From: Thermococcus guaymasensis DSM 11113
GTDB taxonomy: Archaea > Methanobacteriota_B > Thermococci > Thermococcales > Thermococcaceae
NCBI RefSeq assembly: GCF_000816105.1
Contig: NZ_CP007140.1
Location: 558,001 to 622,000, forward strand
Reading direction: 5' to 3'
Length of the DNA: 64,000 nucleotides
The notes under the pieces were generated by a model. The model saw only the letters and a list, made by a program, of their open reading frames with translations. It was not told the DNA's origin and searched no databases. Below, one piece after another: positions 1 to 64,000 of the stretch (the first letter of the stretch is position 1; the number at the start of each line of letters is the position of its first letter). Position numbers and translations under genes: made by a program.

Positions 1-1191
1 GCCGCCGAGCTGGACGGCCTTGATTTTCTTGCCGGTCTTCGTTCCCCCGCCTATCTCGTAGAGTATTTCCCTCAGCGTGATTCCCATGGGCACCTCGACG
101 TTTCCACCGTGCTTTATCTTACCAGAGAGGGCAAAGACCTTTGTTCCCTTGCTCTTCTCGGTTCCTATCGAGGCGTAGGCTTCCCATCCGTGTTTGATTA
201 TCCACGGCACGTTCGCCCACGTTTCCACGTTGTTGATGTTGGTGGGCTTGCCCCAGAGACCCTTCTGGGCCGGATAGGGCGGCCTCGGCCTTGGCATTCC
301 ACGCTTGCCCTCTATGGAAGCTATCAAAGCGGTTTCCTCTCCGCAGACGAACGCTCCGGCGCCTTCCTTGATGACGATGTCGAAGGAGAACCCGCTTCCA
401 AGGATGTTCTCACCGAGGAAGCCCCTCTCGCGCGCCTGCTTCAGCGCTATCTTCAGCCTCCTTATGGCCAGCGGGTACTCGGCACGGACGTAGATAAAGC
501 CTTTCGTCGCTCCAATCGCGTATGCACCGATTATCATGCCCTCGATAACGCGGTGTGGGTCTCCCTCAAGGACGTTCCTGTCCATGAACGCTCCCGGGTC
601 GCCCTCGTCGGCGTTGCAGATGACGTACTTCTCGTCTCCTGGAGCTTCCCTCGTGAACTTCCACTTCAGCCCCGTTGGGAATCCTGCACCGCCCCTTCCC
701 CTGAGGCCGGACTTCATGATGACGTCTATTATCTCCTCCGGCTTCATCTTGAGGGCCTTTTTGAGGGCTTCATAGCCTCCAACAGCGATGTACTCGTCTA
801 TGTTCTCGGGGTCGATGTAACCGGAGTTTTCGAGCACTATCTTTTTCTGCTTGGCGAAGTATCCATCAACGTCCCACGTCTTCCTCTCGCCGTTCTCCCA
901 CCAGTCCCTCTTGACAATCCACTCTTCTATGGGCTTTCCGTTGATAACGTGCTCCTCTATGATCCTCGGAACCTTCTTGGGGTCAACGTGGCCGTAGGTG
1001 ATTATCTCGTCCTCGGTAATTATGTCAACCAGCGGCTCGTGGTAGCACATGCCGACGCAGCCGACTATCTTGAGCTTAACGTCGAGACCTCTCTTCTCAA
1101 GCTCGGCTTTAATGGCCTCGTAGGTCTCTCTCGCCCCAGCCGCTATTCCGCAGGAGTTCATGCCGACTGCAATGGCCTTAATCTCAGACAT
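1..1191 (-). CDS. NuoF-like flavoprotein subunit (partial, runs off the left edge)
   Basis: Start ATG is at 1189-1191 and 397 residues are visible; the 3' end lies outside the window. Residues 1-95 form a thioredoxin-like 2Fe-2S domain with only three visible cysteines (Cys14, Cys45, Cys49). The body is the NuoF/HndC fold with the FMN-loop motif GRGGAGFPTGLKW and CNADEGDPGAF, followed by GAGAFVCGEETALI. The C-terminal 4Fe-4S part would be off the edge. Family role: FMN-containing diaphorase passing electrons between NAD(P)H and Fe-S partners in the cytoplasm. It overlaps the end of the NuoE-like gene (ATGTCTGA), so the two are translationally coupled. Neighbouring the divergent hydrogenase operon suggests electron exchange with hydrogenase or ferredoxin; that is inference. 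Confidence 0.9.
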   Translation of the reverse strand, partial: MSEIKAIAVGMNSCGIAAGARETYEAIKAELEKRGLDVKLKIVGCVGMCYHEPLVDIITEDEIITYGHVDPKKVPRIIEEHVINGKPIEEWIVKRDWWENGERKTWDVDGYFAKQKKIVLENSGYIDPENIDEYIAVGGYEALKKALKMKPEEIIDVIMKSGLRGRGGAGFPTGLKWKFTREAPGDEKYVICNADEGDPGAFMDRNVLEGDPHRVIEGMIIGAYAIGATKGFIYVRAEYPLAIRRLKIALKQARERGFLGENILGSGFSFDIVIKEGAGAFVCGEETALIASIEGKRGMPRPRPPYPAQKGLWGKPTNINNVETWANVPWIIKHGWEAYASIGTEKSKGTKVFALSGKIKHGGNVEVPMGITLREILYEIGGGTKTGKKIKAVQLGG

Positions 1192-1648
1192 CGAGCTTCC
1201 CCTCCTTCAGTTTTCTTATGAGCTTCCTGACCTTGTCGGGCGTGAGCTTGCCGAAGACCTTGTCGTTTATCATTATGACCGGCGCTAAACTGCAGCACCC
1301 GAGACAGGCCACGCGCTCAAGGGTAACAAGCCCGTCCTCCGTTGTCTGACCTTCTTCAATCCCAAGCTCCTCGGTTAAGGCCTGAGAGATGTTCACGGCG
1401 CCGTTGACGTGGCAAGCCGTGCCGTGGCAGACCTTGATGACATACTTCCCAAGGGGCTCGAAGCGGAACTGGGCGTAGAAGGTGGCGACACCGTACACCC
1501 TGCTGAGGGGCACGCCCACGTACTTTGCAATCTCCTCAAGGACCTCCCGGGGGAGGTAGCCGAAGCGCTCCTGGGTTCGCTGGAGAAGAGGGATGAGGGA
1601 GCTTGGTTCTGGAGGGTACTCACTCAGGTAATCAAGTTCTGTTCCCAT
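1184..1648 (-). CDS. NuoE-like 2Fe-2S subunit
   Basis: 154 residues starting MGTELDY. The start at 1648 is chosen because GGTGGTG sits just upstream; an in-frame extension to 1666 lacks such a site. It shows the NuoE/HndA pattern: an N-terminal helical part (PREVLEEIAKYVGVPLSRVYGVATFYAQF) and a thioredoxin-like domain with the four cluster ligands in CHGTACHVNG and CLGCC. The family carries one 2Fe-2S cluster and partners NuoF. It is the first gene of the minus-strand pair with the NuoF-like gene. A TATA-like CGTTTATAAG lies around 1687-1697 on the minus strand, and a SurR-type tandem site lies directly upstream of it. Confidence 0.93.
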   Translation of the reverse strand: MGTELDYLSEYPPEPSSLIPLLQRTQERFGYLPREVLEEIAKYVGVPLSRVYGVATFYAQFRFEPLGKYVIKVCHGTACHVNGAVNISQALTEELGIEEGQTTEDGLVTLERVACLGCCSLAPVIMINDKVFGKLTPDKVRKLIRKLKEGKLDV

Positions 1649-1686
1649 AGACACCACCGCATACAAGCAATTATTGGTCTTTCATG

Positions 1687-1697
1687 CTTATAAACGT
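1687..1697 (-). promoter_or_regulatory. TATA box of the NuoE/NuoF pair
   Basis: On the minus strand the sequence reads as a canonical archaeal TATA element (TTTATAA core), about 40 bases before the chosen NuoE start at 1648. The tandem GTTnnnAAC site begins about 15 bases further upstream, a position compatible with activation of this promoter. Confidence 0.6.
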
Positions 1698-1711
1698 GCA
1701 TTGAAGTACAA

Positions 1712-1734
1712 GTTTACAACCAATGGTTTCCAAC
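1712..1734. promoter_or_regulatory. Tandem SurR-type operator GTTn3AAC-n5-GTTn3AAC
   Basis: GTTTACAAC at 1712-1720 and GTTTCCAAC at 1726-1734 are both exact matches to GTTn3AAC and are separated by five bases, which is the extended motif described for the redox regulator SurR of Pyrococcus. It lies in the 160-bp intergenic region between the divergent NuoE/NuoF pair and the hydrogenase operon. In the family, SurR activates hydrogenase genes and releases DNA when sulfur oxidises it, so sulfur-responsive control of both operons is inferred. The regulator gene itself is not in this window. Confidence 0.75.
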
Positions 1735-1807
1735 CTCCAGTTTGAAAAATGCTTAAGAGATTCCTTTACAAACTTAAAATTACAGCCCTAAAAGAGGCGT
1801 GGTCAAT

Positions 1808-2812
1808 TTGAGATACGTAAAGCTTCCTTCCGAAAACTTTGGGGAGTTCTTCAACTTCCTCCAGAGACTTGGCCCCACCTATGGGCCTGTCAAGGAGGGA
1901 AAGACCCACCACTTCAGAGAAGTCAAAGGGGTCAGCGAGATGGATCTCAACTACACAAGGACGATGCTGCCGCCGAAGAAGTTCTTCGTGAGGCCAAGAG
2001 AGAGACTGTTCAGGCTTGAAAACGGCTGGTGGAAAGAAGAGGACGGGGAAAGGCCCTTCGTGCTCTTTGGCGTTCACGCCTGCGACATACACGGCCTGAA
2101 GATACTCGATAAAGTTTACCTCTCAGACCCGGTGGATCCATACTACTCCAAAAGGCGGCAAAATGCCTTCATAGTGGGAATAAGCTGTATGCCCGACGAA
2201 TACTGCTTCTGCAAGAGCCTCGGCACGCACTTCGCTATGGATGGCTTCGACCTGTTCCTGCACGAATTGCCCGACGGCTGGCTGGTCAGGATAGGAAGCG
2301 TTAGGGGGCACGAGGTAGCCTGGGAAAACGAGAAGCTCTTTGAGGAAGTTACGGACGAAGACTTGAGGCACTTCAAAGAGTTCGAGGAGAAGCGCGCGAA
2401 AGCCTTCCAGAAGGAGCTCCCACAGGAAGGCCTCGCCGATATGCTCGATTTAGCGTACAACAGCCCGGTGTGGAAGAAGTACGCTGAAAAATGCCTTGCC
2501 TGCGGCAACTGCAACATGGTCTGTCCGACGTGCCGCTGCTACGAGGTCTGCGACCGCTGGGTTGACGCATACAGCTCCGTCAGAGAGAGGCGCTACGACT
2601 CGTGCTTCATGGAGAGCCACGGTATCGTCGCTGGAGGCCACAACTTCAGGCCGACCCGTCTAGACCGCTTCAGGCACCGCTACTACTGCAAGAGCTACTT
2701 CGACCCTTCTTCGGGCTTCAACTGCGTGGGCTGCGGCAGGTGTGACGAGTTCTGCCCGGCGAAGATAGAGCACGTTAAGGTTCTTGAGGAGGTTAGGGGG
2801 TCGCTGAGATGA
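1808..2812 (+). CDS. hyhB: Cytosolic [NiFe] hydrogenase beta subunit (4Fe-4S protein)
   Basis: About 334 residues. I prefer the TTG start at 1808 (MRYVKLPSENF), because family members begin at this point; an upstream GTG at 1799 has almost no spacing to a ribosome site. The C-terminal quarter carries two ferredoxin-like ligand sets, CLACGNCNMVCPTCRC and CVGCGRCDEFCPA, for 4Fe-4S clusters. It belongs to the beta subunit of thermococcal sulfhydrogenase, which relays electrons between the flavin subunit and the NiFe dimer. It is first of the order beta-gamma-delta-alpha, ending in an ATGA overlap with the gamma gene. The same family includes sulfite-reductase-like subunits, but the context fixes it as hydrogenase. 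Confidence 0.93.
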   Translation: MRYVKLPSENFGEFFNFLQRLGPTYGPVKEGKTHHFREVKGVSEMDLNYTRTMLPPKKFFVRPRERLFRLENGWWKEEDGERPFVLFGVHACDIHGLKILDKVYLSDPVDPYYSKRRQNAFIVGISCMPDEYCFCKSLGTHFAMDGFDLFLHELPDGWLVRIGSVRGHEVAWENEKLFEEVTDEDLRHFKEFEEKRAKAFQKELPQEGLADMLDLAYNSPVWKKYAEKCLACGNCNMVCPTCRCYEVCDRWVDAYSSVRERRYDSCFMESHGIVAGGHNFRPTRLDRFRHRYYCKSYFDPSSGFNCVGCGRCDEFCPAKIEHVKVLEEVRGSLR

Positions 2813-3684
2813 CCGGGAACCCGTATCAAAGCCACGACGCGCGCATTCTCGAAGTGAAGGACCTGACACCCAGAGAGAAGCTCTTCACGCTTCGCTTCAT
2901 TGACCCTGAGATCAACGAGAGTTTTACCTTCAAGCCCGGCCAGTTCGTCATCGTTGACGTCCGCGGCTTCGGGGAGTTCCCCATAAGCCTCTGTTCCTCG
3001 CCGACAAGAAAGGGCTACATCCAGCTCTGCATAAGAAAAGTCGGGAGAATGACCAAGTTCGTCCACAAGATGAAGGAAGGCGACGTGGTGGGGATCCGCG
3101 GGCCCTACGGGAACGGCTTCCCCATGGAGAATATGGAAGGTTCCAACCTGATCCTCGTCGCGGGCGGCCTCGGAATGGCCCCGCTGCGCTCGGTGCTCTG
3201 GTACACCCTCGACACAGGCAAATACGAGCATGTGTGGCTTCTCTACGGCACGAAGGCCTACGAGGACATTCTTTTCCGCGATGAGATAATACACCTCCTC
3301 AAGCACGGAGAGACCATGAACTGCACCGTCAAGATGGCTTACGAGATCGAGAGCCCATCGTGCATCTACCTGGAGAGGGGCTTCTCCGAGAGAGTCTGCA
3401 GGGGCGTAGTCACAGACCTGTTCAGGGGTGAGAGCTTTGACATCGAAAACTCCTACGCGCTCATCTGCGGCCCTCCAATCATGTACCGCTTCGTGATAAG
3501 GGAGCTCCTCAACAGGAAGCTCTCCCCGGGCAGGATCTACATGACGCTTGAGAGAAGAATGCGCTGTGGGGTCGGCAAGTGTGGCCACTGCGTCGTTGGA
3601 ACCAGCGTCTCCATGAAGTACATCTGCCGGGACGGCCCGGTCTTCACCTACTGGGACGCTCTCTCCACGAGGGGATTGATATGA
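2809..3684 (+). CDS. hyhG: Cytosolic [NiFe] hydrogenase gamma subunit (FAD/NAD(P)-binding)
   Basis: 291 residues of the ferredoxin-NADP reductase/PyrK fold. FAD-site residues are in GEFPISLCSS, the nucleotide-binding loop is GGLGMAPLRSVLWY around residues 122-135, and a C-terminal 2Fe-2S loop is RCGVGKCGHC followed by a fourth Cys in MKYICRDG. It is the diaphorase module that lets the hydrogenase use NAD(P)(H) in the cytoplasm. It overlaps both neighbours by the ATGA pattern (2809-2812 and 3681-3684), indicating coupled translation in the hydrogenase operon. Confidence 0.94.
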   Translation: MTGNPYQSHDARILEVKDLTPREKLFTLRFIDPEINESFTFKPGQFVIVDVRGFGEFPISLCSSPTRKGYIQLCIRKVGRMTKFVHKMKEGDVVGIRGPYGNGFPMENMEGSNLILVAGGLGMAPLRSVLWYTLDTGKYEHVWLLYGTKAYEDILFRDEIIHLLKHGETMNCTVKMAYEIESPSCIYLERGFSERVCRGVVTDLFRGESFDIENSYALICGPPIMYRFVIRELLNRKLSPGRIYMTLERRMRCGVGKCGHCVVGTSVSMKYICRDGPVFTYWDALSTRGLI

Positions 3685-4421
3685 CGGAGAAGCTCAAGCT
3701 CGGTGTTTTTGAGCTTACCGACTGCGGCGGCTGTGCCCTCAACCTGCTCTTTCTCTACGAGAAGCTCTTCGACCTGCTTGAGTTCTACGAGATAGAAGAG
3801 TTCCACATGGCAACCAGCCTGAGTGGGGGAGGTCACTACGACGTCGCACTTGTAACCGGAACAGTTTCGACCCGGCGCGACCTTGACCTTCTCAAAGAGG
3901 CAAGAAACCGCTCGGAATACCTCATAGCCCTGGGAACATGCGCGACCCACGGCTCGGTTCAGGGGAGCGTAGAGCTCCCGATCAAGGAGAAGCTCAAGGC
4001 AGTTTACGGAGATGAAGGCAACCCCATGCACGCCCTCGACCCCAAACCTGTTGTGGAGTACGTCGCCGTAGATTTCGCCCTCCCCGGTTGCCCATACAAC
4101 AAGAGGGAGGCTTTCCAAGCGCTCATTGACATAGCCAAAGGTATCGAACCGGTAAAGAAAGATTACCCAGTCTGCATTGAGTGCAAGCTCAACGAGTACG
4201 AGTGCGTCCTCGTCAAGAAAGGCCTTCCCTGCCTCGGCCCGATAACCCTTGGGGGCTGTAATGCGGCCTGCATCCGCTCTGGCCTCGGGTGCATAGGGTG
4301 CAGAGGGCCACTGCCCGGTGAGGTGAATCCGGCCAGTGAGTACGAGATACTCAAGAGCAAGGGCTATGATGACGAGTACATCGTGAGGAAGTTCAAGACC
4401 TTCGCGAGGTGGGAGCCATGA
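3681..4421 (+). CDS. hyhS: Cytosolic [NiFe] hydrogenase delta (small) subunit
   Basis: 246 residues from the ATG at 3681, which overlaps the gamma gene stop; a longer in-frame ORF from 3579 would run through the gamma gene and is rejected. It has the small-subunit Fe-S ligands: LTDCGGCALN near the N-terminus, GTCATHGSV, PGCPYNK, and a cysteine-rich C-terminal part (CKLNEYEC, GGCNAAC, CIGCRGPL) for additional clusters. No twin-arginine signal is present, consistent with a soluble cytoplasmic enzyme. It is followed by the large subunit with an ATGA-type overlap at 4418-4421. Confidence 0.95.
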   Translation: MTEKLKLGVFELTDCGGCALNLLFLYEKLFDLLEFYEIEEFHMATSLSGGGHYDVALVTGTVSTRRDLDLLKEARNRSEYLIALGTCATHGSVQGSVELPIKEKLKAVYGDEGNPMHALDPKPVVEYVAVDFALPGCPYNKREAFQALIDIAKGIEPVKKDYPVCIECKLNEYECVLVKKGLPCLGPITLGGCNAACIRSGLGCIGCRGPLPGEVNPASEYEILKSKGYDDEYIVRKFKTFARWEP

Positions 4422-5665
4422 TAATCGAGCTCCGCGAGTTCACGCGCGTTGAAGGCAACGGTAAGGCCGAGATAGTCATCGAGGACAACGAAGTTAAGGA
4501 CGTCAGGCTTAAGATAGTCGAAGGGCCGCGCTTCTTTGAGCTCTTGACTTTAGGGAGGCACTACTACGACGTGCCCGACCTTGAGGCAAGGATATGCGCC
4601 ATCTGCTACCTTTCCCATAGTGTTGCATCCGTTTTAGGAATTGAGAGGGCCTTTGGCGTTGAAGTCCCTGAGGAGATAGCGCTTCTAAGGGAGCTGGGCT
4701 TAGTAGGTGAGCTGATTGAGAGCCACACCCTTCACCTCTATCTCCTCGTCGCACCGGACGTGTTCGGCTACCCCGACGCGATAAGGATGGCCACCAAGCA
4801 CGGCGAGCTGGTGAAGGAAGCGATAACCATCAAGGCCTTCGGCAACAGGATAAGGGAGCTCATTGGAGGAAGGGAGATACACGGCATAAACGTCAAGCCC
4901 GGCGGCTTCGGCAGGTATCCAACGGTGGAGGAGCTTGAGAGGGTGGAGAAGGAAAGTGAAGCCCTCCTCAGGCTGGCCAAAAGGGCCGTGAGGCTCTTCG
5001 CTTCTCTGGAACCCTACGGCGCTCAGGCAAAGCACTTCGTGGCGACCGACGGCTACCTCTGGGGCGAAAAGATCATCTCGGACGAGGAAGGGGCCTTTGA
5101 CTACACGGAGAGGATAGAGGAGCGCTCCCTCGTCTACAGCTTCGCCAAGCAGAGCCTCTACAAGGGCGAGACCTTCTTTGTCGGTTCACTGGCAAGACTA
5201 CTCCTCAAGTCGGAGATGCTCACCCCTGAAGCAAAGAGGCTATTCGAAGAGCACAGGGAGAAGCTTGCCACTGGATACGTCAGCTACAACAACCTGGCCC
5301 AGGCGATAGAGCTGGTCTATGCCCTTGAAAAGGCCAACGAGATAGCGAAGACTCTCCTGGATAGAGGCATCGAAGGTGAGAACGTCCCCGTTGAGCCAAA
5401 GGAAGGTGAGGGTATCGGCTATGTCGAAGCTCCGAGGGGAGTCCTCATACACCACTACCGCACCGACTCGGACGGCAAAATAGCGTACTCAAACATCATA
5501 ACGCCCACCGCCCTAAACCACGCGATGATGGAGGTCAGCCTGCTGGAGGAGGCGAGGAAGCTCTACGGAGAAGTCGATGAGCAGGCCATGATACATTGCC
5601 TTGAGGAGACCGTGAGGGCATTCGACCCGTGCATCTCCTGCTCGGTTCACCTTGTTAAACTTTGA
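4418..5665 (+). CDS. hyhL: Cytosolic [NiFe] hydrogenase alpha (large, catalytic) subunit
   Basis: 415 residues. It carries both pairs of NiFe ligands: the N-terminal L1 motif RICAICYLSH and the C-terminal DPCISCSVH. The protein ends four residues after that His (LVKL), so the tail to be removed by a maturation protease is very short, which is usual for this family. It oxidises or produces H2 with NAD(P)(H) or sulfur compounds through the other subunits. It is the last gene of the hydrogenase operon, and a T-rich stretch follows. Maturation genes hypA, hypB and hycI are found at the far right end of the window. Confidence 0.96.
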   Translation: MIIELREFTRVEGNGKAEIVIEDNEVKDVRLKIVEGPRFFELLTLGRHYYDVPDLEARICAICYLSHSVASVLGIERAFGVEVPEEIALLRELGLVGELIESHTLHLYLLVAPDVFGYPDAIRMATKHGELVKEAITIKAFGNRIRELIGGREIHGINVKPGGFGRYPTVEELERVEKESEALLRLAKRAVRLFASLEPYGAQAKHFVATDGYLWGEKIISDEEGAFDYTERIEERSLVYSFAKQSLYKGETFFVGSLARLLLKSEMLTPEAKRLFEEHREKLATGYVSYNNLAQAIELVYALEKANEIAKTLLDRGIEGENVPVEPKEGEGIGYVEAPRGVLIHHYRTDSDGKIAYSNIITPTALNHAMMEVSLLEEARKLYGEVDEQAMIHCLEETVRAFDPCISCSVHLVKL

Positions 5666-5672
5666 CTTTGAC

Positions 5673-5684
5673 ATTTTTTATTTA
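5673..5684 (+). terminator. T-rich terminator after the hydrogenase operon
   Basis: A run of six T (5674-5679) followed by ATTTA lies about ten bases after the large-subunit stop and before the separate promoter of the next gene. Archaeal termination at oligo-T is established; its use here is inferred. Confidence 0.4.
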
Positions 5685-5748
5685 CCCCATCCACAAAATT
5701 AAAGCTGAATTTTTCCAGTCATCTAAATTTATTGAAGTTCATCGAAAA

Positions 5749-5758
5749 CATTTATATT
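5749..5758 (+). promoter_or_regulatory. TATA box of the DUF257 operon
   Basis: CATTTATATT with an A-rich BRE-like stretch (GAAAA) just upstream. It lies about 33 bases before the ATG at 5791, and GAGGGTGAG is the ribosome site between them. It decides the start at 5791 over an upstream ATG at 5662 that overlaps the hydrogenase stop. Confidence 0.65.
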
Positions 5759-5790
5759 CATGGGCAACGAAATTTACGAGGGTGAGCGCT

Positions 5791-6462
5791 ATGGAATGGA
5801 AAAAGGTCGCTGATATCATTGATTCTATTCTCCCAGGAGAGACGGTTCTCGTGGAATATACTACCTCATATATCCCGGAGTTCCTGCTGAGGTTCTTTGC
5901 CGATTACACGGCAGAGAAGAATATTCCTCTGATCATAGACGACGACTTTGATACCCTCTACACAATACTCACTCACGCAAAGTCCATTGACCTTTCAATA
6001 GACCTCAACCGGGACAATGTTTACGTCCTCAAAACAGGAGGAAAATTTGAGGTTGGAAATGTCGTTGCGAGGATCCCCTTCAACCCGGACTCAAGGGTGT
6101 ACCTAACGAACTACGCGGAAGCGAGTTCCAGGGTCTATAAAGAGGTTCAACATCCGGCAATAAATCTGGTTCTAGGTCTGGAAGAGCTGTTTCTCTCAGT
6201 GAACAACTCTCTCGATGCGTATCAGATGGTACTTCGCATGCAAAAATTCATAGGAAATAAAAAACGAAAGGCATTCTACCTAGTCAACAAAGAAGTCATG
6301 GAGAACCTTCCGGTAAAAGTCTTGGGCGAGCTTGAGAGAATTTCAACCACCGTCATAAAACTAACTCCATACCATACAGGTGCCCACTTCAAAGTCCTGA
6401 AAAGCGTGAATCCCCGCCTAGTCAGAAGGGAAGCCGTAATAGATATAGGGAGGTGGGATTAA
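5791..6462 (+). CDS. DUF257 family protein, first copy
   Basis: 223 residues starting MEWKKVADIID; the start is fixed by the TATA box at 5749 and GGTGAG at 5781. It matches the Thermococcales-restricted DUF257 pattern: GETVLVEYTTSYIPEFLLRF, then IPLIIDDDFDTLY and a late LVLGLEELFL. The fold is thought to resemble a RecA/KaiC-like Rossmann core, but no Walker A motif is visible, so nucleotide binding is not claimed. It overlaps the second DUF257 gene by one base (TAATG). Function is unknown; co-transcription with a paralogue suggests a heteromer. Confidence 0.85.
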   Translation: MEWKKVADIIDSILPGETVLVEYTTSYIPEFLLRFFADYTAEKNIPLIIDDDFDTLYTILTHAKSIDLSIDLNRDNVYVLKTGGKFEVGNVVARIPFNPDSRVYLTNYAEASSRVYKEVQHPAINLVLGLEELFLSVNNSLDAYQMVLRMQKFIGNKKRKAFYLVNKEVMENLPVKVLGELERISTTVIKLTPYHTGAHFKVLKSVNPRLVRREAVIDIGRWD

Positions 6463-7166
6463 TGGGGCCCCTGGAAAGACCTACTCTGATCACGAAGAAT
6501 GATCTCAGCACGGTATTCAGCCAGATGAAACATGAAGGCGTCAAGATAATAGAAAACAGCGCCTCCGTTGGGGCTGAATTCATTCTTCACGCACTCATCG
6601 GGTACTCAAAGTGCAAAGGGATTCCCTTGATAATAGAGGACATCTTTGACACCCTGCCAGTTTACCTGTCCCACCTAGAGCTTATGGGGGTCAGCTTTGA
6701 AGACAGTGATATGAAGGTCATTAAGGTCGGCGGAAGTCAGGAAGCCGGTCAGGTTCTAGCCAAAATCCGTTTTGAAAACGACCCAACTATTTACAGGAGA
6801 AAGGTCGAGCGAGAGCTGGAAAAGATCATCCCTGAGGACAATTACATCTACCTAGTGCTGGGGCTAGAACGGCTTCTGTCCATTCAAGACGATACCCACA
6901 CAATCCGAGTAATTCTCTCCTCAATAAAGCAGAACCTCAGCAACGAGAGGGGGATGAACGTGTACCTCATCGAAAAGCCCCTTATTGCGAACCTTCCATT
7001 CAATCCCCTACCCCTGCTGGAGGACTTTGCGACGTCTGTCTTAGAGTTAACGGACGAAGAGGGGGAGCTCATAAGAATCCGGCTCAAGAAGTCCCGCCTT
7101 ACTCTCCTCATGCACACAGGATACCTGCTGATATCTCCCAGAGAAGCCCTCAGGTGGTGGGAGTGA
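6462..7166 (+). CDS. DUF257 family protein, second copy
   Basis: 234 residues. The start ATG at 6462 overlaps the previous TAA, with GGAGGTG seven bases upstream. It shares with the first copy the segments IPLIIEDIFDTLPVY, VIKVGGSQEAGQVLAKI and YLVLGLERLL, so the pair arose by duplication, though they are clearly diverged (the N-terminal segment is VKIIENSASVGAEFILHALI). No catalytic motif is recognised. It sits in a run of closely spaced genes with the EF-Tu-domain-like protein downstream, whose likely GTG start overlaps its TGA. Confidence 0.85.
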   Translation: MGPLERPTLITKNDLSTVFSQMKHEGVKIIENSASVGAEFILHALIGYSKCKGIPLIIEDIFDTLPVYLSHLELMGVSFEDSDMKVIKVGGSQEAGQVLAKIRFENDPTIYRRKVERELEKIIPEDNYIYLVLGLERLLSIQDDTHTIRVILSSIKQNLSNERGMNVYLIEKPLIANLPFNPLPLLEDFATSVLELTDEEGELIRIRLKKSRLTLLMHTGYLLISPREALRWWE

Positions 7167-7477
7167 GCTTCCTGAGGAGGTTCTTTGGGGGACGAAAAAA
7201 AGCCGAGGAAATAGAGATAGTTTCAAGGAAACCCGTCGCGAAGTTTAAGGTCGAGCAAAGCCTCAACGTTCTCGGAAAGGAGACGCTGATTGGAGAGGTT
7301 GAGGGCATAATCTACCCCGGATACAAGGTCAAGGGAGAAAGCGTTGCCCTAGTTCGGGAAATCCAGAAGGACAGGAAGAAAGTCGACTTTGCCGTTGACG
7401 GCGACAGGGTCGCGCTTGTTCTTGAGGGAAAGACAAACGCTAAAAAAGGAGACGTCCTTGAGGTCTACCAGTCGTGA
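7163..7477 (+). CDS. Small EF-Tu domain-2-like protein (Pbp11-like)
   Basis: About 104 residues. The GTG at 7163 overlaps the preceding TGA and has AGGTGG five bases upstream; another GTG at 7154 is possible. The C-terminal 80 residues read as a beta-barrel like domain 2 of translational GTPases (VLGKETLIGEVEGIIYPGYK ... GDRVALVLEGKTNAKKGDVLEVY). This resembles the small thermococcal protein Pbp11 reported to bind tRNA; that identification is from memory of the pattern. The N-terminus (FLRRFFGGRKKAEE) is basic. RNA or nucleic-acid binding is inferred. Confidence 0.75.
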   Translation: MSFLRRFFGGRKKAEEIEIVSRKPVAKFKVEQSLNVLGKETLIGEVEGIIYPGYKVKGESVALVREIQKDRKKVDFAVDGDRVALVLEGKTNAKKGDVLEVYQS

Positions 7478-7486
7478 GGTGGTGGC

Positions 7487-8341
7487 ATGATAATCTGGGA
7501 CGACCACTTCCACGTTGACCCGTTTAAGGGTCTCTTTCTTGAGGCCGTCAAGCAGTTCCACCGTGCCGGTGGGACACACCTCGTAGTGGTGTATAAGACG
7601 GCCCACGACTACGGATTTCCAGGGCTGAAGGCTGAGGACTTCATGAAGGCGATGGACTTCCACATTGAGCTTGTGGAGAAAATCAACAACGAGACACCCG
7701 TTAAGGCCTACGCGGTTGTGGGCGTCCACCCGGCGGAGTTCGTTTATCTGGCCGAGCAAAAGGGGCTGGAGTACGCGAAAAACGAGGTCATGAAGGCCCT
7801 CGAATACGCCCAGAAGCTCTGCCTTGAAGGAAAGGCCATCGCCATAGGGGAAATAGGAAGGCCGCACTACCCCGTCCCGGAGGAAATCTGGAACGCCAGC
7901 ATCGAGCTCATGAAGTACGGAATGAGTTTAGCCAAGGAAGCTGACTGCGCGGTTCAGCTCCACACGGAGAGCTTCGACGAGGCCAAGTTCAGGGAGCTGG
8001 GCGAGTACGTGAGGGAAGTCGGTATAAAGCCCCACCGCGTCGTCAAGCACTTCTCGCCCCCGCTCGTGAAGGTCGCCGAAGAGGTAGGGGTCTTTCCGAG
8101 CATCATAGCGAGCAGGAAGAACATTCAGGAGGCCATAAAGCAGGGAAACCGGTTCATGATGGAGACGGACTACATAGACGACAAACGGAGACCTGGAGCG
8201 GTTCTCGGCCCGAAGACCGTCCCCAAGAGGACGAAGGCCTTCCTCCAGAACGGGGTCTTCACGGAAGAGGACGTCTATAAAATACACGTGGAAAATCCAA
8301 GAAAGGTTTACGGGGTGGAAGTGGAAGAAATTAAGGTTTAA
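7487..8341 (+). CDS. TatD-family metal-dependent hydrolase
   Basis: 284 residues starting MIIWDDHFHVDP, with GAGGTGGTGG ahead of the ATG. It shows TIM-barrel amidohydrolase metal motifs: the early DDHFHVD (HxH type), VVGVHPAEF, AIGEIGRPHYPV with the bridging Glu, VQLHTES, VVKHFSP and METDYIDD near the C-terminus. TatD-related proteins are divalent-metal nucleases or phosphoesterases, and this archaeal subgroup has no established substrate. It ends 11 bases inside the convergent membrane-protein gene. The place behind an RNA-binding-like protein hints at nucleic acid processing, but that is speculative. Confidence 0.85.
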   Translation: MIIWDDHFHVDPFKGLFLEAVKQFHRAGGTHLVVVYKTAHDYGFPGLKAEDFMKAMDFHIELVEKINNETPVKAYAVVGVHPAEFVYLAEQKGLEYAKNEVMKALEYAQKLCLEGKAIAIGEIGRPHYPVPEEIWNASIELMKYGMSLAKEADCAVQLHTESFDEAKFRELGEYVREVGIKPHRVVKHFSPPLVKVAEEVGVFPSIIASRKNIQEAIKQGNRFMMETDYIDDKRRPGAVLGPKTVPKRTKAFLQNGVFTEEDVYKIHVENPRKVYGVEVEEIKV

Positions 8342-9209
8342 AGACCTTTTCATCCCTGCTAGAGTAAACTACGTATCTCACCCCATCAACTACTACTTCT
8401 CCGCTTTTTGTAAGTGGTTTCACTCTCTCCCCAACCTTTAAAACAACCTCCTTAGGCACTGCCTTAATTTCAAAGCTATGGACTAATTCTCTCTCCTGTC
8501 TGACCCCCGAATCTCGGATTTCAATCTCTATCTTGCCGTCCCTCTCTCTAGGATATATCTCGTAAGACGGACCCACCTCAGCGGTGTCCTTCACGACAAG
8601 AACCGTTTTCTTTGATTTTGGTGGGAGAATACCCAACGCCACAACGGGTCCAATGGCCATGATAACCGCGAGAAGGCTGTATTCAGGAAGGGTAAGCTCC
8701 AAAACTTGTGACCTAACATAAAACATTGCAAGGGCACCGGATATAACTAGTCCAACAACCCCCGCAGCGAGCTGAAAGTGAAGGGCTGAGTCTAAGCCCT
8801 CCACTTCCCACCCCTTCATCAAACGATACTTTCTTTCCACTTCCTCCAGGAGGACAACGAAGATCAGGGCAAAGATCATGTAAACCAAGTGTACGGTTTT
8901 AACCTCTATTCTCGGGAACGTATAGTCAATCCCAAATGCCGCCATAAGGTTCTGGAGAGTACCCAGGATGATAGGTACCATCAGATACACAACGAGAGTC
9001 AGTTTTATTACGAATCCCGGCCTGCCCAAAAGGGCAGGTATCAGAACAATTAACAGCGAGAGTATTAGGGCCGCCAGGTCGGGGTCGATAAAGGGAAGAG
9101 CCGGCAAAAACGGATATATCTCATTAATGCTAGTGATGATGTCTCTTAATGCCAAGGCGATTGGCAATACAACGAGAGCCCTGAGAATAAATATTGTAAA
9201 TTCGATCAT
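8331..9209 (-). CDS. Membrane protein, last gene of the MoxR/DUF58 operon
   Basis: 292 residues with about six membrane segments in the first 200 (for example LALRDIITSINEIYPF is preceded by a hydrophobic helix, then LILSLLIVLIPALL, LVYLMVPIILGTL and LVGLVISGALAMFYV-like stretches) and a soluble tail of about 90 residues rich in beta strands. I do not recognise a named family. It is separated from the DUF58 gene by one base, so it belongs to the same transcription unit. The 3' end overlaps the TatD-family gene by 11 bases, tail to tail. Likely a partner of the transglutaminase-like surface protein. Confidence 0.7.
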   Translation of the reverse strand: MIEFTIFILRALVVLPIALALRDIITSINEIYPFLPALPFIDPDLAALILSLLIVLIPALLGRPGFVIKLTLVVYLMVPIILGTLQNLMAAFGIDYTFPRIEVKTVHLVYMIFALIFVVLLEEVERKYRLMKGWEVEGLDSALHFQLAAGVVGLVISGALAMFYVRSQVLELTLPEYSLLAVIMAIGPVVALGILPPKSKKTVLVVKDTAEVGPSYEIYPRERDGKIEIEIRDSGVRQERELVHSFEIKAVPKEVVLKVGERVKPLTKSGEVVVDGVRYVVYSSRDEKVFKP

Positions 9210-9210
9210 G

Positions 9211-10470
9211 TCACCTCACCATTCGAATAGTTCTCGCAAGTATAGACGTGACGTCTGATCTTTTGACATCCCACATAAATACATGGGCCAAGCCTCTAAG
9301 TTCGTTCTCTACCGCTTTCTTTCTGAGCCGAACTAATTCAACTTCCCTCCCCTCAAACATCGAATACGGGAAGAGATCAAACACTATAACCGGAGGCCTA
9401 CCCCGATAGTACTTCATGATCGAGCGCAACGCCATTTTGGTTTCCTCGGGATACAAGAAATTCGAGACAAGGACAATGAGAGGTGAATACTGCATTAGGA
9501 TCCTTTCCGTTTTGTTGAATGCATCTTTTATGCTCTCCCCACTGCCCGCAGCCAGTTCGACTTCCATAAGTTTCTTGACCATAGCGTACAGCTGTCTGTT
9601 TCCAGCGGTGGGCATTATGAGTTCTCCCGGCCCGATTACGTAGAGACCAACGTTGTACCCCCTTCTGAGGAAGTAATAAGCCAGGGAGGACACCAGCGAA
9701 ATGGCATACTCTAGGGGGTTCTCAATAAAGCTGCCAACCGCCATCTCCCTCCGGGCATCAACGTAGAACATAACGGTCTTTTTGCCCTCCCTCTCGTATT
9801 CGTTCACCAAAAGCTCTCCTTTTCGGGCCGATGCTTTCCAGTTTATCGACTTAACCGGATCCCCCGGCCTGTATTCTCGTATTTCCTTAAAGTCCGTGGA
9901 AGCCGGCCCCGTAAGAGAAAAACTGGTAAGGGGGATCGGAATTGAAGACCTTGTGTTTGTCGTCCTAACCCTCCTTGGGGGTTTTATCAGGGGCAGCACC
10001 GTGAGAACAAATTCGTCTCCCACGGCAAAATGACCCCCTGCCCCAACCTTAAAAAGGGGTTCAGAATATACCTCGACTTTCGGCAGGACGTACTTCCCCC
10101 TTCTAGGAACCCGCACGGCCATTTTGAACTCCTTTTCCAGCTTTCTTGGACCCTTGAAAACGCTCCAAACGTTAGTCCCACCCACCAGCTCAAGTTCGGG
10201 AGGCAGGGGCTGGCGGAGAAGTACAAAACCCATCCCTTTCTCAATTTCAAGTTTGACTGTAATCTCCACAGTATCCCCAGGCCGGTAGGGGCCTTTCCCG
10301 GCACTTCTCGAAACGCTTATCCCGCCCGGTTCACCTGCCATCATAAAAATGGCCAGTGTTAGGAGGGGAAAGAGCGAGAGATACGCTATCTCAACTGAGC
10401 CGGAGAGAGCAGCCGCAAGTGCCAAAAGGCCCGAAGTATAAATCGCGGAGCGGACTAGCCTCAAGGTCAC
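9211..10470 (-). CDS. DUF58 domain protein (vWA-like)
   Basis: 419 residues. Two hydrophobic segments at the N-terminus (residues 8-45) are followed by a beta-rich region and then the DUF58 signature EIREYRPGDPVKSINWKASA (about residue 195-215) with VMFYVDARREM, the start of a von Willebrand A-like fold. DUF58 proteins are regularly encoded beside MoxR ATPases. The gene start overlaps the MoxR stop by four bases (10467-10470), showing coupled translation. Role inferred: adaptor or co-chaperone of MoxR acting at the membrane. Confidence 0.9.
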   Translation of the reverse strand: MTLRLVRSAIYTSGLLALAAALSGSVEIAYLSLFPLLTLAIFMMAGEPGGISVSRSAGKGPYRPGDTVEITVKLEIEKGMGFVLLRQPLPPELELVGGTNVWSVFKGPRKLEKEFKMAVRVPRRGKYVLPKVEVYSEPLFKVGAGGHFAVGDEFVLTVLPLIKPPRRVRTTNTRSSIPIPLTSFSLTGPASTDFKEIREYRPGDPVKSINWKASARKGELLVNEYEREGKKTVMFYVDARREMAVGSFIENPLEYAISLVSSLAYYFLRRGYNVGLYVIGPGELIMPTAGNRQLYAMVKKLMEVELAAGSGESIKDAFNKTERILMQYSPLIVLVSNFLYPEETKMALRSIMKYYRGRPPVIVFDLFPYSMFEGREVELVRLRKKAVENELRGLAHVFMWDVKRSDVTSILARTIRMVR

Positions 10471-11447
10471 TCCCCCGGCCGGTATTTTTTGGGAACCTCA
10501 ACTTTCTCCAGAACCTCCCTGACTATGGTCTCAGTGGTCACGTCTTCAAACGAGTACTCCGGCTTAAGAACCATTCTGTGGGCCAAAGCCTCAACGGCGT
10601 ACTCCTTTACATCGTCTGGAACAACGAAGTCTCTGCCCTCAAGCATGGCGTTTGCCTTACTGATTTTGAGCAGGGTGAGGGCTCCCCTCGGGCTGGGGCC
10701 CGCTTCAACCCTCTCATCCGCCCTTGCAGTCCTAACTATCTCGGCGATATAGCGGAGTATCTCCCTGTGAATGAAGACTTCATTTTCCACGTACCTCTGC
10801 ATGGAGAGGAATATATCCCTGTTAATGACCGGCTCCATGTCAACCGTCGGGTCGTCCTTCGCCCATCTAAGCCTCGCCTCCAGGATGGCTATCTCGTCAT
10901 CAAGGGTCTTGGGATAGCCGACGCTCATCCTCAGGGCAAAACGATCGAGCTGAGCCTCCGGAAGCGGGTAAGTGCCCTCATACTCTATCGGGTTCTGGGT
11001 TGCTATGACAAAGAAGGGGCTCTCAAGGTGAAGGGTCTCCCCCTCTATTGTGACCTGCCTCTCCTCCATGGCTTCGAGGAGGGCACTCTGTGTTTTCGGG
11101 GGAGCACGGTTAATCTCATCGGCCAGGAGGACGTGGGTAAATATCGGCCCCTTAACGAGTTCGAATCTCCCGACGTTCTGGCGCCATACCTTTGTTCCGA
11201 TGATATCACTGGGAAGCAGGTCCGGAGTAAACTGAACGCGTTTATATTCAAGGCCCAGTGCCCGTCCAAAAGCTTTTGCCAAGAGGGTCTTACCCAATCC
11301 TGGATGATCCTCAAAGAGGACGTTGCCGTTTACCAGTGCGGCCGCCAGGGTCTTTTTGACGACTTCCTCGTTTCCGATATAGACTTTGGAGATCTCCTTA
11401 ACGATAGTCTCCGAAAGTTTGGAGTATTCCTCCGCGCTCGGGCTCAT
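10467..11447 (-). CDS. MoxR-family AAA+ ATPase
   Basis: 326 residues, usual length for MoxR. Walker A is GLGKTLLAKAFGRAL, Walker B is LADEINRAPPKTQSALLEAM with the family-typical INRAPPK continuation, and sensor 1 is FVIATQNPIEYEGTYPLPEA. The C-terminal lid shows SPRGALTLLKISKANAML. MoxR ATPases act as chaperones that activate or assemble partner complexes. It lies in the order transglutaminase-like / membrane protein / MoxR / DUF58 / membrane protein, and all internal junctions to 10467 are ATGA overlaps. Confidence 0.95.
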   Translation of the reverse strand: MSPSAEEYSKLSETIVKEISKVYIGNEEVVKKTLAAALVNGNVLFEDHPGLGKTLLAKAFGRALGLEYKRVQFTPDLLPSDIIGTKVWRQNVGRFELVKGPIFTHVLLADEINRAPPKTQSALLEAMEERQVTIEGETLHLESPFFVIATQNPIEYEGTYPLPEAQLDRFALRMSVGYPKTLDDEIAILEARLRWAKDDPTVDMEPVINRDIFLSMQRYVENEVFIHREILRYIAEIVRTARADERVEAGPSPRGALTLLKISKANAMLEGRDFVVPDDVKEYAVEALAHRMVLKPEYSFEDVTTETIVREVLEKVEVPKKYRPGE

Positions 11448-12466
11448 TCGCTCAACCCCCGTATAATCTTCTCAACTACTTCAATACGCCTTTCCATGTC
11501 AAGCTTTTCGTATTTCTTAACAAGCCAGCCAGGAGTAAGAGATGAGTATGAGGTAGGGGAGTACTCAACGAGGGGCTCTATGAGCCTGGAAAGCTCCTCG
11601 CTGTTTCCTACAACCCTTGAGCCGTAATACGACACATAAGCCAGGAGGGGCAGTTTGTTTTTTCGTATCACGAACTCTTCTATAAGTTTTCTAGCCCCCT
11701 TAAGTGCCTGATCTTCCTGTATTTTGATCCTCGCCTCGTGCTTTTTCCACTCCCCCACCAAAAACGGCTCAATGTTCTTTGAGACTGTGAGGTTGCTGGA
11801 CACAAGGAGGACAATGCCAACGAGAATTGAAAAGACTGCAATATCAATAAAGGGTGCCCACTCAGGAATTAGCTTCATTATGTATCTCCTTCCCCACATA
11901 TAGCCAAAAAGCAGGGACAAGCCCAGCGCAACGCCTTTAGCCCGCTTCTCCACGTAGTCGCTTCCCAGGAGGGCTCCAATAAACGACGCAATGTAAGTCA
12001 AGAGCGGAACAAACCCGATATAGAACACAAACGAGGATATCCAAGTCTCAACTCCCAGCACATTTAGAAGCTCAGACACGGAATAAAACACAATAAAGAG
12101 CCCAATTCCCCTGACCAAAAGATCAATCTTTCTGGGAACTTCTTCAACTGATTTGGTCAGGATGACGCCAACTATCAGAAAAGCCAAGGGAAATTGAAAT
12201 TCAACGCCCGTTGGATTGAACGGTTCAACGTTGGGGTACTCATAGACAAACCCCGCAACCGCCAGTCCCCTAAAGATGTACGGCAAGGCTGGAATCCCAA
12301 GGGCGCTAAAGAAACTAGAAACTGTGAGGAAGCCAAACAGCACAACTAGAGAGGAGCTGAGAGGCGCGTATTGGACGAACTCAGGTTGTGATAGGCCGTA
12401 ATAGGAGACCAACGCCAAAACAGGAAACACGACGAGTCCAGGGGTAAACTTAAATCCAAGCCTCAT
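11444..12466 (-). CDS. Polytopic membrane protein of the MoxR operon
   Basis: 340 residues: seven or eight hydrophobic helices up to about residue 225 (including LVVLFGFLTVSSFFSAL, LFIVFYSVSELL and IAVFSILVGIVLLVSS), then a cytoplasmic charged tail of about 110 residues (KNIEPFLVGEWKKHEARIKI ...). No family is recognised with certainty. It overlaps both neighbours (12463-12466 and 11444-11447), so it is translated in coupling with the transglutaminase-like protein and MoxR. It may be the membrane anchor through which MoxR acts; that is inference from context. Confidence 0.75.
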   Translation of the reverse strand: MRLGFKFTPGLVVFPVLALVSYYGLSQPEFVQYAPLSSSLVVLFGFLTVSSFFSALGIPALPYIFRGLAVAGFVYEYPNVEPFNPTGVEFQFPLAFLIVGVILTKSVEEVPRKIDLLVRGIGLFIVFYSVSELLNVLGVETWISSFVFYIGFVPLLTYIASFIGALLGSDYVEKRAKGVALGLSLLFGYMWGRRYIMKLIPEWAPFIDIAVFSILVGIVLLVSSNLTVSKNIEPFLVGEWKKHEARIKIQEDQALKGARKLIEEFVIRKNKLPLLAYVSYYGSRVVGNSEELSRLIEPLVEYSPTSYSSLTPGWLVKKYEKLDMERRIEVVEKIIRGLSE

Positions 12467-15400
12467 TCAACCACCCCCAAGTTCTTAAGGGCCTCAAGGA
12501 AACCCTTGAAATCTTCGGGCGACAGATCAACGTCACCGTAGCGGGCAAACTCAAAGAGCCGGGTTACAGTCCTAAGCTCATTTTCAGGCAGGCCCCTACC
12601 TATCAACTCCCTCATTATCTCCTTAGGAGTTGAATCCGTTACCCTTACCCCCTGAGAAGAGGCAAAGGGGAGAAACTCGTCCTCGTAGAGCTTTATTATT
12701 GCCTTTTTGGGCTGGAGAACGTAAATCGTGACCTCCCTCCTTCCCGCACGGAGAACATGAACGCCCTCCCCCAACCTAAGTTTGAAAATCTTGCCGGTCC
12801 CGACCAGCTTATCATCGACGTAGAGAGCGGACTCTCTGGAGAGTCTAACTGGTATCACTTCATTCGGGATATACACATGCCTGTCCACTGAGATTTCGGG
12901 ACTGCCAAGACTCTTGATCTTTGAAACAAAATTGGACCTGATTCCAGTTCTGATTTCACTATTGCCAACTACGCGGACAACAGCGACCACTCCAAGGAGT
13001 GCAAGAGGAACCAGAAGAACCATGAGGAACTCCTTTGAGATACCCCCTCCCGGTGAGGATACCCTTATCTCAGGAACATCGAAGTTAAAAGTCTCAGGAA
13101 GATTAATAGAACCAAAAGACTCCCCAAGACCCGCCGTGTTCAAATCAAGACTAGGCATTTCAAGTTCAATCTCTCCAATACCTTCATTGTTTAGTTTTAT
13201 TTTTGTGCCATTAAGGTCAAGCTCCCCGTTCTTAAGGGGAGTTCCTTTCCCCGTGTACGCCTGAACTTTAGCAACGAGTTTATTCAACATTTCCTCCTGG
13301 TTAGTCCCGGTGTTTGAATCCTCTGAACCGGACTCACTATTTGATTTAGAGGCTACACTTGGATCGACAAACAGAAACTTTCCGTCCCCAGTCTTCAGTA
13401 GCGTCTTCCCACGAGACGATATTTTATCGGCACCAAGGAACAGCTTCTCGGTAAATTTGGGGGTATAAATTTCCTCAGAACCAGGCTCAAAGCCTTCCAG
13501 GCCCTGGGGGAGTGGCGCAACTTCAATCGGGAACTCTTTGAGACCCGTGGTGGGAAACTCTATGGGAACTTCCTTTGAGAACTTCCCATCAACAACCGGG
13601 ACAGTGTAAACGCCAGCGGGCGTTTTCAAAACTACCTTTCCAGTATCCATGCCCTCAACGGTACCGAATATCTTCAAGTAATCCCGCCCCATTTTTTCAA
13701 GGGGAGCTGTGCTCAAATTTACATCAACGGCCGTAATTCTCCTGACAACCTGGGAAGAACCGCTTGAGGAGGCAAGCTTCAAAACGTGATCACCGGGAGT
13801 CAGATTTAGGGGAATTGAGAAAACACCCCTCTCATCAACATTAACTTCAAAGGCTGTTCCATTGTCCAGCACAACTTGAAGGACAGACCCCGGCGGGGCA
13901 GTGCCCGTTAGCTCAAATTCACCCGCCTTAACCATCGAAGGGACGTCCACCTCGACGCGCTCCGGTGGCAGAACCTCAACGATTGGATCACTGTCCCCGA
14001 AGTAGGGAAAGTTTACGTATCTAACCACAAGCCAGTATTTCCCCGAAGGGAGAGAAGAAGGAACACTCACCCTAATCACGTAACGGCCCCCACTAACTGA
14101 GCCGGAACCTATCACATAGTCGGCCTTTCCTTTGGTTTTTCCGAGTATGGCTTCGACAATCCCGCCGTCCAGTGGTTTTCCATTGAAGGAGACACTTCCC
14201 ATGACCGTGAAATTGCTCCCAGGCCTGATTTTTCTAGGATACGCATTAATCCGAACTGTGGCATTTCCAAAAACAACAACCGGGAACCTGACAAAGGCTC
14301 TCGAAGAAGGATCACCCACAGACACAGAATAGATTCCCGGTTCAGAAGGGGCTTTTATCTTCAGTGTGGTCTCCATGATGGAATACTCAACATCCGCAGA
14401 AACTACGAATTCCCCTCTACTCAAAACCATAACATCAACCCTCTCCCCCGGCCTGAGCTCCCCTGGAAGGTTCAGAACGTCTATGCCCGGGTCTTCTCCT
14501 ACAATTCTAAGGTAAGACAGAGAACCGTTCCATACGGGCAAATATAGGATTTCCTTAGAAAGCACTTCAACGGCAACGTTTTTCTTAAGAGCATCCCCAG
14601 AATAAATTCCCCCCTCAGTTACACTAAAATGCTCACCAGATTTTACGGTAATCACCTTTGGGGTCCTGGGAATAGGATCAAAGACTACCCAGCCCTTTTC
14701 GGGTATATAGACCTCCGGCCAGAATGTCACGTTCTCAAAAGAAACTATACGATAACCTGTGTTTGAAGGAGGAACGTAGTAACCCATAACCACCCTAGCC
14801 GGCAATCCCACAGCGCGGGCTATTAAAACGAAAGCTGAGGCAAAGTCATAAGGATCTCCGGTGCGGGTCACATAGAGGAAATCAGCAAGACCATCGCAAT
14901 CCTTTGGCATACCCTGCCCAAGATTAAAGTTGTTCTTCAGCAGGGTTTCAATGAACAGAGCTTTTTGATACGGGGGGAGAGAGTCAGGAACGAGGCGGGC
15001 ATAAGGCAGGACATCAAAAGTCTGGAAAGGCACAGTGTTAAGTTCTTCGGACACTGTGTTGTTATCCCTCACGTCCCACGCCAGGAACGAGTAGCTACTA
15101 ACTGGATTAATGGCTTTGTAAATACCTTTTTCGGGATCACCAACAACGGAAACCGAGAAATTAGAGGCGTAAAGCGGCGCTAGGATAACCTCTGATTTCC
15201 CATAGTACACAACTGTGAAGTTACCAATAAGAGTTGCATTTTGGGGAGGGGAGGGAGATTCCCACTGGGGAGGGGACTCCTTCCACTCACAGGACTCAAA
15301 GGTATCAAGAACCTTCAAACGGAGATAAAGCGGTGGGCCCGGCGATACCAGAAAATACCCCACATTCCCACCACCCTCCCGGGGAATACCCCCCGCGACT

Positions 15401-15516
15401 CCGCCCGAACTCATCTTAGCCAAGTCTACAACAGGCAATGGGGAATAGCTTAAAGCTGAAGAAACTATGAGCGGACCGAGGAGTAACAACAAAACTGATG
15501 CCAGATACCGTCTCAT
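12463..15516 (-). CDS. Large secreted transglutaminase-like protein, probably catalytically inactive
   Basis: 1017 residues, first gene of the operon. A signal/anchor helix (YLASVLLLLLGPLIVSSAL) is followed by a transglutaminase-like core near residues 190-290: FASAFVLIARAVGLPARVVM and EVYIPEKGWVVFDP. In active members the Cys lies three residues before FA; here it is Pro (GDPYDFA). The expected His before the WPEVY strand is Thr (VTFWPEVY); only the Asp of FDP remains. Then come several Ig/carboxypeptidase-like beta domains, a membrane helix near residue 840 (LLVPLALLGVVAVVRVV), a PEGA-like domain and a C-terminal segment like DUF4129 (ARYGDVDLSPEDFKGFLEAL). Probably a cell-surface scaffold. 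Confidence 0.85.
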   Translation of the reverse strand: MRRYLASVLLLLLGPLIVSSALSYSPLPVVDLAKMSSGGVAGGIPREGGGNVGYFLVSPGPPLYLRLKVLDTFESCEWKESPPQWESPSPPQNATLIGNFTVVYYGKSEVILAPLYASNFSVSVVGDPEKGIYKAINPVSSYSFLAWDVRDNNTVSEELNTVPFQTFDVLPYARLVPDSLPPYQKALFIETLLKNNFNLGQGMPKDCDGLADFLYVTRTGDPYDFASAFVLIARAVGLPARVVMGYYVPPSNTGYRIVSFENVTFWPEVYIPEKGWVVFDPIPRTPKVITVKSGEHFSVTEGGIYSGDALKKNVAVEVLSKEILYLPVWNGSLSYLRIVGEDPGIDVLNLPGELRPGERVDVMVLSRGEFVVSADVEYSIMETTLKIKAPSEPGIYSVSVGDPSSRAFVRFPVVVFGNATVRINAYPRKIRPGSNFTVMGSVSFNGKPLDGGIVEAILGKTKGKADYVIGSGSVSGGRYVIRVSVPSSLPSGKYWLVVRYVNFPYFGDSDPIVEVLPPERVEVDVPSMVKAGEFELTGTAPPGSVLQVVLDNGTAFEVNVDERGVFSIPLNLTPGDHVLKLASSSGSSQVVRRITAVDVNLSTAPLEKMGRDYLKIFGTVEGMDTGKVVLKTPAGVYTVPVVDGKFSKEVPIEFPTTGLKEFPIEVAPLPQGLEGFEPGSEEIYTPKFTEKLFLGADKISSRGKTLLKTGDGKFLFVDPSVASKSNSESGSEDSNTGTNQEEMLNKLVAKVQAYTGKGTPLKNGELDLNGTKIKLNNEGIGEIELEMPSLDLNTAGLGESFGSINLPETFNFDVPEIRVSSPGGGISKEFLMVLLVPLALLGVVAVVRVVGNSEIRTGIRSNFVSKIKSLGSPEISVDRHVYIPNEVIPVRLSRESALYVDDKLVGTGKIFKLRLGEGVHVLRAGRREVTIYVLQPKKAIIKLYEDEFLPFASSQGVRVTDSTPKEIMRELIGRGLPENELRTVTRLFEFARYGDVDLSPEDFKGFLEALKNLGVVE

Positions 15517-15578
15517 TTCCCTTCCCTAATAAGGCATAATGTGGAGCAAAATATTAAAAAGTTTCCCTTGTGCCGAGC

Positions 15579-16637
<1,059 letters not shown>

Positions 16638-16701
16638 TCAGGGCCTAAAAACCTGACGACAAGGCTTTATAGAGGGACGAACAACGGTCTCCGGTGGGAA
16701 C

Positions 16702-16794
16702 ATGGACGAACTTGAGTTCTGCATGAAGAGCCTGAGCTACCTCGCAGAGGAGAGGAAGGCCGTTAAGGCCTACTTCAAGGCCCTCCATAGTTGA
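16702..16794 (+). CDS. Possible 30-residue small protein
   Basis: ATG at 16702 begins MDELEFCMKSLSYLAEERKA and ends at TGA 16792-16794. Upstream is GGCTTTATAGAGG (TATA-like, about 16662-16674), and GGTGGG at about 16693 is a good ribosome site. The peptide is predicted helical and charged. It overlaps the 3' end of the convergent gene (stop at 16775) by 20 bases. No homologue is known to me. The promoter plus ribosome site support it, but its length is too short for certainty; it could also be the stub of a decayed gene. Confidence 0.4.
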   Translation: MDELEFCMKSLSYLAEERKAVKAYFKALHS

Positions 16795-17623
16795 GCCTTA
16801 CCGCGAGTCTCAGGGCCTCTTCAGGGCCCAGGCTCTTCTTCTCAATAAGGGCCCTGACAAGCTTGGCAAGGGCCTCGACGTTTCGCATGTTGAGCTTTTC
16901 GGGCGGGTACCCGTTGAAGAGAGAAGGATCAACCGAGAAGCCGAGCCTCTCCGAGAGCTCCGCCGCAAACTCCTCCACAGTCAGAGGCGGGAGCCTCAGG
17001 GTCACAGGAAAGTCAAAATCGGAGTACTTTGAGGCCCGTTTCGTCTCGACGACGACTGGGAAGTCTCGTTCAGGGTCTTCAAGGAGGACTAAAAGTTCCG
17101 AAACCTCTGGCTCCCTGAGGAGCCTTGCCTCAGGAGGCAGATAGTCAGAGAGCTCAACGCCTCTCAGGTTCTCAACGAGGACGTCAACGCCAAGCGAGAA
17201 TATGTCATAGAGCTCAATGGATGGCTCTTCTCTGTGCTTCTCAACACCACCGGGCTCTTTGGTAACCAGCTTCTCGTAAAGGGACTCACTCACGAGCGTG
17301 AGCTGGTAAACCGTTTCCCTGCCCTCCAGGTGGAGGACGCCGTTTGAGAGGAGCTTCAGGCCGAGCCGTGCAAGGGCCGAGCTGAGGGAAGACTCTGTCC
17401 GCGTCGTTATGGCCATTTTGCCCTCAACGCTCTCGGTTCCGCTGCTCACGAGGCGGTAATCAGCAGGGAAAAGACCCCGGGCGTTGAAGAACTTTTCAAG
17501 GGTTTCTTTTGCCTTCTCCTCGCTAACCGCGTACACTTTGACGAACTCAACGTTATCAACCGGATCCACGCCTATGAAGACGACAGCGTCTCGACGCTCC
17601 CGGGGGAGCAGAATATCGTCCAT
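16775..17623 (-). CDS. Hypothetical protein, Thermococcales type
   Basis: 282 residues starting MDDILLPRERRD. No membrane segments. The C-terminal 60 residues (FAAELSERLGFSVDPSLFNG ... KLNMRNVEALAKLVRALIEK) resemble the helical lid of AAA+ ATPases, yet there is no Walker A or B, so it is not an active ATPase. It lies nine bases downstream of the phosphoesterase gene on the same strand, suggesting co-transcription. I cannot assign a function. Confidence 0.75.
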   Translation of the reverse strand: MDDILLPRERRDAVVFIGVDPVDNVEFVKVYAVSEEKAKETLEKFFNARGLFPADYRLVSSGTESVEGKMAITTRTESSLSSALARLGLKLLSNGVLHLEGRETVYQLTLVSESLYEKLVTKEPGGVEKHREEPSIELYDIFSLGVDVLVENLRGVELSDYLPPEARLLREPEVSELLVLLEDPERDFPVVVETKRASKYSDFDFPVTLRLPPLTVEEFAAELSERLGFSVDPSLFNGYPPEKLNMRNVEALAKLVRALIEKKSLGPEEALRLAVRLNYGGP

Positions 17624-17632
17624 TGCCCCACC

Positions 17633-18145
17633 TCAGAGGCTCATAGCCCCCAACAGTTCACCCGTCTCTATGTTGAAGATCTCAACAACCCTCTTTCTTG
17701 TGTCCAGCAGAGCGACGCTCTTGATGCCAGTTATATAGCCGCAGACCTCACCCGGGTTGACGAGTATCGTCCTTCCTTCCTCCCTTATCTCGTACCTGTG
17801 GGTGTGGCCGACCACAACGACGTCGTAGAGCCTGCTCCTAGCAAGTGCCCGCACAATCCTCTCATCGGTGCCATGGGTCACGGCTATCTTCATTCCATCG
17901 GCCTCAATTTCCAGGATCTCATCGTAGATGCCGAGGGCATCGTGGAGGCCTTTCCTCTCGCCGTCGTTGTTGCCGAAAACTCCCCTGAGCGGGGCCTTAA
18001 GGTTCTCAAACTCTCTGGCAACGAACGGGGCAACGTAGTCGCCGGCGTGGATTACGAGGTCAACGTTCCTCTCGTTGAAGAACTCCACGGCTTTCCTTAT
18101 CGCCGGAAGGTTGTCGTGTGTGTCACTCATTATACCGATCAGCAT
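17633..18145 (-). CDS. YfcE/MJ0936-type metallophosphoesterase
   Basis: 170 residues with all family metal motifs in order: GIMSDTHDN at the N-terminus (D and H ligands), VIHAGDYV, FGNNDGE, VTHGTDE and VVVGHTHRYE. Small archaeal members such as MJ0936 hydrolyse phosphodiesters with Mn or Ni. The physiological substrate is unknown. Downstream comes the hypothetical gene ending at 16775. Confidence 0.93.
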   Translation of the reverse strand: MLIGIMSDTHDNLPAIRKAVEFFNERNVDLVIHAGDYVAPFVAREFENLKAPLRGVFGNNDGERKGLHDALGIYDEILEIEADGMKIAVTHGTDERIVRALARSRLYDVVVVGHTHRYEIREEGRTILVNPGEVCGYITGIKSVALLDTRKRVVEIFNIETGELLGAMSL

Positions 18146-18294
18146 CAGGGTTCACCGTATCCAACTGGCCGTCCAAGTTTAAAGGGTTATCGAGACCAAA
18201 AACGTCCCCGTGTCCATTTATGTCTATGGATGCATTCGAGTGGAAATAAAACTGGCACGGGTTCACTCAATACAGTCTTAACATGTTCCGGCAA

Positions 18295-18304
18295 GGTTTA
18301 TTAG
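18295..18304 (+). promoter_or_regulatory. TATA box of gins23-mcm
   Basis: GGTTTATTAG about 35 bases before the gins23 ATG, with GGTGGT as the ribosome site immediately before the start. It is the only clear promoter ahead of gins23 and mcm, which overlap. Confidence 0.5.
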
Positions 18305-18336
18305 CGAAAGACCTTTAGGTCATTCAAGGTGGTAGC

Positions 18337-18831
18337 ATGTTCAGCGGTAGAGCGCTTATACCAGTGAAGATCATCAAGCCCTTTGAGGACTGGAACACCG
18401 GCGATATAGCGCTTATGGAGGACTGGAAGGCCAAAGTGCTCTGGGAGGCGGGGATAGGAGAGATAGTCGACGAGACCGATAAGATTATTGGCGAGATAGA
18501 CAAAGTAATAGCTGAAGAGCGAGAGAGCCAGCCCCTTGTGCCGATTCCGGCGGGGCTCTATGAAAGGGCCGAGTTTTACATGTACTACCTGGAGAACTAC
18601 GTGAGACAGAACCCGGGCGAGAGCATTGAAGTGTTGAGTGTGAAGATGACCAAGCTCGCAAATCTCAAGAAGAAGTACCGCTACCTGAAGGAGATGCGCT
18701 TTAAGAAGATACTTGAGGCCGTAAGGCTCAGGCCAAACAGCCTTGAAGTCCTTGGAAGGCTCTCCCCCGAAGAGAGGAGGATCTACCTGGAACTATCTAG
18801 AATCAGGAACGAGTGGTTGGGTGAGGAATGA
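18337..18831 (+). CDS. gins23: GINS complex subunit Gins23
   Basis: 164 residues. The N-terminal strand-rich B domain (LIPVKIIKPFEDWNTGDIAL) precedes the helical A domain (LVPIPAGLYERAEFYMYYLE ... LANLKKKYRYLKEMRFKKIL), the order expected of the Psf2/Psf3-type archaeal subunit rather than Gins51. It lies directly before mcm, as in other Thermococcales where Gins23 sits with MCM and Gins51 with PCNA. It overlaps mcm by the ATGATG arrangement at 18828-18831. With Gins51 it forms the GINS tetramer that activates MCM at the fork. Confidence 0.88.
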   Translation: MFSGRALIPVKIIKPFEDWNTGDIALMEDWKAKVLWEAGIGEIVDETDKIIGEIDKVIAEERESQPLVPIPAGLYERAEFYMYYLENYVRQNPGESIEVLSVKMTKLANLKKKYRYLKEMRFKKILEAVRLRPNSLEVLGRLSPEERRIYLELSRIRNEWLGEE

Positions 18832-21800
18832 TGGATAGAGAAGACATGATATCACGCTTCGCTACGTTCCTCCGCGAGTATAAGGATGACGATGGGAATC
18901 CGGTTTACCTTAACCGCCTAAAGGATCTTATCACCGTGGTTCCAAGGAGGTCTCTCCGCATAGACTGGGCCCATCTCAACTCCTTCGACCCGGAGCTTGC
19001 GCAGGAGCTCCTCGAAAACCCAGAGGAAGTCCTGATGGCAGGAGAAGACGCTATTCAGATAGTCCTGAGAGAGGACCTCATGTATTCAGAAGAGTTCAAG
19101 GTACACGCGAGGTTTTACAACCTGCCCCACACTCTCCTCGTTAAGGAACTTGGAAGCGAGCACATAAACCGGCTCATACAGGTCGAGGGCATCATCACGC
19201 GTATTAGCGAGGTCAAGCCCTTCGTCCAGAGGGCGGTCTTTGTTTGTAAGGACTGCGGAAACGAGATGGTAAGGCTTCAGAGGCCCTATGAGAACCTTGT
19301 CAAGCCAGCTAAATGCGACGCCTGCGGAAGCAGAAACATTGAGCTCGATGTCGATAAGAGCCGCTTCATAAACTTCCAGAGCTTCCGCCTCCAGGACAGG
19401 CCCGAGAGCCTCAAGGGCGGACAGATGCCGAGGTTCGTTGACGCAATACTCTTGGATGACCTCGTCGATACTGCCCTTCCCGGCGACCGCGTTCTGGTCA
19501 CAGGAATCCTGCGCGTTATCCTTGAGCAGAGGGACAAGAGGCCGATCTTCAAGAAAGTCCTCGAGGTCAACCACATCGAACAGCTCAGTAAGGAGATAGA
19601 GGAGCTTGAGATTACCCCAGAGGACGAGCAGAAGATACGCGAGCTGGCCAAGAGGAAAGACATCGTGGACGCGATAGTTGACTCGATAGCCCCCGCAATC
19701 TGGGGGCATAAAATTGTGAAGAAGGGCATCGCGCTGGCCCTCTTCGGCGGTGTGCCGAGGGTTCTTCCGGACGGAACTAAGCTTCGCGGTGAGAGCCACG
19801 TCCTGCTCGTTGGAGATCCGGGAGTGGCAAAGTGCGTTGATTACCATACGAAGGTTCTCCTCGCAGATGGTAGTCTAGAGGAAATTGGTGATGTCGTTGA
19901 GGACGCCATTGAAAAGGCCAAAGCTGAAGGAACGCTCGGAAGGGTTGAGGATGGCTTCTACGCGCCGATTGACATCGAACTCTACGCTCTCGACGCGAAA
20001 GCACTGAAGGTCAGGAGAGTTAAGGCGAACATCGCCTGGAAGAGAAAAGCTCCGAACAGGATGTTCAGAATAAAGACCGCGAGCGGGCGCGAAATCCGCG
20101 TAACTCCTACTCACCCGTTCTTCACCTTTGAAAACGGGCAGTTCAAAACAAGAAAAGCGAAAGAGCTTAAGATTGGCGATTTTGTGGCCGTGCCAAGAGT
20201 AGTTCCTGTTGATGGAGAAGCCGTTAGGCTCTCAGAGGTTCCCGTTGAGAAACCGAGAACAGCAAAAGCGAGGCTTAAACTTCCAAAGACTGCCGACGAG
20301 AAGTTCTGGTATCTAATCGGGCTGTTTGTTGGAGAAGGGTATTCCCAAAACAGGGAGGGCAGTGCAACGGTGTACTTCACGAACAACGATGAGCAGTTGA
20401 TACGATTTGTTTATGACTACCTCAAGAGCCTTGGCCTTAACCCAACTATTCGCGAGCCTCACAAGGGCAAGAGTGCATGGGAAGTCTACGTGAGTAGCGT
20501 TGAATTCTACCGTTTGCTTGAGTGGTTGGGTATTGCATCGAACTCAAAGAGTAAGAGAGTCCCACCGCAACTTTTCAGGGCAAGACTGGAGGACATTAGG
20601 GCCTTCCTAAGAGGTTACTTTGATGCTGAAGGCACAGTTGACAAAAATAGGGCCAAGATAACAGTGGTTTCTGCTTCGGAGGAGCTTCTTAGGGGTGTTC
20701 AGCACCTTCTCCTCAGATTTGGGATAAAATCCCAGATACATGAGACTAAAGCTCGCGCGACCAACGGTAAAATGAAAGCCCCAAGAACATACTACAGGCT
20801 GTTCATTACCGGAGAAGACTCGATTAAGTTCAGAGAGGAGATTGGCTTTGGTCTCAGGACTAAAATGGATGCTCTAAAACGTGTAACATCCAACGGAAAA
20901 ACAAACACTAACGTTGACATTGTTCCAGGAGTTGGTCAATTGTTAAGACATCTCCGCATCAAAGCAGGACTGACGCAGGCTCAGATGGGTATAAGCAGAT
21001 CAACTTACCTGCACTATGAGCGGGGAGACCGGCTTCCAAGCAGAGAAAAGCTCAAGGCCATCACTGAAATCCTCAAAACAAAACTACCTGACTCACCAGA
21101 AGTTGACCTCTTGGTTGCTCTTTCGGACTCCGACATCTTCTGGGACCGGGTAGTGGAGATTGAGGAATATAAACCGGAGCACGAGTGGGTCTACGACCTC
21201 CAGGTTCCGGAACACCACAACTTCATTGCCAACGACATCTTTGTCCACAACAGCCAGCTCCTCCGCTACGTGGCCAATTTAGCGCCGAGGGCGATTTATA
21301 CGAGCGGTAAGAGCTCAAGCGCCGCCGGTTTGACGGCCGCAGCCGTGCGCGACGAGTTCACCGGCTCGTGGGTTCTGGAAGCCGGTGTTCTGGTGTTGGC
21401 GGATGGAGGCTTTGCCTGCCTGCATCCTGATTCGAGGGTTCTCGCCGATGGAAAGTATGTCCGCATCGAAGACCTCTTTGAGCTGGAGAAGTCCTACAAG
21501 GCCCTCTCCGACGGCCAGATCGTGGACATTCAGGAGAAGGAGATGGAGGTCACTTCCCTCAACCTCGGAAGCATGAGGACGAAGACATCTAAAGCCACGA
21601 TAATTCGCAGGAAACCCTGGAAGGGCGAGCTACTCAGGCTGAAGTTCCGCTCGGGCAACGAGGTAACCCTAACCCCAGACCATCTCCTCATAGATGGCCA
21701 GACCTTCGAGTGGAAGGAGGCAGAGAGGTTCAAGGTTGGCGATATGGTGGTTGCCCCGCTGAAGCTTCCAGCAGTGGGGAGAAAAGTGTACCTGCTCGAT

Positions 21801-24800
21801 ATTCTGCCCTCGGACTGGAAGGTCAAGCTGACCCCCGAAGAAAAGAACGAGCTGAAGGGAGAAATCCTCAGAAGATTCAAGAGCCTCGCGGAGTTCAACA
21901 GGAAGTACGACATCTCAAAGGACTTCCTCTCAGGGAAGGGTTCTATCCGCGTCGGGAAGTTCAGGGAGATACTGCATGAGCTGGGACTCTACGAGAAGTG
22001 GCGCGAGAGGCCTCTAACCTACGGCCCAAACTACCGCAGGGAGCGCCTTAAAGTGACCTACATAACGCCGGAGCTTGCGTACTTCCTCGGATTCCTCTAC
22101 GGCGACGGGTGGATAAAGAGGAACGGTTCCAAGGTTCACGTTCGCATCGTGCAGTCGAAGGTTCACAAGGACCAAATTAGGGCAATCAGGCGGGCATTTG
22201 AGAGCTTCTACGACGAACCGTTAAGGGAGTACGAGAGAACCACGAGGAGCAAGCTTGCGGGTAATGAGATAACGAGTGACACGATAACGTTCCACGTTAG
22301 CTCGCCCCTGCTTGCCTACCTGTACGAGTACCTCACCGAGAACAACCTGAAAAATACGTTCTCTCTGGACGACGAGGCATTGAAGGCGTTTATCGCGGGT
22401 GCACTCGACTCGGACGGCTGTGTTTCGGTTAAGAAGAGCGAGAGGGGAAGTGTGGTCCACATAGAATTTCTGCTCTCAAATGATTTGGAAAGTGACAAAG
22501 CCTTTGCACTGCTCCTCAGGAGGTTTGACATATACGCCCGCGTGATTCCAGGGAAAGGTGTGAACAAGATTAGGGTAACTGGGAGGGAGGACGTGACAAA
22601 CCTCCTCAACGCGGTTAAGGATTACAGCGTTAAGGTCAAGGAGATACCCACTAAAAAGCATCTCGTCTCGGCGAGGAGCGACAAAGTGCCGGCAGAACCC
22701 GTTAGGAGAATCGCAAAAGCTATTATCAAGAGCGTTCCGGCCAAAGTACTGCAGGAGAGAGGGCTCTGGAGTACCGTTTATTCCTATGCCGGGGGCAAGT
22801 ATCAGCCCAGCAGGATTCAGCTAAGAAAAATCGTTGAAAGGCTTGGCGATGTTCTTACTCCAGAAATACGGCTTAAGCTCGAAGTCCTTGCCACGAGGGA
22901 CTACTTCCTCGATGAAATCGTCTCCATCGAGCGCGTTCCCTACGAGGGCTATGTCTATGACCTCTACGTGCCGGGTGAGCACAACTTCCTGGCCGAGGGA
23001 ATCATCGTCCACAACTGCATCGACGAGTTCGACAAGATGAGCGACCGCGACAGGAGCGCGATACACGAGGCGCTGGAACAGCAGAGCTACCACCACGACT
23101 TTGAGCTTCTCTTAGCTGACGGCAGGAAGGTGAAGATAGGCGAGCTGGTCGATTCGCTTATCGAGGCCAACCGCGATAAGGTAATACTCGGCAGGGACAC
23201 CGAAATCCTGCCGGTTGATGAGATAGAGGTGCTCGCCTACGACCTTGAAAAGAAGGAAGTGGTCAAGGTCAAGGCCAACCGCGTGAGCAGGCACAAGGCT
23301 CCGGAGAAGTTCATACGGCTGAGGTTCTCGAACGGCAGGGAGATAGTTGTCACACCCGAACACCCGATCATGGTGTGGGAGAACGGTGAAATAAGAGAGA
23401 AGCCGGCGGAGAAGGTCACCGTGGACGATGTCGTGCTCGGAGTTGCGAGGTACCCCATTGAGATCGAGCAGCCCGGCGAACCGCTCAGGGACGAGAGGGC
23501 CGCTTGGAACAGGCAGGACTACCTCTACTCCCTCGGGATAGTGTCTAAGATTAAAAAGGCCCCCGGCCGCTACGAGGTGGCACCCACAGAGAGAACCTTT
23601 CCAGGAGAACTCCTAAAAATGCTTAGAGATGCGGGAAAAGAACTGCGCTTCAAGCTCTCCAAGTGGTACCCCGCGAGAAAGCCCCTCGTTCCAGAGAAAC
23701 TCCTGAGAGAGGAAATACAGAGGCTTAAGGATCACATCAAGCACGTCAGGGAAGTCGCCGAGAAAGAGCCCTCCAAAGCCCTCAACTACCTTATCAAATC
23801 AAAGATTGCCTCCAAATATGGCCTTACCTCCCAGACCCTCGAACACTGGGTAGCTAGGGGAGAGCAGCTCGCCCTCTCAATAGTAAAGAACGAAGTGGAG
23901 AAGACTGCAGAAAGGATCGAAGAGGCCATAAAAAACGTGGAAGAGCTTCTAGATGGCAATGTCAACTTCCTTGAGGTAAAAAAGGTCGAAGAGATCCCCA
24001 ATGAGGGTTGGGAGTGGGTCTACGACGTAACCGTCGAGCCGTACCACCTTTTCGTCTCCCACGGGCTCGTTCTCCACAACACGATAAGCATCTCCAAGGC
24101 CGGGATTACGGCGACGCTCAACGCGAGGACTACAGTTATAGCCGCCGCCAACCCGAAGTTCGGCCGCTTCAATCGCATGAAGTCCCTTCCAGAACAGCTC
24201 GACCTGCCGCCGACCCTGCTGAGCAGGTTTGACCTCATATTCCTCCTGCTCGATGAACCAGACGAAAAAATCGACGCGAGCATAGCGGAGCACATCCTCA
24301 AAGTGAGGAGGGGAGAGGCCGAGGTCGTCACGCCGAAGATACCCTACGACCTTCTCAAGAAGTACATAGCCTACGCGAGGAAAAACGTCCACCCAGTCCT
24401 CAGCAGGGAAGCGATGGAGGAGATAAAGCGCTACTACGTCAAGATGAGAAAGAGTTTGAAGAGGGGCAACGAAGAGGGCGTCCAGCCGATTCCAATAACC
24501 GCGAGACAGCTTGAGGCCCTCATACGTCTAAGCGAGGCCCACGCAAGGATGCGCCTCAGCGAGACGGTAACGCGCGAAGATGCCAGGGCAGCGATAGAGC
24601 TCATCGAGGCAATGATGAGAACCATAGCGGTGGACGAGGAAGGCAACATCGACGTCTCGATCCTGGAGGTAGGAAAGAGCTCGAAGAAGCTCAACAAGAT
24701 AGAGAAGCTAGTCGATATAATCAAGAACCTCGAGCCGGAGGGCGAATACGGAGCACCGGCCGACAAGGTGATAGAAGCAGCAAAACAGGCAGGAGTTGGA

Positions 24801-24890
24801 AGCAAGCGCGAGGTGGAGAAGCTCATCGAGGAACTGAAGGCAGATGGCAGAATCTACGAGCCAAGGGCTGGCTTTTACAGGGTGCTCTAA
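18828..24890 (+). CDS. mcm: MCM replicative helicase precursor with three inteins
   Basis: 2020 codons; removing inteins at residues 336-808, 864-1396 and 1420-1751 leaves a 682-residue MCM, normal archaeal length. The N-terminal domain has a zinc site (CKDCG ... CDACG). The motor contains Walker A GDPGVAK/S (split by intein 1), Walker B LADGGFA/CIDEFDKM (split by intein 2), HEALEQQ/TISISKAG (split by intein 3), sensor 1 IAAANPKFGRF and the Arg-finger region LLSRFDLIF. A C-terminal winged helix ends the protein. It unwinds DNA 3'-5' at replication forks. All three splicing events would be needed to make the ATPase. It is coupled to gins23 upstream. Confidence 0.97.
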   Translation: MMDREDMISRFATFLREYKDDDGNPVYLNRLKDLITVVPRRSLRIDWAHLNSFDPELAQELLENPEEVLMAGEDAIQIVLREDLMYSEEFKVHARFYNLPHTLLVKELGSEHINRLIQVEGIITRISEVKPFVQRAVFVCKDCGNEMVRLQRPYENLVKPAKCDACGSRNIELDVDKSRFINFQSFRLQDRPESLKGGQMPRFVDAILLDDLVDTALPGDRVLVTGILRVILEQRDKRPIFKKVLEVNHIEQLSKEIEELEITPEDEQKIRELAKRKDIVDAIVDSIAPAIWGHKIVKKGIALALFGGVPRVLPDGTKLRGESHVLLVGDPGVAKCVDYHTKVLLADGSLEEIGDVVEDAIEKAKAEGTLGRVEDGFYAPIDIELYALDAKALKVRRVKANIAWKRKAPNRMFRIKTASGREIRVTPTHPFFTFENGQFKTRKAKELKIGDFVAVPRVVPVDGEAVRLSEVPVEKPRTAKARLKLPKTADEKFWYLIGLFVGEGYSQNREGSATVYFTNNDEQLIRFVYDYLKSLGLNPTIREPHKGKSAWEVYVSSVEFYRLLEWLGIASNSKSKRVPPQLFRARLEDIRAFLRGYFDAEGTVDKNRAKITVVSASEELLRGVQHLLLRFGIKSQIHETKARATNGKMKAPRTYYRLFITGEDSIKFREEIGFGLRTKMDALKRVTSNGKTNTNVDIVPGVGQLLRHLRIKAGLTQAQMGISRSTYLHYERGDRLPSREKLKAITEILKTKLPDSPEVDLLVALSDSDIFWDRVVEIEEYKPEHEWVYDLQVPEHHNFIANDIFVHNSQLLRYVANLAPRAIYTSGKSSSAAGLTAAAVRDEFTGSWVLEAGVLVLADGGFACLHPDSRVLADGKYVRIEDLFELEKSYKALSDGQIVDIQEKEMEVTSLNLGSMRTKTSKATIIRRKPWKGELLRLKFRSGNEVTLTPDHLLIDGQTFEWKEAERFKVGDMVVAPLKLPAVGRKVYLLDILPSDWKVKLTPEEKNELKGEILRRFKSLAEFNRKYDISKDFLSGKGSIRVGKFREILHELGLYEKWRERPLTYGPNYRRERLKVTYITPELAYFLGFLYGDGWIKRNGSKVHVRIVQSKVHKDQIRAIRRAFESFYDEPLREYERTTRSKLAGNEITSDTITFHVSSPLLAYLYEYLTENNLKNTFSLDDEALKAFIAGALDSDGCVSVKKSERGSVVHIEFLLSNDLESDKAFALLLRRFDIYARVIPGKGVNKIRVTGREDVTNLLNAVKDYSVKVKEIPTKKHLVSARSDKVPAEPVRRIAKAIIKSVPAKVLQERGLWSTVYSYAGGKYQPSRIQLRKIVERLGDVLTPEIRLKLEVLATRDYFLDEIVSIERVPYEGYVYDLYVPGEHNFLAEGIIVHNCIDEFDKMSDRDRSAIHEALEQQSYHHDFELLLADGRKVKIGELVDSLIEANRDKVILGRDTEILPVDEIEVLAYDLEKKEVVKVKANRVSRHKAPEKFIRLRFSNGREIVVTPEHPIMVWENGEIREKPAEKVTVDDVVLGVARYPIEIEQPGEPLRDERAAWNRQDYLYSLGIVSKIKKAPGRYEVAPTERTFPGELLKMLRDAGKELRFKLSKWYPARKPLVPEKLLREEIQRLKDHIKHVREVAEKEPSKALNYLIKSKIASKYGLTSQTLEHWVARGEQLALSIVKNEVEKTAERIEEAIKNVEELLDGNVNFLEVKKVEEIPNEGWEWVYDVTVEPYHLFVSHGLVLHNTISISKAGITATLNARTTVIAAANPKFGRFNRMKSLPEQLDLPPTLLSRFDLIFLLLDEPDEKIDASIAEHILKVRRGEAEVVTPKIPYDLLKKYIAYARKNVHPVLSREAMEEIKRYYVKMRKSLKRGNEEGVQPIPITARQLEALIRLSEAHARMRLSETVTREDARAAIELIEAMMRTIAVDEEGNIDVSILEVGKSSKKLNKIEKLVDIIKNLEPEGEYGAPADKVIEAAKQAGVGSKREVEKLIEELKADGRIYEPRAGFYRVL
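19833..21251 (+). other. Intein 1 of MCM (Walker A site) with LAGLIDADG endonuclease
   Basis: 473 residues (336-808 of the precursor). The N-terminal block is CVDYHTKVLLADGS, block B is VTPTHPFF, and the C-terminal blocks are VYDLQVPEHHNF and DIFVHN, followed by extein Ser. Two LAGLIDADG-like motifs, LIGLFVGEGYS and LRGYFDAEGTV, mark a homing endonuclease. A helix-turn-helix of Cro/C1 type follows (LRIKAGLTQAQMGISRSTYL). The site corresponds to the known CDC21-a type insertion in Thermococcales MCM proteins. Confidence 0.93.
21417..23015 (+). other. Intein 2 of MCM (Walker B site) with LAGLIDADG endonuclease
   Basis: 533 residues (864-1396). It begins CLHPDSRVLADGKYVRIEDL, with block B in LTPDHLLIDG, and ends VYDLYVPGEHNF ... 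IIVHN before extein Cys of CIDEFDKM. LAGLIDADG motifs are LAYFLGFLYGDGWIK and LKAFIAGALDSDGCV. The site corresponds to the known CDC21-b type. An extra region of about 140 residues sits between block B and the first endonuclease motif and may bind DNA. Confidence 0.93.
23085..24080 (+). other. Intein 3 of MCM, N-terminal Ser, no LAGLIDADG motifs
   Basis: 332 residues (1420-1751), inserted after HEALEQQ and before TISISKAG. It starts with Ser (SYHHDFELLLADG) rather than Cys, has block B in VTPEHPIMVW, and ends VYDVTVEPYHLF ... LVLHN before extein Thr. No LAGLIDADG or HNH motif is visible. In place of an endonuclease there is a charged helical insert of about 200 residues that includes a helix-turn-helix-like stretch (IASKYGLTSQTLEHWVARG). 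Splicing would need Ser at position 1 and Thr at +1, both competent nucleophiles. Confidence 0.9.
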
Positions 24891-24894
24891 CAAA

Positions 24895-24904
24895 GGTTAT
24901 AAAG
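24895..24904 (+). promoter_or_regulatory. TATA box of aIF2-beta
   Basis: GGTTATAAAG, about 31 bases before the aIF2-beta ATG, with GAGGGGGTGAG as a strong ribosome site between them. It lies immediately after the mcm stop, so aIF2-beta can be transcribed separately. Confidence 0.6.
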
Positions 24905-24934
24905 CGAAGGGAAAACCTATGAGGGGGTGAGAAG

Positions 24935-25363
24935 ATGAGCGAGAGCATTGACTTTTACGACTTCGAGAGGCTCCTAGATAAGGCTTACGAGGAGTTGCCC
25001 GAGAACGTGAAGTCCCACAAGTCCCGTTTCGAGGTTCCGCCGGCGGTCGTTACAATAGCCGGTAACAGGACGATAATCGAGAACTTCGTTGACATAGCCG
25101 AGGCCATGAACCGCGACCCGAACCACCTGCTCAAGTTCATCCTGCGCGAGGTGGCGACGGCCGGAACGCTGGAGGGCAGACGCGTAATCCTGCAGGGACG
25201 CTTCACTCCGTACCTCATAGCCAACAAGATGAAGAAGTACCTCAAGGAGTTCGTCATCTGTCCCGTCTGTGGAAGCCCCGATACCAAGATTATCAAGCGC
25301 GGGCGCTTCCACTTCCTCAAGTGCGAGGCCTGTGGTGCCGAAACGCCAATCCAGCACCTCTGA
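24935..25363 (+). CDS. eif2b: Translation initiation factor 2 beta subunit
   Basis: 142 residues starting [20 protein letters not shown], the usual archaeal aIF2-beta N-terminus. A central alpha-beta domain ([19 protein letters not shown]) precedes a C-terminal zinc ribbon with [11 protein letters not shown] and [10 protein letters not shown]. aIF2-beta joins the alpha and gamma subunits to bring initiator tRNA to the ribosome. It has a promoter at 24895 and is followed by a T-rich terminator. Confidence 0.96.
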
Positions 25364-25370
25364 GGCCTTC

Positions 25371-25380
25371 CTTCTTTTTT
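25371..25380 (+). terminator. T-rich terminator after aIF2-beta
   Basis: CTTCTTTTTT directly after the stop region, ending in six T, consistent with archaeal oligo-T termination. The promoter of mmdA follows at about 25436. Confidence 0.5.
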
Positions 25381-25435
25381 GCCCCTTTGTGGACAAATTA
25401 TCCACTCTTGGATGAAATTCCGCTCCTCAAAAACC

Positions 25436-25446
25436 CTTTTAAACTT
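25436..25446 (+). promoter_or_regulatory. TATA box of the methylmalonyl-CoA decarboxylase operon
   Basis: CTTTTAAACTT about 41 bases before the chosen ATG at 25487. GAGGGGGT at 25472-25479 is the ribosome site. It supports the start at 25487 over the upstream ATG at 25379, which lies before this promoter. Confidence 0.55.
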
Positions 25447-25486
25447 TACAAACTACAACCCCCAAGAAACCGAGGGGGTTACTCTT

Positions 25487-27055
25487 ATGAGCATGGAGGA
25501 GAAGCTCAACGAGCTTTACGAAAGGAGGAAAAAGATTCTCGCAATGGGCGGCGAGAAGGCCGTCGAGAAACAGCACGCCAAGGGCAAACTTACCGCCCGC
25601 GAAAGGATTGAAAAGCTCCTCGACCCCGGAAGCTTTGTCGAACTCGGCATGTTCGTCAAGCACCGTGGAACTGAGTTCGGAATGGACAAGAGGGAACTTC
25701 CGGCGGATGGCGTCATAACGGGCTACGGAACCATTGATGGTCGCCTTGTCTTCGTCTACGCCCAGGACTTCACCGTCATGGGCGGTTCCCTCGGCGAGAT
25801 GCACGCCGCGAAGATTAAACGTGTCATGGAGCTGGCATTGGAGGCAGGCGCTCCGGTCATAGGCCTCAACGACTCTGGAGGAGCAAGGATTCAGGAGGGA
25901 GTTGACTCGCTCAAAGGCTACGGTGAGATTTTCAAGATGAACACCCTGCTGAGCGGTGTGGTTCCCCAGATTACCGCGATAATGGGGCCCTGTGCCGGCG
26001 GAGCGGTTTACAGCCCGGCAATAGGCGACTTCATCCTCATGGTGGACAACCCGGCAAGCTTCATGTTCATCACCGGCCCACAGGTCGTTAAGGCCGTTAC
26101 CGGCGTTGAAGTTACCCCCGTCCAGCTCGGTGGCGCGATGGTTCACGCCCAGAAAGCCGGTCAGGCCCACCTCATAGGCAAGAGCGACGAGGAAGTCCTT
26201 GCCCTCATAAGGCGCCTCGTGAGCTATTTGCCGTCCAATAACATGGAGAAGCCGCCAAAAGTTAAGACGAGCGACTTGCCCTTCAGGAAGAGCGAGAGGC
26301 TCTATGAAATCGTTCCGGACGACCCGAACAAGCCCTACGACGTCAGGGACGTCATCTACGAGATAGTGGACAGAGATGAGAACGGCAACCCAGACTTCCT
26401 GGAGATTCTGCCCTACTTCGCCCCGAACGCGGTCGTCGGCTTTGGAAGGATGAACGGCCAGACCGTTGGTATCGTCGCCAACAACCCGAAGTACTTCGCG
26501 GGTGTTCTCGACATAGACAGCTCAGACAAGATAGCGCGCTTTGTCAGAACCTGCGACGCCTTCAACATACCCATCGTTACCCTCGTTGACGTTCCCGGCT
26601 ATTTACCGGGCGTTGACCAGGAGAGCAGGGGAATAATCAGGCACGGCGCGAAGGTTCTCTACGCCTACGCAGAGGCAACCGTCCCGATGGTAACCGTGAT
26701 TCTGAGGAAGGCCTACGGTGGAGCTTACCTCGCGATGGGAAGCAAGCACCTCGGGGCCGACTTCGTTTTCGCCTGGCCTACCGCGGAAATAGCTGTCATG
26801 GGTCCTGAAGGCGCCGCTAACATAATTTTCAGGAAAGAAATCGCCCAAGCGGAGAACCCGGAGGAAGTTAGAGGGCAGAAGATAGCCGAGTACCGCGAGA
26901 AGTTCGCCAACCCGTACGTCGCCGCCTCGCGCGGTTACATCGACGACGTCATCGACCCTGCGGAGACGAGGGGCAAGGTCATAATGGCGCTCGAAGCCCT
27001 TGAGAGCAAGCGCGTCAAGCTCCCGCCGAAGAAGCACGGCAACATACCGCTGTGA
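25487..27055 (+). CDS. mmdA: Methylmalonyl-CoA decarboxylase alpha subunit (carboxyltransferase)
   Basis: 522 residues starting MSMEEKLNELYERRKK. It is a crotonase-fold carboxyltransferase: LTARERIEKLLDPGSF at the N-terminus, acyl-CoA oxyanion-hole glycines in GLNDSGGARIQEGVDSL and MGPCAGGAVYSPAIGDF, and the C-terminal VDVPGYLPGVDQESRGIIRHG and AYGGAYLAMGSKHLGADF. Length fits MmdA/PccB. It transfers the carboxyl from methylmalonyl-CoA to biotin on MmdC. Genes for the small membrane subunit, the biotin carrier and the sodium pump follow, which makes the decarboxylase reading more likely than propionyl-CoA carboxylase. Confidence 0.94.
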   Translation: MSMEEKLNELYERRKKILAMGGEKAVEKQHAKGKLTARERIEKLLDPGSFVELGMFVKHRGTEFGMDKRELPADGVITGYGTIDGRLVFVYAQDFTVMGGSLGEMHAAKIKRVMELALEAGAPVIGLNDSGGARIQEGVDSLKGYGEIFKMNTLLSGVVPQITAIMGPCAGGAVYSPAIGDFILMVDNPASFMFITGPQVVKAVTGVEVTPVQLGGAMVHAQKAGQAHLIGKSDEEVLALIRRLVSYLPSNNMEKPPKVKTSDLPFRKSERLYEIVPDDPNKPYDVRDVIYEIVDRDENGNPDFLEILPYFAPNAVVGFGRMNGQTVGIVANNPKYFAGVLDIDSSDKIARFVRTCDAFNIPIVTLVDVPGYLPGVDQESRGIIRHGAKVLYAYAEATVPMVTVILRKAYGGAYLAMGSKHLGADFVFAWPTAEIAVMGPEGAANIIFRKEIAQAENPEEVRGQKIAEYREKFANPYVAASRGYIDDVIDPAETRGKVIMALEALESKRVKLPPKKHGNIPL

Positions 27056-27064
27056 GGTGAAAGC

Positions 27065-27445
27065 ATGAGCCAGTTTGCCGAAGGCGGATGGATTACGGTA
27101 ATCGGCGTCACGATAGTCTTCGCGATACTGGGAATACTCGCCCTGGTCATGTACGCCATAGGCGCCTTCGAGCGCAGAATGACAAGGAAGGCCGAGAGCA
27201 AACCCAAGAGCGAAGCTAAGGAAGCACCCGTTGAGGAGAAGAAAGAGACGGAGGTTCAGAAGGAGATTCCCCCCAGGGATTTGGCCATTATTACCGCTTC
27301 AATTTTGGCCTATATCGCGAAGAAGGCCGAGGTGGTTCGTCCCTTACCATTTAGGAGGAAGGTCTCCGACGCCTGGCGCCTCTATGGCCTCCAGACAGGT
27401 ATGAATGAGGTTGAGAACTTCAACTATGAACTCGGGAAGTGGTGA
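27065..27445 (+). CDS. mmdD: Decarboxylase small membrane subunit (OadG/MmdD-like)
   Basis: 126 residues. One membrane helix near the N-terminus ([20 protein letters not shown]) is followed by a charged K/E-rich linker and a C-terminal cytoplasmic part. This is the layout of OadG/MmdD subunits, which hold the complex together. It begins nine bases after mmdA and reaches into the biotin-carrier gene region. The C-terminal [20 protein letters not shown] is conserved in archaeal members as far as I recall. Confidence 0.85.
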
Positions 27446-27447
27446 AG

Positions 27448-27912
27448 ATGAAGGTTAAGGTCATCATCGATGGAAGGGAGTACGAGGTCGAGGTTGAGGA
27501 GCTCGGTGGTGGAAAGTTCAGGGTCAGCTTCGAGGGAAAAACCTACGAGGTCGAGGCTGAAGGGTTGGGAATAGCGCTCCCGAACGTTCCTGAGACAGGC
27601 GTTAGTGCCCCCTCGGCAGTCCCTGCGAGTGTTCCTGCACCGACTCCTGCACCTGCTCCCACTCCGGCTCCGAGTGCCCCGGCACCGGCCCAGGCTTCGC
27701 CGAATACCGTGACGGCCCCGATGCCTGGCAAGGTTGTTAGGATACTCGTCAAGGAGGGGCAGGAGGTTAAGGTTGGGCAGGGGTTGCTCGTTCTTGAGGC
27801 TATGAAGATGGAGAACGAGATTCCGGCACCAAAAGACGGTGTTGTTAAGAAAATCTACGTGAAGGAAGGCGACGCAGTAAACACCGGCGACCCACTAATA
27901 GAACTTGGGTGA
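27448..27912 (+). CDS. mmdC: Biotin carboxyl carrier subunit
   Basis: 154 residues starting [20 protein letters not shown]; upstream GTG codons at 27439 and 27442 are less likely. An N-terminal beta part is followed by a flexible Ala/Pro linker (residues ~45-85, repeated PAPTPAP) and a biotinyl domain with [10 protein letters not shown], where Lys is the biotinylation site. It shuttles carboxyl between MmdA and the membrane pump MmdB. It sits between mmdD and mmdB with a six-base gap to mmdB. Confidence 0.95.
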
Positions 27913-27918
27913 TGGGAC

Positions 27919-29112
27919 ATGACAAGCTTTGTGGACTTCTTCAACACCATTGGCCTGCTCCACCTCACTGTAGGGAACCTCATTATGATCGCAGTGGGTC
28001 TGACGCTGGTTTATCTGGCAATACGCTATGAGATGGAGCCCCTGCTCCTCCTCCCGATAGGCATTACAGCCGTGCTCGTCAATCTCCCCTTGAGTGGCAT
28101 CGCCAACTGGCCGGTTGCAGTGAACCTCCCCGAGAGCGTTAGTGGTAACATATTCAAGACGATAGCATATATGAGCCAGCACTACGGCGAACCGGGTTTC
28201 TTGGATCTCGTCTACTACCTTCTCATTAAGACCGAGGTAGTGCCGCTCCTAATATTCCTCGGCCTCGGAGCGATGACCGACTTCGGGCCGATGATTGCCG
28301 ATCCAAAGACCGCCCTTCTCGGCGCCGCGGCCCAGATAGGTGTCTTCGTGGCGATGCTAACTGCCTTGGCTCTGGGCTTTAACCTCCACCAGGCGGCTTC
28401 GATAGGAATCATCGGCGGTGCCGACGGGCCGACGACGATATACCTGACCACAAAGCTCGCGCCCGAGATTCTTGCCGCCACGGCCGTCGCCGCTTACAGC
28501 TATATGAGCCTTGTCCCGCTGATCCAGCCGCCGATCATCAAGGCCCTGACAACCCCTGAGGAGAGGAAAATCAGAATGGAACAGCTCAGGCCGGTGTCAA
28601 AGAGGGAGAAGATACTCTTCCCGATCGTCAGCATGATTGTCATCGGCCTCCTCGTCCCCAGCGCGGCTCCGCTTATCGGAATGCTCATGATAGGTAATCT
28701 GTTCAGGGAGAGCGGCGTCGTCCAGAGGCTCAGCAAGGCCGCCCAGGAGGAGCTCATGAACATCGTTACCATATTCCTTGGCCTCGGTGTTGGCTCCACT
28801 ATGAGGGCCGAGAGCTTCCTGACCCCGGAGACCCTCAAGATACTCGCCCTCGGTGTCGTCGCCTTCGCCAGCGCAACGGCGGCAGGCGTGCTCTTCGGAA
28901 AGCTCATGATGAAGCTCTCCGGAGGCAGGATAAACCCGATGATAGGAGCAGCTGGAGTTTCGGCGGTCCCGATGTCGGCCAGGGTCGTCCAGAGAATAGC
29001 AAGCGAGGAAGACCCGGGCAACTTCATCCTCATGCACGCGATGGGACCGAACGTGGCCGGAGTTATAGGGACTGCCGTCGTCGCAGGGGTTTTCCTCGCC
29101 CTGCTGGGCTGA
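27919..29112 (+). CDS. mmdB: Sodium-pumping decarboxylase beta subunit
   Basis: 397 residues, strongly hydrophobic, with about nine to eleven membrane segments. The key OadB/MmdB motif [14 protein letters not shown] is present, with the conserved Asp in that loop and [16 protein letters not shown] near the C-terminus. It decarboxylates carboxybiotin and exports sodium ions, consuming a proton. It is the last gene of the four-gene operon mmdA-D-C-B and is followed by a T-rich stretch. Confidence 0.95.
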
Positions 29113-29117
29113 TGTCC

Positions 29118-29131
29118 CCTCTTTTTACTTT
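29118..29131 (+). terminator. T-rich terminator after mmdB
   Basis: CCTCTTTTTACTTT, six bases after the mmdB stop; oligo-T of five. The following bases up to 29430 hold only a gene remnant on the other strand and the CBS gene's 5' region. Confidence 0.45.
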
Positions 29132-29212
29132 GCCCGCTGGCTTTTGGTAGCTTCCTGGGCTTGAGGGAGAGAATCGGTGTGTCCTTTTGTTAAACAACTT
29201 CTAGTTCCTTTG

Positions 29213-29400
29213 TTAGGAAACCCACTCCTCTTTTTTCCACCCATCGGGCGTTGTGGCTATCAGGACTATCGAGCCACTCAGTATTGCGTGGTCGCGTATG
29301 GTCGAAATGAGTTTGAAAAGCCTCTTGAAGCCGTTTTCAATGGCCAGGTATTCAAGACCCTCTATGAGGGCGATAATGAAAAGCTTAAAATAGGAGTAGG
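29213..29400 (-). pseudogene. Remnant of a DUF835-family gene (3' end only)
   Basis: Read on the minus strand, this stretch encodes FKLFIIALIEGLEYLAIENG then FKRLFKLISTIRDHAILSGS, ending ATTPDGWKKEEWVS and TAA at 29213-29215. This looks like the C-terminal half of thermococcal DUF835 domains (pattern LIEGLEYL..ENGF....KFL..LRD.....SI). No start codon, ribosome site or upstream domain is present; reading further upstream runs into the 5' end of the CBS gene on the other strand. I therefore read it as a truncated relic. The plus-strand ORF over the same bases is its shadow. Confidence 0.6.
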
Positions 29401-29430
29401 GCGCCTTAATGTAAAGCGGTGGTGAAGGAA

Positions 29431-30273
29431 ATGCGTGTGAAAACCTTGATGACCAAGGACCCGGTGGTCATACAGCTCCCTGCAACGAGGGAGTATGCCC
29501 TTGGGCTCTTCAGAAAACACAACGTGAGGTCGTTCCCCGTTGTAAACAAAGAAGGAAAGCTCGTTGGGATAATAAGCATCAAACGTGTCCTCCTCCACCC
29601 TGACGAGGATCAGCTCGCCATGCTCATAAGGAGAGAAGTCCCCGTTGTCAAGCCGGACGATGACCTGAAGAAGGCCGTTAGGAGAATGCTTGAGATGGAC
29701 TACCGCCGCGTCCTCGTTGTGGACGACGAAGGCAAGGTCGTCGGTATACTCACCGTTGGTGACATCGTGAGGCGCTACTTAGCTAAAAACGAGAAGCTCA
29801 AGGACATAACGATCGAACCCTACTACCAGAGAAACGTTGGTGTTGTGTGGGAGGGCACCCCCCTGAAGGCCGCGCTTAAAGCGCTCCTCCTCTGCAACGC
29901 GATGGCAATCCCTGTCATAGACGATGATGGAAGCCTTGTCGGTATGGTAGACGAAACTGACATCCTCAAGGACAGTGAGGTCATAAGGGTAATGAGGAGC
30001 ACAGCACTGGCCGTCTCCAGTGAGGAGGACTGGATCCTTGAGAGCCACCCAACGCTCCTCTTTGAGAAGGCCGAGCTCCAGTTGCCCAAGAAGCCCGTCA
30101 AGGACATCATGAACACCAACCTTGTGGTTGCAACGCCCCACATGAGCGTCTACGACGTGGCCCAGAAGATGGTGAAGTACCACATCGAGCAGCTGCCTGT
30201 GATAAGGGGCGAAGGAGACCTCGTCGGCATCGTAAGGGACATGGACATCATCAAGGTAATCCTCAACAAGTGA
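29431..30273 (+). CDS. Protein with four CBS domains
   Basis: 280 residues starting MRVKTLMTKDPVVIQLP; the start at 29431 follows GGTGA at 29421. It has two tandem CBS pairs, visible as repeated MTKDPVVI / VFPVVNKEGKLVGIISIKRV-like units near residues 8, 70, 140 and 220 (the last being VKDIMNTNLVVATPHMSVYD). CBS pairs bind adenosyl ligands and act as sensors. There is no fused catalytic domain, so the regulated partner is unknown. It is a single gene, with homoserine dehydrogenase 36 bases downstream. Confidence 0.93.
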   Translation: MRVKTLMTKDPVVIQLPATREYALGLFRKHNVRSFPVVNKEGKLVGIISIKRVLLHPDEDQLAMLIRREVPVVKPDDDLKKAVRRMLEMDYRRVLVVDDEGKVVGILTVGDIVRRYLAKNEKLKDITIEPYYQRNVGVVWEGTPLKAALKALLLCNAMAIPVIDDDGSLVGMVDETDILKDSEVIRVMRSTALAVSSEEDWILESHPTLLFEKAELQLPKKPVKDIMNTNLVVATPHMSVYDVAQKMVKYHIEQLPVIRGEGDLVGIVRDMDIIKVILNK

Positions 30274-30309
30274 TTTAAGGCCTTTCTTCCCTTTTCTTCT
30301 GGTGGTTGC

Positions 30310-31311
30310 ATGCGGGAGGTTAAAGTTCAGCTTTTTGGCTTTGGCAATGTTGGAAGGGCAGTTGCCCGCGTCCTGCTTGAAAAGGAGCGCTTCTTTAGGG
30401 AAAAATACGGGGTGAAGTTCAAGGTCGTGAGCATAGCCGACACGAGCGGGACCGTGTGGCTCCCGGAGGGTATAGACCTCAGGGAGGCCATCCTCGTCAA
30501 GGAGAACTTCGGGAAGCTCTCCTCCTGGACGAACGAGTACGAGGTCTACAGCTTTTCCCCTGCTGAGGCAGTGAAGGAAGTTGAGGCGGACGTTGTAATA
30601 GATGTAACGAACGACAGGAGCGCCTACGAGTGGCATCTATCTGCCCTCAGAGAGGGAAAGGCAGTCGTTACGAGCAACAAGCCGCCGCTGGCCTTCCACT
30701 ACGAGGAGATTATCGGCGAGGCCGAGAGAAGGGGCCTTCCCTACCTCTTCGAGGCGACCGTGATGGCCGGGACGCCGGTCATCGGGCTCCTCCGCGAGAA
30801 CCTGCTCGGCGACTCCGTGAAGCGGATTAAGGCAGTCCTGAACGCGACGACGACGTTTATCCTCAGCAGAATGGAACAGGGGGTTGATTTCGAGAGGGCC
30901 ATCGAGGAGGCTCAGAAGCTGGGGATAGCCGAGAGGGATCCGAGCGGTGATGTTCTGGGAATTGACGCGGGCTACAAGGCCACGATTCTCCACTGCGTGG
31001 CCTTCAAGCCGATTACCTTTGATGAAATTGCCGTCAAGGGTATCGCCGAGGTCACAGTTGACGAGGTTAAGAGGGCCCTTTCAAAGGGGAAGAGAATAAG
31101 GCTCGTCGCGACCGTGGAAGATGAGAACGTGAGGGTCGCCCCTGAGGAGGTATCTGGGCCATTGGCAGTTTCAAGCAACGAGAACGTCGCCTTAATCGAG
31201 AGCGACCTCCTCGGCGAGCTCCTCATTAAGGGTGCCGGCGCGGGTTTAAAGGAGACGGCGAGCGGAGTTGTCAGCGATCTGGTGAAGGCCTCGTTGAGAC
31301 TTGTGGAGTAA
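30310..31311 (+). CDS. hom: Homoserine dehydrogenase
   Basis: 333 residues. The Rossmann start is VQLFGFGNVGRAVARVL, then VVIDVTNDRSAYEW and VVTSNKPPLAFHYEEI. The family signature region is VMAGTPVIGLLRENLLGDSV with FILSRMEQGVDFERAIEEAQ and GIAERDPSGDVLGIDAGYKA. It reduces aspartate semialdehyde to homoserine for threonine and methionine synthesis. There is no ACT regulatory domain, so it lacks the allosteric tail of longer enzymes. It stands alone, with the PUA/ASCH gene 45 bases downstream under its own TATA-like box. Confidence 0.95.
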   Translation: MREVKVQLFGFGNVGRAVARVLLEKERFFREKYGVKFKVVSIADTSGTVWLPEGIDLREAILVKENFGKLSSWTNEYEVYSFSPAEAVKEVEADVVIDVTNDRSAYEWHLSALREGKAVVTSNKPPLAFHYEEIIGEAERRGLPYLFEATVMAGTPVIGLLRENLLGDSVKRIKAVLNATTTFILSRMEQGVDFERAIEEAQKLGIAERDPSGDVLGIDAGYKATILHCVAFKPITFDEIAVKGIAEVTVDEVKRALSKGKRIRLVATVEDENVRVAPEEVSGPLAVSSNENVALIESDLLGELLIKGAGAGLKETASGVVSDLVKASLRLVE

Positions 31312-31356
31312 CCAAACCTTTTTATTCCCTCCTTCGAGGGTTCGCCAGGTGAAAGC

Positions 31357-31881
31357 ATGGAGCACGTCATAGCGCTCCACCAGGTTTACGCCGAGCTTAT
31401 CTTCCGCGGGCTTAAAACGGTCGAGGTCAGGAAGAGGAGGGCCTTTGAAGAGGGCGACCTAGTTTTCCTCTACATAGCGCGTGGAAACCCCTACGAGCTG
31501 AGGGACACGCTGAGGAGGCTCAACCTGCACGAGGAGCAGACGCTGACCCAGAGGGGGACGATAGCAGGGGGCTTCGAGGTCGGGGAGGTCATAAAAGCGG
31601 ATCTTGATACGCTCTGGGAGATGGCCAAAGAAACGAGCGGTCTAACCCTCGTCCACGGCGAGAACGGGAAGAAGTGGCTGGGCAACTACATCAAGGACTA
31701 CGGCTACGTCTTCACCATCGAGAGGCCGTTCCTCTTCAAGGAGCCGATGAGCAGGGAAGAAATGAAGGAAAAGTACGGAATCCACGTGGAGGGCATAATC
31801 CACCTGTCGAGAAAAACGAGGAAGCCGTGGGTTAGGGCTCTGATTGAGGATTTGCTCGCGAGGGACTACTTCTACCCCTGA
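31357..31881 (+). CDS. PUA/ASCH-fold protein (DUF365-like)
   Basis: 174 residues starting MEHVIALHQVYAELIFRGLK. The opening pattern H..Y...I..G.KT.E.RK and later GEVIKADLDTLWEM match the ASCH/PUA-like beta-barrel fold, linked to RNA binding; I believe this is the DUF365 group. A TATA-like CTTTTTATTC lies at about 31317-31326. It overlaps the convergent zpr1 gene by ten bases. Substrate is unknown. Confidence 0.75.
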   Translation: MEHVIALHQVYAELIFRGLKTVEVRKRRAFEEGDLVFLYIARGNPYELRDTLRRLNLHEEQTLTQRGTIAGGFEVGEVIKADLDTLWEMAKETSGLTLVHGENGKKWLGNYIKDYGYVFTIERPFLFKEPMSREEMKEKYGIHVEGIIHLSRKTRKPWVRALIEDLLARDYFYP

Positions 31882-32588
31882 GCCTCTTTGTTCTCACTTG
31901 CTTTCTCTGAACTGGCTTCTCCCGACTCGTTTTCAGAGCTCTCAAGCTCTTCTGGGTTAACTATCCGATATGGCCCTAGGCTGAGCTTCCTTATCTCCTC
32001 CTCAGTCAGCAGCCTGCTCTTGACTTTCTCGCCTATCAGCGCGCTGTTGCCGAGGGGGTCGGCTATCCTCACCGTCAGGGGCTTCTTCCCTTCCTTGACG
32101 TCCTCGATATACTGGAGTAGCTCGTCGGCCTTATTCACCGCCTCCTCATCGCCCTCTTGTCTTTTGAACTCCCTGGCCATGAGGAGCGTTTCGCGGACGC
32201 GCTCTAAAACGCCCTCGACGTTGGTGATGAAACCCTCAGCCGCCAGTCCGGGCTCGATCTTGACGCCCATCTCCTCGAGCTCTATGGTTCCGCTCTTGCT
32301 CCTCACGACGCGGGTGAATAGGTCTTTCTCCTCCTCGACCTTCACCGTGTAGAGCTTTGGCGGCCTGTCCTCCAGTATCATGACGTCAGCGTTGCGGTAG
32401 CCGCACCTCTCGCAGATGATGGTGCTCTCCATGACCTTGCCGAAGTAGGGTATCTCGTGAATGTGCTGTAGGGCTTTGAGCGTTCCCTTTCCACCGCAGA
32501 TGGGGCAGTCCCCAAGGTTTATGACCTGGACATCGCCAACTTCAGGGTCAGCGTTAACTCTCTCGCCTCTCTTTTCCTTCTCACTCAT
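31872..32588 (-). CDS. ZPR1-type zinc-finger protein
   Basis: 238 residues starting MSEKEKRGERVNADPEVGD. The start at 32588 has GGTGA six bases upstream and a TATA box (TTTATAAA, minus strand) at about 32620-32627; a longer reading to 32678 would begin before the promoter. The zinc finger ligands are CPICGGKG and CERCGYRN with the ZPR1-typical IHEIPYFGKV between them, followed by the ZPR1 beta domain (VRSKSGTIELEEMGVKIEPG). Eukaryotic ZPR1 binds elongation factor 1A; the archaeal role is not established. Confidence 0.92.
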   Translation of the reverse strand: MSEKEKRGERVNADPEVGDVQVINLGDCPICGGKGTLKALQHIHEIPYFGKVMESTIICERCGYRNADVMILEDRPPKLYTVKVEEEKDLFTRVVRSKSGTIELEEMGVKIEPGLAAEGFITNVEGVLERVRETLLMAREFKRQEGDEEAVNKADELLQYIEDVKEGKKPLTVRIADPLGNSALIGEKVKSRLLTEEEIRKLSLGPYRIVNPEELESSENESGEASSEKASENKEAQG

Positions 32589-32667
32589 GAGCATCACCGG
32601 AGAAGGGTGCGAAGACCGATTTATAAAGGTAGGGTAGCAGAAAAATCGGAGAAATCCGAGACGAGGA

Positions 32668-33081
32668 TCATTTGGCAATCTTAACGTCCTCAGGTGTGAG
32701 GAGGAGCCTTATCTCCCCCTTGCAGACCTTAACTACCTGTCCCCCAAGGGCCGCGGTTATGCCCTTGATCTGCTCGACCACCTTCTCGAGGATGTCGGGC
32801 TTTATCTCAAGGGGGCTAAGGTCTACGAGAACGAGGTTGCCCTCCTGGAGCTCCTCTGAGATCCTTTCGAGATCCGAGTAGCTTGTTACCACTATCTTCT
32901 TGACGTATTTGAAGTGAGGCTTCACGATTTCCCTCGCGAGAACGTCCTCTTCAAGGGGAACAACCTCAACATCCCTCGGAAGGGGCTTTTCCTCCTTTTT
33001 TGTCACTGCCGCCTTGACCGCCTCAGGCTTCTTTTTAGGTTTTTTCTCCTCCTTTTTTAGAATGCTATCGAACAGGCCCAT
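32668..33081 (-). CDS. sepF: SepF-like cell-division protein
   Basis: 137 residues starting MGLFDSILKK, with GGGGTGA ahead of the ATG. The short amphipathic N-terminus fits a membrane-targeting helix; a K/E/P-rich linker follows, then the SepF core (IVVTSYSDLERISEELQEGN, LVLVDLSPLEIKPDILEKVV, GGQVVKVCKGEIRLLLTP). In archaea SepF anchors FtsZ at the membrane. No ftsZ is in this window. Confidence 0.92.
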   Translation of the reverse strand: MGLFDSILKKEEKKPKKKPEAVKAAVTKKEEKPLPRDVEVVPLEEDVLAREIVKPHFKYVKKIVVTSYSDLERISEELQEGNLVLVDLSPLEIKPDILEKVVEQIKGITAALGGQVVKVCKGEIRLLLTPEDVKIAK

Positions 33082-33169
33082 ATCTTTCACCCCGGTTTGA
33101 TCATAATGACGACTGAGCTTTTATGCACTTTAATGTTTATATCTCTTTCCCAAAGGAAAAAGTTGGGAA

Positions 33170-33991
33170 TCAGGAAGCCGAACCCACGGCCTCTAGGAGA
33201 ATCTTCCTGAGCTCTTCAGCTTTCCTCATTGCAGTGTCAACGGCATACATGACCTCCTCAAGCTTGAAGCTTCCACCCTCGCTCTTCTGAACTGAAGAGA
33301 TGTGGCCGGTCTCGTCGGTCGTTATCGTTATCCTGCTGTCCATCACAGTCTCCTCATCAAGGTTTGGATCGACCACGATGTTCGAACCGATCTTTGCGAA
33401 GGTCACGGGCAGGGGAATGTGTCTAACAGGGAGGGGCTCGTACTCGTCCAGTTTCACTATCTCGCCGGTCTCTTCGTTGTATTCGATCTTCGGTATCTTC
33501 GTTGTCATCAGTGCGGCCATCGCGCCCAGGCCAGTGGCGTCGAAGAGGTTCCCATCGTGGTCGAGGACGTGGACGTCTATGAAGATGACCCTCACGAGTT
33601 TGCCTGGGACGATGACGAGCTTCTCAAGTTCAACTGCCTGGCTCTCCCTTATCCCCCTATCTATAACGCGGGCCAGCTCTATTGCCCTCTCATCCGGTGG
33701 ACCGGGTTCAAATGTCGGTGATGCCAGGGGAACGAGCTCAACGTTGGTCGTCATGACGCCTCTGTCCGGAAGATCCGGAAACGGTTCTCCCACGTCCACT
33801 TTTATGCCCACGAGAACCCGCGTACCACCGATCCTCACCCAGGCGGAGCCCTCTGCCTTCTCGATGAAGCCGGTCTTTACCTCGATGTCCCTGTAGTCCT
33901 CAAAACCTCTGCCGTCTATCCTCTTCCCGTCCTTGAGGAGGTTGAGTATCCTGTCCTTCATTATACCTGCCATGACCTCGATGTCACTCAT
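33170..33991 (-). CDS. rrp42: Exosome subunit Rrp42
   Basis: 273 residues of RNase PH fold: [20 protein letters not shown] at the N-terminus and [40 protein letters not shown] inside. It lacks the catalytic residues of Rrp41 but is required to form the hexameric ring that degrades or tails RNA. Its start overlaps rrp41 by eight bases (33984-33991), and it is the last gene of the exosome operon psmA-sdo1-rrp4-rrp41-rrp42. Confidence 0.97.
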
Positions 33992-34733
33992 TTCCAGCCA
34001 CCTCCTGGGCTATCTTGAGGTACTTCTCCTTCAGAGCCTCTCTCTGCTTCTGATAGACGGCCTTAGCTCCCTTTATGGCGAGTTTGACGGCCTCTATGAA
34101 CTCCTCCTTGGTCAGGTAACCGTCCATCTGAAGGAGCGTTATGTCGTTTTTGAGTGGCATTATTGCGACTGGGACATCGGCCTCGCCGTAGTTGTCCTCG
34201 TCCTTGTTGAGGTCGAGAACTATCTCCCCATCGATCTTACCCGCGGCACAGGCCGCCACGAGATCCCTCATTGGAACCCCGGCATCGGCGAGTGCCAGCG
34301 AAGCCGCCGTTATTCCTGCAACGCGCGTCCCAGCATCTGCCTGCAGAACCTCAATGAATACGTCAACAACGGTTCTTGGAAACATTTCCAGTATCAGAGC
34401 GGGCTCGAGTGCTCCCCTAATGACCTTGCTTATCTCAACGCTTCTCCTGTCTGGACCGGGCTTTTTTCTCTCCTCAACGCTGAAGGGGGCCATGTTGTAC
34501 CTGACGCGGAGAACAGCGGTGTCGGGCCTTTGAAGGTGCTTGGGGTGGATCTCCCTCGGCCCGTAAACAGCCGCGAGGATCTTGTTCTTGCCCCACTCAA
34601 CGTAGGCGGATCCGTCAGCGTTCTTCAGCACGCCAACTTCCATTTTAATAGGCCTTAGCTCGTACTTCTTCCTTCCATCCAGTCTCCTGCCGTTCTCATC
34701 GATGAGCTTTAAACCCTCTGGCCTACCCATCAT
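33984..34733 (-). CDS. rrp41: Exosome catalytic subunit Rrp41
   Basis: 249 residues with the RNase PH fold: [40 protein letters not shown] (RNA/phosphate-binding Arg) and [20 protein letters not shown] with the catalytic Asp region. It is the phosphorolytic 3'-5' RNase of the exosome and can add A-rich tails. Translation is coupled with rrp4 (ATGA at 34730-34733). Confidence 0.97.
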
Positions 34734-35494
34734 TTTTCTTCACCCTCGTCATTTTCCTCCAGCTGGGGCATCACTTCGATTATTCCTTTCTCTTTGAGAT
34801 CCCTGAGCCGGGAGAGAAGGAACTCCTTAACCCTGTCGGTCAGTCCCTGAACGTGGCTTTCACGGTCAACCTTCAGGATCGCTTCAACGGCCAGCTTCTC
34901 AAGCTCGTCGTTCTTTCCGCTAACCCAGACCCATCCGTTCTGGCCCACAATGATCCTCGTTCCAGTTAGCTTCTTGATCATGTTGATCATTGAGCCGCCC
35001 TTTCCGATGACCCTAGGAACCTTTGATGGGGTAATGGTAACGAGCTGGCCGCCCCTCAGAGGGCCGCCCCTAAAGGGCATTCCCTTGGTCGTCAGGTCAA
35101 TCTGGTTGACCTCGTTGAATGCCTTCACCTTGGCGTAGATGATGTCCCCTATGTCAAAGATCTTCCTCAGATCGGTCTTGAGCAGGTCTATGCGCTCTTC
35201 CACAGCGTCTTGAACGCGGAGGTTTGCCTGGTATGGCGCCCCTATGTCCACAGTCCAGTTGGAGAACCTAACATCAACGATCTTACCGAGGACGTTGTCT
35301 CCAACCTCTGGGATGTACGGACCTTCAAGCGGTATGACCCGTATCATGTCCCCCCTGATCTCAACAAGCCCCACCACAGTTGAATATATCCTGTTGCCTT
35401 CCCTGAAAGTCCCTCTTCCGTTCTTAAATGGCCCCTGGGCCAAAAGTGTCCCGGGAACCACCAACTCCCTTGGTTTTACAAAAATCCTCCTCAT
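34730..35494 (-). CDS. rrp4: Exosome RNA-binding subunit Rrp4
   Basis: 254 residues from the ATG at 35494 ([18 protein letters not shown]). A longer reading to 35557 runs through the end of sdo1 and is rejected. The S1 domain ([20 protein letters not shown]) is followed by KH ([20 protein letters not shown]). The C-terminal tail is acidic (ENDEGEEK). It caps the Rrp41-Rrp42 ring and selects RNA. If the frameshift in sdo1 is corrected, the sdo1 stop overlaps this ATG exactly. Confidence 0.96.
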
Positions 35495-35510
35495 AGGCCC
35501 TTCCTCTCTA

Positions 35511-36200
35511 TCAGTTTGGTAATCGCGGTGCCCTTCGTGAGGGCGTTGAGTTTTCATAAAACTCGTCCTCTATTCCTCCGGGAATCTCGATCAAGAACAT
35601 CCACGAGCCGTCGCTGGCCCACTCCTCCCTCTTTATATTGCCGAACTTCCTTACCTCACCGTAGGCCTTTCCCACATAGTCGCTCGGTATCTTCACGGCT
35701 ATGACTTTGACTTCGAGCTTTATCGGGAGCAACGGCCTAATAGCTTTGATAACCTTGGGAACCTGCTCCTCTGCGTCCTTAAACAGGTCAATGTGGACTC
35801 CTGCCTCCTCCATCGCTCTCAGTATCCTGTCAACGGGGTGAGGGTAGCCAGTTCGGGGATCAACTGCATGCCTGTGGATTACCGTCGCTATGTATCGCCT
35901 CTTCTCCTCAAGCATCTGCCTTCTCTGCTCCGCCGTGAGCTGAACTTCACCCTTTCGGAGGATTACCTTGGCAACCTCGTAGGGGTCGCTGGTTCCGAAT
36001 ATCTTCTCCATCTCGTGCTCGCTCGCCTTGTCGCCCTTGTGGGCGTCCTTAAAAACATAGGGAGTGGCGAGGATCTCCTCTATGGGAACGTCCTTGCCCT
36101 CCTTGAAGTCCCTGGCGAGGTAGGGGTCAACGAGTATTTCAAAGGTCTCACCGTGCGTCTTGAGACGGGCGATGACTGCCTTGTCAACGCTTATCGGCAT
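35511..36200 (-). CDS. sdo1: Ribosome maturation protein SDO1 (SBDS), end apparently frameshifted
   Basis: 229 residues as written, starting [20 protein letters not shown], with the SBDS pattern [20 protein letters not shown], then [20 protein letters not shown]. The ending [17 protein letters not shown] looks foreign. Adding one A to the run of four (T run at 35551-35554 on the plus strand) turns it into [20 protein letters not shown] then RKGL with TGA at 35491-35493, overlapping the rrp4 ATG as ATGA. I therefore suspect a one-base deletion, real or from sequencing. SDO1 releases the anti-association factor aIF6 from the large ribosomal subunit. Confidence 0.92.
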
Positions 36201-36211
36201 CGCCCGTCACC

Positions 36212-36994
36212 TCAGTAGTTCCGGTCAAGCTCGGAGTAGTCCTCTTCCCTCTCCTCGACTTCCTCTTCCTTGATCTCTTCGAGGATCTCATTGAGGTACT
36301 TTGCAACTTCATTCTTATCAAGCTTTTTCCAGCGCTTGTCCTCGGTGGTTATGTAAGCGACCTCTATGCTCTCCGGGCTCGGCTCCTCAAGGGTCTTCGC
36401 GAGGGCGAGTATGGCGAGCTTTATTGCGCCCTCCATGTCTATGTCGTCGGTGTAGTGCTCCTCGAAGATCGCCATAGCGGTGTTTCTGCCGCTGCCTATC
36501 GCGACGGCCTTCCACTCGAAGTAGGCACCGCTCGGATCGGTCTCGTAGAGCTCGGGCTCCTCGTTGATGCCTGCCATCAGCAAGGCGGCACCAAAAGGCC
36601 TCACACCGCCGTACTGGGTGTGGGCCTGCTTAAGGTCGCAGATTTTCTTCACCAGAACGGTGAGCGGGACGGGTTCACCATAAGTGAGCCTGTAAACCTG
36701 GGCCTCCAGCCTGGCCCTGTCCACCAGAACGCGGGCGTCGGCTATGATACCGCTCGGGGCGGCGGCTATATGGTCGTCGATCTGGAATATCTTCTCATAG
36801 CTGCTCGGCTCGATGAGCTTGCTGGTTATCCTCTTCTCAACGGCCAGGACGACTCCATCCTTAAATTTCACACCCACAGCGGTTGCTCCCCTCTTTACGG
36901 CTTCCCTTGCATAGTTGACCTGGAAGAGCCTCCCATCAGGGCTGAAAACCGTTATCGCCCTGTCGTAACCTGCCTGCGGCGGCACAAATGCCAT
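36212..36994 (-). CDS. psmA: Proteasome alpha subunit
   Basis: 260 residues starting [20 protein letters not shown], the standard archaeal N-terminus. GGAGGTG lies seven bases before this ATG, so the in-frame ATGs at 37000 and 37012 are not favoured. It has the alpha-type N-terminal helix ([20 protein letters not shown]) and an acidic C-terminus ending in HbYX-free DRNY. Seven copies form each outer ring of the 20S proteasome. It is first of the operon with sdo1 and the exosome genes. Confidence 0.97.
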
Positions 36995-37031
36995 GTCCAT
37001 CACCTCCAACACTTATTTTCCAGCCCAATAA

Positions 37032-37277
37032 TTAAGCTTTTCTGTCGGAATCACCGAGGGCGAGGAAGGCCATTCTCTGGGCCGTTCTTCTCGCCAGTTC
37101 AAGGGGTATCATCGCCACCGGAAACAGGATTGCCCCCAAAACAACGGACAGCAGCCCAAAGGGCTTTAGGATGAGCAGACCAAAAGCCACCAAGAGCATC
37201 AGCAGACCGGCCAGCATCAGCTTTCGGTACATCTTTTGAAGCTCCGCAAGGTTTTCATCAACGCCACTCACACCCAT
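37032..37277 (-). CDS. Small membrane protein with two helices
   Basis: About 81 residues starting MGVSGVDENLAELQKMYRKL. Two hydrophobic helices follow (LMLAGLLMLLVAFGLLIL and LLSVVLGAILFPVAMIPLEL), then a basic tail (ARRTAQRMA). It is upstream of psmA with a 37-base gap and may be co-transcribed. It diverges from the HIT gene with a shared AT-rich promoter region (37278-37329). Function unknown. Confidence 0.65.
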   Translation of the reverse strand: MGVSGVDENLAELQKMYRKLMLAGLLMLLVAFGLLILKPFGLLSVVLGAILFPVAMIPLELARRTAQRMAFLALGDSDRKA

Positions 37278-37329
37278 CACCAGGGACAAGGGTTAAATAA
37301 AATCGTTTTAAGTCTTTGGGGGATGCCAT

Positions 37330-37785
37330 GTGAAATGCCCATTCTGCGAGCCGGATGAGAGGAACGTTCTCTACGAAGACAGCCTTATCAAGATCCTCAT
37401 AGACTCCTACCCAGCCAACAGGGGTCACCTCCTCGTCGTCCCAAGGAGACACGTTGAGAGATGGGAGGATCTGACGGAGGAGGAGAAAATCTCCCTGATA
37501 AGGGGAATGGAGCTGGCCATGAAGGCCCTCCGCAAGGCACTGAACCCTGACGCCTTCAACGTTGGCATGAACCTCGGAAGGGAAGCGGGCCAGACCGTCC
37601 CGCACCTGCACCTCCACGTCATCCCCCGCTGGAAGGGGGACAGCAAAAATCCTAGAGGCGGTGTCAGGAAGGCCGTTCTCGATTTGGAGGATGAGAATCT
37701 GAGTCTGAAGGAGAGGTGGGTGAGGAATCGGATGAGCGAAGAAGAAGTAGAAAGCCTCAGAAAAGCCCTGAACGCACTGATCTAA
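37330..37785 (+). CDS. HIT-family hydrolase
   Basis: 151 residues from GTG at 37330 (an ATG three bases earlier is followed at once by TGA). A zinc-type N-terminus KCPFCE is followed by the HIT core: RGHLLVVPRRHVERWEDLTE, FNVGMNLGREAGQTVPHLHL and the catalytic triad HLHLHVIPRW. HIT proteins hydrolyse nucleoside phosphoramidates or dinucleotide polyphosphates. The substrate here is unknown. Confidence 0.93.
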   Translation: MKCPFCEPDERNVLYEDSLIKILIDSYPANRGHLLVVPRRHVERWEDLTEEEKISLIRGMELAMKALRKALNPDAFNVGMNLGREAGQTVPHLHLHVIPRWKGDSKNPRGGVRKAVLDLEDENLSLKERWVRNRMSEEEVESLRKALNALI

Positions 37786-37967
37786 GGGCCCCACGGAGGA
37801 AGATAAAGTCAAGGTATAGCCCAGCATGGCAAACAAGCCACAAAACGCACCAGAAAACTCAAGTTCTATCTAGAGACACCAGCACAAAAAGTTACAAAGT
37901 TTCAAGTTCCACCTCCCCTACGTTAGCCGTGCAATTTTATTCCATTGTGATTTAGTCCATTTCGATA

Positions 37968-37979
37968 AACTTATAAACG
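37968..37979 (+). promoter_or_regulatory. TATA box of the MFS transporter
   Basis: AACTTATAAACG ending 20 bases before the ATG at 37999; no ribosome site is clear, so the mRNA may be leaderless or nearly so. The 180 bases between the HIT stop and this box hold nothing else I recognise. Confidence 0.5.
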
Positions 37980-37998
37980 CTATGAAGGACGTTTCCCC

Positions 37999-39165
37999 AT
38001 GCTCTCCAAGTACGGCAGGGACGCGAAGATACTCATCGGAGCGAACGCGCTGGGACAGACCTTCCTCTGGTTCTCGTTCTTCATAATGCCGTTTTACCTG
38101 ACGGCTCTCGGCTACAATGAGAAAGAAATGGGAGCGTTCTTCTCAACCCAGACGACTGTAGGGGGACTCTTTTTCCTTTTGGCAGGCTATGTTTCTCTCA
38201 GGCTCGGCTACCGGAAGACACTCCTCCTGAGTGCGTTTGCTGGGCTTATGGGGAGAATCCTGCAGGTTCTCGCGCCGAACACGTTCATCCTCTTCCTTGG
38301 GTTCGTCCTCGTGGGAGTGAACATGGGATTAAGGCAGCCTAATTACAACGCCTACCTGAGCGAGCTCGTTCCGGGTGAGATGAGGCATGAGGCGTTCTCC
38401 AAGAGCTTCGGTCTCGGGACTCTCTTCAACTCACTTGGGGTTCTGATAGCTGGCTTTTTGCCCGGTTACCTAATGGGACTATCGTTCACAGAGGAGACCG
38501 CATATAGAATAACATTCTCCCTCTCAATCCTCCAGTTCGTCTTTGTTATCCCCGCCCTGCTCCTCGTCCGGGACGTCGAGGTTAAGGAGAGAAAGATAAA
38601 GTGGGAAAAAGACCTAGTAATAAAAATCCTCAAGTTTTCACTGCCCAGCGCCCTCATAGGCCTCGGTGCGGGGATAACGATACCATTCATGAGCATCTAC
38701 TTCAAGAAGCGCTTCGGGGAAACCCTCCAGGCGATAAGCTGGGTCTTCTTCTTCCAGCAGCTGGCGATGGGACTGGGCTCGTTTGGACTGCCGGAGCTCG
38801 TCAAGAGGTACGGGCCCGTCAGAGTCATAACGTCATTCCAGGGGCTTGCAACGCTCCTCTTCGTCGTGTTTCCGTCCCTAGAAACGTTCGCACTGGCGGG
38901 AGCGGTCTACGTGCTCAGGGCAATACTCATGAACATAATCTGGCCGATAAACGACTCGTTCATGATGGGCTTTTTCAGGGCCGAGGAAAAGGCAACGGCA
39001 AACGGGATAAGGCAGGCCTTCTCAACGTTTATGCGCGGAATCGGAAACTCCATCGGCGGGACGCTGTTTGCAGTCTCCCTGGCGTATCCGTTCTACGCCA
39101 CCGCCGTCCTGTACGCCGTAGCAACGGTCATGTTCTATGCCCTCTTCATAAAACACAACGAGTGA
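37999..39165 (+). CDS. Major facilitator superfamily transporter
   Basis: 388 residues and about 12 membrane helices. The loop between helices 2 and 3 reads GYVSLRLGYRKTLLLS, matching the MFS G-x-x-x-D-R/K-x-G-R-K-like motif in degenerate form, and a second copy GLPELVKRYGPVRVI lies between helices 8 and 9. The central loop (RDVEVKERKIKWEKDLVIKI) is short. The substrate cannot be inferred from the context; neighbours are unrelated. Confidence 0.88.
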   Translation: MLSKYGRDAKILIGANALGQTFLWFSFFIMPFYLTALGYNEKEMGAFFSTQTTVGGLFFLLAGYVSLRLGYRKTLLLSAFAGLMGRILQVLAPNTFILFLGFVLVGVNMGLRQPNYNAYLSELVPGEMRHEAFSKSFGLGTLFNSLGVLIAGFLPGYLMGLSFTEETAYRITFSLSILQFVFVIPALLLVRDVEVKERKIKWEKDLVIKILKFSLPSALIGLGAGITIPFMSIYFKKRFGETLQAISWVFFFQQLAMGLGSFGLPELVKRYGPVRVITSFQGLATLLFVVFPSLETFALAGAVYVLRAILMNIIWPINDSFMMGFFRAEEKATANGIRQAFSTFMRGIGNSIGGTLFAVSLAYPFYATAVLYAVATVMFYALFIKHNE

Positions 39166-39196
39166 AGTGTCCCAAAGGAAGAAGAGAGGGAAAAGT

Positions 39197-39781
39197 TCAC
39201 TCCTTTGCCAGCTCCTCACCGCGCTCGAAGGCCCTGAAGTTCACCTCCCAGAGCTTCTCGCGCAGGGTGAGCTTTATTCCTTCGAGAAGGCTCTCGCGCT
39301 TGAGCGGTATCAGGTCCTTCCCGTAGGCGTAGCCGAGCATCAGGACACCGAGGGTTCTTGGGTTTATTCTGTCGGCTTCCTCCTGAAAGTTCATCATGTG
39401 GACGGGGCAGATTTTTCCGAGGGCTTCTTTTATCTCTTCAAGCTCAGGGTAGCGCTCCTTTCCGACGAGGGTCGTCGCGGTGTGAATCGGATAAGCATTG
39501 ACGATTGCCACGCTGTCCTTTCCCAAAAACCGCGCGTTCCTCAGGGCCTCGGCGGGCTCAAGGGCGAGCATTAGGTCCGCTTCCCCCTCCTCGATGAGAG
39601 GAGAATAAACCTCCTCGCCAAAGCGGAGGTAGCTGAGGACGCTACCGTAGCGCTGGCTCATTCCAAGGGTCTCGCCGATGCGAACGTTATAGCCCTCGAC
39701 CATCGCGGCGTTCCCGACTATCCTCGAAAGGGTCAGACCGCCCTGACCACCGACTCCGGTAATGATGAGGTTGAACTCCAT
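39197..39781 (-). CDS. iorB: Indolepyruvate:ferredoxin oxidoreductase beta subunit
   Basis: 194 residues starting MEFNLIITGVGGQGGLTLSR, with GGTGGTG before the ATG at 39781. This is the gamma-domain subunit of 2-oxoacid:ferredoxin oxidoreductases with the typical GVGGQG motif, GMSQRYGSVLSYLRFGEEVY and DLMLALEPAEALR. IorB works with IorA to convert aryl pyruvates to aryl-acetyl-CoA. No iorA lies next to it here, which is unusual; in other Thermococcales the two tend to be adjacent. Confidence 0.88.
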   Translation of the reverse strand: MEFNLIITGVGGQGGLTLSRIVGNAAMVEGYNVRIGETLGMSQRYGSVLSYLRFGEEVYSPLIEEGEADLMLALEPAEALRNARFLGKDSVAIVNAYPIHTATTLVGKERYPELEEIKEALGKICPVHMMNFQEEADRINPRTLGVLMLGYAYGKDLIPLKRESLLEGIKLTLREKLWEVNFRAFERGEELAKE

Positions 39782-39925
39782 GAGCACCACCTAAAGGAGT
39801 TGGAGGGGGAGAATAAAAAGCTAAGCTCAAAAAAATTCGCCATGACTTCCAGAAACCCAAAAATCTCCAAAGTTTTCAGCGCAAAGCTTGCACTATGCCC
39901 AGCCTCTGGAGGGAACCAGCGAGAT

Positions 39926-39937
39926 ACATATTTAAGG
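39926..39937 (+). promoter_or_regulatory. TATA box inside an ORF, pointing to a leaderless start
   Basis: ACATATTTAAGG lies 20 bases before the ATG at 39958. Transcription would then start near 39955, so the ATG at 39958 would be used with little or no leader. This argues against the more upstream ATG at 39895. Confidence 0.5.
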
Positions 39938-39957
39938 ACTTGCGGGAACTCAAAAAC

Positions 39958-40644
39958 ATGACGTTCGAGGAGTACTACTCAGCCTTCAAGGCATACAGCG
40001 ACATCCATTCAGAGGAGTACCGGAAGAGGATTGAAAACCTTGAACCACTGCTTATGAAGTTCATGAAGGAGAAAGGGAAAGTTCTCGACCTCGGCTGTGG
40101 CGCCGGAGGCTTTTCCTTCCTGCTCGAAGATCTGGGCTTCACCGTTATCGGGGCTGACAACAGCGACTACATGCTCTCCCTCGCAAGGGGTTTTGCCAAA
40201 GAGAAGGGCTCGAAAGTCGAGTTCATCAAGGCAGATGCCAGAGAGCTTCCCTTTGAAGACAGCACCTTCGACTACGTTCTCTTCATCGACAACCTCGTTC
40301 ACTTCGAGCCCCTCGACCTCGGAAAGGCCTTCCGCGAGATTGCGAGGATCCTGAAGCCAGGTGGGAGGCTCCTACTCCAGTTCACAGACCTCAGAGCCCT
40401 GCTCCCAGTCCTCATGAACGGGCAGGTAATCGGGGCCGAATACTGGATCAGCAAAGTTATGCCGGATAGAGAGGAGAAGACCGTGCTGATAGAGTTCCAG
40501 AGCGAGGAGAAGTCCTTCAGGGTTCGCTTCAACGTCTGGGGAAAGACGGCAGTGGAGCTCCTGGCAAAGCTGTACTTTAAAAAAGTCGGAGAGGAGCAGA
40601 TAAACGAGCACACATACCTTCAGGTTTACGAGCCAAAGAAATGA
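39958..40644 (+). CDS. Class I SAM-dependent methyltransferase
   Basis: About 228 residues starting MTFEEYYSAFKAY (an upstream ATG at 39895 would add 21 residues but lies before the TATA box). The SAM motifs are in order: VLDLGCGAGGFSFLLE (motif I), VIGADNSDYML (II), ADARELPFEDSTFDYVLFID (post II/III) and LKPGGRLLLQF. It belongs to the broad Methyltransf_11/25 group. The acceptor is unknown and neighbours are unrelated. Confidence 0.88.
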   Translation: MTFEEYYSAFKAYSDIHSEEYRKRIENLEPLLMKFMKEKGKVLDLGCGAGGFSFLLEDLGFTVIGADNSDYMLSLARGFAKEKGSKVEFIKADARELPFEDSTFDYVLFIDNLVHFEPLDLGKAFREIARILKPGGRLLLQFTDLRALLPVLMNGQVIGAEYWISKVMPDREEKTVLIEFQSEEKSFRVRFNVWGKTAVELLAKLYFKKVGEEQINEHTYLQVYEPKK

Positions 40645-40656
40645 AACAAAAACAAA

Positions 40657-42237
40657 TCAGGCCTCCATGCGGAGGCGCTTGAGGACGAACTCCCTATCGA
40701 GCGAAGCAAGGAACGGGGCAAGCCTCGGCCCGCGGTCCTTCCCTATGAAGAGGTTGTAGAGTGCCTTAAACCACTCCTTGCTCGGGATCCCGCGCTTCTT
40801 GGCAACGTCAAAGATAGCGTTGTTGAGCTCATCAACCGTGAACTTCTCGTGTGCCTCGATCCAGTCCGCTAACTCCCTCATCGCCTCCCTGATTTCGGGC
40901 TTTAGGTCGAGCCCTGGCGCTTCCTCAAGCAGGCTGAACTTGACGTTGTCCGGGGCATACTTCTCGACCCAGTTCCTGGCGAGCCGAATCCTGAGCTTTA
41001 TCCTCGCAATGTCCTCTTCGGTGAGCTTCTCAGGGACGTGGCCCTGCTCCTGGAGGGCGCGGATTATTCCGTCCTCATCGAGGTGGGGCATCTGGACGAG
41101 CGTGACGAGGAACCTGAATGGCGCCTGGGCCACGAGCCTCTCCGGAACCTTCGGCATTGATAGCTCGTAGGTCCTCTTGAGTTCCTCTTCCTCCTCGGGG
41201 TTCTTGGCCTGCTCAAGGCCGAAGTAGATGCGCTCCACCTTGTCGAACTCGTCGTAGAGGTTGAGAAGGCCGAGACCGAGGTCTATCTTGAGCTCCTTGT
41301 TTGGCCTGGCCTTGGCGTAGATGAAGCGGATTATGCCGGGCTCAAGCACCTCGTAGAGGTCGCTGAGTAGTATAACGTTGCCCTTGCTACCGGACATTTT
41401 ACCCTTCTGGCCCTTGATTCCGACAAACTCGTACATGAGGGTCATCGGGGCGGGCCAGCCGAAGACCTTCTCGGAAATCTCCTTTCCGGTGTCGTAGGAG
41501 CTGCCCGCGGCGAGGTGGTCCTTTCCGGCGGGCTCGAAGTCCACCTTGAAGTGCGCCCAGCGCATCGGCCAGTCAACGCGCCAGCGAAGCTTGACGTTGC
41601 CCTCCCTTATGTCGGTCTCCCCCTCGCTTCCGCAGTGGGGGCACCTGTAGGCAACCTTCCACTCTCCGTCCCAGGAAATGAACTCAGCCTCTTTCCTGCA
41701 CTTCGGGCAGTAGACCATAACCGGCTGCCAGTCGTCCTCAAGGGGCGGTTGCTTGGCCCTCTCACGGTACTTGTCGAGGACGGCTTTGATTTCATCGCGC
41801 TTGGCAAGGGCAGTCTTTATTTCCTCCGCGTACTCGCCGGACTTGTAGAGCTCGCTCGCGTAGAGGAAATCGACCTCGATGCCGAGTTTCTTTACCTCTT
41901 CCTCGAACTTCTCCATGAAGTGCTCCGCGTAGCTGTCATGACAGCCCCAGGGGTCGGGAACCTCGCGGACGGGCTTGGTAAGGTGCTCCTTCCACTCGGC
42001 CGGGACGTTCTTCGGAACCTTTCTAAAGCGGTCGTAGTCGTCCCACATGTGGATGTGCCTGACCCTCTTTCCCCTGTCCCTTAGGGCATGGCCCACGATG
42101 TAGGCCGTGAAGAACTCGCGGAAGTTCCCGATATGAACGTAACCGCTCGGAGTTATCCCGCTCTCGACCACGTACTCCTCCTTGTCACCGCGTTCCCGGA
42201 TAATCTTTTCCGCCATGTAGTCCGCCCAGTGAACCAT
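40657..42237 (-). CDS. lysS: Lysyl-tRNA synthetase, class I
   Basis: 526 residues from the ATG at 42237 ([12 protein letters not shown]). The class I signatures are [12 protein letters not shown] (HIGH) and [12 protein letters not shown] (KMSKS). Zinc-type pairs [11 protein letters not shown] and [11 protein letters not shown] are inserted in the middle. Archaea with class I LysRS are common in Euryarchaeota, so this is the expected enzyme rather than a class II one. It charges tRNA-Lys. Confidence 0.97.
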
Positions 42238-42310
42238 CTTCACCACCGCGCTTAGCTCCTCGAAAGGGCTTTTAAGGTTAGCCTCAAAAATAACAACTCT
42301 TCAAGAGAAA

Positions 42311-42322
42311 GGTTTATAAATA
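42311..42322 (+). promoter_or_regulatory. TATA box of the 289-residue unknown protein
   Basis: GGTTTATAAATA, about 42 bases before the ATG at 42364, with AAGGTGAA as the ribosome site. A strong consensus promoter, divergent from lysS. Confidence 0.65.
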
Positions 42323-42363
42323 CAAAGAGTAAACACTACTAACCAATGTAAAAGGTGAACGCT

Positions 42364-43233
42364 ATGGAGTTCGAATTGAGGAGGATGAACGTATTCTTCC
42401 CGGCGTCCCTTGAACTCCAGGAGGAGCTGCTTAAGGCCGGCCTTAAGGTGCCGTACGACAAGGAAACAGGAAAGAAAACTCCCGTTCCTGTGGTCTCAAG
42501 CTCGAGGGAGGGCAGAAAGCTAAGGCGCGAAAGACTGCTGAAGGCAGGGGACTTCGAGGTGAGAGACAAGTTTGCCGTAATTCCTGGCGAGACTTCCACT
42601 ATCGAGTTTGACGTCACTGAGAAGGGCTTTCTCGTGCTCAGACCGAAGCCCATCGAATACCACCTCGAGGAGCTCGGGTTCCTATCGGTCCCACCAAGGA
42701 TTTGGGGTACCTGGGCGAGCTTCTCACTGCCGTTTTCAGCATACGAAGAGATTGTTGATGGGCTGAGTGAGTTCAAAGGGGACGGCAACGGTATTTACAC
42801 CGCCTCAAATGGCTCAAGAGGGAGGATCGAGGTCTATGCATACAAGGGCAGGACGAGAAAAGACCTCGGCATCCCTGTTTTTGGCTACTCTCTGGGACTT
42901 CACGACTTAACCCTCGCGGAGGAGTACCTGAGGGAAAAGGCGGAGGAGAACGGCGTCCCAGAGGAGAGGCTCCGCTACCTAAAGCTCGGTCTGAAAAAGA
43001 AGAAGGAGACCAAGGCGGGCCTGAAAGTTGGCATCGTCTGGGAGAACGGGAGTCCAGTAGAGATAACGCTTAAGCTCTCAACAACTGCACCGAGGGTCAG
43101 AATCCAGGGCCTCTACGGAGAGCTCGTTGGAAAGTCGAGGGGCGAGCTCACGAGGACTGACGACTGGTACATCGTAGTCCACGCGTCAGACTTCGTAAAC
43201 GCCCTTGAGAGGGTGCGCGGGACGTTTGGGTGA
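42364..43233 (+). CDS. Unknown soluble protein
   Basis: 289 residues from the ATG at 42364 (MEFELRRMNVFFPASLELQE), which has GGTGA six bases upstream; a GTG/ATG nine bases earlier lacks spacing. No membrane helix. The first half is beta-rich and ends with KPIEYHLEELGFLSVPPRIW; a Lys-rich stretch (LKLGLKKKKETKAGLKVG) comes at about residue 215. I do not recognise a family. A strong TATA box suggests real expression. Confidence 0.75.
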   Translation: MEFELRRMNVFFPASLELQEELLKAGLKVPYDKETGKKTPVPVVSSSREGRKLRRERLLKAGDFEVRDKFAVIPGETSTIEFDVTEKGFLVLRPKPIEYHLEELGFLSVPPRIWGTWASFSLPFSAYEEIVDGLSEFKGDGNGIYTASNGSRGRIEVYAYKGRTRKDLGIPVFGYSLGLHDLTLAEEYLREKAEENGVPEERLRYLKLGLKKKKETKAGLKVGIVWENGSPVEITLKLSTTAPRVRIQGLYGELVGKSRGELTRTDDWYIVVHASDFVNALERVRGTFG

Positions 43234-43286
43234 GAAACGGAAAAGTATTTTAGTCTTGACCTCACTTCTTTTTTGGTGGAAAATCA

Positions 43287-43895
43287 ATGATTGAAACCGT
43301 CGTAGGGGTTGCTGTGGCGGCTTCATGCATTATAATCACGATCTTTCTAACCAAGAAGCTTGGGCCCGAATGGGCCTGGATAAACCGGAAGCTCATACAC
43401 TTCAGCATCGTGCCAGCAATCCTGCTGTTCTATTACGGGATAATTCCAAGGGAAATTTTCAGCCCAGCGGCTGCCCTCTTTGGAATTGCCCAGCTGGCAA
43501 CTCACCTAAAGCACAAAGAGCTCAGCTGGTATCAGCTCAACCACAACTACGGAGAGGTCTTCTTCGCGTTCTCCGCTTCGGCCATCGTGGCTTTCCTGCC
43601 GAGGGACTACGCGACTGCCCTGCTGCTCGTAATGGCGATCAGCGACGGCATTACTGGCGTTGTAAGGCACTTCTACTTCAGGAGAAACGGGCTCAGGGTA
43701 AAGCTCAAGAAGCACTGGACTGGAAGCCTGGCGTACTTGGCAACGGCCTTGGTAATAGCGTTCGTTTTCCTCAATGGTGATGCAATAAGAAAAGTGGTCT
43801 GGGCAGTGGTGCTGATGCTCGCGGAGTACCAGCCATGGGTCGATGACAACCTGGCAGTGCCCCTCATAGGGGGTCTGCTGTTCCCATTCTACTGA
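43287..43895 (+). CDS. Dolichol/phytol kinase-like membrane protein
   Basis: 202 residues, about six membrane helices. It has the CTP-dependent polyprenol kinase pattern of the DGK1/SEC59/VTE5 group: RKLIHFSIVPAILLFYYG, then NHNYGEVFFAFSASAIV and MAISDGITGVVRHFYFRR, with KKHWTGSLAYLATALV. Enzymes of this group phosphorylate isoprenoid alcohols in the membrane; a role in archaeal lipid or glycosylation carriers is inferred. It overlaps the convergent DUF366 gene by seven bases. Confidence 0.82.
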   Translation: MIETVVGVAVAASCIIITIFLTKKLGPEWAWINRKLIHFSIVPAILLFYYGIIPREIFSPAAALFGIAQLATHLKHKELSWYQLNHNYGEVFFAFSASAIVAFLPRDYATALLLVMAISDGITGVVRHFYFRRNGLRVKLKKHWTGSLAYLATALVIAFVFLNGDAIRKVVWAVVLMLAEYQPWVDDNLAVPLIGGLLFPFY

Positions 43896-44455
43896 GCCCA
43901 CCTGACCTTCAGGCTGTCCTTCTTCACTTTTTTGAACTCCTGGACGAGGGCATTCCCGGTGTTTTCCATGAATTCCTCGATGTCAGTAATGCCGAGTTCC
44001 CTGAGGCCTATTGCATCCACACCCTCGGGAATCCCCTTTGCCTCGACGTTTATCCCGATGTGGATCTTTACGCTTACGGGCGAGACCGTTGCTATCGAGA
44101 TGCTGAGCTTCCTGCCGTTAACGTAGATGTCGTCGCCCTTCCTTACGGTCTTCACCCCGTACCCACCAAGAACCTCGCAGAGCCTCGCTATGAAGAGCTT
44201 CTGGAGCGTTGAAGCGAAGAGGGTGTTTACTAGGTCAAAGACCTCTATGATGTAGTGAACCATGTCGTCGCTCTTTATCCCCTTGTTCTGCCTAAGGTCT
44301 TCGATGTCGATCATCTCTTCCACTTTGACGTCGCACTTCCCGCGGAAAACCACGAGCGAGTTGCCGAGCAGGCCGAAGTTCCTGTATGCCCAGTGGCTAC
44401 CAATGGCCGAGCCGTCGTAGTCAATACGCCTGTCCTTAACTATCAGTAGCTCCAT
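43889..44455 (-). CDS. DUF366 family protein
   Basis: 188 residues starting MELLIVKDRRIDYDGSAIGS. It matches the DUF366 pattern (SAIGSHWAYRNFGLLGNSLV, VEEMIDIEDLRQNKGIKSDD, MVHYIIEVFD), found in archaea and some deep bacteria, of unknown function. A 24-residue ORF ends four bases before its ATG. It is convergent with the dolichol-kinase-like gene. Confidence 0.85.
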   Translation of the reverse strand: MELLIVKDRRIDYDGSAIGSHWAYRNFGLLGNSLVVFRGKCDVKVEEMIDIEDLRQNKGIKSDDMVHYIIEVFDLVNTLFASTLQKLFIARLCEVLGGYGVKTVRKGDDIYVNGRKLSISIATVSPVSVKIHIGINVEAKGIPEGVDAIGLRELGITDIEEFMENTGNALVQEFKKVKKDSLKVRWAQ

Positions 44456-44459
44456 GATA

Positions 44460-44534
44460 TCACCCCATCCTTTCGAGGAGTTCTCTCAGCCCTTCAAAGC
44501 TTTTTGCATTGACGTATATATGGGGGGTAAACAT
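44460..44534 (-). CDS. Possible 24-residue leader ORF before DUF366
   Basis: ATG at 44532-44534 encodes MFTPHIYVNAKSFEGLRELL ending ERMG and TGA at 44460-44462, four bases before the DUF366 start. GGTAGAAG lies just before the ATG. Short, but tight coupling and reasonable codon use make a small protein or leader peptide possible. Nothing outside its position supports it. Confidence 0.3.
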   Translation of the reverse strand: MFTPHIYVNAKSFEGLRELLERMG

Positions 44535-44588
44535 CTTCTACCGGATACCTATAGAAGCCCATAAAAACCCCTAAGTTTACTGGCACCC

Positions 44589-45434
44589 ATGAACCGTGAA
44601 ACCGAGGGAACGCTCTTAGCGTTCGTGGTGCTGATACTCCTCGGCCTTGAACCCGTCGTGATCAAAGCAAACCCAGTTAACCCCCTTGCCTTCGCCTCGC
44701 TTTCGGCCATAATTGCGTCCCTAATCCTCTGGCCCATTGTCCTGCTCCGGGGTCAGGCTAGGGAAGTCCTTGAGAGGCCGGGAGAGCTGAAGAAGACCTT
44801 CCTCACGGGCCTTTTTGCGACCGCTATAGCTTATTCCCTCTTCTCCTATGGGACGAGGCTAAGTTCCGCCGTAAACTCCGCTATAATAACGCGCTTCGAG
44901 GTGTTTTACTCGTTCCTAATCTCGTGGCTTCTCCTGAGGGAGAGGATAAGCGGGAGGGCCGTGCTCTCTGCACTCACCTTAATCGCGGGTGTGTTTCTCG
45001 TGGTCACGCAGGGGAAGAGGCCCGAGCTCCTGAAGGGTGACGTCCTGCTCCTCCTAACTCCCTTATTCTGGCAACTCGGGCACGCGGTGGCGAAGAAAAC
45101 CAACTACAGCCCGTTAACAATAGCGGCGCTAAGGAACACCTTCGGTGGGCTCCTACTCCTCGTTCCGGCCGTAATAATGGGCTTTGCCTTTACACGGTTC
45201 GCGCTGACCGAGGGGATAATAATAGCGCTCACCCAGGGCCTCTGGTACCTTGCAATAGCGCGGATTAACCTCTCGAAGGCGACCGCCATCTTAACTCCCG
45301 CCCCAGCTCTAACCGTGCTCATCTCAACTGCCGTCCTCGGGGAGACGGTTACGGTTTATCACTTATCCGGCTTAGCCTTAATAACCCTCGGAACTCTGAC
45401 AATCAGCAGAGAGGAGAGCGGGGTGAGAGAATGA
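44589..45434 (+). CDS. EamA/DMT-family transporter
   Basis: 281 residues with ten membrane helices in two repeats of five, as in EamA drug/metabolite transporters (first repeat LLAFVVLILLGLEPVVIKAN, second GDVLLLLTPLFWQLGHAVAK). It ends in ATGA overlapping the MBL-fold hydrolase (45431-45434), so the two are coupled. Substrate unknown. Confidence 0.9.
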   Translation: MNRETEGTLLAFVVLILLGLEPVVIKANPVNPLAFASLSAIIASLILWPIVLLRGQAREVLERPGELKKTFLTGLFATAIAYSLFSYGTRLSSAVNSAIITRFEVFYSFLISWLLLRERISGRAVLSALTLIAGVFLVVTQGKRPELLKGDVLLLLTPLFWQLGHAVAKKTNYSPLTIAALRNTFGGLLLLVPAVIMGFAFTRFALTEGIIIALTQGLWYLAIARINLSKATAILTPAPALTVLISTAVLGETVTVYHLSGLALITLGTLTISREESGVRE

Positions 45435-46198
45435 AGGTCGTAGTCCTTGGCTCGGGCTCGTACAGCGGGACTCCAAAGCCCCTGTGCACCTGTGAGAACT
45501 GTTCGCGGGCGAGGACTAACCCGGCCCTTAGAAGGACGCGGTTCTCGCTCTACTTCGATAAGACTCTGGTCGACCCGAGCCCAGACCTGCACTACCACCT
45601 TGAGAGGCTGGACAAGAAGGTGGAGCGGGTCTTAATCACGCACGGCCACTTCGACCACGTCTTCGGCCTGCCGGAACTCCAGGTCTTCAAGCGGGTTGAG
45701 TTCTACTCCCACAGGGAGGCACTTGAGGTCGCAAAAGGCCTCGTCCGGCTGGCCTTCGAGTCGGAGAGCCCCAGCGGCCACGAGTGGAGCTACCACGAGC
45801 TTGAGTTCTGGAAAGAGACCCGAATAGGGGACATGAAAGTCACGCACTTTCCTGTGGTGCACACGATAACGGCGGGAGGCTTCGTCGTAGAGGCAAAGGG
45901 CAAGAGAATAGCAGTTACCGGTGATACCGGGCCGGAGATTCTGAAGGACGAGAGGACCATAAAGCTGATGGAAGGAGCAGACCTCCTCATAGCTGAGATG
46001 ACGCACAGGGAAGCAATCCCCGGCTCGCACCTCGGGGTTAAAGAAGCCATAGAGCTCGCAAAGAGGGTTGGCGCTGGTTACACGGTCTTTGCCCACATCA
46101 GCCACAGCAACTACCCCCACGAGGTTCTGGAGAGAAAAGTGAGAGAAAGCGGCGTCGCTGGAGAGGTCGCGAGGGACTTCACGTGGGTTGAGGTTTAG
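45431..46198 (+). CDS. MBL-fold metallohydrolase (PhnP-like)
   Basis: 255 residues. The metal motif is ITHGHFDHVFGLPEL; a C-x-C-x-x-C pattern near the N-terminus (PLCTCENC) fits the structural zinc of PhnP/YycJ-like phosphodiesterases. Further ligands are in FPVVHTITAGGF, VTGDTGPEIL and FAHISHSNYPHE. These proteins cleave cyclic or linear phosphodiesters. It is translated in coupling with EamA and ends just before the small ORF that precedes the CRISPR array. Confidence 0.9.
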   Translation: MKVVVLGSGSYSGTPKPLCTCENCSRARTNPALRRTRFSLYFDKTLVDPSPDLHYHLERLDKKVERVLITHGHFDHVFGLPELQVFKRVEFYSHREALEVAKGLVRLAFESESPSGHEWSYHELEFWKETRIGDMKVTHFPVVHTITAGGFVVEAKGKRIAVTGDTGPEILKDERTIKLMEGADLLIAEMTHREAIPGSHLGVKEAIELAKRVGAGYTVFAHISHSNYPHEVLERKVRESGVAGEVARDFTWVEV

Positions 46199-46293
46199 AT
46201 CCGCCTTCTAAGGTCCGCCGGCTTCAAGACCAACGCTATGCCGAAAATTACCAGCAAGGCCAAGATTACCCCGGGGAGGAGGTCAGCGGTCAT
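46195..46293 (-). CDS. Possible 32-residue single-helix membrane peptide at the CRISPR edge
   Basis: ATG at 46291-46293 encodes MTADLLPGVILALLVIFGIA, continuing LVLKPADLRRRI and TAA at 46195-46197. One clear membrane helix with a basic tail. It overlaps the MBL gene tail by four bases. The CRISPR array begins six bases upstream, so this is either a true micro-protein or the end of a gene whose 5' part was replaced by the array. The open frame continues through the repeats, but only because the repeat lacks stops in that frame. Confidence 0.4.
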   Translation of the reverse strand: MTADLLPGVILALLVIFGIALVLKPADLRRRI

Positions 46294-46298
46294 GTAGT

Positions 46299-48074
46299 CT
46301 TTCAATTCTCCCAGAGTCTTATTGCAACGCACGTGAGAAACTACCGTTTGGCAAAGCCCCACGCTTTCAATTCTCCCAGAGTCTTATTGCAACAAGCCAA
46401 ACTTCCTGTTTAACCCCCGAAACAAAGCTAACTTTCAATTCTCCCAGAGTCTTATTGCAACTGGCCTTGGCTACGCCTACAAGGTTTACAACGAAAAGCT
46501 TTCAATTCTCCCAGAGTCTTATTGCAACCCGTGTCAAAGTCATCAAAGAACTCGAACACTTGCTCTTTCAATTCTCCTAGAGTCTTATTGCAACCGGGAG
46601 GGATTATTTGCATGTCGGGCTCTGGTTCCTCCTTTCAATTCTCCTAGAGTCTTATTGCAACGTTGTACTTGGGTCGTGGTCTGGGACTGAGACTGACCTT
46701 TCAATTCTCCTAGAGTCTTATTGCAACCGATGCCCGCGCCAACGAAGAGCTTGAAGTACGCTCTGTAAACTTTCAATTCTCCTAGAGTCTTATTGCAACA
46801 GCACACCGAATCGCCACGGCCATCACGCTCCACCACTTTCAATTCTCCTAGAGTCTTATTGCAACCGGACGATAAGGGGCTGGAGTATGATTACTACCTC
46901 AGCTTTCAATTCTCCTAGAGTCTTATTGCAACTCCCTGTCCACAATCGTGGGGGTGGTTAATGTCCCCGCTTTCAATTCTCCTAGAGTCTTATTGCAACG
47001 TTTGGAACGCGGTAAATGTGGATTGGTGATAACAACTTTCAATTCTCCTAGAGTCTTATTGCAACAATCAGCGCTTAGGATTTTAGCTAACGCGTCTTTG
47101 ACTTTCAATTCTCCTAGAGTCTTATTGCAACCCTCAAACATAGTGGCAAGCTCGTGGTAGAAACCCCCTTTCAATTCTCCTAGAGTCTTATTGCAACTAA
47201 GCACAGCGCGGTCCTTGTGGGCCTTCTGGAAAAACTTTCAATTCTCCTAGAGTCTTATTGCAACCTGCAAGCGGGACGATGAAAATCACGATAAAGAGGG
47301 TTGGCTTTCAATTCTCCTAGAGTCTTATTGCAACTCACCCCACCGTCGCGTATTGCACCACCAACCCGACTCTTTCAATTCTCCTAGAGTCTTATTGCAA
47401 CATCCAAAACCCTAATAGCACATTACCAAGAGATTTTCTTTCAATTCTCCTAGAGTCTTATTGCAACCTTTAACTTCCCTCCATAAAGTATCCAATAAAT
47501 ATTCTTGGCTTTCAATTCTCCTAGAGTCTTATTGCAACCCAAAACAGGGAAAAAGAAAAGCAGGAATGTAAGCTCTTTCAATTCTCCTAGAGTCTTATTG
47601 CAACCCCCGCCGTATCATCCTTTACCTTCCACTGATTCTCCTCCTTTCAATTCTCCTAGAGTCTTATTGCAACATATGCTCATAAGGCTCGACGGTCGGC
47701 GGGTTGGATGCTTTCAATTCTCCTAGAGTCTTATTGCAACACGCGGTACGCAATACCTCCGCACGGCCCTTCCCCCTCCTCACTTTCAATTCTCCTAGAG
47801 TCTTATTGCAACCTCGATCTTGATGTATATCTCCGTCCCCTTTGCGATCTTTCAATTCTCCTAGAGTCTTATTGCAACAAATGAACAGGGTCGTAAAGTA
47901 ATCTATGTCCTCCTCTTTCAATTCTCCTAGAGTCTTATTGCAACAGATAAGCGTCAGTGGCCGCGTCAGTGCCGATCTTCCTTTCAATTCTCCTAGAGTC
48001 TTATTGCAACGTGATTATATCGAGTTTTTGATGGGCTTTTCTGCCTTTCAATTCTCCTAGAGTCTTATTGCAAC
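46299..48074 (-). CRISPR. CRISPR array, 27 repeats of 30 bp and 26 spacers
   Basis: Repeats start at 46299, 46364, 46432, 46499, 46565, 46632, 46698, 46770, 46836, 46903, 46970, 47036, 47102, 47168, 47235, 47305, 47372, 47438, 47509, 47575, 47644, 47711, 47783, 47849, 47915, 47981 and 48045. On the plus strand each runs from CTTTCAATTC to CTTATTGCAAC; on the minus strand it begins GTTGCAATAAGACTC and ends GAATTGAAAG, the thermococcal orientation. Spacers are 34-42 bp. The four left-most repeats carry CTCCCAGAG where the other 23 carry CTCCTAGAG, marking the old, leader-distal end. Transcription is therefore leftward from the leader at 48075. No cas genes lie in this window. Confidence 0.98.
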
Positions 48075-48554
48075 AGGGCGGAAAATCCGCCCGTTTCCCC
48101 AACAAAAGGCTATAAGCACTCGAATATTTAAGCTTTTCTAGAAATCTCCCCAAAAGCTGTGTGAAGAGCCGTTAGATTGGGGCTGCAAGCGGCCCCAACT
48201 GCCAAACAATCCCCTTAGAAAACCGGGGGGACACAGTGAACATCAAAGTACATGAGGTCTATCGAGCTCTAAATCGAGAGTATTCTGAGTAGTTCTTCTC
48301 CAATCTTCCACAATAATGAAAAACAGCATTTTCAACAGGGTTTAAGACCAGCAGAGGGTCAGGCTTCCCCCATTCACATTTCCGTAAAAAAATTCGTTAT
48401 AAAGATCAGCCCAAACTATAACAGAACGTTACAATATCAAAAGAGCAAAAATCGATTTCCAAAACCCGAATAAGGCCCCATCTGGCAAAATTTACGGCCA
48501 AAAACTAAAGTTTTGAAAAATAAAGTTCCTGAACGTGATACCAAGAGAAAAGGC
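48075..48554 (-). promoter_or_regulatory. CRISPR leader
   Basis: 480 bases without a credible gene between the array and the acyl-CoA synthetase gene. Read on the minus strand, a TATA-like GCTTAAATATTCG (about 48122-48134) lies about 50 bases before the first repeat, and a perfect hairpin GGGCGG-AAAAT-CCGCCC (48076-48092) directly abuts it. A second hairpin pairs 48177-48183 with 48192-48198 (TTGGGGC / GCCCCAA). The rest is A-rich with respect to the plus strand, as expected of archaeal leaders, which supply the promoter and the insertion site for new spacers. Confidence 0.8.
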
Positions 48555-49967
48555 TCAGAGCCTTCCGTTCTCCTTCAGCCACTCGCCGTACTTGACGAGG
48601 GCGTAGACTGCATCAACGCCGTCCTCGACGGTCTCGTAGACGGGGACGCCCGCTTCCTTCTCGATTCTTCTGGCGATCCTGTGCGGGTACTCGCCACCGG
48701 GAGCAACGAAGACTATCGGCTTGCCGTACTCCCTCATCCTCGCGACGGCATCAACGATTCCCTCGTCGAGGGCCGGGCTCTGGAAGAGCGCTATGACAAC
48801 TAGGACGTCAACGTTCGGGTCTTCCAGAGCATAGCGCATGGCAACCTCGTACCTGCTCGACGGGGCGTCGCCGATGATGTCTATCGGGTTCTTGTAGCTC
48901 ATGTGCTCGGGGAGCTCACCCTTCTCTATGGACTCCGCGAACTTCTTATTGGTCCCCTCACTGAGCTCGGCGAGCTTCATGCCGCTCTCAAGCAGGCCGT
49001 CGCTCATCATGACCCCTGCTCCACCGCCGTTGGTGACTATCGCCACGCGGTTGCCCTTCGCGGGCCTCTGCATGGCCAAAGCCTTGGCGTAGTTGAAGAG
49101 CTGGCGCATGCTCTTGGCGCTCAGGACGCCCGTCTGCTCGAAGGCGGCCTCGTATATTTTGAATGAGCCCGCAAGGGAGCCGGTGTGGCTCGCGGCCGCT
49201 TTTGCTCCAGCCTCAGTCCTTCCCGCCTTGAGAATGATGATGGGCTTCTTGAGCGTGACCTCCTTGGCGACGTTGAAGAACTTCCTTCCGTCCTTGACGC
49301 CCTCGATGTAGCCGGTGATGACGCCGGTTTTCGGGTCATCGCCGAGATATGCCATGAAGTCGCTCTCGTCGAGGTCGGCCATGTTACCAAGGCTGATGAA
49401 CTTGCTCATGCCTATCTCGTGGCTCGCGGCCCAGTCGAGAATTGCCGCACCGAAGGCACCGCTCTGGCTCATGAAGGCGACCTTTCCGAAGGGCGGCCTG
49501 GCCTGCCTCTCCGGCGGGTTGAAGTTGCAGTCAAAGCCGTTCTCAAGGTTGGTGACGCCGAGGCAGTTCGGGCCGACGACGCGGATGCCCCACTTCCTGG
49601 CGCGCTTCACGAGCTCCTCCTCAAGGTCGGCCCTTCCAGCTTCCTTGAAGCCGGCAGAGATAACGACGGCGCCCTTGACACCCTTCTCGCCGCACTCGTC
49701 GATGACGTCTGGGACGAACTTAGCGGGAACGGCTATGACCGCGACGTCGACTTCGTCAGGTATGTCCTTAATGTTCTTGTAAACCGGGAACTTCTTCCCG
49801 TTTATCTCGATTTCACCACCCTTGACGTTGACTGCATAGATTTTGCCATCAAACCGGAGCGTTATGGAGCGCATTATGGAGTTGCCGATCTTCCCGGGCA
49901 CGTTGGAAGCGCCTATAAGGGCGACGCTCCTGGGATAAAACAGGAAGTCAAGGTTCGGAGCCTCCAC
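48555..49967 (-). CDS. ADP-forming acyl-CoA synthetase alpha subunit
   Basis: 470 residues. I take the GTG at 49967 (VEAPNLDFLFYPRSVALIGA) because GGAGGTG precedes it and the TATA box (CTTAAATA, 50001-50008 on minus) lies 34 bases upstream; the TTG at 50000 would lie before transcription. Domains are the CoA-binding fold (FYPRSVALIGASNVPGKIGN), the succinyl-CoA ligase flavodoxin-like part with the phospho-histidine in AAASHTGSLAG, and GGAGVMMSDGLLESG. The enzyme makes ATP from acetyl- or aryl-CoA with a separate beta subunit, not present here. It is the usual energy-conserving step of thermococcal peptide and sugar fermentation. Confidence 0.92.
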   Translation of the reverse strand: MEAPNLDFLFYPRSVALIGASNVPGKIGNSIMRSITLRFDGKIYAVNVKGGEIEINGKKFPVYKNIKDIPDEVDVAVIAVPAKFVPDVIDECGEKGVKGAVVISAGFKEAGRADLEEELVKRARKWGIRVVGPNCLGVTNLENGFDCNFNPPERQARPPFGKVAFMSQSGAFGAAILDWAASHEIGMSKFISLGNMADLDESDFMAYLGDDPKTGVITGYIEGVKDGRKFFNVAKEVTLKKPIIILKAGRTEAGAKAAASHTGSLAGSFKIYEAAFEQTGVLSAKSMRQLFNYAKALAMQRPAKGNRVAIVTNGGGAGVMMSDGLLESGMKLAELSEGTNKKFAESIEKGELPEHMSYKNPIDIIGDAPSSRYEVAMRYALEDPNVDVLVVIALFQSPALDEGIVDAVARMREYGKPIVFVAPGGEYPHRIARRIEKEAGVPVYETVEDGVDAVYALVKYGEWLKENGRL

Positions 49968-50000
49968 ATTGTCCACCTCCGAAAGTTTTTCGGGAGTCAA

Positions 50001-50008
50001 TATTTAAG
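50001..50008 (-). promoter_or_regulatory. TATA box of the acyl-CoA synthetase gene
   Basis: CTTAAATA on the minus strand, 34 bases ahead of the GTG at 49967. It decides the start choice. A 7-bp inverted repeat lies about 35 bases further upstream. Confidence 0.55.
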
Positions 50009-50039
50009 CCTTCCTCCCTATGGGGGTACATCCGGGAAC

Positions 50040-50056
50040 ATGGATATTTTATCCAT
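50040..50056. promoter_or_regulatory. Perfect inverted repeat, possible operator
   Basis: ATGGATA TTT TATCCAT: seven-base arms with a three-base centre. It sits in the 235-base divergent region between the acyl-CoA synthetase gene and the HTH-DUF211-HTH cluster, about 35 bases upstream of the synthetase TATA box. A dimeric regulator could bind; which one is unknown. Confidence 0.4.
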
Positions 50057-50082
50057 ATAGATTGTCAGACAGAAAACTGCCT

Positions 50083-50095
50083 TTACATATATAAA
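50083..50095 (+). promoter_or_regulatory. TATA box of the HTH-DUF211-HTH cluster
   Basis: A TTACATATATAAA stretch with a strong TATATAAA core, about 110 bases before the first HTH start, giving a long leader in which two AGAACGTT repeats lie. Confidence 0.5.
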
Positions 50096-50157
50096 GTTAA
50101 CTGCCACAGAGTTGCCGGAACCCCGGAGTAGACACCAAAGCAAAAGAGTTAAATTCC

Positions 50158-50185
50158 AGAACGTTCAAAAAACCGTTAGAACGTT
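50158..50185 (+). promoter_or_regulatory. Two AGAACGTT copies spaced two helical turns
   Basis: AGAACGTT at 50158-50165 and again at 50178-50185, start-to-start 20 bases, in the 5' leader of the HTH gene at 50203. The core AACGTT is palindromic, as expected for a dimeric winged-helix protein. Placement downstream of the predicted transcription start suggests roadblock autoregulation; that is inference. Confidence 0.45.
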
Positions 50186-50202
50186 TAAATTGGGTGGTGG
50201 TC

Positions 50203-50778
50203 ATGGCAAAAGTGAAAGTCATAACAGACCCAGAAGTGATAAAGTTAATGCTGGAGGACACAAGGAGGAAGATACTGGCCCTGCTGAGGAACAGGGAGAT
50301 GACGATCTCTCAGCTCAGTGAGATACTGGGGAAGACACCCCAGACAGTTTACCACCACATCGAAAAGCTCAAGGAGGCAGGGCTGGTCGAGGTCAAAAGG
50401 ACAGAGATGAAAGGCAACCTCGTCGAGAAGTACTACGGGAGGACGGCCGACGCGTTCTACATCAACCTGTACCTCGGAGACGAGGAGCTCCGCTACCTCG
50501 CCCGCTCAAGGCTCAAGACCAAGCTTGACATTTTCAAGGCTCTTGGATACGAGTTCGATGATGAGGAGCTCCTAGACGTCATGGACAAACTCCTGGAGAA
50601 AGAGCACGAGTTCAAGACAGAGATATCCAAGGAGATAGAGACCAACGAGGAAGCCCTGAAGGACTTCTCTAATGAAGACATAATACACGCCATCGAGTGG
50701 CTCGCAATGGCCAAAATGGGCCGCGACAAAGAGAGTATAGAGCTCCTTCAGAAGCTCGGGAAAATACTTAAAAAGTGA
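50203..50778 (+). CDS. ArsR-type winged-helix regulator with helical C-terminal domain
   Basis: 191 residues from the ATG at 50203 (GGTGG upstream). The winged helix spans residues 5-85 (LEDTRRKILALLRNREMTIS, QLSEILGKTPQTVYHHIEKL, KEAGLVEVKRTE). The C-terminal half is helical (ELLDVMDKLLEKEHEFKTEI). No metal-binding cysteines are present, unlike SurR or ArsR. It resembles the second HTH protein at 51110, and the DUF211 gene lies between the two. Probably a sensor of an unknown ligand. Confidence 0.85.
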   Translation: MAKVKVITDPEVIKLMLEDTRRKILALLRNREMTISQLSEILGKTPQTVYHHIEKLKEAGLVEVKRTEMKGNLVEKYYGRTADAFYINLYLGDEELRYLARSRLKTKLDIFKALGYEFDDEELLDVMDKLLEKEHEFKTEISKEIETNEEALKDFSNEDIIHAIEWLAMAKMGRDKESIELLQKLGKILKK

Positions 50779-50802
50779 CGCCCAAATTGGAAGCGATGGG
50801 CC

Positions 50803-51108
50803 ATGGCAAAGGGAATAAGGCTTCTTGTCTTGGACGTTCTCAAGCCCCACCAGCCTATGGTGACTGATCTGGCCTTAGGGCTGAGCGAGCTGGAGGGTGT
50901 GGATGGAGTTAACATAACCCTTGTAGAAATAGACAAGGAAACAGAGAACGTCAAGATAACAGTCGTTGGAGATGACCTCGACTACGAAGAGATCGTTCAG
51001 ACCATAGAAGAGTTTGGAGGGGTTGTCCACAGCATCGATATGGTCGCCGCGGGAAGAAGAATAGTAGAGGAGGAAGAAACTCCCCAGGACAAGCTGGAGG
51101 AGTATTGA
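50803..51108 (+). CDS. DUF211 family protein
   Basis: 101 residues starting MAKGIRLLVLDVLKPHQPMV. It matches the DUF211 pattern (LALGLSELEGVDGVNITLVE, VVGDDLDYEEIVQTIEEFGG, VVHSIDMVAAGRRI), a ferredoxin-like fold conserved in archaea, of unknown function. It lies between two HTH regulator genes: 24 bases after the first and one base before the TTG start of the second, a fixed neighbourhood that suggests it modulates or is modulated by them. Confidence 0.88.
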   Translation: MAKGIRLLVLDVLKPHQPMVTDLALGLSELEGVDGVNITLVEIDKETENVKITVVGDDLDYEEIVQTIEEFGGVVHSIDMVAAGRRIVEEEETPQDKLEEY

Positions 51109-51109
51109 G

Positions 51110-51667
51110 TTGAGGGAAGTTCTAATCATTACCGAGGCCGAAAAGGTCAAAGCGCTCTCTGAGGAGACCAGGTTTAGGATTCTCCAGCTCCTCAGGGAGC
51201 GCCCCATGACCATTAACGAACTCAGCAACATCTTGGGAAAGGACAGAACGACAATCTACCGCCATATAAAGATGCTTGAAAACGCGGGACTCGTGGAGGA
51301 GCTCGAAACCCCGGGAAACGAGAAAATTTACGCGAGAAGCGCAAGGATTTTCCTAATAAAGGCAGACCCCGATGAGAGTGTCGAAGAGTTCAGGCAGGCG
51401 TATCTGCAGATAGAGGCGAAGAAACTCGTTCAGATCCTGGAGAAAGCAGGGTTTAAGATAAAAGATAAAGATGCCCTCGAAAAGCTAGCAAAGGAAGTTT
51501 TGAATGAGATCGAAGTAAATTCCCAACCAATAATAAAGAAAATCTCCCAGGCGGGAGTTGAACTCACTGAGATAGAGCTCTTCCACCTCCTCAACATGCT
51601 CGTATTCCTCCAGAGCTGTGAGCTTTGCGAAAAGGCAAAGGAACTCAACAAGCTACTTCAATTCTGA
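51110..51667 (+). CDS. Second winged-helix regulator
   Basis: 185 residues from a TTG at 51110, with GGAGG within the end of the DUF211 gene. The winged helix is SEETRFRILQLLRERPMTIN, ELSNILGKDRTTIYRHIKML, with the helical C-terminal part FLQSCELCEKAKELNKLLQF carrying two cysteines three apart. It is a paralogue of the HTH at 50203 by order of elements and overall length. Co-transcription with DUF211 and the first HTH is likely. Confidence 0.85.
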   Translation: MREVLIITEAEKVKALSEETRFRILQLLRERPMTINELSNILGKDRTTIYRHIKMLENAGLVEELETPGNEKIYARSARIFLIKADPDESVEEFRQAYLQIEAKKLVQILEKAGFKIKDKDALEKLAKEVLNEIEVNSQPIIKKISQAGVELTEIELFHLLNMLVFLQSCELCEKAKELNKLLQF

Positions 51668-51742
51668 GATCCGTAGGTGATCTTGCTCTTACTTATCTCA
51701 TTGTTTATGTTATTTGAAAGAAAATCTGTAACATAGCGTAAC

Positions 51743-52233
51743 AGCCCAAGCAACCCGTTCAAGGCAGTAACCTTCGTTGCGAACCACGACACGGACATAA
51801 TCCGGAACAAGTATCCTGCTTACGCCTTCATCTTCACCTACGAGAGCCAGCCGACGATATTCTACCGCGACTACGAGGAATGGCTCAACAAGGATAAGCT
51901 CAAGAACCTCACTGGATACACGACCACCTCGCCGGCGGGAGCACGAGCATAGTCTACTACGACAGCGACGAGCTGATATTCGTGAGGAACGGCTACGGCG
52001 ACAGGCCCGGGCTCATAACCTACATTAACCTCGGCAGCGACTGGGCCGAGAGGTGGGTGAACGTTGGCTCGAAGTTCGCCGGCTACACCATCCATGAATA
52101 CACTGGAAACCTCGGCGGTTGGGTCGACAGATACGTCCAGTACGACGGCTGGGTCAAACTCACAGCCCCACCCCACGATCCGGCCAACGGCTATTACGGC
52201 TACTCAGTCTGGAGCTATGCGGGACTAGGTTGA
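51743..52233 (+). pseudogene. Remnant of an alpha-amylase gene (3' third, frameshifted)
   Basis: From about 51752 the sequence encodes [20 protein letters not shown], then [20 protein letters not shown] and [12 protein letters not shown], which matches the C-terminal part of thermococcal extracellular alpha-amylases (catalytic-site region NHDT). At about 51911-51914 CTCACTGG replaces the expected CTCATCTGG, a one-base loss, after which the other frame continues: [20 protein letters not shown]-like residues (here WIHDHLAGG with [20 protein letters not shown]) to WSYAGLG and TGA at 52231-52233. The N-terminal two thirds and the signal peptide are missing, with no start codon. Not functional. 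Confidence 0.8.
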
Positions 52234-52383
52234 CGTCTTTTCTTAATTTTCTTGCTTGTTCATAATATTTCCAAAAACGCCAAAGGAAAGGCCTAGATAC
52301 TATAACCAACTACATGAGAAGCCCCAGAATTTGCCATAAATCAAATATAAAATCGTAAATTAAAAATACTTAATGATCGTAAA

Positions 52384-52393
52384 ATTTATAAAA
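52384..52393 (+). promoter_or_regulatory. TATA box of the secreted unknown protein
   Basis: ATTTATAAAA, 36 bases before the ATG at 52429, with AAGGTGA as the ribosome site. The 195 bases between the amylase remnant and the start are otherwise AT-rich and empty. Confidence 0.6.
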
Positions 52394-52428
52394 ACGCGCT
52401 GCTAACAACATTGAGAAGGTGAAACCTC

Positions 52429-53856
52429 ATGCGGCGGAAGTCGCTGTTGGCAGTTCTGCTGCTCTTGCTCATCATAGGAGGCCTTGAGGTTTACATCAAG
52501 GCCTCCCCGATAGGTGGTGTTAAAATCGACGTTGTGGATGCAAACGGAAAGGCAATCACGGACTATGGGACGGTTTATTACTCCATCTGGACTTTCAATG
52601 AAAATGGGAGCTTTGAGGTCTTAAAACGGGGAGTCCTTAAAAAGGGATTGTTATTTTCAGGGAACACGATAAAACTCTCAAAAGCTGAAACGGAAAAGCT
52701 TAGAGAAATAGCTCGAAAGATGAACTCCAAAACTGCCTTCGTTGGTGTAGACATGTGGGTAATTAGGGAAGGGAAGCTCTACACCCTCCCGCCCGCGAGC
52801 ATTGAACTTGACACCTCAGAAGGCGGCTTTTTCGCGGCCAAGTTCTCCCTTCATCTCGACTTCCGGGATGCTGTGGTTACCCAGACTGCACCTCAGGAAA
52901 AAACCAGCGTGGATTCTATAAATAGCTCGCAAAAAGAAGAACCGGAGTTCCTTGTACCGATCATTCCAAGAGAGTACAAGTGGGTGACCGTTGCCGAGAA
53001 CTCCTATCTAGACGTCAAGATCCCGGTTTTAATCATCAGAAACATGGCATGGTCCGACGTTACGGGGACCCTCCAGATTGGAACTTCTCAAAGCGACTAT
53101 ATGGGGCCAGAGGTAACCGTGGCCTTTGGGAAGCTTATATCCAAGAAAGCCACTTTTGATCCAAGCTCAATAAAGATAAAAGCCCTCGGGAGATCCTTCA
53201 CAAACTGGTACAGAGGGGGCAGCATACTGAGGGTTCCAAAGGAAAATACCTGGGGCTACGTGTGGATCAAAGGAAAGGTACACTACATTTACCAGCAGGA
53301 ATATATCTGTGGGATCGGGGCTGAACCCGGTTCCCCCGGCTGCGAACCAACCGGGAACGAAAGGTACATAGCAAAGATCGACGAGTTCTCGATCTCGGGT
53401 AAGTACGGCAAGGTTTTAAACATAGAATCCGGAGCCGCACTTGAACGTCCTCCGTATCTTCCGCCTTTTGATACCATAGAGCAGTCTCCAGCACTCGAAG
53501 GAAGTGTGGGAAAGGACATATATCTGGAGAACTTCTTCGAGGAGATCTATGATGGAACCGACGGCCACTCCTTTGGGATTGGTGTTCCGGTGGGTGCCCT
53601 CATTAACGCCCTAACGGGCCACTCCCTGCCACCTTGGGTCGATACCCTCGTGGTGGGTTTCAGTGCCAAGGGGGAATCCCATTATGCCATAATGGGAGAA
53701 GTTCGCAACGACGGCCCCACGGGGTCAGTAAGGTTCATAGGCTACAAATCCAGTTACAAAATGTCGATTCCTGTGAAAAAGAGCTGGTGGGCGTTTTGGA
53801 AGTCAGATCACGTCGACACCAAAGTTCCAGTCGGATTTTTCATTGACGTTCGATAA
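52429..53856 (+). CDS. Secreted or membrane-anchored unknown protein
   Basis: 475 residues. An N-terminal signal or anchor helix (SLLAVLLLLLIIGGLEVYIK) is followed by an exported, beta-rich part with no further membrane segments. A Ser/Gln/Glu-rich linker (KTSVDSINSSQKEEPEFLVP) separates an N-terminal domain of about 120 residues from a C-terminal one. Two cysteines, in YICGIGAEPGSPGCEP, may form a disulfide. I do not recognise a family. A good TATA box at 52384 argues for a real gene. It lies next to the degraded amylase gene. Confidence 0.8.
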   Translation: MRRKSLLAVLLLLLIIGGLEVYIKASPIGGVKIDVVDANGKAITDYGTVYYSIWTFNENGSFEVLKRGVLKKGLLFSGNTIKLSKAETEKLREIARKMNSKTAFVGVDMWVIREGKLYTLPPASIELDTSEGGFFAAKFSLHLDFRDAVVTQTAPQEKTSVDSINSSQKEEPEFLVPIIPREYKWVTVAENSYLDVKIPVLIIRNMAWSDVTGTLQIGTSQSDYMGPEVTVAFGKLISKKATFDPSSIKIKALGRSFTNWYRGGSILRVPKENTWGYVWIKGKVHYIYQQEYICGIGAEPGSPGCEPTGNERYIAKIDEFSISGKYGKVLNIESGAALERPPYLPPFDTIEQSPALEGSVGKDIYLENFFEEIYDGTDGHSFGIGVPVGALINALTGHSLPPWVDTLVVGFSAKGESHYAIMGEVRNDGPTGSVRFIGYKSSYKMSIPVKKSWWAFWKSDHVDTKVPVGFFIDVR

Positions 53857-53985
53857 TTTCCTCTTCTTCGCTCTTCTTCTGTTTTCAAGCTGCTTTTGGG
53901 AAGTTCTCGGTACTCCTACTAGGTGGCCAACACAGGTGAGAGGTTTTTGTTCCAGAGACACGAAAAATTAGAAGTAGTTGGCCGA

Positions 53986-55428
53986 TCAAAACTCCAGAAC
54001 CCGCTTAACGGCCACCGGCACTTTCTTGGCAAGCTCCAGCGCGGTGAAGTTCTCGCCGAGTTCCTCCTTCAACATATCTCCGGCGAGGCCGTTTAGGAAC
54101 GCCCCAACGGAGGCAGCCCTTAAAGGTCCATTGCCGAGCGCGAGGAGAGCACCGACGAGGCCGGCAAGAACATCGCCCGTTCCGCCGGTCGTCATGCCCC
54201 TGTTCCCAGTCCTGTTGTACTTCCACACTCTGCCGTTGCTTATAATGTCGTAGGCACCCTTGAGGAGGACAACGCCGTCAATCTGGCCGGCTTTTTCCAT
54301 CACGAGTTTCGCTTTCTCCTCCAGGCTTCCCTCCGGTTTCTCCCCAAACAAAACCTTGAACTCCCCAGCGTGTGGGGTTAGGACAAAGGTCTTCCCTTCC
54401 AGAACGCTCAGGTCCTCGGCCACCGCCTTGAGACCGTCAGCGTCAATAACCATCGGCCTTTCACAGCGTTTTATGAACTCCCTAACGAACTTCTTTGTCT
54501 CCTCCGCGAGGCCTATTCCCGGCCCTATAACTACGGCGTCGGCCTTTTCTGCCAGTTTTAGAACTTCCCCAAGGTGCTCCCCTGTGAAGTTTCTTCCCTC
54601 AACAGGCCTAAGGATAACGTCCGGATCTGTTATGCGCTTTGCTGAGTATTCCGGCATCGCGAGGTAGACCAGATCAACGAGATAGCCCGCCGCTTTGGAG
54701 GTGAGATAAGGAGCGCCGAAGTAGTCCTCGCTCCCGCCGATTACAAGCAACTTCCCGTTCTGGCCTTTGTGCTCCCCTTTCTTCCTCAAGGCGAACTTCG
54801 CATCGCCGGGCCCGACTAGGTGGTAGAGCTCCCTCGGGTAGCCTATCTTCACTATAACGCGCTCAAAGCCCTCGTACTCCTCCTTGTCCCACTGGAAGGT
54901 CACCGCAAAGTCGGCCTTAACGCGGACGTTGCTTGGATAGCCGCTCGGCAGGTCAACGCTGACTATCTTCGCCTTTCCGGCGTACTCGTTGATTTTCTCG
55001 ATGGCAGAGCGTATTGGCTCGCGCGGCTCGCCCTTCGTGCCTGCCCCAAGAAGAGCGTCAACGATGACGTCGTAACAGCCCAGGTCGAGGGACTTTATGT
55101 AGGCTGAGTCCTTCAGGACTTTGATTTTCACGAAGTTGAGACCCTTCAGGATTTCCCAGTTGTGTCTGGCTTCCTCGCTCCTTATCTTGGCCTCGTCGCC
55201 GACGAGGAAGAGGGTAACGTCGTTCTCGAAGCTCAGGTGTCTGGCAGCGACGAAGCCGTCACCGCCGTTGTTCCCGGTTCCGGAGAAGACTGCTACCCTG
55301 AGGTCTCTCCCAAAGCGCTCCTCAATCACCCGTGCAACTCCAGCACCGGCGTTCTCCATGAGCTGGTACGGGTTAATCCCGAGCCACTTGGCGTTGATGT
55401 CCCAGATGTAAACGTCCTCAATGCGCAT
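53986..55428 (-). CDS. nnr: Bifunctional NAD(P)H-hydrate epimerase/dehydratase
   Basis: 480 residues from the ATG at 55428 (MRIEDVYIWDINAKWLGINP), which has GGTGATGCTC upstream. The N-terminal YjeF epimerase domain shows VFSGTGNNGGDGFVAARHLS. The C-terminal ADP/ATP-dependent dehydratase, of ribokinase fold, shows VIGPGIGLAEETKKF, LTPHAGEFKVLFGE and RGMTTGGTGDVLAGLVGALL. Together they repair damaged (hydrated) NADH and NADPH. Fusion of both parts is the usual archaeal form. Confidence 0.96.
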   Translation of the reverse strand: MRIEDVYIWDINAKWLGINPYQLMENAGAGVARVIEERFGRDLRVAVFSGTGNNGGDGFVAARHLSFENDVTLFLVGDEAKIRSEEARHNWEILKGLNFVKIKVLKDSAYIKSLDLGCYDVIVDALLGAGTKGEPREPIRSAIEKINEYAGKAKIVSVDLPSGYPSNVRVKADFAVTFQWDKEEYEGFERVIVKIGYPRELYHLVGPGDAKFALRKKGEHKGQNGKLLVIGGSEDYFGAPYLTSKAAGYLVDLVYLAMPEYSAKRITDPDVILRPVEGRNFTGEHLGEVLKLAEKADAVVIGPGIGLAEETKKFVREFIKRCERPMVIDADGLKAVAEDLSVLEGKTFVLTPHAGEFKVLFGEKPEGSLEEKAKLVMEKAGQIDGVVLLKGAYDIISNGRVWKYNRTGNRGMTTGGTGDVLAGLVGALLALGNGPLRAASVGAFLNGLAGDMLKEELGENFTALELAKKVPVAVKRVLEF

Positions 55429-55460
55429 GAGCATCACCGGAGAAATTTTGGACTTAGAAG

Positions 55461-55826
55461 TTAAGGGGTTTTCCGTGGGCGATATGAGGTTATCAATAGC
55501 ACCAAACCAAGGGGGGCCGTGATGTACCACGTCAGGACAAAGAGGACGAGGCCACCATTCTCACTCCTAACAGCCGCATAAGGGAACTCAAAGACGATTG
55601 CAATGATAAAATACGTCAAAAGCAGCCTTACGGGAAACTTCCCCTTTTCAAGAACCACCAGAAGGTAAGCCTCAACGATGCCCATTAGGAGTGGATAGCC
55701 CAAGAAGACGAAGCGGGGGAAGTGCATGAGGAGGGGCACGTTGTAGAAAAGCACATGCCCAAAACCGGGTCGAGGAGCGTAACGAAGCGAAAACCGAGCC
55801 GGAAGAGTATAACGAGCCTCAGCCAT
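55461..55826 (-). CDS. Small membrane protein, N-terminus uncertain
   Basis: 121 residues as read. From about residue 25 onward there are three hydrophobic helices (VFLGYPLLMGIVEAYLLVVL, LLLTYFIIAIVFEFPYAAV, VLTWYITAPLGLVLLI). The first 24 residues, MAEARYTLPARFSLRYAPRP, look unlike a protein start. The next frame, from the ATG at 55847-55849, gives a hydrophobic N-terminus (SSLWLRLVILFRLGFRFVTL) that would join near 55755 if one base were added. Either the start is downstream or the gene carries a frameshift. Function unknown. Confidence 0.5.
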   Translation of the reverse strand: MAEARYTLPARFSLRYAPRPGFGHVLFYNVPLLMHFPRFVFLGYPLLMGIVEAYLLVVLEKGKFPVRLLLTYFIIAIVFEFPYAAVRSENGGLVLFVLTWYITAPLGLVLLITSYRPRKTP

Positions 55827-55907
55827 AGAGAGCTTTCATCAGCCGCCATGCAGGTTCTTCCCTCCCGTTTCTCTCAGGAGCAAGTGATTATCCGAGGACA
55901 ATTCACC

Positions 55908-56282
55908 TTAGTCTTTTGGTGTGCTCCAGATACCGAAGAGGGCTATCAAAAAACTCACCGCAACGAGTGCACGAAACCAGCACGCCCAAGTCCAAGAGAT
56001 AACGAACGAGACTCCAAAGAACACACTGGAAGTGACATAAAAACCCAACGGGTTTTCATTAAGGAACTCAAGGAATGCACCTATCGCCAAAATCCACAGG
56101 ACAAAAACTACCAAAACGCACGGAAGGTTGTAAAGTTGGAGGGTTATAAAAGTGCACACTGAATCCGGCAGAATTCCAAAAGACACAATAAAAAGAACGA
56201 CGGCCATAGAAATGAGAAGGAAAGGTAGAGCAAGCTTTCTGATGAGTTTCTCAACCTTTTCGCATGGCATCCGTGTCCCCAT
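55908..56282 (-). CDS. Small membrane protein, about four helices
   Basis: 124 residues starting MGTRMPCEKVEKLIRKLALP, with GGTGG seven bases before the ATG and a TATA-like CATTTAAACG (minus, about 56302-56312). Hydrophobic stretches are LPFLLISMAVVLFIVSFGIL, NLPCVLVVFVLWILAIGAFL, YVTSSVFFGVSFVISWTWAC and ALVAVSFLIALFGIW. No family recognised. The 80 bases between this gene and the next membrane protein (55827-55907) hold nothing clear. Confidence 0.65.
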   Translation of the reverse strand: MGTRMPCEKVEKLIRKLALPFLLISMAVVLFIVSFGILPDSVCTFITLQLYNLPCVLVVFVLWILAIGAFLEFLNENPLGFYVTSSVFFGVSFVISWTWACWFRALVAVSFLIALFGIWSTPKD

Positions 56283-56311
56283 AAAGTTTCCACCACATGA
56301 CGTTTAAATGC

Positions 56312-56860
56312 TCAAAGCAACCCGAGGGTCTCAACCGCAGTTCTGTAGGCATCCTCTGAGTACAGCACCAGGTAAACTCTCTCCACGCTCTTCGCTTCCT
56401 TTGAGAACTCCTCAACGACCTCCTTGAAGGTCTTAACGACCTCCTCAAGCGGACAGCCGTAGATGCCGGCGCTTATCGCTGGAAAGGCTATGCTTTTAAC
56501 GCCAAGCTCGTCGGCCTTCTTCAGCGCACCGAGGATGGCCTTCCTGAGCTTCTCCTTTTTGTCTTCGTCCCAGACGCCGCCGCAGTAGGGGCCGACAGTG
56601 TGGATGACATACTTGATTCCGTACTTTTCGAGCCTCATAGCAGGTGTGACCACGACCTCACCGTGCTCGATGTGGTCCCTCCCAATCTGCTCCCGCATGG
56701 CTTCCTTGCTTATTCGGATGTACTCCCGGACGTCACCTGTGGCCGCTTTTGCTATGGCGTAGGCCACACCGCCGCCGTGCTCAAGGTATTTGTTGGCGGC
56801 ATTGACTATGGCCTCGGCCGGGAACCGGGTTATGTCCCTACGGACGACCTCGAACTCCAT
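56312..56860 (-). CDS. Macrodomain protein (ADP-ribose binding)
   Basis: 182 residues from the ATG at 56860 (MEFEVVRRDITRFPAEAIVN), with GGTGGG upstream. Macrodomain motifs: DITRFPAEAIVNAANKYLEH, GGGVAYAIAKAATGDV, VIHTVGPYCGGVWDEDK, and SIAFPAISAGIYGCPLEEVV. Members hydrolyse ADP-ribose-1''-phosphate, O-acetyl-ADP-ribose or mono-ADP-ribose from proteins. The start is separated from TFE's promoter by about 90 bases, divergent. Confidence 0.94.
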   Translation of the reverse strand: MEFEVVRRDITRFPAEAIVNAANKYLEHGGGVAYAIAKAATGDVREYIRISKEAMREQIGRDHIEHGEVVVTPAMRLEKYGIKYVIHTVGPYCGGVWDEDKKEKLRKAILGALKKADELGVKSIAFPAISAGIYGCPLEEVVKTFKEVVEEFSKEAKSVERVYLVLYSEDAYRTAVETLGLL

Positions 56861-56951
56861 ACTCCCACCCAACGAGTTTTGTCACCCATTTCTTTAAACC
56901 ATTATGGGAATGGACAGCTTTAGACATCAAGGCAAACGATTCGACAAAAAT

Positions 56952-56961
56952 CTATATATAC
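56952..56961 (+). promoter_or_regulatory. TATA box of tfe
   Basis: CTATATATAC, about 70-80 bases before the tfe start. No other promoter candidate is seen ahead of tfe and the DUF2110 gene that follows. Confidence 0.5.
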
Positions 56962-57032
56962 TGCTTTGGTACTAGATATGTATTGAGGCCTCCCTTGTGC
57001 AGTAAACCATGGAAGGTACGGAGGTTATTGAT

Positions 57033-57665
57033 GTGGCAAAGAAAAAGAAGCTTGACAAGAACCTCATCGATTTGGCAATGGAAATCGGCGGCGAAGAAGC
57101 CCTCGAGGTAGTTAAAGCTCTCGCAGAGCGAAGGGACGCGACTGACGAAGAGCTCGCTGAAAGCACGGGCATACGAATAAACACCATCCGGAAAGTGCTT
57201 TATACCCTCTACGACATGGGGCTCGCTGATTTTAAGCGGATACGTGACAAAGAGACAGGTTGGTACTATTATTACTGGAACCTTGACCTCAAAAGACTAC
57301 CCGAGATCATCAGGGCCAGAAAAATGGAGGAACTCAACAAACTCAAGAAAATGCTCGAAGAGGAGTCGGAGGCGATATACTACTGGTGCGGGACTCCGGG
57401 CCACCCAAGGCTCACTTTTGATGAGGCCCTTGAATACGAGTTTCAGTGCCCGCTCTGTGGGAACATGCTGATGCAGTATGACAACACAGAGATCATTGCG
57501 GATCTCAAGAAAAGGATTGAAGAACTTGAGATAGAACTCGGACTGAGAAAATCTCCCAAAAAGACCAAAAAATCTTCCAGTAAGTCAAAAACATCCTCCA
57601 AGAGTAAATCTAAGAAATCAAAGTCCTCCAATACTGCATCAAAGGTGACTGAGGCCGCAGTATGA
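57033..57665 (+). CDS. tfe: Transcription factor E (TFIIE-alpha homologue)
   Basis: 210 residues from the GTG at 57033 ([20 protein letters not shown]), which has GGAGGT seven bases upstream; an ATG at 57009 would add eight residues. The winged helix is [40 protein letters not shown], and the zinc ribbon ligands are YWCGTPGH and CPLCGNML. After a coiled-coil segment ([17 protein letters not shown]) comes an unusual tail of about 40 residues of almost only Lys and Ser ([20 protein letters not shown]). TFE stabilises the open complex with RNA polymerase. Confidence 0.92.
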
Positions 57666-57718
57666 GCTAGTATAATTTGAATGGCCAATGGTCTAAATGA
57701 ACTTCGGGGATGGTGAAG

Positions 57719-58447
57719 ATGAAGGAAGTGGTTATTCTTGAGAAAGTTTACGGAGACAGGAGCGGTTTTGACAAGCTCCACAGGAAGCTCCATTCTCTCC
57801 TGGGGGATCTTGAAGTTGAGTGGAAGCTGTCCGCAACCGTAAAGAACTGGGTAAAGATTAGCCTTAGCGGCGAGGATGAAGAGATCAGCGCAAACCTCGT
57901 TAGGGAAGAGTTCGGGGAAGTCCCCTACAGCCTCAAGAACATCGAGGTTGGAAAGACCTACAGGGGACGCTTCATTGACCTCGGAAAGGTAGGCTACGGG
58001 GCCTACGTTGATATCGGGATATTCAAGCCAAAACCAAAGGACGCCCTGATCCCGCTGTACTACCTCAAGAAGACCTTCGGAGAAATGCCGGTAAGACAGA
58101 TGATCCGCGAGTTCGGCTGGGTTGACAACCTGCCCGTTGAGGTTGAAGTCACCAACGTTGAGTTCGGGACTAGGGAGGTAGAGCTGGCATTCAGCGAAGC
58201 ACAGCTGAAGAAAATCAAAGACTGGCTGAGCGACAGCCACGACAAGCTCTTCATAACCGGAACGATAAGCGAAAAAGTTGAGGAAGCGCTTATCAAGACC
58301 GGCCATGGCAGGGACGTAAAGAGAATGGAGGAGCTAGGCCTAATGGAAACACTCCTCGTCTTAAAGAAGGGAACTCAGGCGCCAGGGATAATAAAAGCAA
58401 TCGGCCCGTACCTGAAGGGCGCAGTTTTCGGCGCAATTAAGTTTTAG
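57719..58447 (+). CDS. DUF2110 family protein
   Basis: 242 residues starting MKEVVILEKVYGDRSGFDKL. A central S1-like beta-barrel (IEVGKTYRGRFIDLGKVGYG, AYVDIGIFKPKPKDALIPLY) suggests RNA or nucleic-acid binding. It regularly follows tfe in Thermococcales. It ends 11 bases inside the convergent membrane-protein gene. Function not established; the tie to tfe points to transcription or RNA work. Confidence 0.85.
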   Translation: MKEVVILEKVYGDRSGFDKLHRKLHSLLGDLEVEWKLSATVKNWVKISLSGEDEEISANLVREEFGEVPYSLKNIEVGKTYRGRFIDLGKVGYGAYVDIGIFKPKPKDALIPLYYLKKTFGEMPVRQMIREFGWVDNLPVEVEVTNVEFGTREVELAFSEAQLKKIKDWLSDSHDKLFITGTISEKVEEALIKTGHGRDVKRMEELGLMETLLVLKKGTQAPGIIKAIGPYLKGAVFGAIKF

Positions 58448-59501
58448 AGGACTCTTCTTTTCTCACTATTATCCTTCCAGTGTCCCTTGTGTGGAAAACG
58501 AGCCTAATTGATAGGAGGGTTAGTGTTATTGCCACATATGGAAGGAGCCGGGGAGTAGTAATGGATCCAATAAGGAATACCACAAGAAGGAGCACCAAAA
58601 AAGGAGTTGGACCCTTGCTGTTCTTTAGGATTGGTATAATGACATCACTACGGAACAGGAGGCTGTAGCCGATAAGTGCAATCGGGAGCAGGAGCTGTGA
58701 GAACACTAATTTGAAAGTCAACCCTGGGATATGAGGACTCCACACAAGCCCTGCCCTGAGAGCTGCACCAAAACCAAGCAGAACCAAGACCACATACGCG
58801 ATGTTTCTTTTCTTCCGGGGGAACGTCAATATGAAGGCCACCAGAAGCACTATGTTCCACGGTTCAATCGCTATCGCCACAACAGTAACGATTGAGAGGA
58901 TAAGAGTCTGAGAAAGCAACCCGACGCCCCTTGGCGAAAAAACGAGAGAGGTCATAAGGGATATTGAGATCATGAACGCCGTTATTCCAATTAGCTCAGG
59001 GGTCGGAGGGTAGACCAAGCTTCTGAAAAAGGGTGCTGAAAACAGCACTCCAAAGACAATGAACCCAAGTTCGCGCGAGCGGCGCGGCGTTGAATAAAAG
59101 AAAGACGTTATAAGGAGCAGGAGAACAAGAAGATACACGTAAAATGCGGTTTCAGTTTGAATCGACGCCTGAACCCCAATTTTTCCAAGAGACTCCTGGA
59201 TAAACGCCAAAAATGAATCCATGTTCGGGACCCTTGAGTTTAATATCCAAACGGCAACAGTTGATACAGAGAGCAGATAAAAGATATGCGCGTATTCTCC
59301 GGAATCCTTAAGGTGAATGGTTACCAGCATTATTGTCGTGATTGCAGCTCCAAGAAACATAACTAGCCTGAGAGGGGAAAACGTCACTCCATACACCATC
59401 ATTTGAAAAGTGTTCTCTCCGGAGGAGGAATTAAGGAATATGACTAAAGCTTCGAGGAGTACCACAACTCCTATCAGAGCTGCATCTACGGTTTTCCCCA
59501 T
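58437..59501 (-). CDS. Polytopic membrane protein
   Basis: 354 residues with about ten hydrophobic helices spread over the whole length (VDAALIGVVVLLEALVIFLN ... LLVVFLIGSITTPRLLPYVA) and a basic end (RIIVRKEESSKT). I do not recognise the family; it may be an EPS or lipid-related permease, but there is nothing to prove it. It stands alone, tail to tail with the DUF2110 gene. Confidence 0.75.
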   Translation of the reverse strand: MGKTVDAALIGVVVLLEALVIFLNSSSGENTFQMMVYGVTFSPLRLVMFLGAAITTIMLVTIHLKDSGEYAHIFYLLSVSTVAVWILNSRVPNMDSFLAFIQESLGKIGVQASIQTETAFYVYLLVLLLLITSFFYSTPRRSRELGFIVFGVLFSAPFFRSLVYPPTPELIGITAFMISISLMTSLVFSPRGVGLLSQTLILSIVTVVAIAIEPWNIVLLVAFILTFPRKKRNIAYVVLVLLGFGAALRAGLVWSPHIPGLTFKLVFSQLLLPIALIGYSLLFRSDVIIPILKNSKGPTPFLVLLLVVFLIGSITTPRLLPYVAITLTLLSIRLVFHTRDTGRIIVRKEESSKT

Positions 59502-59544
59502 AACGATTCCCCAGGACAGTAAGTGTAATTCATTAAAAACTTAA

Positions 59545-59605
59545 TGTAGCCTGATCCAGCGCGGCCCCATCGCAACGGCTCCCGCCGGCCTGAGCCGCGC
59601 TCAAA
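59545..59605. ncRNA. Candidate structured RNA in a GC-rich island
   Basis: Within AT-rich intergenic DNA (59502-59632) about 50 bases are very GC-rich. The outer stem pairs AGCGCGGC (59558-59565) with GCCGCGCT (59594-59601), eight base pairs. Inside, CGGC (59576-59579) pairs with GCCG (59584-59587) around TCCC, leaving an internal loop of ten bases on one side and six on the other. GC islands of this kind in hyperthermophiles often are RNA genes, and the pocket-like internal loop recalls H/ACA guides, but no ACA box lies at the right distance on either strand. It may also be a terminator-like hairpin. Confidence 0.3.
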
Positions 59606-59632
59606 TAAAGGTATTGAAGAAAAGGTTAAAAA

Positions 59633-60532
59633 TCACTCGGTCTCTTCCTGCTTCTCCTCTTCACCCTTAAGCTCCCCAAGCTTCTTCACGAGTTTCTCGG
59701 CTATCTCCATGAAGGCCTTCGCCGCAGGGGTGTCGCCGTAGAGGACTATCGGAATGCCCGCGTCGCTGGCTTCTCTCGCCTTGAGGTCTATTGGGATATC
59801 ACCGAGGAACTCAACTCCCTCTTTCTCGGCCAGCTTCTTGCCCCCACCCTTGCCGAAGAGGTCAATTTCGTTACCGCAGTGCGGGCAGATGAGGTAGCTC
59901 ATGTTCTCAACGACGGCTATGTAGGGCACTTCCATTTTCTTCATCATGTTGACGGCCTTGCCGGTGTCGAGCAGGGCAACTTCCTGCGGGGTCGTGACTA
60001 TAACGGCCGCGTCGAGCTGGACGTTCTGGACGACGGTGAGGATTTCGTCACCAGTTCCTGGCGGAAAGTCAATGATCATGAAGTCAAGCTCGCCCCACTT
60101 CACGTCGCCAAGGAGCTGTTTGATGGCCTTCGTAACGAGGGGACCGCGCCAGATAACGGGCTGGTCCTCACCGACGAGGAAGCCCATACTCATGACCCTG
60201 ATTGGTGTAGTCTGGCCGAGGAAGTCGTTCATCGGGGGAATCATCTCGAAGCGTCCGTCCTCCATGCGCTCCGCCAGGACATCGGCCTTCTCAACGCCGA
60301 GCATCTTTGCCACGTTCGGCCCGTGTATGTCCGCATCGAGGATTCCAACGTGGTAGCCCATTTTTGCCAGGGCAGTCGCGAGGTTAACCGCAACGGTGCT
60401 CTTTCCGACGCCACCCTTGCCGCTGAGGACAGCTATCTTGTACTTCCACTTCTTCTGCTTCTCCTTTATCCTCTCGGCGAGCGGGTCAGCGCCCAGACCA
60501 CCTACGTTAAGTGTTGGAGCCTTAATCGTCAT
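59633..60532 (-). CDS. Mrp/NBP35-family P-loop ATPase
   Basis: 299 residues. Deviant Walker A is LSGKGGVGKSTVAVNLATAL; the Mrp-typical DADIHGPNVAKMLGVE and IIDFPPGTGDEILTVV follow, and the Fe-S-binding CxxC sits in LICPHCGNEIDLFG. These ATPases carry or transfer 4Fe-4S clusters to target proteins. The C-terminus is acidic (GEEEKQEETE). It is a single gene near the hydrogenase-maturation group; a specific link to hydrogenase is not shown. Confidence 0.95.
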   Translation of the reverse strand: MTIKAPTLNVGGLGADPLAERIKEKQKKWKYKIAVLSGKGGVGKSTVAVNLATALAKMGYHVGILDADIHGPNVAKMLGVEKADVLAERMEDGRFEMIPPMNDFLGQTTPIRVMSMGFLVGEDQPVIWRGPLVTKAIKQLLGDVKWGELDFMIIDFPPGTGDEILTVVQNVQLDAAVIVTTPQEVALLDTGKAVNMMKKMEVPYIAVVENMSYLICPHCGNEIDLFGKGGGKKLAEKEGVEFLGDIPIDLKAREASDAGIPIVLYGDTPAAKAFMEIAEKLVKKLGELKGEEEKQEETE

Positions 60533-60692
60533 TTTTTACACCTCCGGTTTAGGTTGCTCTAAGGGACTTAAAAGTTTTGTCCAAAATATTGACACTAGTA
60601 CCCACTTTTGAGTATTTTCTATGCAATTCCAATTGCACGGGAGACGGGAGAAGTAGAACAGAAATAAAAACCGTTAAGTTCCCCACGAAGGA

Positions 60693-61109
60693 CTAGACGA
60701 GTTCCTTGCCCGTTCCAGTCATGACAAGCTTTCCGTGCTTCACTCCCTTGAGGCTCAGAAGCCTATCCGCTATCTCCTTTATCCTGCTCGCCTTCCCCTT
60801 GACGATCACGACCTCAAGGCAGTTGTGCTCGTCCATGTGGACGTGGATGCTTGAAACTATCTCATTGAGATAGTCGTGCTGCAGATCAAGGAGCTCTTTG
60901 ACGACGTCCGCCTCGTCGTGGTTGTAGAGCATTGTGATAGTCCCCGCAACCTCCGCGTCGCCGACCTCCCATTCGTGCCGCACTATGAAGTCCCTGATGA
61001 GGTCTCTTATAGCCTCACTCCGGTTAACATAGCCCTTTTCCTGGATTATCCTGTCAAACTTTTCAAGGAGTTCACCGGGTATGGAGACGCCGAACCTGAC
61101 GATGCCCAT
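60693..61109 (-). CDS. nikR: Nickel-responsive regulator NikR
   Basis: 138 residues from the ATG at 61109 ([20 protein letters not shown]), with GGGGTGG upstream. The N-terminal ribbon-helix-helix ([20 protein letters not shown]) is followed by the ACT-like nickel domain with ligands in [20 protein letters not shown] and [18 protein letters not shown]. NikR represses nickel uptake when nickel is bound. It is divergent from hypA, whose promoter region it shares (61110-61183), so nickel-linked control of hypA is a reasonable inference. Confidence 0.95.
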
Positions 61110-61183
61110 TTTACCACCCCTCACCTCAGGTTTAGAACTTCACCCTTTTTAAGGTAACACCCCCATACTACCCTGGTGATACC

Positions 61184-61603
61184 ATGCACGAGTGGGCTCT
61201 CGCGGATGCCATAGTTAGGACAGTCCTCGACTACGCCCAGAAGGAAGGCGCCCAGAGGGTAAAGGCCGTGAAGGTCGTTCTTGGCGAGCTCCAGGACGTT
61301 GCCGAGGACATAGTGAAGTTCGCGATGGAGCAGATGTTCGTGGGGACGATTGCAGAGGGCGCTGAGATAATCTTCGAGGAGGAAGAGGCCGTCTTCAAGT
61401 GCCGCAACTGCGGGCACACCTGGAAGCTCAAGGATGTCAAAGAAAACTTTGATGACCGCATAAAGGAGGACATCCACTTCATTCCCGAGGTCGTTCACGC
61501 GTTTCTGGCATGCCCGAAGTGCGGAAGCCACGACTTCGAGGTCGTTCAGGGAAGGGGCGTTTACGTGGCTGGAATAATGATTGAGAAGGAGGGAGAGGCA
61601 TGA
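61184..61603 (+). CDS. hypA: Hydrogenase nickel-incorporation protein HypA
   Basis: 139 residues starting MHEWALADAIVRTVLDYAQK; the N-terminal Met-His-Glu is the nickel site. The zinc domain has CRNCGHTW and CPKCGSHD, separated by a longer loop (residues 80-110) than bacterial HypA has, typical of Thermococcales. HypA hands nickel to the large subunit of [NiFe] hydrogenases. It is coupled to the downstream MinD-type HypB by ATGA (61600-61603). Confidence 0.96.
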   Translation: MHEWALADAIVRTVLDYAQKEGAQRVKAVKVVLGELQDVAEDIVKFAMEQMFVGTIAEGAEIIFEEEEAVFKCRNCGHTWKLKDVKENFDDRIKEDIHFIPEVVHAFLACPKCGSHDFEVVQGRGVYVAGIMIEKEGEA

Positions 61604-62325
61604 TAGACCCGCGAGAGATAGCGATAAACGCGAGGCTTGAGGACGTTAAGAGGATAATTCCCGTCGTCAGCGGCAAGGGTGGCGTCGGAAAATCGCTCGT
61701 CTCGACGACCCTCGCGCTGGCTCTGGCCGAGAAGGGCTATAAAGTCGGCCTGCTCGACCTCGACTTCCACGGCGCGAGCGACCACGTCATCCTCGGTTTT
61801 GAGCCGAAGGAGTTTCCTGAGGAGGATAGGGGCGTTGTCCCTCCGACGGTTCACGGGATAAAGTTCATGACGATAGCTTACTACACCGAGGACAGGCCCA
61901 CACCGCTCCGCGGGAAGGAAATCAGCGATGCACTCATCGAGCTACTAACCATAACGCGCTGGGACGAGCTGGACTACCTTGTCATTGATATGCCCCCTGG
62001 ACTCGGTGACCAGCTCCTCGACGTTCTCCGCTTCTTCAAGCGGGGCGAGTTCCTCGTCGTTGCAACGCCCTCGAAGCTATCCCTCAACGTCGTGGAGAAG
62101 CTCGTCCAGCTCCTGCTTGAGGAGAAGCACAAAGTCCTCGGCGTCGTTGAGAATATGAAACTAGATGAAGAAGAGGACGTGAAGAAACTGGCCGAGCGCT
62201 ACGGCGCGCCCTACCTCATCGGCATACCTTTCTATCCTGGCCTCGACGCGAAGATTGGCAACGTGGACGAGCTCATGAAGACAGAGTTCGCCGAAAAGAC
62301 CAGGGAGCTTGCTGAGAAGCTGTGA
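61600..62325 (+). CDS. hypB: HypB, Mrp/MinD-type ATPase
   Basis: 241 residues. Deviant Walker A VVSGKGGVGKSLVSTTLALA, DLDFHGASDHVILGFEPKEF and the switch-like DMPPGLGDQLLDVLRFF place it in the Mrp/MinD group, not the GTPase HypB of bacteria. In Thermococcus kodakarensis the MinD-type protein beside HypA serves as HypB and controls nickel binding of HypA by its ATPase cycle. No His-rich nickel store is present. A short gap follows before the toxin-antitoxin pair. Confidence 0.93.
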   Translation: MIDPREIAINARLEDVKRIIPVVSGKGGVGKSLVSTTLALALAEKGYKVGLLDLDFHGASDHVILGFEPKEFPEEDRGVVPPTVHGIKFMTIAYYTEDRPTPLRGKEISDALIELLTITRWDELDYLVIDMPPGLGDQLLDVLRFFKRGEFLVVATPSKLSLNVVEKLVQLLLEEKHKVLGVVENMKLDEEEDVKKLAERYGAPYLIGIPFYPGLDAKIGNVDELMKTEFAEKTRELAEKL

Positions 62326-62399
62326 GTTTTCTTTTCCATTCATTTCAGGGAGGCGAAATCCCTAAATATTTCTCCAAAGACTACACTTCAGGTGAGAAC

Positions 62400-62642
62400 A
62401 TGGAGGGTGTAACCTCTACCACGCTTCGCGAGTTCCTCGGCCCGAAACCTGAGCGGGAGCTTCTTCTGCTCGCGGCCATAGAACTATACCGCGAGGGTAG
62501 GCTAAGCCTCGGGAAGGCCGCGGAATTCGCGGGCCTGAACCTAAGGGAATTCCTCTACGAGCTGAGAAAGAGGGACGTCCCAATAAACTACACGATGAAA
62601 GAGGCAGAGGCAGATATAAAGACCATAGAGGGTCTGGAATGA
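62400..62642 (+). CDS. UPF0175-type antitoxin
   Basis: 80 residues starting MEGVTSTTLREFLGPKPERE, with GGTGAG before the ATG at 62400. The UPF0175 pattern is LLLLAAIELYREGRLSLGKA, AEFAGLNLREFLYELRKRDV, followed by PINYTMKEAEADIKTI. It is a DNA-binding antitoxin with a helix-turn-helix. Its TGA overlaps the ATG of the PIN-like gene (62639-62642), the normal arrangement of the pair. Confidence 0.9.
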   Translation: MEGVTSTTLREFLGPKPERELLLLAAIELYREGRLSLGKAAEFAGLNLREFLYELRKRDVPINYTMKEAEADIKTIEGLE

Positions 62643-63097
62643 AGGTGGTATCGAACACGAGTCCCCTGATAGGGTTGTCCAACATCGGAAAGCTCGGGAT
62701 TCTCCACGAAGTTTTTGGAAAGGTCTTCATTACACCGGCAGTGCGCAGAGAGTTCGGGGAGGAGCTTCCGAAGTGGATAGAAGTCACGCCTCCGGAGAAC
62801 CGACCCCTTGTCAGCGCCCTCTCGAAGCTTCTCGGAGCCGGTGAATCCGAGGCAATAGCCCTCGCAATTGACCTCGGGGCGGACTTTTTGATACTCGATG
62901 ACCTTAAGGCTCGAAAAATCGCGAGGGAACTCGGAATCAACGTAATTGGAACGGCGGGCGTTCTACTGCTCGCAAAGAAGCGGGGTATTGTTGATGAAAT
63001 AAAGCCACTTCTCACACTGCTTGTTGAGAAAGGGTTTAGAATCTCCGATGATGTCATACGGGTAATCCTCAAGGCGGCAGGAGAACTCAATGAGTGA
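62639..63097 (+). CDS. DUF3368/PIN-like toxin
   Basis: 152 residues starting MKVVSNTSPLIGLSNIGKLG. PIN-fold acidic residues: Asn/Ser-Thr in VVSNTSPLI, Glu in GAGESEAIALAIDLGAD and Asp in DFLILDDLKARKIARELGIN. Members of the DUF3368 family are predicted ribonucleases and pair with UPF0175 proteins. The start Asp typical of PIN (Asp after the first strand) is Asn here, which is common for DUF3368. It lies between hypB and hycI in the hydrogenase-maturation stretch. Confidence 0.9.
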   Translation: MKVVSNTSPLIGLSNIGKLGILHEVFGKVFITPAVRREFGEELPKWIEVTPPENRPLVSALSKLLGAGESEAIALAIDLGADFLILDDLKARKIARELGINVIGTAGVLLLAKKRGIVDEIKPLLTLLVEKGFRISDDVIRVILKAAGELNE

Positions 63098-63128
63098 TAG
63101 CCAATCAAACTGTCAATGGGGTGAAAAC

Positions 63129-63611
63129 ATGAACCTCGAAGAACTCTTCCAAAACGCGAAGAGGGTCGTAATCTGCGGAATCGGGAACGACATAAGGGGA
63201 GATGACGCCTTTGGAGTTCTAGTAGCGGAGAAACTGAAGAAGTTGCTCAACAATCCAAACGTCCTCGTGCTGAACTGCGGGGAGGTTCCGGAGAACTACA
63301 CTGGGAAAATAGCGCGCTTTAATCCCGACTTGGTAGTTTTTGTAGATGCGGTGGACTTTGGTGGTGAGGTCGGTGAGTACATCATAGCCGACCCGGAGGG
63401 AACGCTCGGCGAAGCGGTCTCCACCCACGGCCTCCCTCTGAAGTTCGTCACCCAGTTCATGAAGACGATGATTAAGGCGGAGTTCGTTCTCATAGGCTGT
63501 CAGCCGGGCTCGACCGGCCTGTTTCAGGAGCCGAGCGAGCTGATAAAGAAGCGCGCGGAGAGGTTAGCGGAACTGCTGGCGGGGATTCTGGGAAAGGAAG
63601 GGGCAGGTTAA
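63129..63611 (+). CDS. hycI: Hydrogenase maturation protease HycI
   Basis: 160 residues from the ATG at 63129 (MNLEELFQNAKRVVICGIGN), with GGGGTGA upstream; a longer frame from 63090 overlaps the toxin gene. Motifs: CGIGNDIRGDDAFGVLVAEK, NCGEVPENYTGKIARFNPDL, VVFVDAVDFGGEVGEY and HGLPLKFVTQFMKTM, with the nickel-binding Glu/Asp/His set (GDD, VDAVD, STHGLPL). It cleaves the C-terminal extension of a [NiFe] hydrogenase large subunit after nickel insertion. It follows the toxin by 31 bases. Confidence 0.95.
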   Translation: MNLEELFQNAKRVVICGIGNDIRGDDAFGVLVAEKLKKLLNNPNVLVLNCGEVPENYTGKIARFNPDLVVFVDAVDFGGEVGEYIIADPEGTLGEAVSTHGLPLKFVTQFMKTMIKAEFVLIGCQPGSTGLFQEPSELIKKRAERLAELLAGILGKEGAG

Positions 63612-63677
63612 CGATTGTCGGGTTGCCAATTTTCGAGTAGCAGGAAACATTAAAGTTATTTTACTCTCTCCGCTTTA

Positions 63678-63690
63678 CATTTTTCTTTTG
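63678..63690 (+). terminator. T-rich terminator after hycI
   Basis: CATTTTTCTTTTG: T runs of five and four, about 65 bases after the hycI stop, just before the hairpin at 63695. Confidence 0.45.
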
Positions 63691-63694
63691 AGAG

Positions 63695-63714
63695 CCTCGC
63701 CCTTTAGGGCGGGG
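63695..63714. repeat. GC-rich hairpin with TTTA loop, IS200/IS605-type end
   Basis: CCTCGCCC (63695-63702), loop TTTA, then GGGCGGGG (63707-63714): eight pairs with one G-U. Such a hairpin, flanked by ATG and G-rich bases, is the kind of structure that ends IS200/IS605 (TnpB) elements and their omega-RNA. No tnpA or tnpB lies in this window, so the identity rests on the hairpin alone. Confidence 0.35.
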
Positions 63715-63720
63715 ATGCAG

Positions 63721-64000
63721 TAAACAACCCAACGGGCATTAAACAGTCGAAACCCTTTAAACTCTTGCAATGTAATAGGGCCTCGAAGAGGCCACCGTAA
63801 GGTAACTCAATGAGATGAGGGGTTTCACGTTACCCTCCAGTGTTGGAGGGTTGACGCTGTTAAGCGTCCTTTCAAAAAACCGCCCCTGAGTGGTTGGAAA
63901 CTCTGAACGGTGGCCTTTGAGCAATAACCCCAATCCGCTCTGCGGTAGGGGTAACGGGCCCAAGACCGGGCCTGCGGGCTGAACCGAAAGTGGCAACACG
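63721..64000. other. Highly structured 280-base stretch at the right edge, no convincing gene
   Basis: At least six stem-loops lie one after another: 63779-63793 (GGCCTC-GAA-GAGGCC), 63832-63851 (ACCCTCCA with TGGAGGGT), 63853-63868 (GACGCT-GTTA-AGCGTC), 63927-63952 (ACCCC with GGGGT around CCGC-TCT-GCGG) and 63957-63972 (GGCCC with GGGCC), besides smaller ones. The minus strand has an 80-codon frame from 63999 to 63757 with a Pro/Leu-rich product that looks like no Thermococcus protein but could be the tail of a transposon gene. Most likely the end of an IS200/IS605-type element or a structured RNA that continues past the window. Confidence 0.35.

What the first reader, a model, noticed from the sequence alone, without database searches (positions are those of the whole stretch)
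50040..51667. HTH-DUF211-HTH cassette with its own operator-like repeats
Two paralogous winged-helix proteins flank a DUF211 protein of unknown function within 1.5 kb. Ahead of them AGAACGTT occurs twice, 20 bases apart (two turns), and ATGGATA-TTT-TATCCAT lies further up, next to the divergent acyl-CoA synthetase promoter. It looks like a self-regulated sensing unit in which DUF211 may be the ligand or signal part.
Basis: inference. Interest (0 to 1): 0.5.

Follow-up and report, generated by a model that had tools for sequence, protein, structure and literature searches.

The report
Self-regulated ArsR–DUF211–ArsR operon in Thermococcaceae
A three-gene unit conserved across Thermococcaceae archaea, two DNA-binding switch proteins around an uncharacterised protein, carries its own dedicated control sequence and probably regulates mainly itself, while a second palindrome nearby belongs to a separate circuit that looks linked to vitamin B12.

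Summary
HTH1 (50203-50778) is a PH1932-type ArsR winged-helix protein, followed by DUF211 and a diverged paralogue, HTH2; the order holds in 88 of 90 Thermococcaceae loci. The AGAACGTT pair is the core of an operator, AACGTTnAAA-N10-AACGTTnAAA, between the TATA-like box and the start codon of HTH1: a pair at exactly 20 bp in 82 of 87 promoters (the five misses are all in genus g3). In 94 genomes the operator pattern gave 81 matches, 78 at the cassette; reversed control 4. Best reading: HTH1 represses its own operon, and DUF211 is what the operon controls rather than its sensor. DUF211 stands in unrelated contexts in other archaea; its link to ArsR regulators in Thermococcales is already in print (PMC9425974), the operator was not found in the papers searched. 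The second palindrome is not part of the unit: it follows the succinyl-CoA synthetase alpha gene and recurs at methylmalonyl-CoA mutase, MeaB, NrdJ, NrdD, BtuF-like, BtuC-like and mmdA genes. It is probably the operator of the predicted cobalamin regulon, whose regulator is listed as unknown (PMC10746257). Whether HTH1 or HTH2 is that regulator is untested.

The parts
50140..50155 (+). BRE/TATA-like core promoter of the cassette (gcaaaagagttaaatt)
   Evidence: conserved block at fixed distance from the repeats, mean 1.21 bits per column over 81 distinct promoters; promoter role inferred
50160..50169 (+). operator repeat 1, AACGTTCAAA
   Evidence: 1.51 bits per column; does not match RRCGYT at this spacing in 5 of 8 g3 promoters
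50176..50190 (+). operator repeat 2, TTAGAACGTTTAAAT, expected to cover the transcription start
   Evidence: 1.68 bits per column, the best conserved block; start site inferred from TATA spacing
50203..50778 (+). HTH1: PH1932-type ArsR winged-helix protein, 191 aa, proposed autorepressor
   Evidence: 1uly/2cwe E 2.8e-94; Pfam HTH_5; DNA-binding half close to invariant in 88 orthologues
50803..51108 (+). DUF211 protein, 101 aa, ferredoxin-like fold
   Evidence: PF02680 5.7e-38; 2raq, 3bpd, 2x3d by sequence and fold
51110..51667 (+). HTH2: diverged paralogue of HTH1, 185 aa
   Evidence: 1uly E 5.4e-18; model aligns to 1uly at Z 16.8, rmsd 5.3, 178 residues; C at both positions of a CxxC near the C-terminus in about 64 of 87
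48555..50000 (-). divergent gene, ADP-forming acyl-CoA (succinyl-CoA) synthetase alpha; likely GTG start near 49967. Neighbour, not part of the cassette
   Evidence: orthology to TK1880 inferred from gene numbering and synteny
50040..50056 (.). ATGGATATTTTATCCAT dyad: putative cobalamin-regulon operator of the synthetase promoter; not part of the cassette

Best explanation
HTH1-DUF211-HTH2 is one operon under negative autoregulation. HTH1, an ArsR-type dimer like PH1932, binds the two AACGTTnAAA sites between the TATA-like box and the ribosome-binding site and so blocks transcription initiation. Because the operator occurs about once per genome, the circuit has one main output: the amount of DUF211 plus its own regulators. 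A ligand, redox or metal state sensed by HTH1 and/or HTH2 would relieve repression. DUF211, which other archaea keep in other contexts, is the regulated product. Shown here: gene order, operator conservation, spacing, near-uniqueness, position. Inferred: that HTH1 is the protein that binds, that it represses, that the three genes are co-transcribed. Unknown: the signal, the work of HTH2, and what DUF211 does.
For: Order HTH1-DUF211-HTH2 in 88 of 90 loci. Pair at exactly 20 bp in 82 of 87 promoters. Conservation is concentrated in the two repeats (1.51 and 1.68 bits per column), the TATA block (1.21) and the ribosome-binding site (1.18); the spacer has 0.43 and the region upstream 0.19, over 81 distinct sequences. 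One hit in the own genome at up to 3 mismatches, reversed control 0. In 94 genomes 81 matches in 78 genomes, 78 at the cassette, against 4 for the reversed control pattern; a pattern with wrong spacing (19 bp) gives 6 matches, none at a cassette, reversed control 2. HTH1's DNA-binding half is close to invariant while HTH2 falls to 40-45% identity in some genera, as expected if HTH1 reads the site. In G032 HTH2 stops after ten codons while HTH1, DUF211 and the operator remain. TK1881, by its number probably HTH1, was among 14 of 87 lanes with a shift or loss of free probe in a T. kodakarensis gel-shift screen (PMC6737238, passage).
Against: No binding or expression data for this operator. In that screen only TK0271 was specific for the probe, so TK1881's effect there was not specific. 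In five g3 promoters repeat 1 is not recognisable. Binding by HTH2 or by an unrelated factor is not excluded. The transcription start was not mapped. Near-uniqueness rests on a pattern with at most 1 mismatch in relatives and 3 in the own genome; weaker targets with one site would be missed: the single-site pattern has 18 matches in the own genome against 6 for its reversed control, although 12 of the 14 non-cassette ones read lie inside ORFs.
Confidence: 0.6

Rival explanations
1. Sensing unit: DUF211 binds the ligand and, by contact with HTH1/HTH2, sets their DNA binding.
For: DUF211 stands between the two regulators in 88 of 90 Thermococcaceae loci; its fold class also contains ligand- and metal-binding domains (HMA, NikR).
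Against: In 30 loci read outside the family an HTH1/HTH2-like match at E 1e-3 occurs in 3, none of them next to DUF211 in the same operon. ArsR-type proteins usually sense by themselves (recalled). No interaction data.
Confidence: 0.15
2. The operator is read by HTH2 or by an HTH1-HTH2 heterodimer, one partner per repeat.
For: Two paralogues and two tandem repeats; both align to the PH1932 fold over most of their length.
Against: HTH2 diverges strongly while the operator does not; the operator persists where HTH2 is broken (G032; a single and possibly recent case).
Confidence: 0.15
3. Another regulator (for example a global one) binds the repeats and the HTH pair acts elsewhere.
For: No direct assay links HTH1 to the site.
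Against: A site found about once per genome, at this promoter, does not suit a global regulator.
Confidence: 0.1

Closest known systems
PH1932 (PDB 1uly, 2cwe), archaeal ArsR-type winged-helix protein of Pyrococcus horikoshii
   Same: HTH1 aligns over residues 3-191 at E 2.8e-94; HTH2 has the same fold.
   Different: No paper on its operator or targets was seen; of Itou et al. 2008 I saw only the title in a reference list, and PMC6316755 only names a PH1932 family (passage).
DUF211 / PF02680 / arCOG04140 (MTH889 2raq, AF 3bpd, SSO6206 2x3d)
   Same: Sequence and fold.
   Different: In Thermococcaceae it stands between two ArsR regulators; PMC9425974 Table 3 already notes 'Linked to ArsR transcriptional regulators' for the Thermococcales-type cluster (passage).
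Phr heat-shock repressor of Pyrococcus furiosus (2p4w)
   Same: Archaeal ArsR-like winged helix; matches HTH1 at 4.8e-05 and HTH2 at 5.2e-06.
   Different: Scores 30.4 and 33 bits against a Phr model cut-off of 320; Phr controls about ten or more genes (PMC10746257, passage), this operator occurs about once per genome.
Predicted cobalamin regulon CblR of Pyrococcus furiosus, for the ATGGATA dyad only
   Same: The dyad marks B12-related genes. PMC10746257 lists predicted cobalamin regulation by 'CblrR (unknown)' (passage).
   Different: The published consensus of its site was not seen here; the name CBL-box is recalled (Rodionov et al. 2003).

Membership tests
PH1932-type ArsR regulator (HTH1) | ArsR-type winged helix | tested here: met
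   Pfam HTH_5 59.1 bits, cut-off 22
PH1932-type ArsR regulator (HTH1) | full-length match including the C-terminal half | tested here: met
   phmmer 3-191 against 1uly 4-192, 2.8e-94
ArsR/SmtB metalloregulator (HTH1, HTH2) | NCBIfam HTH_metalloreg score over its cut-off | tested here: not met
   47.7 and 49.9 bits, cut-off 55
Phr heat-shock regulator (HTH1, HTH2) | NCBIfam Phr model over its cut-off | tested here: not met
   30.4 and 33 bits, cut-off 320
DUF211 (PF02680) | Pfam gathering score | tested here: met
   129.4 bits, cut-off 22.1
DUF211 (PF02680) | fold of the solved members | tested here: met
   3bpd Z 17.3, rmsd 2.9, 90 residues; 2x3d Z 16.7, rmsd 2.3, 88 residues
autoregulated repressor operon | conserved operator in its own core promoter | tested here: met
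   82 of 87 promoters; 78 of 81 genomic matches
autoregulated repressor operon | binding by its own product and repression | not testable with these tools
   needs footprint and deletion
cobalamin-regulon operator, for the 50040 dyad | recurs at B12-related genes | tested here: met
   MCM large and small, MeaB, NrdJ, NrdD, BtuF-like, BtuC-like, CobA, mmdA; mmdA, NrdJ, BtuF and BtuC scores are under NCBIfam cut-offs, NrdJ on cut-off stretches of the gene
cobalamin-regulon operator, for the 50040 dyad | published consensus letters (CBL-box) | not tested
   source paper not in the library; name recalled
CblR regulator (HTH1 or HTH2) | binds the TGGAYAWWWTRTCCA dyad | not testable with these tools
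   no binding data

The most novel reading that the evidence does not exclude
HTH1 and/or HTH2 is the unidentified cobalamin regulator (CblR) of Thermococcales and DUF211 is a corrinoid-related partner. The cassette adjoins a dyad-controlled gene (succinyl-CoA synthetase alpha) in most loci read, and in the five loci L182-L186 (four Sulfolobales-type, one labelled Euryarchaeota) DUF211 lies near a gene read by eye as a PduO-type cobalamin adenosyltransferase. The cassette would regulate itself through AACGTT and B12-related genes through TGGATA-N3-TATCCA. Against: the two sites are unlike; no dyad lies within 300 bp upstream of HTH1 or 150 bp after HTH2 in the 15 loci of g2, g4 and g6; and the dyad's shape, a short palindrome with an AT-rich centre, is that described for Lrp-type regulators (PMC2995911, passages).
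Probability: 0.07. Interest if true: 0.65.

Novelty: new member of a known kind. Interest (0 to 1): 0.4.

Why it matters
DUF211 (arCOG04140) is listed among widespread archaeal proteins without known function (PMC6393860, passage). A dedicated, nearly single-target repressor with a precise operator would give a handle in a genetically tractable host: find what derepresses the promoter and one has a clue to what DUF211 does. Separating the second palindrome from this unit also assigns succinyl-CoA synthetase alpha and mmdA to a probable B12 regulon whose regulator is still listed as unknown, which can be tested directly.

Tried and rejected
Rejected: the ATGGATA palindrome as part of the cassette. 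TGGA-N7-TCCA is absent within 300 bp upstream of HTH1 in all 23 loci of g2, g3, g4 and g6 and in 13 of 58 g1 and 2 of 6 g5 loci (with a narrower range gave 43 of 58 and 4 of 6). In g3, where the synthetase lies downstream of HTH2, it stands between HTH2 and the synthetase in 7 of 8 (L083 has one change). It stands upstream of 4 of 5 unlinked synthetase genes read (L207, a diverged fragment at a contig edge, lacks it).

Rejected: a regulon for the AACGTT operator. Two-site search: 3 of 81 matches away from the cassette, one of them (G083:C149) identical in letters to that genome's own cassette site and near a contig end. Single-site search: 18 hits in the own genome against 6 for the reversed pattern; of 14 non-cassette hits read, 12 are inside ORFs and 2 between genes (L198, L199); 3 were not fetched. 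A small regulon of weaker sites is not excluded.

Led nowhere: fold matches of DUF211 outside its own family (ribosomal protein S6 permutants, HMA domains, Z 9-12) show only a common ferredoxin-like arrangement. CxxC in HTH2 suggests a redox or metal switch but is missing in about a quarter of 87 orthologues. Papers: DUF211 (3 papers), PH1932 (2), P. horikoshii winged-HTH ArsR (1), MTH889/SSO6206/COG1888/arCOG04140 (2), autoregulation in T. kodakarensis (123 papers, 20 listed), TK1880-TK1883 (4, one on bats), famine regulatory protein (441, 12 listed), Thermococcales methylmalonyl-CoA regulon (2), CBL-box/CblR (1), AACGTT with Thermococcus or Pyrococcus (1,199 holding two of the terms, 5 listed and judged by title). 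None listed describes the operator; subscription journals are largely not held.

My own error: one search used a spacing of 19 instead of 20 bp; it is kept only as a wrong-spacing control.

Dropped rows: of 92 DUF211 matches, two partial ones (G035, G091) were not fetched. Of the 90 loci, L077 and L079 (contig ends) and L082 (decayed copy) were dropped from the promoter count; the order count of 88 includes loci in which a contig end cuts HTH1 or HTH2 (L060, L077, L079). The list was cut after G024, and of the sites listed I read 25 in 20 stretches. Of the one-mismatch sites (four genomes) I read 20 in 18 new stretches.

Full report
Where it is. The window belongs to a 1.92 Mb genome (G000, C1:558001-622000) whose relatives are Thermococcaceae: PH1932 of Pyrococcus is a full-length match to HTH1, and titled Thermococcus contigs carry the same DUF211 gene. 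Genera are given as the tool's codes g1 to g6; that g3 is Pyrococcus is my inference.

The observation. HTH1 (50203-50778), DUF211 (50803-51108) and HTH2 (51110-51667) run in one direction with gaps of 24 and 1 bp. HTH1 and HTH2 are ArsR-type winged-helix paralogues, 35% identical; HTH1 is a PH1932 orthologue and HTH2 has the PH1932 fold (model of mean pLDDT 86.8; 1uly Z 16.8, rmsd 5.3, 178 residues). DUF211 matches PF02680 and the three solved members by sequence and fold.

The cassette in relatives. DUF211 was found in 90 of 94 genomes of the family, and in 74 of 74 that are at least 90% complete and at most 5% contaminated. I fetched 90 of the 92 matches. HTH1-DUF211-HTH2 stands in this order in 88 of 90 loci. 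The exceptions are L010 (G032), where HTH2 stops after ten codons, and L082, a decayed second copy in G015. The synthetase lies upstream and divergent in 69 loci, downstream in the same direction in 8 (all g3), and was not seen in the fetched stretch in 13.

The operator. Upstream of HTH1 an AAAAG-n-GTTAtaT block is followed by AACGTTnAAA, ten less conserved bases, AACGTTnAAAT and the ribosome-binding site. Of 87 promoters with enough sequence, 82 have an RRCGYT pair at exactly 20 bp; the 5 without are all in g3 (3 of 8 g3 promoters have the pair) and keep a repeat 2. Over 81 distinct promoters the repeats hold 1.51 and 1.68 bits per column, the spacer between them 0.43 and the region upstream of the TATA block 0.19. 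The position, downstream of the TATA-like box and over the expected transcription start, suits a repressor; the start site is inferred.

About one operator per genome. In the own genome the tandem pattern has one match at up to 3 mismatches, reversed control 0. In 94 genomes a degenerate form at up to 1 mismatch gives 81 matches in 78 genomes; 78 lie within 1.3 kb of the DUF211 match and 3 lie elsewhere. The reversed control gave 4 matches (G005, G078, G087, G091). The 16 genomes without a match are six incomplete ones without an intact DUF211 match, six of g3, and G045, G048, G049 and G057. The accidental wrong-spacing pattern gave 6 matches in 94 genomes, none at a cassette. Single sites in the own genome show no clear regulon.

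Who binds. HTH1's DNA-binding half is close to invariant in 88 orthologues, HTH2's is not, and the operator is kept where HTH2 is broken (G032; a single and possibly recent case). This points to HTH1. The only experimental hint is that TK1881, by numbering probably HTH1 (TK1882 is arCOG04140; TK1880 is part of succinyl-CoA synthetase), was among 14 of 87 lanes that affected a trp promoter probe, and it was not specific (PMC6737238, passage).

DUF211. In 30 loci outside Thermococcaceae its neighbours, read by eye, include DnaG (Methanobacteriaceae), formylmethanofuran formyltransferase (Methanocaldococcus), PHP-domain proteins (Archaeoglobi, Methanosarcinales), SRP19 (Methanosarcinales, DHVE2, g8) and, in Sulfolobales-type loci, a thiolation-type enzyme and a PduO-like protein. 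An HTH1/HTH2-like match at E 1e-3 or better occurs in 3 of these 30 stretches: L180, on the other strand, 0.6 kb away; L123 and L132, 2.4 kb away. L125, not among the 30, has one too. So DUF211 has a life without these regulators, and the tight coupling is a feature of this family. PMC9425974 (Table 3, passage) states it: 'Linked to ArsR transcriptional regulators'.

The palindrome. TGGA-N7-TCCA lies within 300 bp upstream of HTH1 in 45 of 58 g1 and 4 of 6 g5 loci and in none of 23 others; in the narrower range (43 and 4) shuffles gave 0.3 in all. In g3 it lies between HTH2 and the synthetase in 7 of 8, next to a TATA-like box, and it stands upstream of 4 of 5 unlinked synthetase genes read. 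In g5 loci L211 and L213 it precedes a transporter gene (DASS family, 86.6 and 86.5 bits on part of the protein, cut-off 198.6). The pattern TGGAYAWWWTRTCCA has exact sites in 91 of 94 genomes, 1 to 6 each; the reversed control has one place in each of 2 genomes. I read 25 exact sites in 20 stretches: by family match or by eye, 24 stand beside methylmalonyl-CoA mutase large or small subunit, MeaB, mmdA or the anaerobic reductase NrdD, and 1 (L233) lies inside an unrelated ORF; L224 and L231 are assigned by synteny only. A further exact site, window 25390-25404, is at mmdA. Of 20 one-mismatch sites read in four genomes, 14 stand beside methylmalonyl-CoA mutase genes, MeaB, the B12-dependent reductase NrdJ, or BtuF-like, BtuC-like or CobA genes; 5 lie inside unrelated ORFs (L252, L255, L256, L263, L265) and 1 between other genes (L259). 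The reversed control at one mismatch had one place in three of the four genomes. MmdA, NrdJ (partial gene), BtuF and BtuC scores are under NCBIfam cut-offs; mutase, MeaB, NrdD and CobA scores are over them. This looks like a B12-related regulon. PMC10746257 (passage) names predicted cobalamin regulation by 'CblrR (unknown)' in P. furiosus. The term CBL-box and its 2003 source are recalled.

Verdict. An ordinary kind of thing, an autoregulated archaeal ArsR operon, with an unusually clean, family-wide, nearly single-target operator that I did not find in the papers searched.

Noticed in passing
window 25390-25404 and 50040-50056: Two copies of the TGGAYA-WWW-TRTCCA dyad in this window, at mmdA (methylmalonyl-CoA decarboxylase alpha) and at the synthetase: part of a probable B12 regulon with 1-6 exact sites in 91 of 94 genomes.
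   Followed up: yes
window 46298-48088: CRISPR-like array of 27 repeats (CTTTCAATTCTCCTAGAGTCTTATTGCAAC; the first four differ by one base) spaced 64-72 bp, ending about 470 bp from the synthetase stop.
   Followed up: no
window 51740-52233: Remnant that looks like a decayed alpha-amylase gene (PF09154 C-terminal domain) just after HTH2; in G019 (L009) an amylase-like reading frame starts at about the same place (by eye).
   Followed up: partly
window 18828-24890: A 2020-aa ORF that reads like an MCM helicase interrupted by several intein-like insertions (by eye).
   Followed up: no
L010 (G032): HTH2 stops after ten codons while HTH1, DUF211 and the operator remain: a natural HTH2 loss.
   Followed up: partly
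L182-L186: DUF211 is followed by a tRNA-thiolation-like gene and a convergent PduO-like cobalamin adenosyltransferase in all five loci (by eye).
   Followed up: no
L211, L213 (genus g5): A DASS-type anion transporter gene with the dyad just before its start codon lies between HTH1 and the synthetase; in L212 the same stretch looks decayed.
   Followed up: partly
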